This document shows, piece by piece, positions 1-17,099 of a stretch of 17,099 nt of DNA. Numbering within the stretch: position 1 is the stretch's first letter; each line of letters begins with the position of its first letter. The DNA is from Treponema sp. (GTDB taxonomy: Bacteria > Spirochaetota > Spirochaetia > Treponematales > Breznakiellaceae). The notes under the pieces were generated by a model. It was given only the letters and a program-made list of their open reading frames with translations, searched no databases and was not told where the DNA came from. A program made the translations under genes and the position numbers. The DNA lies in assembly GCA_031281685.1 (NCBI GenBank), contig JAITFA010000044.1, positions 1 through 17,099 on the forward strand, in the 5' to 3' direction.

Positions 1-6
1 TTTTTT

Positions 7-792
7 CTAAAGGTCTAGGTAGGAATCCGCGTAGAGAGTCTGGTTCATAATGATATCCGCTGATTTAATGGTTTCCATCATCCGTGGACTACAGGGGTTT
101 ACGATGGCGGAACTGAGGCCACACGCAATGCACATGGCAATCAGGACGGAATCCATGATGGGACGGATGTTTTTAGGCATCATGTTTGAGGCGTTGGAAA
201 GGCCGCAGACTGAGTTGAAACCCATGTCCTTAAGCTGGCGGATGAACGCGAGCATTTCGGCCTGTTTTTCCTGCATCCCCTTGATGACAAGGCACAGGGG
301 ATCAAACCACATATCCTCCGCCTCCATGCCCAGAGACAGCCCGCGTTCCAGCATCTCCTGACAAAAAGCCATGCGTTCCTCGTTATCCTTTGGAACCCCA
401 TGTTTGGAGCAGAGAGAAATGATGATGGCGTCATTAGCCGCCGCGAGATCAATGTTGGAAATACGATCCCCCGCGTCCGCGGAATTGATGAGGGGCTTAC
501 CCCGTGAGCGGTTATAAACAGAAATACCCGCCTCGATAGCCTTTTTATTGGCTGTATCCAGAGAAAGAGGGATATTATCACAGTGTTCCTGAAGCAACGT
601 TACCGCCCATTTCATCAGCTCTTCCCCGTCTTTTTCCGCGGGACCGATATTCACGTCCAGATACGAAGCTCCGGCGGCAATCTGTTCCTTTGCCCGCTGA
701 AGAATGGGCGCGGGATCACGAGCCGCCATTGCGGCGCGGATTGCCGGTGAGATACAGTGGATACGTTCTCCGATAACAACAAATTTACCCAT
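7..792 (-). CDS. acsE: 5-methyltetrahydrofolate:corrinoid/iron-sulfur protein methyltransferase
   Basis: This cytoplasmic enzyme moves the methyl group of methyl-H4folate to the cobalt of the corrinoid Fe-S protein AcsCD, linking the two branches of the Wood-Ljungdahl pathway. The 261-residue product is almost the length of the Moorella enzyme (262) and reads as one DHPS-type TIM barrel: GERI start at 8-11, LDVN at 45-48, SLD at 77-79, INSAD at 102-106, FDPL at 163-166 and GLSN at 197-200. By family comparison D79, N103, D164 and N200 are the pterin-binding positions. The start has a strong AGGAGG 7 bases upstream. It is the last visible gene of the cooS-cooC-acsB-acsD-acsC-acsE operon, 30 bp after acsC. 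Only six bases remain beyond its TAG stop, so a terminator or further operon genes cannot be seen. Confidence 0.95.
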   Translation of the reverse strand: MGKFVVIGERIHCISPAIRAAMAARDPAPILQRAKEQIAAGASYLDVNIGPAEKDGEELMKWAVTLLQEHCDNIPLSLDTANKKAIEAGISVYNRSRGKPLINSADAGDRISNIDLAAANDAIIISLCSKHGVPKDNEERMAFCQEMLERGLSLGMEAEDMWFDPLCLVIKGMQEKQAEMLAFIRQLKDMGFNSVCGLSNASNMMPKNIRPIMDSVLIAMCIACGLSSAIVNPCSPRMMETIKSADIIMNQTLYADSYLDL

Positions 793-822
793 ACTGATTC
801 CTCCTATAATAGTGATGTCTAT

Positions 823-2154
823 TCAGACTTTGAGTTCTTTGAGAAATTTAACCACACCCACCGCTTCATTGGGTGCGACGAGGATTCTCCAGCCCGGCAA
901 ACTTTCCTCCAGTTCGCCCTTGAGTACGGCGATTTTGCCGGGGATGATCAGATTGCGGTTCTTTATCTTGCCGTCAATGTTCTGTTCCTTAAAGAAGCGC
1001 GACAGGGAGCTGGCGGACAGCTTGCCCGCAGCCCAGGCAGTGAGTACCGAATAGCCGCCAGCATCTGAAATGAGCAGATTCACCGGCACCCCGGAACGTT
1101 CCAGTTCCCCGGAAACGATGAAATAGGTCAGGGCGAAATCCACCGTGGTAGCGCAGATGGCGTTTTCATCAGCGCCGTTGATGGGATAGATACCGGGTTC
1201 GACTTTCATGGGTTTTTGGGGATCGGTGAAGATATTTTGCCGGAGTCCGTAAAGAGGCAGCGCCTGAGCGTAGTCCATGGCGTCCAGAACGATGATGGAG
1301 CCGTACTTCATCGTGAAGAGCGTGGCCAGGGCAAGCTGGGCTGTTTTATCTTCCGGGGCGAGTTTTGCCGCGTTTACCAGAACGGGATAGCCAAAACTGC
1401 GATCCCCGTCTTTGAGGCTTGCCCGCCTGATCTGCACCGTATTGGCAAAGGCGTCCTTTACTGAAGCGCTTCCTGCGTCGATGATAAGGTTTTTGTTTCC
1501 CAGACCTTCCAGAGCCTTAACCGTATCGTAGATGGCGTCAAGATTCACTCCGGTAACGCCCAAGACAACTCCGGCTTTGGCTGCAATGGCGCAGAACTCT
1601 TTATAGTTGGATTCATCAGCGCCATTGAGAATGGGCTTTGCGTCTTTGGTAAGCGCAAGCGCGGCAGCGGCGGCTTCCGCGTCATTCACCTCCAGAATAA
1701 GGGTACGTCCCGTGTTGTGGGCTTTTTGGACTGTGGCTAAGAAAGCGTCCTTGTCTCCTTTGTATTCCACGTTGAGGAGTTCCACATACATGCGCTCGCC
1801 TATGCGTTCATAGTCCACTTTGAGAAGCTCCGGCAGTTTTTTATCAATGCTGTCGGAACAGACGCTTACGGCATAGAGGGTCTTTGAAACAAAGGTTTTG
1901 TCATGCCGGAAGAGTACCGTTTCTCCGCCCAGGGAGTGTTCACCTTTCCCCGCGCCTATTTTGATACTCTTCATGGGCGGCGCTGTTGCTTCGCCCAGTA
2001 TTGCCAAGGCTTCCGCAGACAGATGGGGACATTTTTCCAGCGGGAGGCTGCCTTGAGCCACTTTCATGGAAAAAGCCATGCAGGTGGGGTTTCCACATTT
2101 TTTACAATTTGTTCTTGGGGTCAGCTTGAATATATCCAATCCTTTAAGGGCCAT
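823..2154 (-). CDS. acsC: Corrinoid iron-sulfur protein, large subunit
   Basis: Large (gamma) subunit of the corrinoid Fe-S protein. It carries the methyl group as methyl-Co(III) from AcsE to cluster A of acetyl-CoA synthase. The 443-residue product begins with a [4Fe-4S] motif at C17, C20, C25 and C42 (CX2CX4CX16C), the low-potential cluster that reactivates oxidised cobalamin. A TIM-barrel middle follows, and the C-terminal part (about 325-443) contains SDAGGYSVLTAWAAGKLS, consistent with the family's cobalamin-binding domain. The ATG has AAGGAG 5 bases upstream, and the gap from the acsD stop is only 15 bp, so the two subunits are probably translated together. No truncation or missing cysteine is seen. 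Confidence 0.96.
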   Translation of the reverse strand: MALKGLDIFKLTPRTNCKKCGNPTCMAFSMKVAQGSLPLEKCPHLSAEALAILGEATAPPMKSIKIGAGKGEHSLGGETVLFRHDKTFVSKTLYAVSVCSDSIDKKLPELLKVDYERIGERMYVELLNVEYKGDKDAFLATVQKAHNTGRTLILEVNDAEAAAAALALTKDAKPILNGADESNYKEFCAIAAKAGVVLGVTGVNLDAIYDTVKALEGLGNKNLIIDAGSASVKDAFANTVQIRRASLKDGDRSFGYPVLVNAAKLAPEDKTAQLALATLFTMKYGSIIVLDAMDYAQALPLYGLRQNIFTDPQKPMKVEPGIYPINGADENAICATTVDFALTYFIVSGELERSGVPVNLLISDAGGYSVLTAWAAGKLSASSLSRFFKEQNIDGKIKNRNLIIPGKIAVLKGELEESLPGWRILVAPNEAVGVVKFLKELKV

Positions 2155-2169
2155 GTTTACTCCTTTTGA

Positions 2170-3111
2170 TCACATCAAGTCAGATATTAATTTTGAGACC
2201 ACTGCCACGGAAGCGGGATGCCGCAAGATTACCGCATTGGAACCTGCTGCCAGGGAAGCCACAGCAGTGGAAATTTCCATATTGACGCCGCGCTGCTCCA
2301 CTGGTCCCCAGTCAGGGAAATCCTCTTCGCTCACCACGGATTCCTTGACTGACCAGGCTTCCTGGGCTATTGGGCTAATGATGGGCATCTGAAGCATGGT
2401 ATCGTTCTGGGCGAGTGCCGCGCCTTTGACCCGTTCTATGGTGGAGGCGACATACTCAAACCCATAGCCAGCGGCGGCGGAACCGAGGTTCATCACCACG
2501 TTTTCCCCGGATACTCCTATTTGGGAAATGAGTACGTTTAACTGCTTCGCCAGATTAATATCCACCGAGGATTCAGCGCCTATCTTTTGTCCGTAAGCCT
2601 GAACTGCGGCAACGGCGATGGACTTATAGTTGTCCTCTTTTGCGGACATGAGCAGTACGTTTTTTCCCTGGAGGGCTTCGGCAATCTTCGGCAGGAGTTC
2701 CTTGTCCTTCTCGGCGTTGCCACTACCTCTGATTACCAGTGGCAGACAGACCTTTTCGGCCACTGCTTTACAGAGGGCTACCGAATCCTCAATAGAGGCA
2801 TTGCCTCCATTAGGGTCAGCGCTGTCGAGGACTAGACTGATGAAGCTTACTCCGGGCAGGGTGCAGGCGCGACCTGCGGCATCGACGACACTTTCCGCGC
2901 CAGCGTAAAAGCTGGCAATGCCGGGTAACTGCCTGTCGGGTCCCATGTCCGAGATTTCAAGACCTACCCGAGGAGGGTTCTTGATGGATCCATCGAAGCT
3001 ATACAATGGAAGCAGGTTTTCACCGCCGAGGGTAAGGGCTGTATCGCCTGTACCGATTACCACTTCTTTTATGGCGGCGGAAAATTTTTGTGGGACTTGC
3101 TTAAAGGGCAT
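2170..3111 (-). CDS. acsD: Corrinoid iron-sulfur protein, small subunit
   Basis: Small (delta) subunit of the corrinoid Fe-S protein, the partner of AcsC. In the known complex its TIM barrel supports the corrinoid held by the large subunit. The 313-residue product has the family's N-terminal block TALTLGGENLLPLYSFDG (about residues 24-41), followed by the GLEISDMGPD segment. It has no cysteine cluster of its own, as expected. The start is supported by GAGGAG 6 bases upstream. The gene follows acsB after a 51-bp gap that contains a GC-rich hairpin, the longest gap inside the operon, and precedes acsC by 15 bp. Confidence 0.95.
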   Translation of the reverse strand: MPFKQVPQKFSAAIKEVVIGTGDTALTLGGENLLPLYSFDGSIKNPPRVGLEISDMGPDRQLPGIASFYAGAESVVDAAGRACTLPGVSFISLVLDSADPNGGNASIEDSVALCKAVAEKVCLPLVIRGSGNAEKDKELLPKIAEALQGKNVLLMSAKEDNYKSIAVAAVQAYGQKIGAESSVDINLAKQLNVLISQIGVSGENVVMNLGSAAAGYGFEYVASTIERVKGAALAQNDTMLQMPIISPIAQEAWSVKESVVSEEDFPDWGPVEQRGVNMEISTAVASLAAGSNAVILRHPASVAVVSKLISDLM

Positions 3112-3132
3112 AACAAACTCCTCTCTCTTATT

Positions 3133-3155
3133 TCCGGGCTACTAGCACACCCGGA
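3133..3155 (-). promoter_or_regulatory. Intercistronic hairpin between acsB and acsD
   Basis: In the 51-bp gap a perfect 6-bp GC-rich stem (TCCGGG/CCCGGA) encloses an 11-base loop. No T-run follows, so it is not a standard intrinsic terminator. A plausible role is RNA processing or transcript stabilisation that sets the AcsB to AcsCD ratio. The hairpin is seen; the role is inferred. Confidence 0.4.
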
Positions 3156-3162
3156 TACACTT

Positions 3163-5292
3163 CTAAATCAAAGGCTCCATGCTCAGGACCGGATGGTTCT
3201 TCTCACTCAGATAGGTGGCAAGGGTTTCCACATCCTCGGCAATGGTCTCATCGGCGATGAGGTCGGTAAAATTCTCCAGCCCGTAGAGTTCCTGTGCGGT
3301 TTTATTGAGCCTTGGATAAACCAGTTCCTTCAACGCCTTGGGCATCCACACGATCCGAGCGGAACCACCGTCGGCCTTCATGAATTTCTTGGAAGCAATA
3401 AAATGCTTGCCGTGTCCCATGAACCCGGGAGTCTGCACTCCTCCACCAGTCATGGAGGCCATTTCGGAGAAGGTCATGCCCAAAGGAGTCATGCCCGTGT
3501 GTTCCCGGTTCACGATAACCACCCCGCCGGTCATAGGCTCAATACCGCAGATGCACTCAAAGCAACCGCAACTAGTCATGGGGTCTTGCATGATCGAATA
3601 GAGGGATACCTGTTCCAAGGAACCGTGGGAACCCTGTTTAACCGCCTCGTTCACGTCTTCCCATATCCCAACATTTTCATCTATCACCCGTTCTTTGGTA
3701 ACCACTTGGCAGGGACCGTTGGGGTCAAGCTCATTGGTGGCCTTTGCGTCAAGCCAAGAGACAGCGCCGCAAAGGCCGAGTCGTTCCGGGGTAACGATGC
3801 AGACGTGGGCAGGAGAGAAGGACTGACAGAGGATGCAGTTATAGAATATGGAAACATTTTCATCAGTCAGGGATACGAGCCGGGCATCACGGGCATCATA
3901 TACCTTATTCGCCGCAACCCGAAGTTCCTTGAGCTGTTCGGGTATGGTATATATCTTCACCTGGCATTTATCCACCACACTTTCATAATCGTTTTTTACC
4001 TTTGCGTAGAGTACTTCGCCGATGTGTTTCGCCCTGAAACCCGCCTCAAAAGCGGTTTTGCTCACCCGTATACGGATAAGATCCCGCTGACCTGTATGCA
4101 TGACACCTTCGACACAGTTGAGGAAGTTATGGAATCGGCGTTCAAAAACAGACTCAAAGTCGGACTGCATGTTTTTGCCCGCCACCTCAACAATATAACC
4201 CAGGGCGAAGCGGCTGCCCGGTTTCACGGAATCAATATCCGGGCCAATGAGTTCTATGGAATGATCTTCTATCTCGCTGCTTTCCCGTGTCTGCACAAGC
4301 TCAAAGCAATCCATCCGGGAACCGTCAATGTCTACCTGCATATCGTTCCGGCGGATGATTTCCCCCTCAAAAGCAGTGGAGAAAGCGACGGGAATATCGA
4401 TCTTCGTTACTTTAATCTTAATATCCCTAGCTTCAAGGGAAGTCTCGATAAAGTCATGGGAATTTTCCTGAATGATGAGACTTTTGGGAACCCGCCACAT
4501 ATCCTTGGTATCATTGGTAATCACCGGGAAGCCCATGGCGATAGCTCCAGCGCCAGCGCCGACCACAATATCAGTTACCGGATCAAAGGCATTAACAAAA
4601 GCCCGGATACGCTGAAAGGTATACTGGTCAAGTTCTTCACGGTCTCCAGGCTGAACAGCGCCGAAGATCATGGCTGCCCGGTTTACAAAGGATATGATAT
4701 GGGACACACACCAGATATCAGGCCCCACCGGGACAACCCGAACTGGGAATCCCATGTTCAGATTCATCCGTTTAGCCTGATCGATAATACCACCGATGAG
4801 GAAGACAAAGATCGCCCGTGACTGATAGCCCTTGATAAGCTCCACCGCCTCCTTGTCCGAAGGAGCGGGACCAATGATAACCACAAAACCCGGAAGGTCT
4901 CCGGTAACCAAGGGAACCCCCAATTCCCGAACTTCCGCGTCAGAGAGATGCCCGTGGTAGTCAGTCCCGTACGGTTCAGGGCTACGGACGTATTTGCATG
5001 CCTCAATAACTTCAGCGGCAAGGAAGGTTCCAAACCCGGACTTAAAGACATCCGCCAGACGGTTCCCGTGAGGCATCCAAGCTTTTACTTCGGGGAAAGC
5101 CGCTTTGAGGTCTCCCAGAGTGATAATTTTTTTTGCGAGATATGCTAAGTGATTGGCCAAAAAATAACCCGTATTCGGCATATTGAGTGGGGCGGATTCA
5201 CCTAAGTCCGCCACAGTATTGTTCAGGGTTTCTTCGGCGAGCGCATACATTTCGTCAACCCCATCAAAAACGCGATTGAAAAGCAATTTCAT
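3163..5292 (-). CDS. acsB: Acetyl-CoA synthase (CODH/ACS alpha subunit)
   Basis: Condenses CO, the methyl group from AcsCD and CoA into acetyl-CoA at the Ni-Ni-[4Fe-4S] cluster A. The 709-residue product is 20 shorter than the Moorella protein (729), apparently at the N-terminus. All cluster A ligands are present at a constant offset of 20: C486, C489, C498 and C508 for the cubane side, and C575-G-C577 for the distal nickel, with C489 bridging to the proximal nickel. F492 in the CQSF motif corresponds to the conserved Phe512 near the active site. The N-terminal CO-tunnel domain (about 1-290), middle domain and cluster A domain (about 480-709) are all intact. The start lies 5 bp past the cooC stop, with GGAGGAGG inside the end of cooC 10 bases upstream. 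A long open frame on the opposite strand is a coding shadow. Confidence 0.97.
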   Translation of the reverse strand: MKLLFNRVFDGVDEMYALAEETLNNTVADLGESAPLNMPNTGYFLANHLAYLAKKIITLGDLKAAFPEVKAWMPHGNRLADVFKSGFGTFLAAEVIEACKYVRSPEPYGTDYHGHLSDAEVRELGVPLVTGDLPGFVVIIGPAPSDKEAVELIKGYQSRAIFVFLIGGIIDQAKRMNLNMGFPVRVVPVGPDIWCVSHIISFVNRAAMIFGAVQPGDREELDQYTFQRIRAFVNAFDPVTDIVVGAGAGAIAMGFPVITNDTKDMWRVPKSLIIQENSHDFIETSLEARDIKIKVTKIDIPVAFSTAFEGEIIRRNDMQVDIDGSRMDCFELVQTRESSEIEDHSIELIGPDIDSVKPGSRFALGYIVEVAGKNMQSDFESVFERRFHNFLNCVEGVMHTGQRDLIRIRVSKTAFEAGFRAKHIGEVLYAKVKNDYESVVDKCQVKIYTIPEQLKELRVAANKVYDARDARLVSLTDENVSIFYNCILCQSFSPAHVCIVTPERLGLCGAVSWLDAKATNELDPNGPCQVVTKERVIDENVGIWEDVNEAVKQGSHGSLEQVSLYSIMQDPMTSCGCFECICGIEPMTGGVVIVNREHTGMTPLGMTFSEMASMTGGGVQTPGFMGHGKHFIASKKFMKADGGSARIVWMPKALKELVYPRLNKTAQELYGLENFTDLIADETIAEDVETLATYLSEKNHPVLSMEPLI

Positions 5293-5297
5293 CGAAC

Positions 5298-6080
5298 CTA
5301 TTCCTCCTCCGACATGGAATCGATACGTTCCTTAATCTTCCGAATCTCTTCCCTGGCATCTGCGCTTGTGTCAAAGGGAGCCAAGCCCTGCCGGTCGGCA
5401 GCAACTATCCCTTCATTATAATGAATGAAACCGAGTAGCCTTTCTTCGCCGATCCGGGTTTTCAGGAATTCCTCATCCGCAATTCCCTGTACTTTGTTCG
5501 CTACCACGCTTATCTTCTGGACACCGAGGTCTGCAGCCAAGGGTTTCAGTTTGAACAAGGTCTGAACGCTCCGTTCCCCGGGCTCGACCACCACGATAAA
5601 GCGGTCAACCATACCTGCGGTTCCTCGCCCCAGATGTTCAAGCCCAGCCTCCATATCCATAATAACCACTTCATCACGGGCAATGACCAAGTGGGAAATG
5701 ACCCGTTTAAGCATCACATGCTCAGGACATACACAACCGCCCCCGCCGGTTTCTACCGTCCCCATGACAAGGAGCTTTACCCCGTGTTTCTCACGGGAAA
5801 ACCGATCCGGTATATCATCCACACGGGGGTTGATCTTAAAGAACCGTCCGTAGCCATCATTATCCGATCCGGTGCGCTCGGCGATAAGGTCCTTCATTTT
5901 AGAAATCGGGGTAATGTCCTGAAGTTCCGTTTCGGTAAAACCCAAGGCAGCCCCCAAGTTTGCATCGGGGTCTACATCCACTGCCAGAACTTTTCTTCCT
6001 TCTTCCGCATAAAGCCGGGCAAGCACAGCGGCAAGGGTCGTTTTGCCAACGCCGCCCTTTCCGGTAATGGCGATTTTCAT
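5298..6080 (-). CDS. cooC: CooC/AcsF-type nickel-insertion ATPase
   Basis: MinD/SIMIBI-class ATPase that matures nickel enzymes of this pathway; relatives load Ni into CO dehydrogenase (CooC) or acetyl-CoA synthase (AcsF). The 260-residue product has a deviant Walker A, GKGGVGKTT, at 7-15 with the signature lysine K8, a DVDPDANLG switch at 35-43, the dimer-interface metal motif C116-V-C118, and a hydrophobic Walker B-like strand ending in MDMEAGLEHLGRG at about 141-153. It lies between the two nickel enzymes it probably serves, 13 bp after cooS and 5 bp before acsB. Its start has only a weak, distant AGGA, suggesting translational coupling to cooS. Whether it serves CooS, AcsB or both cannot be told from sequence. 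Confidence 0.93.
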   Translation of the reverse strand: MKIAITGKGGVGKTTLAAVLARLYAEEGRKVLAVDVDPDANLGAALGFTETELQDITPISKMKDLIAERTGSDNDGYGRFFKINPRVDDIPDRFSREKHGVKLLVMGTVETGGGGCVCPEHVMLKRVISHLVIARDEVVIMDMEAGLEHLGRGTAGMVDRFIVVVEPGERSVQTLFKLKPLAADLGVQKISVVANKVQGIADEEFLKTRIGEERLLGFIHYNEGIVAADRQGLAPFDTSADAREEIRKIKERIDSMSEEE

Positions 6081-6093
6081 AGATTCCGATGTC

Positions 6094-8052
6094 CTATATT
6101 CCCAAAGCGGTTCGTTTTGCTTCGATACCGTTGATGATGTTTGTTACCAATTCGTGAGGGTCCTTGTTGATGATGAATCCCCCGCCAGTGATCTTCCGGG
6201 TTCCCTGGGTAATAAGTTCCATCATTTGGGAACTTCCCTTAACCTGAGGTTCTATCCCCAAGTAAACATCCAAGCCAGTGGATACCACATAATTGGCGAT
6301 AGAAACCGCCTTTTCTCTCATCCATTCCGGGGCGCAACCAAGTACCGGTATTTGGGTAATATCCACCCCCCAGTCACGGGCAATCCCGTTGGCCAAGAGC
6401 ATCATACGGCTGATGTCTACGCAGGCTCCCATGTGAAGGATGGGCGGAATGTTTACCAAATCGCAGACACGCCGTAACCCCGCACCACAGAGATACTTGG
6501 CGTCCTTTTGGAGTAGTCCCGCCTTAGTAGCGACTTGAGCGGCGCAACCTGTGGCCACGATGAGGATGTCGTTTTTCAATAGTTCCTTCATGATCTCGAA
6601 GTGAGAATAGTCCGGTCTCACCCGTGGGTTATTACAGCCCACAATAGCAACAGCCCCTCGGAGTACACCAGCTTTTATCGCATCAATCGCTGGCCGGTAG
6701 GAACCGAGTTCGTCCACGTGACTGTTGGTCACCCCATCAAGGTGTTTGATAATCTGTTCGCATGGATAACCTACAGTGGCGGTTTGCTTGTGTTCAGGGA
6801 TGAATACCCGTGAAGGCTCCCGGTTTTGATAGTTATCCACCGCCATTCTTACCAAGTCCTTGGCCTGCTCAAAGGCTGTTTCCTGCTTAAATTCCACATA
6901 AATAGAACCGGGGATACGGGCGATTGGGGAACTGGTAACAAATTTCGTATGGAAACATTCACTTAAAGGGGACAGAGACGGGAATATACACTGGACATCC
7001 ACGCACATCATCTCTACAGCGCCGGTAAGGATCGCGTTTTCCTGTTGCAGGAAGTTTCCCGCCATCCGTACTCCATGGCGCATGGCAATTTCGTTGGCAG
7101 TACAGCAAAGTCCCACCACATTGATCCCCTTGGAACCCTTGCTCCTGGAGTAATCCACCAGCTCCTTTACTTCAGCGGCAGTTACCACCATCTCAGAAAA
7201 AACAGGATCATGGCCGTGTACCACGATATTGACCATATCTTTCTCCAAGACCCCAAGATTCCCTTCGGTGTTCCATACCGTAGGGGTTCCAAAAAGGATA
7301 TCGGTGATCTCTGTACCCATCATGGAACCGCCCCAGCCGTTTGCCAGGCTGGTCCTGAGACCCTGCCGCACCAGAGCTTCGGCATCGGCGGTATTCCCCA
7401 TGTGAGTCATGTGGAGGGAGGTAACGATTTCCCGATCTATGGAGCGGGGTTCTATGCCCTGATCATGCCAAACCTTTTGCCGCGCCGGGATAGCCCGCTT
7501 AATGAAACGCTGTGTACCAGCGATCTTCCCAAATTCATGGAGCCCGGTTTCAGCAACCTCATGGGCAATATCGTAAACATTCCGGCCTTCGGTGGGAATC
7601 TCCCATTCCTTGGCTAGGCGAATAAGTTTTTGCTCGTCTCTGACACGGTAGTTTCCCTCTGGACTTGAGCTGAGAAGTACATGGAGGATTTCCCGCGCAT
7701 GGTCTGAGTGGGCTGAAGTTCCTGCCGCAATGGTTCTGAGGTAGTTTCGCCCCGCGATGGCATGGGCGTCAGCGCCGCAGATGCCTCGCGAAGCCTTGGG
7801 GGTAATCCGGCAGGGTCCCATAGAACAGTTTCTACAGCAGATGCCGTCTTCTCCGAACCTGCAATGGGGAGTCTGGTTCTTATTGCGATCCTCCCAAGTT
7901 TCCGCGCATACCGCGCAGGCGGTTTCTTTAAGTTTGGCGGTATCCGCCTCCATCTGCTCAATAGTAGTAACGTGTTCAAGGATTCTCAAAACCAAACTCC
8001 TTACATTGATATCCTTATCATAAATAATCTTAGAATTTATTCCTTGATTCAT
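6094..8052 (-). CDS. cooS: Anaerobic Ni-Fe carbon monoxide dehydrogenase catalytic subunit (AcsA/CooS)
   Basis: Homodimeric enzyme reducing CO2 to CO and passing the CO to AcsB. The 652-residue product has the N-terminal cluster block with C64 and C72 (cluster D, at the dimer interface) and C73, C76, C81 and C92 (cluster B). Expected cluster C ligands are all present: a histidine in HGHDP (279-283), C317 in CCTANE, C355 in DVQC, C473 in VGCNNP, C503 in TGCAAQ and C544 in GACVDISR. Ligand roles are by family comparison. It is the first gene of the operon and has no Shine-Dalgarno before its ATG; a TCTAAT -10-like hexamer ends 9 bases upstream, so the transcript may be nearly leaderless. The product lacks any signal peptide and is cytoplasmic. 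Confidence 0.96.
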   Translation of the reverse strand: MNQGINSKIIYDKDINVRSLVLRILEHVTTIEQMEADTAKLKETACAVCAETWEDRNKNQTPHCRFGEDGICCRNCSMGPCRITPKASRGICGADAHAIAGRNYLRTIAAGTSAHSDHAREILHVLLSSSPEGNYRVRDEQKLIRLAKEWEIPTEGRNVYDIAHEVAETGLHEFGKIAGTQRFIKRAIPARQKVWHDQGIEPRSIDREIVTSLHMTHMGNTADAEALVRQGLRTSLANGWGGSMMGTEITDILFGTPTVWNTEGNLGVLEKDMVNIVVHGHDPVFSEMVVTAAEVKELVDYSRSKGSKGINVVGLCCTANEIAMRHGVRMAGNFLQQENAILTGAVEMMCVDVQCIFPSLSPLSECFHTKFVTSSPIARIPGSIYVEFKQETAFEQAKDLVRMAVDNYQNREPSRVFIPEHKQTATVGYPCEQIIKHLDGVTNSHVDELGSYRPAIDAIKAGVLRGAVAIVGCNNPRVRPDYSHFEIMKELLKNDILIVATGCAAQVATKAGLLQKDAKYLCGAGLRRVCDLVNIPPILHMGACVDISRMMLLANGIARDWGVDITQIPVLGCAPEWMREKAVSIANYVVSTGLDVYLGIEPQVKGSSQMMELITQGTRKITGGGFIINKDPHELVTNIINGIEAKRTALGI

Positions 8053-8061
8053 TTGCTAAGA

Positions 8062-8097
8062 ATTAGAACTATGTTGTCAAGTTTCCCGATAAACTTG
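8062..8097 (-). promoter_or_regulatory. Predicted cooS operon promoter with operator-like inverted repeat
   Basis: The -10-like TCTAAT (8062-8067, minus strand; 5 of 6 consensus bases) has no recognisable -35 at 17-bp spacing. The six bases at that position (8085-8090) are exactly the loop of a perfect 7-bp inverted repeat, CAAGTTT-N6-AAACTTG (8078-8097). A dimeric regulator bound there would sit on the -35 site of the acs operon and could also influence the divergent gene. A consensus TTGACA is also present on the minus strand (8075-8080), but it lies only 7 bases from TCTAAT. The repeat is certain; the regulatory role is inferred. Confidence 0.45.
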
Positions 8098-8116
8098 TTT
8101 TCCAACCCCGGATTGC

Positions 8117-8145
8117 TTGACAGGATAAAAAAGGGGATTGATCAT
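8117..8145 (+). promoter_or_regulatory. Predicted promoter of the second methyltransferase gene
   Basis: A perfect -35 TTGACA (8117-8122), a 17-bp spacer and a -10-like GATCAT (8140-8145; 4 of 6) point rightwards. Transcription would begin near 8152, giving a leader of about a dozen bases that contains GAGGT (8155-8159), 5 bases before the ATG at 8165. Confidence 0.45.
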
Positions 8146-8164
8146 ACCCTCAATGAGGTAACCG

Positions 8165-8974
8165 ATGATTATTATAGGTGAAAAAATTAACGGATCTATC
8201 CCGCCTGTCGCTAAAGCAATTGCGGAGAAAGACGCGAAGTACATCCGGCGTTTGGCAAAAAAGCAGTCTCTGGCAAAGGCTCATTTCCTTGACGTATGTG
8301 CCTCGGTTGCGCCGGACGTGGAATACGAAACGCTCAAATGGCTTATTGACGTGGTTCAGGAAGTAACAGACACTCCTATTTCCATTGACAGTCCCAATGC
8401 CAAGGTGTTCGCGCAGCTAATCCCTCTTTGTAAGCAACCGGGAATCGTCAATTCCGTATCTATGGAAGGGGACAAGATTGAACGGGTGTTTCCCGTGATC
8501 GCTGATACGACATGGAACTGTGTGGCTCTCCTCTGCGATGATACGGGGATTCCGGGAACTGCGGAGAAGCGGCTTGAGGTGTTCGATGCTATTCTGAAGA
8601 AAGCCGCAGCTTACCGAATCTCTCCAGACCGGCTGTTTATCGATCCAGTGGTCGAAATGCTGGCTTCGTCGGAAAGCGGAATCGACAAAATTATTGCCAC
8701 CATCAAGAAGGTAAAGGAAATCTGTCCCGATGTTCATATCACCAGCGGAGCTAGCAATATTTCCTATCAACTGCCCCTCCGAAAATTTATCAACCGTAGT
8801 TTCATCATCCTCTGCATGGGCGCGGGAATGGACAGCGCCATCGTCGATCCGCTTAACACGGATATGCTGGGCCTTATCTATGCGGCAGAGGCGCTTTTGG
8901 GCCGGGACGAAATGTGCATTGAGTACATCACTGCTTTCAGGGAAGGGCTTTTAGGAGCGCCGGTAGGGGCATAA
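8165..8974 (+). CDS. Methyltetrahydrofolate-dependent corrinoid methyltransferase, DHPS fold (AcsE/MtgA/MtvA-like)
   Basis: A 269-residue DHPS-fold methyltransferase of the family that transfers methyl groups between H4folate and a corrinoid protein. The motifs IIIGEKING (2-10), ISID (72-75), VNSVS (95-99), FIDPVV (158-163) and SGASNIS (194-200) keep the pterin-site residues D75, N96, D160 and N198. It differs clearly from the operon's own acsE, so it is a paralogue rather than a recent copy. MtgA or MtvA-type enzymes of this family put methyl groups from glycine betaine or aryl methyl ethers onto H4folate; a second AcsE or a free-standing role is also possible. No corrinoid protein or demethylase lies next to it. 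GAGGT 5 bases upstream supports the start. It is divergent from cooS and the only gene left of oriC that reads toward the origin. The family is confident; the partner and substrate are unknown. Confidence 0.8.
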   Translation: MIIIGEKINGSIPPVAKAIAEKDAKYIRRLAKKQSLAKAHFLDVCASVAPDVEYETLKWLIDVVQEVTDTPISIDSPNAKVFAQLIPLCKQPGIVNSVSMEGDKIERVFPVIADTTWNCVALLCDDTGIPGTAEKRLEVFDAILKKAAAYRISPDRLFIDPVVEMLASSESGIDKIIATIKKVKEICPDVHITSGASNISYQLPLRKFINRSFIILCMGAGMDSAIVDPLNTDMLGLIYAAEALLGRDEMCIEYITAFREGLLGAPVGA

Positions 8975-9175
8975 GGTTTTTCTGTGAAAGGAAGGGGAAA
9001 CATGCGCCTTGCTTACCAGCAGGAAGTTTGGCTCTTATAGGTAGAGATTCATTTAAGTACTTGTTCTATAATGAATAAGCAAGGTACTGAGAGGATGGGA
9101 TGCAACAGTCGCTACTTAGAAAAAAGGGTGCGGCGTTAGCTTCCCAATGACACAGCGTATGTAGGTGCCAGACAC
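8975..9175. other. Intergenic spacer between the second methyltransferase gene and gyrA
   Basis: The two genes converge here, yet no strong intrinsic terminator is seen for either. An imperfect stem, AGTACTTG with CAAGGTACT, lies at about 9055-9089. Two micro-ORFs have good ribosome-binding sites: 9002-9040 (12 codons, preceded by AAAGGAAGGGG) and 9100-9150 (16 codons, preceded by GAGG, with a TATAAT at 9067-9072 but no -35). On the minus strand a six-T run follows GCCGCACCC (about 9120-9133) without a clear stem. This could be decayed sequence or a small RNA region. Confidence 0.3.
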
Positions 9176-9178
9176 CTA
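9162..9178. repeat. REP-like small palindrome overlapping the gyrA stop codon
   Basis: TAGGTG-CCAGA-CACCTA is a perfect 6-bp stem with a 5-base loop, and its right end supplies the gyrA TAG stop. I recall AGGTGNCNGGCACCT-like palindromes as widespread small interspersed repeats in some bacterial genomes, sometimes with REP-associated transposases. This is the only copy in the window, so repeat status is unproven. It may simply protect the gyrA mRNA 3' end. Confidence 0.35.
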
Positions 9179-11698
9179 AGCCGTTGTTTCGGCTTCTTCA
9201 AACAGCGATGTTTCCGCTACAGGCTCGTCAGCGCTATCCGTCTCTGGATCGTCGTCATTCCTGACAACGCGGTCAACACCAATGACCTTGTCCGACTCGT
9301 CGATGTTCAGGATGCGTACCCCTTGTGCAGCGTTTCCCATGACCCGTATCGACGATACCTTTAGTTTTAGCGACTTGCCCTGTCCCGTGATACACATAAT
9401 CTGCTCATTGTCACGGACATTGACACAGCCGACGAGTAAGCCGGTTTTGTCGCTGATGGTATAGATGCGCTGACCACCAGTGCCGCGACCATGTGTCGTG
9501 AATCCGCTGAAATCAACGCGCTTGCCATAGCCATACTCAGACAGCAATAGCATGGTTTCGCCGCTAACGACCCGCAAGACTCCGGCAAGGGCGTCATCGT
9601 CGCTGAGCTTCATACCAGCGACACCGCGCCCAGCGCGACCCATGGCGCGAACCTTATCCTCGCTGGTGCGGAGCGCCCGCCCCTGGCGCGAAATCAGCAC
9701 TACATCGTCAGTCCCACTGGTGAGAAGTGCGCTGACAAGGCGGTCGCCATCGTCAAGTTTGATGGCGATGATGCCGCGGGTTTTGCCGTTGGCGAACTCT
9801 GCGGTACAGCACTTTTTGACCACGCCACGCGCCGTTGCCATGAAGAGATACTGATTGTTACTGAATTCACTTAAAGAGACAATGGCGGTGATTTCCTCGT
9901 CCGGCAACACCGGCAGGAGGCTTTTGATTTGAGCGCCCTTTGAAGTGCGAGAACCCTCCGGCAGTTCGTGTACCTTCATCCAGTAGGCTTTGCCGATGCT
10001 AGAGATGAACATGATGTACTCGTGAGTCGAGGCGATAAAAATTTGCGCCACGAACTCCTCGTCCGCGAGCTTGGCGCTCATCATACCCTTACCGCCGCGC
10101 CCCTGATTGCGGTATGACGCTACTGGTATTCGTTTTACATACCCCAAGTTTGAGATGATGATCATCATCTCTTCTTTTTTAATCAAATCTTCTACGTTGA
10201 TAGTCTCGACCTCTCCTTCCACAATTTCAGTACGCCGCGCATCGCCATAACGCTGGGCAAGACCAGCGGTCTCGTCCTTAATGACGCCGTGAACCTTTGT
10301 CTCATCGGCCAATAAATCCTTAAAGTACATGATACGCACTTTCAGTTCTTCCAGTTCTGTGCGCAACTTATCGCTTTCGAGCGAGGTAAGTCGCCCAATC
10401 CGCAGCTCAATGATGGCGTCGGCTTGGGCTTCCGACAGGTGGAAGCGCTCGCGCAAGCCGTTTTTGGCGGTGTTAATGTCCCGCGCCGCCTTTGTGTCAG
10501 CGACAACAGCGTCGATGTTTTTCAGCGCTATCATCAGACCTTCGAGGATATGCGCCCGAATTTCAGCGTTCTTGAGATCGTGCCGCGCCCGCTTGGTTAC
10601 GACTGCCACTCGATGCTCAACAAAGTGGCGTATCAGCTCTTTCAGGTCAAGGCAGAGCGGCTTTCCGTTCACCAGCGCGAGATTAATCACGCTGAACGAG
10701 GACTGCAGCGCGGTGTGCGAGAAAAGCTGGTTCAGGACCATCTTTGCGATAGCCCCGCGCTTCAGCTCTATAACGATACGCAAGCCGTCGCGGTCAGACT
10801 CGTCACGGAATTCGCTAATGCCGTCAATGATCTTGTCGCGCACCAGTTCGCCGATGCGGGTGATGAGCGCGGCCTTGTTCACGGTATACGGAATCTCGTT
10901 AAAGATGATGGTATCCTTGCCGGACTTTGCTGTTTCCACCCGGAATTTGCCCCGTATCAGTATCTTGCCGCGTCCAGTTGTATACGCCTCTTTGATACCG
11001 CGTCGCCCGAAGATGATGCCGCCGGTGGGGAAATCTGGTCCGGCAATGTACTTCATCAGCTCATCAATGCTGATGTCTGGGTCGTCGATGTAGGCGCAGA
11101 TTGCCTCGCAGACCTCGCTGAGATTATGCGGCGCCATATTCGTCGCCATGCCAACGGCAATGCCGCTGCTCCCGTTGATGAGCAGGTTTGGCGCCACTGC
11201 CGGCAGCACCAGCGGTTCACTGAGCGACTCGTCGTAGTTTGGCGCAAAGTCCACGGTATCCTTATCAAGGTCGCGGAGCATTTCGTCACCGATACGCGAC
11301 AGCCTCGCCTCGGTATACCGTGAAGCGGCGGCTGGGTCGCCATCGACTGAGCCGAAGTTACCCTGTCCCCGCACCAGCGGATAGCGCAATGAAAAGTTCT
11401 GCGCCATACGCACGAGCGCGTCATACAGGGACGCATCCCCGTGCGGGTGGTATTTACCCATAGTGTCGCCGACAATACGGGCGCTTTTCTTAGTGGCGGC
11501 GTTGGGGTGCAGGCCGAGTTCCGCCATAGCAAACAGCAGGCGGCGGTGTACCGGCTTGAGTCCGTCACGAGCGTCCGGCAACGCTCGTGCGACGATGACC
11601 GACATAGCGTAGTTGAGGTAGGCGGTTTTAACCTCGTCCTCAATGGCAATGGGGATAATCTTCCCCGTAGTGAGCGTTGTTGTTATAGTCTCAGGCAT
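9176..11698 (-). CDS. gyrA: DNA gyrase subunit A
   Basis: Breakage-reunion subunit of gyrase, which introduces negative supercoils with GyrB. The 840-residue product has the catalytic tyrosine Y128 in ASRYTE (E. coli Y122, offset 6), the winged-helix region KYHPHGD (82-88), a coiled tower region and a C-terminal beta-pinwheel containing the GyrA box QGRGGKG, which separates it from ParC. In the quinolone pocket the position of E. coli Ser83 is alanine (A89), while D93 keeps the Asp87 position. The C-terminus ends in an acidic tail. The start has AAGGAAG about 9 bases upstream and lies 30 bp after gyrB, so the pair is one transcription unit. Confidence 0.97.
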
Positions 11699-11728
11699 TT
11701 TTTCTTACTTCCTTATGTCTATATAGAG

Positions 11729-13732
<2,004 letters not shown>

Positions 13733-13734
13733 TT

Positions 13735-15174
13735 ATGACCAACGGTGATTACCAAATGTACTGGCAGGAAGCCATGCGGCAGATTCGGGAAGAGGTAGGA
13801 GAGAACGAGTTCTCCTTCTGGTTCAGCCAAATGGAATACATAGGCGCGACTGATACTGAAATCGGACTTAGTTTTCCGTCCTCGTTCTATCGGGATATGG
13901 TGAAATCACGATATAAGACTCGCATTGAAAACAAGTTAAAAACGATTATGGGCAAGGCTGTGTCCCTCTCCTTTGAAATCATGACACGCCCTCCGGTACG
14001 GACGCCCCCGGTGTCAGACACAATGCGGATGCCTCTGGCACCAGATACCCACAGCGTTCCCTCAGCGCCATCCACCATTGAGCGCCGTCCGCCGCAGCTT
14101 ATGCCGCAGATAGCGGCGGTAAAGCAACCTCATTCCCAACTGCGTGGCGACTATACCTTTGAGCGATATGTTATCGGGGAGAACAACAACTTCGCAGCCA
14201 ACGCCGCCAAAGCCATCAGTCTTAACCCCGGAACCACCAAGTACAATCCGTTCCTTATATATGGAGGCGTTGGGCTGGGCAAAACCCACCTCATGCAGGC
14301 CATCGGCAACTACATACACTGGCATAACGACTGCAAGATCATCTACATAAGCGCGGAAAGTTTCCTAAACGAGTTTGTTGACTGTATCCAGAAAAACTCC
14401 ATGCCGGCATTCAGGAACAAGTACCGCTTCATCGACGTGCTTCTCATTGATGACATTCAGTTTTTACAGGACAAAGCTGGTATCCAGAACGAACTTTTTT
14501 ATATATTCAATGCGCTTTACGATACGAAAAAGCAAATCGTCTTCACCTGCGACCGTCCAGTCTCCGAACTGAAGCAGTTCAGCGACCGGCTCCGCTCCCG
14601 CGTTGGCCTAGGTCTTACCGTTGATCTCCAGCCGCCTAACTATGAAACTCGTTACGCCATCCTCAAAGCCAAGCTACAGGAACATTCCGTGGTTATCCCT
14701 GAAGAAGTGATCAGCCTGGTCGCCCAAAGCGTCGCCACTAACATTAGAGACCTGGAAGGAGCGCTCACCACCCTTGTCGGTTATGCGGAACTGGTAGGCA
14801 AGCCCATCACCATAGCCGTAGCGCGTCAGCAACTCAAGGGCGTTCTCGCCTCGCCCGCGCCAGTATCCACCCCACACGCGCCCGTAGAGCTGGTTATCCA
14901 AGCCGTGTCCGCCTGCTTCTCCTTTTCGCCGGACGAGTTGCGCGGCGCCAAACGAAGCCGTAAAATCGTGGAAGCCCGCCAGATCGCTATGTACCTCACC
15001 AAGGAGATCACCGAGTATACCAACACCGAGATAGGCCAAATCTTTGGCGGTAGAGAACACAGCACGGTTATGCATGCCTGCCAGCGCGTTGAGGAACAAC
15101 TCCGCTCCAACCCCCAACTGGAAGCCTCTATCGAAAAGATCAAAACGGATATCGCCATGAATGTGGCAGGATAA
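13735..15174 (+). CDS. dnaA: Chromosomal replication initiator protein DnaA
   Basis: AAA+ ATPase that binds DnaA boxes and opens oriC. The 479-residue product has an N-terminal interaction domain I (about 1-80), a proline-rich variable linker (about 85-135), AAA+ domain III with Walker A GGVGLGKT (177-184) and Walker B LLIDD (236-240), and DNA-binding domain IV (about 380-479). The domain IV signature reads GGREHSTVMHA (438-448), where the usual form is GGRDHTTV. The D-to-E and T-to-S changes fall in residues that contact box bases in E. coli, and the boxes downstream are non-canonical. The start follows a close promoter without a ribosome-binding site. oriC lies directly downstream, then dnaN and recF. 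Confidence 0.97.
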   Translation: MTNGDYQMYWQEAMRQIREEVGENEFSFWFSQMEYIGATDTEIGLSFPSSFYRDMVKSRYKTRIENKLKTIMGKAVSLSFEIMTRPPVRTPPVSDTMRMPLAPDTHSVPSAPSTIERRPPQLMPQIAAVKQPHSQLRGDYTFERYVIGENNNFAANAAKAISLNPGTTKYNPFLIYGGVGLGKTHLMQAIGNYIHWHNDCKIIYISAESFLNEFVDCIQKNSMPAFRNKYRFIDVLLIDDIQFLQDKAGIQNELFYIFNALYDTKKQIVFTCDRPVSELKQFSDRLRSRVGLGLTVDLQPPNYETRYAILKAKLQEHSVVIPEEVISLVAQSVATNIRDLEGALTTLVGYAELVGKPITIAVARQQLKGVLASPAPVSTPHAPVELVIQAVSACFSFSPDELRGAKRSRKIVEARQIAMYLTKEITEYTNTEIGQIFGGREHSTVMHACQRVEEQLRSNPQLEASIEKIKTDIAMNVAG

Positions 15175-15196
15175 GCATGAGCTTGTCCCGAACCAA

Positions 15197-15354
15197 TGTG
15201 CATAGCTTGTTCATAACCTGTGTATAGAGTGTGCATAACCTGTTCATAACTAGGAAAAAATGTGCATAGAATGTTCATAACTTGTGCATAGAGCGTGCAT
15301 AACTCTGTGCATAAGCCCTGTCGCGTTCATACCGTGTGCATAGAATGTTCATAA
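15197..15354 (-). repeat. DnaA-box array with 11-bp spacing
   Basis: Thirteen 9-mers of the form TGTKCATAR, or one or two changes from it, start at 15197, 15208, 15219, 15230, 15241, 15261, 15272, 15283, 15294, 15306, 15324, 15335 and 15346. Read on the minus strand they are TTATGCACA or TTATGAACA variants, against the E. coli consensus TTATCCACA. Steps are 11 bp except for 20, 12 and 18, giving runs of 5, 5 and 3 boxes on one helix face. Box types GCACA and GAACA mostly alternate. A 22-bp two-box unit is repeated exactly at 15261-15282 and 15335-15356. Confidence 0.9.
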
Positions 15355-15383
15355 CTTTGAGTTATGAACATTCTATGCACACG
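15333..15383. repeat. 24-bp perfect inverted repeat in oriC
   Basis: Arms 15333-15356 and 15360-15383 are perfectly complementary, with a 3-base loop (TTG, 15357-15359). Each arm contains two DnaA boxes 11 bp apart, so four boxes face one another head to head. It could form a strong hairpin in single-stranded DNA or RNA, or a cruciform under negative supercoiling. No T-run follows, so it is not a typical terminator for dnaA. Confidence 0.92.
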
Positions 15384-15436
15384 ACAATTGTTTATAGAAT
15401 AAAGAATTAACCGAGTTATGCACATTTGAACGCTCC

Positions 15437-15482
15437 CTACTACTACTACTAAATTTATATATATAAATATTAGTAATAGTAG
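15437..15482. other. DnaA-trios and AT-rich DNA unwinding element
   Basis: CTACTACTACTACTA (15437-15451) is five DnaA-trios (3'-GAT-5' on the minus strand) running away from the box at 15416-15424, the layout described for the Bacillus subtilis basal unwinding system. It is followed by the perfect 16-bp palindrome ATTTATATATATAAAT (15453-15468). On the far side TAGTAATAGTAG (15471-15482) gives four trios on the plus strand, in mirror orientation. No DnaA box flanks the right-hand set. Confidence 0.75.
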
Positions 15483-15495
15483 AGGCGCGATTTAG

Positions 15496-15529
15496 TGTCA
15501 TTGACAAACCACGAAAAGACAGCGAACAT
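15496..15529 (+). promoter_or_regulatory. Possible dnaN promoter with palindrome over the -35
   Basis: A perfect TTGACA (15501-15506) overlaps the 11-bp palindrome TGTCA-T-TGACA (15496-15506). At 17-bp spacing the -10 position reads GAACAT (15524-15529), only 3 of 6, so the promoter is weak or activator-dependent. dnaN may also be read through from dnaA. Confidence 0.3.
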
Positions 15530-15574
15530 GAACGCCGTTAATCAAGCAACACTAATAAACCAGAAGGAGAAAAA

Positions 15575-16684
15575 ATGAAGTTTACCTGTGAACGAAGTAT
15601 GTTGCTCAAAGAGATCGCTTTTGCTCAGGAGATCATCGCGTCAAAGATCGCGGGATCGATCCTGTCCTACATTGGCCTTGAGGCCGAGCAGGACACGCTC
15701 CATATTCAGGCGACCGATGGCCTGAAAGTCAACTTCAGGACCAGCGTCCCGGTCATTGTCATTGAGTCCGGAACCGCTTCCGTATTTGGCGACAAGTTTT
15801 TAGGGATACTCAACTCCATTCCCGAAGGGGAACTTGAGTTTGAGCAGGCCGAAGGGAAAACCACGATTCGGCCAACATTCAAGAAGATCAACTTCCAGCT
15901 CAAGAGCATGGCGTCAGATGAGTTCCCGGAACTTCCTATACCAAACGAGGAGGACTTTTTCACATTCCCGACGCGTGACATCAAAGAGATGATCCTGCAA
16001 ACCGTCTTCGCCGTTTCTGGGGATGAGACGCGCTACAACATGAACGGTGTTTGTTTTGAGAAGAAAGACGGCAAGCTCATCATGGCAGCGACGGACGGAC
16101 GACGCCTCGCCTTCATCGAGAAAACGCCCGAAGGCGCTCTACCGGACTTCCCCAGCGTCATCATCCCGCCCAAGCTGCTCAACATCATTACCAGACACGC
16201 TGGTGATGAAGGTGAAATCGCTATCGCCGTTAGTGGCCAGCACATCTTTGTCCGCTTTGGCTCCTACGACCTGTCCTCCAAGCTCATTGAAGGCCAGTTC
16301 CCCAACTACCAGCGGGTGATCCCGGAAAACCAAAGCTTCGTCTTCTCGGTTAACCGCATGGAGATGCTTGACGCTCTCAAGCGCGTATCCATCTTCGCTG
16401 AACAGAAAGTCGGTCGCGTTCATGTGGGTATTACCCACTCGCTCGTCTCCGTCTACACCGATGAAAGCGACATCGGCACCGCGAAAGAAGAGATCGCCGC
16501 TCGGTACGAGGGTGATGAAGTTGCCATCGCCTTGAACTACCACTACATTGAAGAACCACTCAAAGTTATGAGTAATAACGAGGTCAGTTTTCACTTCACC
16601 GACCCGCTGAAAGCACTCTCCATCAAGTCTGAGCCAGAACAGAGCTTTATCCACGTCATCATGCCCATGCAGCAGCAGTCGTGA
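15575..16684 (+). CDS. dnaN: DNA polymerase III sliding clamp, beta subunit
   Basis: Ring-shaped processivity clamp that holds DNA polymerase III on DNA. The 369-residue product has the usual three-fold clamp length and begins MKFTCERSMLLKEIAFAQEI, typical of the family. The middle domain contains NGVCFEK and ATDGRRLAFIEK (about 152-182), and the C-terminus ends in the conserved VIMPMQ segment that forms part of the partner-binding cleft. Unlike dnaA and gyrB it has a clear ribosome-binding site, AAGGAG (15564-15569), 5 bases before the ATG. Its stop overlaps the recF start by 4 bases. Confidence 0.97.
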   Translation: MKFTCERSMLLKEIAFAQEIIASKIAGSILSYIGLEAEQDTLHIQATDGLKVNFRTSVPVIVIESGTASVFGDKFLGILNSIPEGELEFEQAEGKTTIRPTFKKINFQLKSMASDEFPELPIPNEEDFFTFPTRDIKEMILQTVFAVSGDETRYNMNGVCFEKKDGKLIMAATDGRRLAFIEKTPEGALPDFPSVIIPPKLLNIITRHAGDEGEIAIAVSGQHIFVRFGSYDLSSKLIEGQFPNYQRVIPENQSFVFSVNRMEMLDALKRVSIFAEQKVGRVHVGITHSLVSVYTDESDIGTAKEEIAARYEGDEVAIALNYHYIEEPLKVMSNNEVSFHFTDPLKALSIKSEPEQSFIHVIMPMQQQS

Positions 16685-17099
16685 TCTTTAAGAGCCTGGG
16701 TGTCAGCGGTTTTAGGAACCTTGCCGATGCCGAGGTCAACACCACGGGGAAGGATATCTTCCTCGTGGGGGAGAACGGCCAAGGCAAGACCAACTTCCTC
16801 GAAGCCCTTTACTTCTGTTCCTATGCCTCGTCATTTCGGGGAGCGCCGGATAAAGAACTCGTGCGTGGCGGCGAAAGAAGCTGTTCAGTCCACGCACATT
16901 TCGCCGCTTCCCGGTATGACGAGGTGATCATCAAGATCGACAACGGACGCAAAAGCGTGTTCCTCGACGCCAAGCGCCTGGACGACCGCCGCGACCTGCT
17001 GTCCGTGGTTCCCTGTGTGGTCTTCTGCCATGAGGACATGGACTTCGTGGCCGGAACCCCGGAACAGCGCCGCTGGTTCTTTGACCAGAGTCAGAGCCT
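16681..17099 (+). CDS. recF: DNA replication and repair protein RecF (5' part, runs off the window)
   Basis: ABC-type ATPase that helps load RecA at single-strand gaps during recombinational repair. The first 139 codons are present. The frame opens with FKSLGVSGFRNL and has Walker A GENGQGKTN at 30-38 followed by FLEALYF, the RecF/SMC pattern. Further on, FCHEDMDFVAGTPEQRRWFFD matches the family block that continues into the missing half. The start is GTG at 16681, sharing the bases GTGA with the dnaN stop. No ATG start lies in this frame upstream and no Shine-Dalgarno is seen, so translation is probably coupled to dnaN. The remainder lies beyond the window edge, so this is not a pseudogene call. 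Confidence 0.95.
   Translation, partial: MIFKSLGVSGFRNLADAEVNTTGKDIFLVGENGQGKTNFLEALYFCSYASSFRGAPDKELVRGGERSCSVHAHFAASRYDEVIIKIDNGRKSVFLDAKRLDDRRDLLSVVPCVVFCHEDMDFVAGTPEQRRWFFDQSQS

Follow-up and report, generated by a model that had tools for sequence, protein, structure and literature searches.

Among the described origin systems, the closest to the element considered here is the basal unwinding system (BUS) of Bacillus subtilis, in which, according to the available text of the source, DnaA passes from a DnaA box to the DnaA-trios, stretches the strand that carries them and opens the duplex, a helicase then being delivered to that strand where the DnaA filament ends (PMC10201434). The box is required in cis and in one orientation, and a scaffold with wild-type trios and mutated boxes was not opened in vitro, as far as the accessible portion of the paper goes (PMC6669920). 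The accessible parts of two further papers give the trio-reading residues of B. subtilis DnaA as N187, I190, I193, R202 and E228 (PMC10721633), and the size of the opening as about 40 unpaired bases, with 26 nt per helicase-loader complex (PMC13326638). By which means two helicases reach the two strands of an origin is named as an open question in the available text of three of these works (PMC10201434, PMC10721633, PMC13326638); for the complementary strand in B. subtilis, loading by DnaD together with the DRE is proposed in the portion of the source at hand (PMC10201434).

The window, i.e. the whole analysed stretch of 17,099 nucleotides from a Treponema sp. genome (G000, 55.8% complete), carries gyrA and gyrB on the minus strand, followed on the plus strand by dnaA and, after a gap of 400 bp, by dnaN and the beginning of recF (Table 1); dnaA and dnaN were named by NCBIfam, and gyrA, gyrB and recF were identified by reading of the translations. 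A cluster of DnaA boxes lies beside dnaA and dnaN, as is characteristic of a chromosomal oriC. The GC skew over 13000-17099 is mostly negative on either side of the origin, with no clear switch and just 1.6 kb to the right, and a search of 15000-15700 against Rfam gave nothing at the gathering scores. Beside gyrA/gyrB/dnaA, a gene cluster of the acetyl-CoA pathway occupies positions 7-8974 of the window, together with an ATPase gene (5298-6080) that matched no family over its cut-off and that we take to be CooC-like. Acetogenic treponemes, and Treponema isolates like those compared below, come from termite guts.

Table 1. Positions of the genes and origin features in the window.
Feature	Position	Strand	Remarks
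Methyltransferase	7-792	-	acetyl-CoA pathway cluster
Gamma	823-2154	-	acetyl-CoA pathway cluster
Delta	2170-3111	-	acetyl-CoA pathway cluster
Alpha/beta	3163-5292	-	acetyl-CoA pathway cluster
CODH catalytic subunit	6094-8052	-	acetyl-CoA pathway cluster
Second methyltransferase-like gene	8165-8974	+	acetyl-CoA pathway cluster
dnaA, initiator gene	13735..15174	+	TIGR00362 over cut-off
DnaA-box array	15197..15381		14 boxes at up to one mismatch, 12 on -, 2 on +
Inverted repeat, perfect, 24 bp	15333-15356/15360-15383		3-nt loop; box orientation flips here
DnaA box adjoining the trios	15416-15424	+	TTATGCACA; one mismatch to TTATCCACA
Spacer	15425-15436	+	TTTGAACGCTCC; 12 nt, GC-rich step at its end
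Left DnaA-trios	15437-15451	-	five CTA units, 3'-GAT-5' on the - strand
Core	15452-15470		AATTTATATATATAAATAT; 19 bp, AT-only
Palindrome inside the core	15453-15468		ATTTATATATATAAAT; 16 bp
Right, mirrored DnaA-trios	15471-15482	+	TAGTAATAGTAG; four units, read 3'->5' toward the left
Right flank	15483..15530	+	largely conserved in G001 and G002; TTGACA at 15501-15506
dnaN	15575..16684	+	TIGR00663 over cut-off; start 92 nt past the right trios

Between dnaA and dnaN the element follows the order of box, spacer, left trios, AT-only core and right trios, and the parts described in the first-pass annotation (five left trios, a GC-rich step, a palindrome and a second trio set, spanning 46 bp from trio to trio) were all found in place. 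The same annotation had named a Bacillus-type basal unwinding system, which fits the left half at this dnaA-dnaN origin: the box has no more than two mismatches to TTATCCACA, the spacer falls within 0-16 bp, and at least three NAN trios stand on the correct strand. The left half resembles the B. subtilis BUS in the orientation of the box, the 12-nt spacer, the five GAT trios and the AT-rich DNA beyond them, and is covered by the published BUS search rules, whose spacer peak lies at 10-13 bp in the accessible part of the source (PMC8287927). Unlike that BUS, the window has, past the AT core, further trios on the other strand that mirror the first set.

The box at 15416, which is the sole one beside the trios, had been called lone, but 14 further boxes lie within 220 bp to its left, of which it is the right-most neighbour and points at the left trios. 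Thus, 15 boxes at up to one mismatch were counted between 15197 and 15424, in the dnaA-dnaN gap, and 27 across the window, compared with a mean of 10.4 and a largest value of 20 in 200 shuffles; a spacing of 11 bp, on the minus strand, is common in the array. At the place of the inverted repeat (15333-15383), G001 and G002, two genomes of the same genus, bear additional boxes.

The right half has the plus-strand units 3'-GAT GAT AAT GAT-5', i.e. four NAN trios (at least three being sought) on the opposite strand in mirror polarity. An inward box at up to two mismatches was not found near them, the best inward match in the 48 nt to the right having three mismatches over four box variants, which agrees with the first-pass view that only the left trio set has a box nearby; of the two inward boxes of a full mirrored BUS, one on each side, the window accordingly has the left and lacks the right. 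In eight related elements the best inward right match had two or three mismatches at shifting positions, values that are given without a chance level.

When the 60 nt to the right of the left trios were shuffled 20000 times with dinucleotides preserved, 70 shuffles contained a run of four or more TAR units, and 1244 contained the looser mirrored 8-mer (either TARTAGTA or TAGTARTA). The latter frequency speaks for the right set as a neutral by-product, either of an origin sequence rich in AT and prone to repeats or of the leader of dnaN, a reading that we regard as unlikely in view of the comparisons given below. The right set is only moderately significant within this single window, and its main weight is its conservation in relatives. 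The stricter pattern YACTACTA-N4..34-TAGTARTAG occurs at a single site of the source genome (three overlapping rows), at 55.8% completeness, and this site is the element itself. A promoter or terminator as the explanation of the element was rejected, none being predicted at it: the scans gave a single promoter-like site (15243-15272), a count below the mean of the shuffles, and, on the minus strand, a single terminator-like site (15519-15538). It is our guess that the TTGACA of the right flank is the -35 of dnaN; the promoter scan did not report it.

Four genomes of the same genus were compared, two with a dnaN match and hence an assembled origin (G001 and G002) and two with neither a dnaN match nor the mirrored pattern (G003 and G004). 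The mirrored element was present in both genomes with an assembled origin (2/2), so that the absence of the right set in close relatives, which the first-pass annotation had proposed to look for among related origins, was not seen. In G000, G001 and G002, respectively, there are 5, 6 and 6 left units, 4, 6 and 5 right units, and cores of 19, 17 and 17 nt, the right-side changes consisting of whole trios or TAG/TAA exchanges with the trio phase kept; the retention of the phase as the number of units changes stands against a neutral by-product.

The same comparison bears on the proposal that what the symmetry serves is not DnaA but a folded structure, a hairpin or a cruciform, formed by the DNA or by the leader RNA of dnaN. 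In all three genomes every right TAA, counted outward from the core, faces a left CTA without compensation, and two of the three have unequal numbers of units on the two sides; the unmatched TAG/TAA changes, with the phase kept, indicate a trio code rather than base pairing. As DNA, each strand does form a better fold than all 200 shuffles (z -4.5 and -4.3). Across 107 mirrored elements with at least three boxes, covariation was seen at the innermost trio pair (p = 0.0004), the pooled value being p = 0.034, and self-complementarity was slightly higher in the cores than in their shuffles (0.593 vs 0.546, 70 of 104 cores exceeding their own mean). However, pairs 2, 3 and 4 have no covariation (p = 0.59; 0.09, in the opposite sense; 0.26), and the innermost pair borders the AT core, which may bias both sides alike. 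Base pairing thus explains less than the trio code, and we consider a folding role very unlikely.

In the family, the pattern TACTAYTA-N4..34-TARTAGTA was matched in 26 of 195 genomes, and of the 26 loci listed 13 lie beside DnaA boxes and 13 away from them; the former comprise ten (G000, G001, G002, G027, G159, G160, G029, G088, G154 and G107) and a weak three (G067, G073 and G076), and G062 has a further match to the mirrored pattern beside a box. The 8-mer pair alone was therefore rejected as a specific marker, since 13 of the 26 listed loci lie off box clusters and a backward control also matches many genomes. When the left-half pattern was used instead, 35 deduplicated family loci were obtained (one of them, L313, unlike an origin, and another, L316, truncated), with the mirrored 8-mer in 10, the reversed word in 0, the complement in 0 and the same-strand word in 2. 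In genus g9, the loci L286, L287 and L289 have right-hand units with a one-base slip, seen by eye and kept outside the counts.

The mirrored word was found in none of the 17 family loci in which dnaN starts within 60 nt of the left trios and in 10 of the other 18 (Fisher p = 3e-4, kinship ignored), which means that the right set is not generally needed; its absence in many relatives is also what a by-product would lead one to expect. Over all six survey groups described below, the association with the dnaN distance was no longer clear (4/47 vs 19/91, p = 0.09). A DnaN tree of 45 rows requires three changes of the mirror trait, or two without G012, so that much of the sharing within the family is inheritance, and many independent gains of the mirror within it were rejected. 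In genera g8, g9 and g26 (L005, L024, L028, L285-L289, L303-L305), the left trios had no visible dnaN as a neighbour, and the origin seemingly lies away from that gene. The dnaN genes of G027 (L004) and G025 (L020) have one internal stop each (TGA and TAG, respectively), perhaps from assembly errors.

Beyond the family, a global scan of a GTDB-species collection for trios, core, mirrored trios and a box, with the mirrored word alone and no control words, gave at least 117 stretches in which the mirrored layout adjoins a box. By a rule under which a locus is origin-like if at least three boxes fall within some 1.2 kb, or if it contains dnaA or dnaN, 95 of the 117 matches listed were origin-like and 22 were not, and 72 of the 117 had dnaA or dnaN in the locus. 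Among the matches listed, the 95 origin-like loci belong to 19 named phyla, with 10 loci without a phylum name, led by Bacillota (16), Spirochaetota (14), Cyanobacteriota (10) and Acidobacteriota (9), the locus names being taken from the deposited records, of which many are metagenome bins. The mirrored set, which the first-pass annotation had considered unusual, thus has the same layout at origin-like loci in many phyla, and this recurrence in 19 named phyla among the loci listed is a further point against a by-product.

A control survey was keyed on the left half only (TTWTNCACA-N2..22-CTACTAYTA) and covered 79 genomes from the phylum of L065, 325 from that of the window, 99 from that of L076, 149 from that of L101, 200 from that of L123 and 195 from the family, of which 14, 25, 11, 46, 6 and 37, respectively, matched. 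Up to 60 nt beyond the left trios of the 138 deduplicated loci, the mirrored word was found in 23, the reversed in 2, the complement in 1 and the same-strand word in 3; after removal of six loci of genomes that had been used as centres because of their mirror, the counts for the remaining 132 were 17, 2, 1 and 3. The mirrored word exceeds all three control words beside the left trios in the whole survey, contrary to what a by-product would give, and does so also in the 62 loci with at least three boxes (12 mirrored, 1 reversed, 1 complement, 2 same-strand). Among words of equal composition, TAGTAGTA was within the top 3 of 560 and TAGTAGT was the first of 210, and the words that beat or tie TAGTAGTA resemble the dnaN start. 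Outside the family, by subtraction, 98 loci had the mirrored word in 8, the reversed in 2, the complement in 1 and the same-strand word in 1, an excess that is modest and to that extent favours the by-product; both reversed words, the complement word and the same-strand word were all in Bacillota, where the mirror occurred in 1 of 47 surveyed loci, namely the centre genome. The survey rates are no estimate for all bacteria, since the phyla were chosen because of known hits in the global scan, and the loci are related by descent.

An exact inward box within 34 nt past the right trios was found in 14 of the 95 listed origin-like loci, compared with 2 for the outward and 0 for the reversed box; at up to one mismatch the same search gave 19, 4 and 5, respectively, in counts where the 'left' box of the scan may be the weaker side in some loci. 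That the inward right-hand boxes exceed both controls again argues against a by-product. The clear double modules, with the order box-trios-core-trios-box, are those of Ktedonobacter racemifer (L103), Dictyobacter arantiisoli (L151), Ktedonobacteria bacterium brp13 (L170), a Poribacteria bin (L080), a Dependentiae bin (L110) and a Comamonas bin (L123). They share with the window two trio sets that mirror each other on either side of an AT-rich core, at a cluster of boxes, and differ from it in having an exact inward right box. In the literature searched, to the extent of its accessible text and with subscription papers, preprints and supplements outside the search, no mirrored or opposite-strand trio pair was found; as far as these searches reach, the double modules with a box on both sides are unpublished.

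From these sequence comparisons, the element appears to be a real mirrored variant of the BUS, shared with the closest relatives and present at many origins, and a function may be proposed for its mirrored half from the arrangement. We put at roughly 0.5 the probability that the element is the duplex-unwinding core of oriC, whose right set would hold the second strand and load a second helicase. With support from the left array, DnaA bound to the box at 15416 would load onto the left trios of the minus strand and, as the match to the published BUS suggests, open the duplex through the AT core; the right trios, once single-stranded, would present to DnaA, on the plus strand, the motif of the left set with its polarity mirrored. 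Binding there would result in one DnaA filament per strand, the two facing each other across the core, and the mirror symmetry may then direct a second helicase to the other strand, with both helicases leaving outward. The right set probably acts after the left and not independently, because it has no right-hand box; opening from both sides is doubtful at this origin because of the three mismatches in the best inward right match and the requirement for a box in B. subtilis. A second DnaA site used after opening from the left would therefore fit the window better than opening from both sides.

The main rival would be strand capture of the kind known from Thermotoga maritima or E. coli, by which DnaA bound to the array reaches over, holds the freed plus strand at the right TAG repeats and stabilises the bubble, with no second filament or special role for a helicase. 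The window resembles the T. maritima oriC, with its extended trio and three TAG repeats, in having TAG repeats in the unwinding element, and according to the available text DnaA on the T. maritima box array binds single-stranded DNA through these repeats, which are essential for opening (PMC10316083). The large box array on the left and the right side without an acceptable box also agree with such a capture. However, the T. maritima repeats share a single strand, with a TTATT motif on one side and the annotated trios on the other, in the portion of the paper at hand (PMC10316083), whereas the trios of the window face each other across two strands, and capture from the left alone predicts neither the mirrored polarity nor the inward right box in 14 of the 95 listed loci. 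Strand capture is accordingly held to be rather improbable.

As regards the loading of a second helicase by the mirrored set, the DRE of B. subtilis is comparable in that it is a signal on the strand opposite to the left trios, proposed in the accessible text to bring the second helicase (PMC10201434). It differs in that the DRE is read by DnaD and lies opposite the trios, whereas the right set of the window lies past the core, in a genome without a match to the DnaD domain. In the window DnaA, the equivalents of the trio-reading residues are N212, V215, I218, R227 and E253 (alignment to 8btg, positions mapped by hand), i.e. N, I, R and E are kept and V replaces I190. The DnaD domain (TIGR01446) was not matched in G000, at its 55.8% completeness, or in 10 other genomes of the family, both controls, B. 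subtilis and L. lactis, being matched; it was found in 24 of 79 genomes, namely in 23 of 35 Bacillota without the mirror (one below the cut-off) and in Ktedonobacter. Of a first list of 19 genomes, 16 gave a DciA match, the genome of the window among them, as did 37 of the 64 in a second, the lists for the DciA and DnaD searches being hand-picked. DciA or DnaD as a predictor of the mirror was rejected, since loader and phylum are confounded, 10 of the 35 Bacillota have DciA without the mirror, and Ktedonobacter, which bears a double module, is contrary in having a DnaD-domain match and no DciA match. The presence of DciA and the lack of a DnaD-domain match in the genome of the window fit a DnaD-free route, with no causal claim.

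The mirrored BUS may, more broadly, be a widespread and undescribed origin module, in which two DnaA filaments on the mirrored trio sets, in some lineages with a DnaA box at each end, place two helicases on the two strands, an extension that we offer tentatively, as possible rather than probable. For the proposed role of the right set at the origin of the window, the retention of this set in the genus, the frequency of the mirrored word of 17/132 against 2, 1 and 3 for the controls, the 95 origin-like loci listed, the right-hand boxes, the trio-reading residues of DnaA and the presence of DciA with no DnaD-domain match count in favour, as does the 46-bp length when set beside the B. subtilis opening (about 40 unpaired bases; 26 nt for each helicase-loader complex). 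The lack of a right-hand box in the window, the family loci in which dnaN is close and the mirror absent, the modest excess outside the family, the 1/47 in Bacillota, the inheritance within the family, and the bacteria that have DciA and often lack the mirror count against it.

In the available literature, the trios so far described mark one strand; if the mirrored trios mark the other, the question of the second helicase becomes testable with short oligonucleotide scaffolds, for which the double-box origins of Ktedonobacteria and Poribacteria are ready-made test objects. If true, the mirrored arrangement would be an answer to second-helicase loading that is encoded in the origin sequence, above all in bacteria without DnaD.
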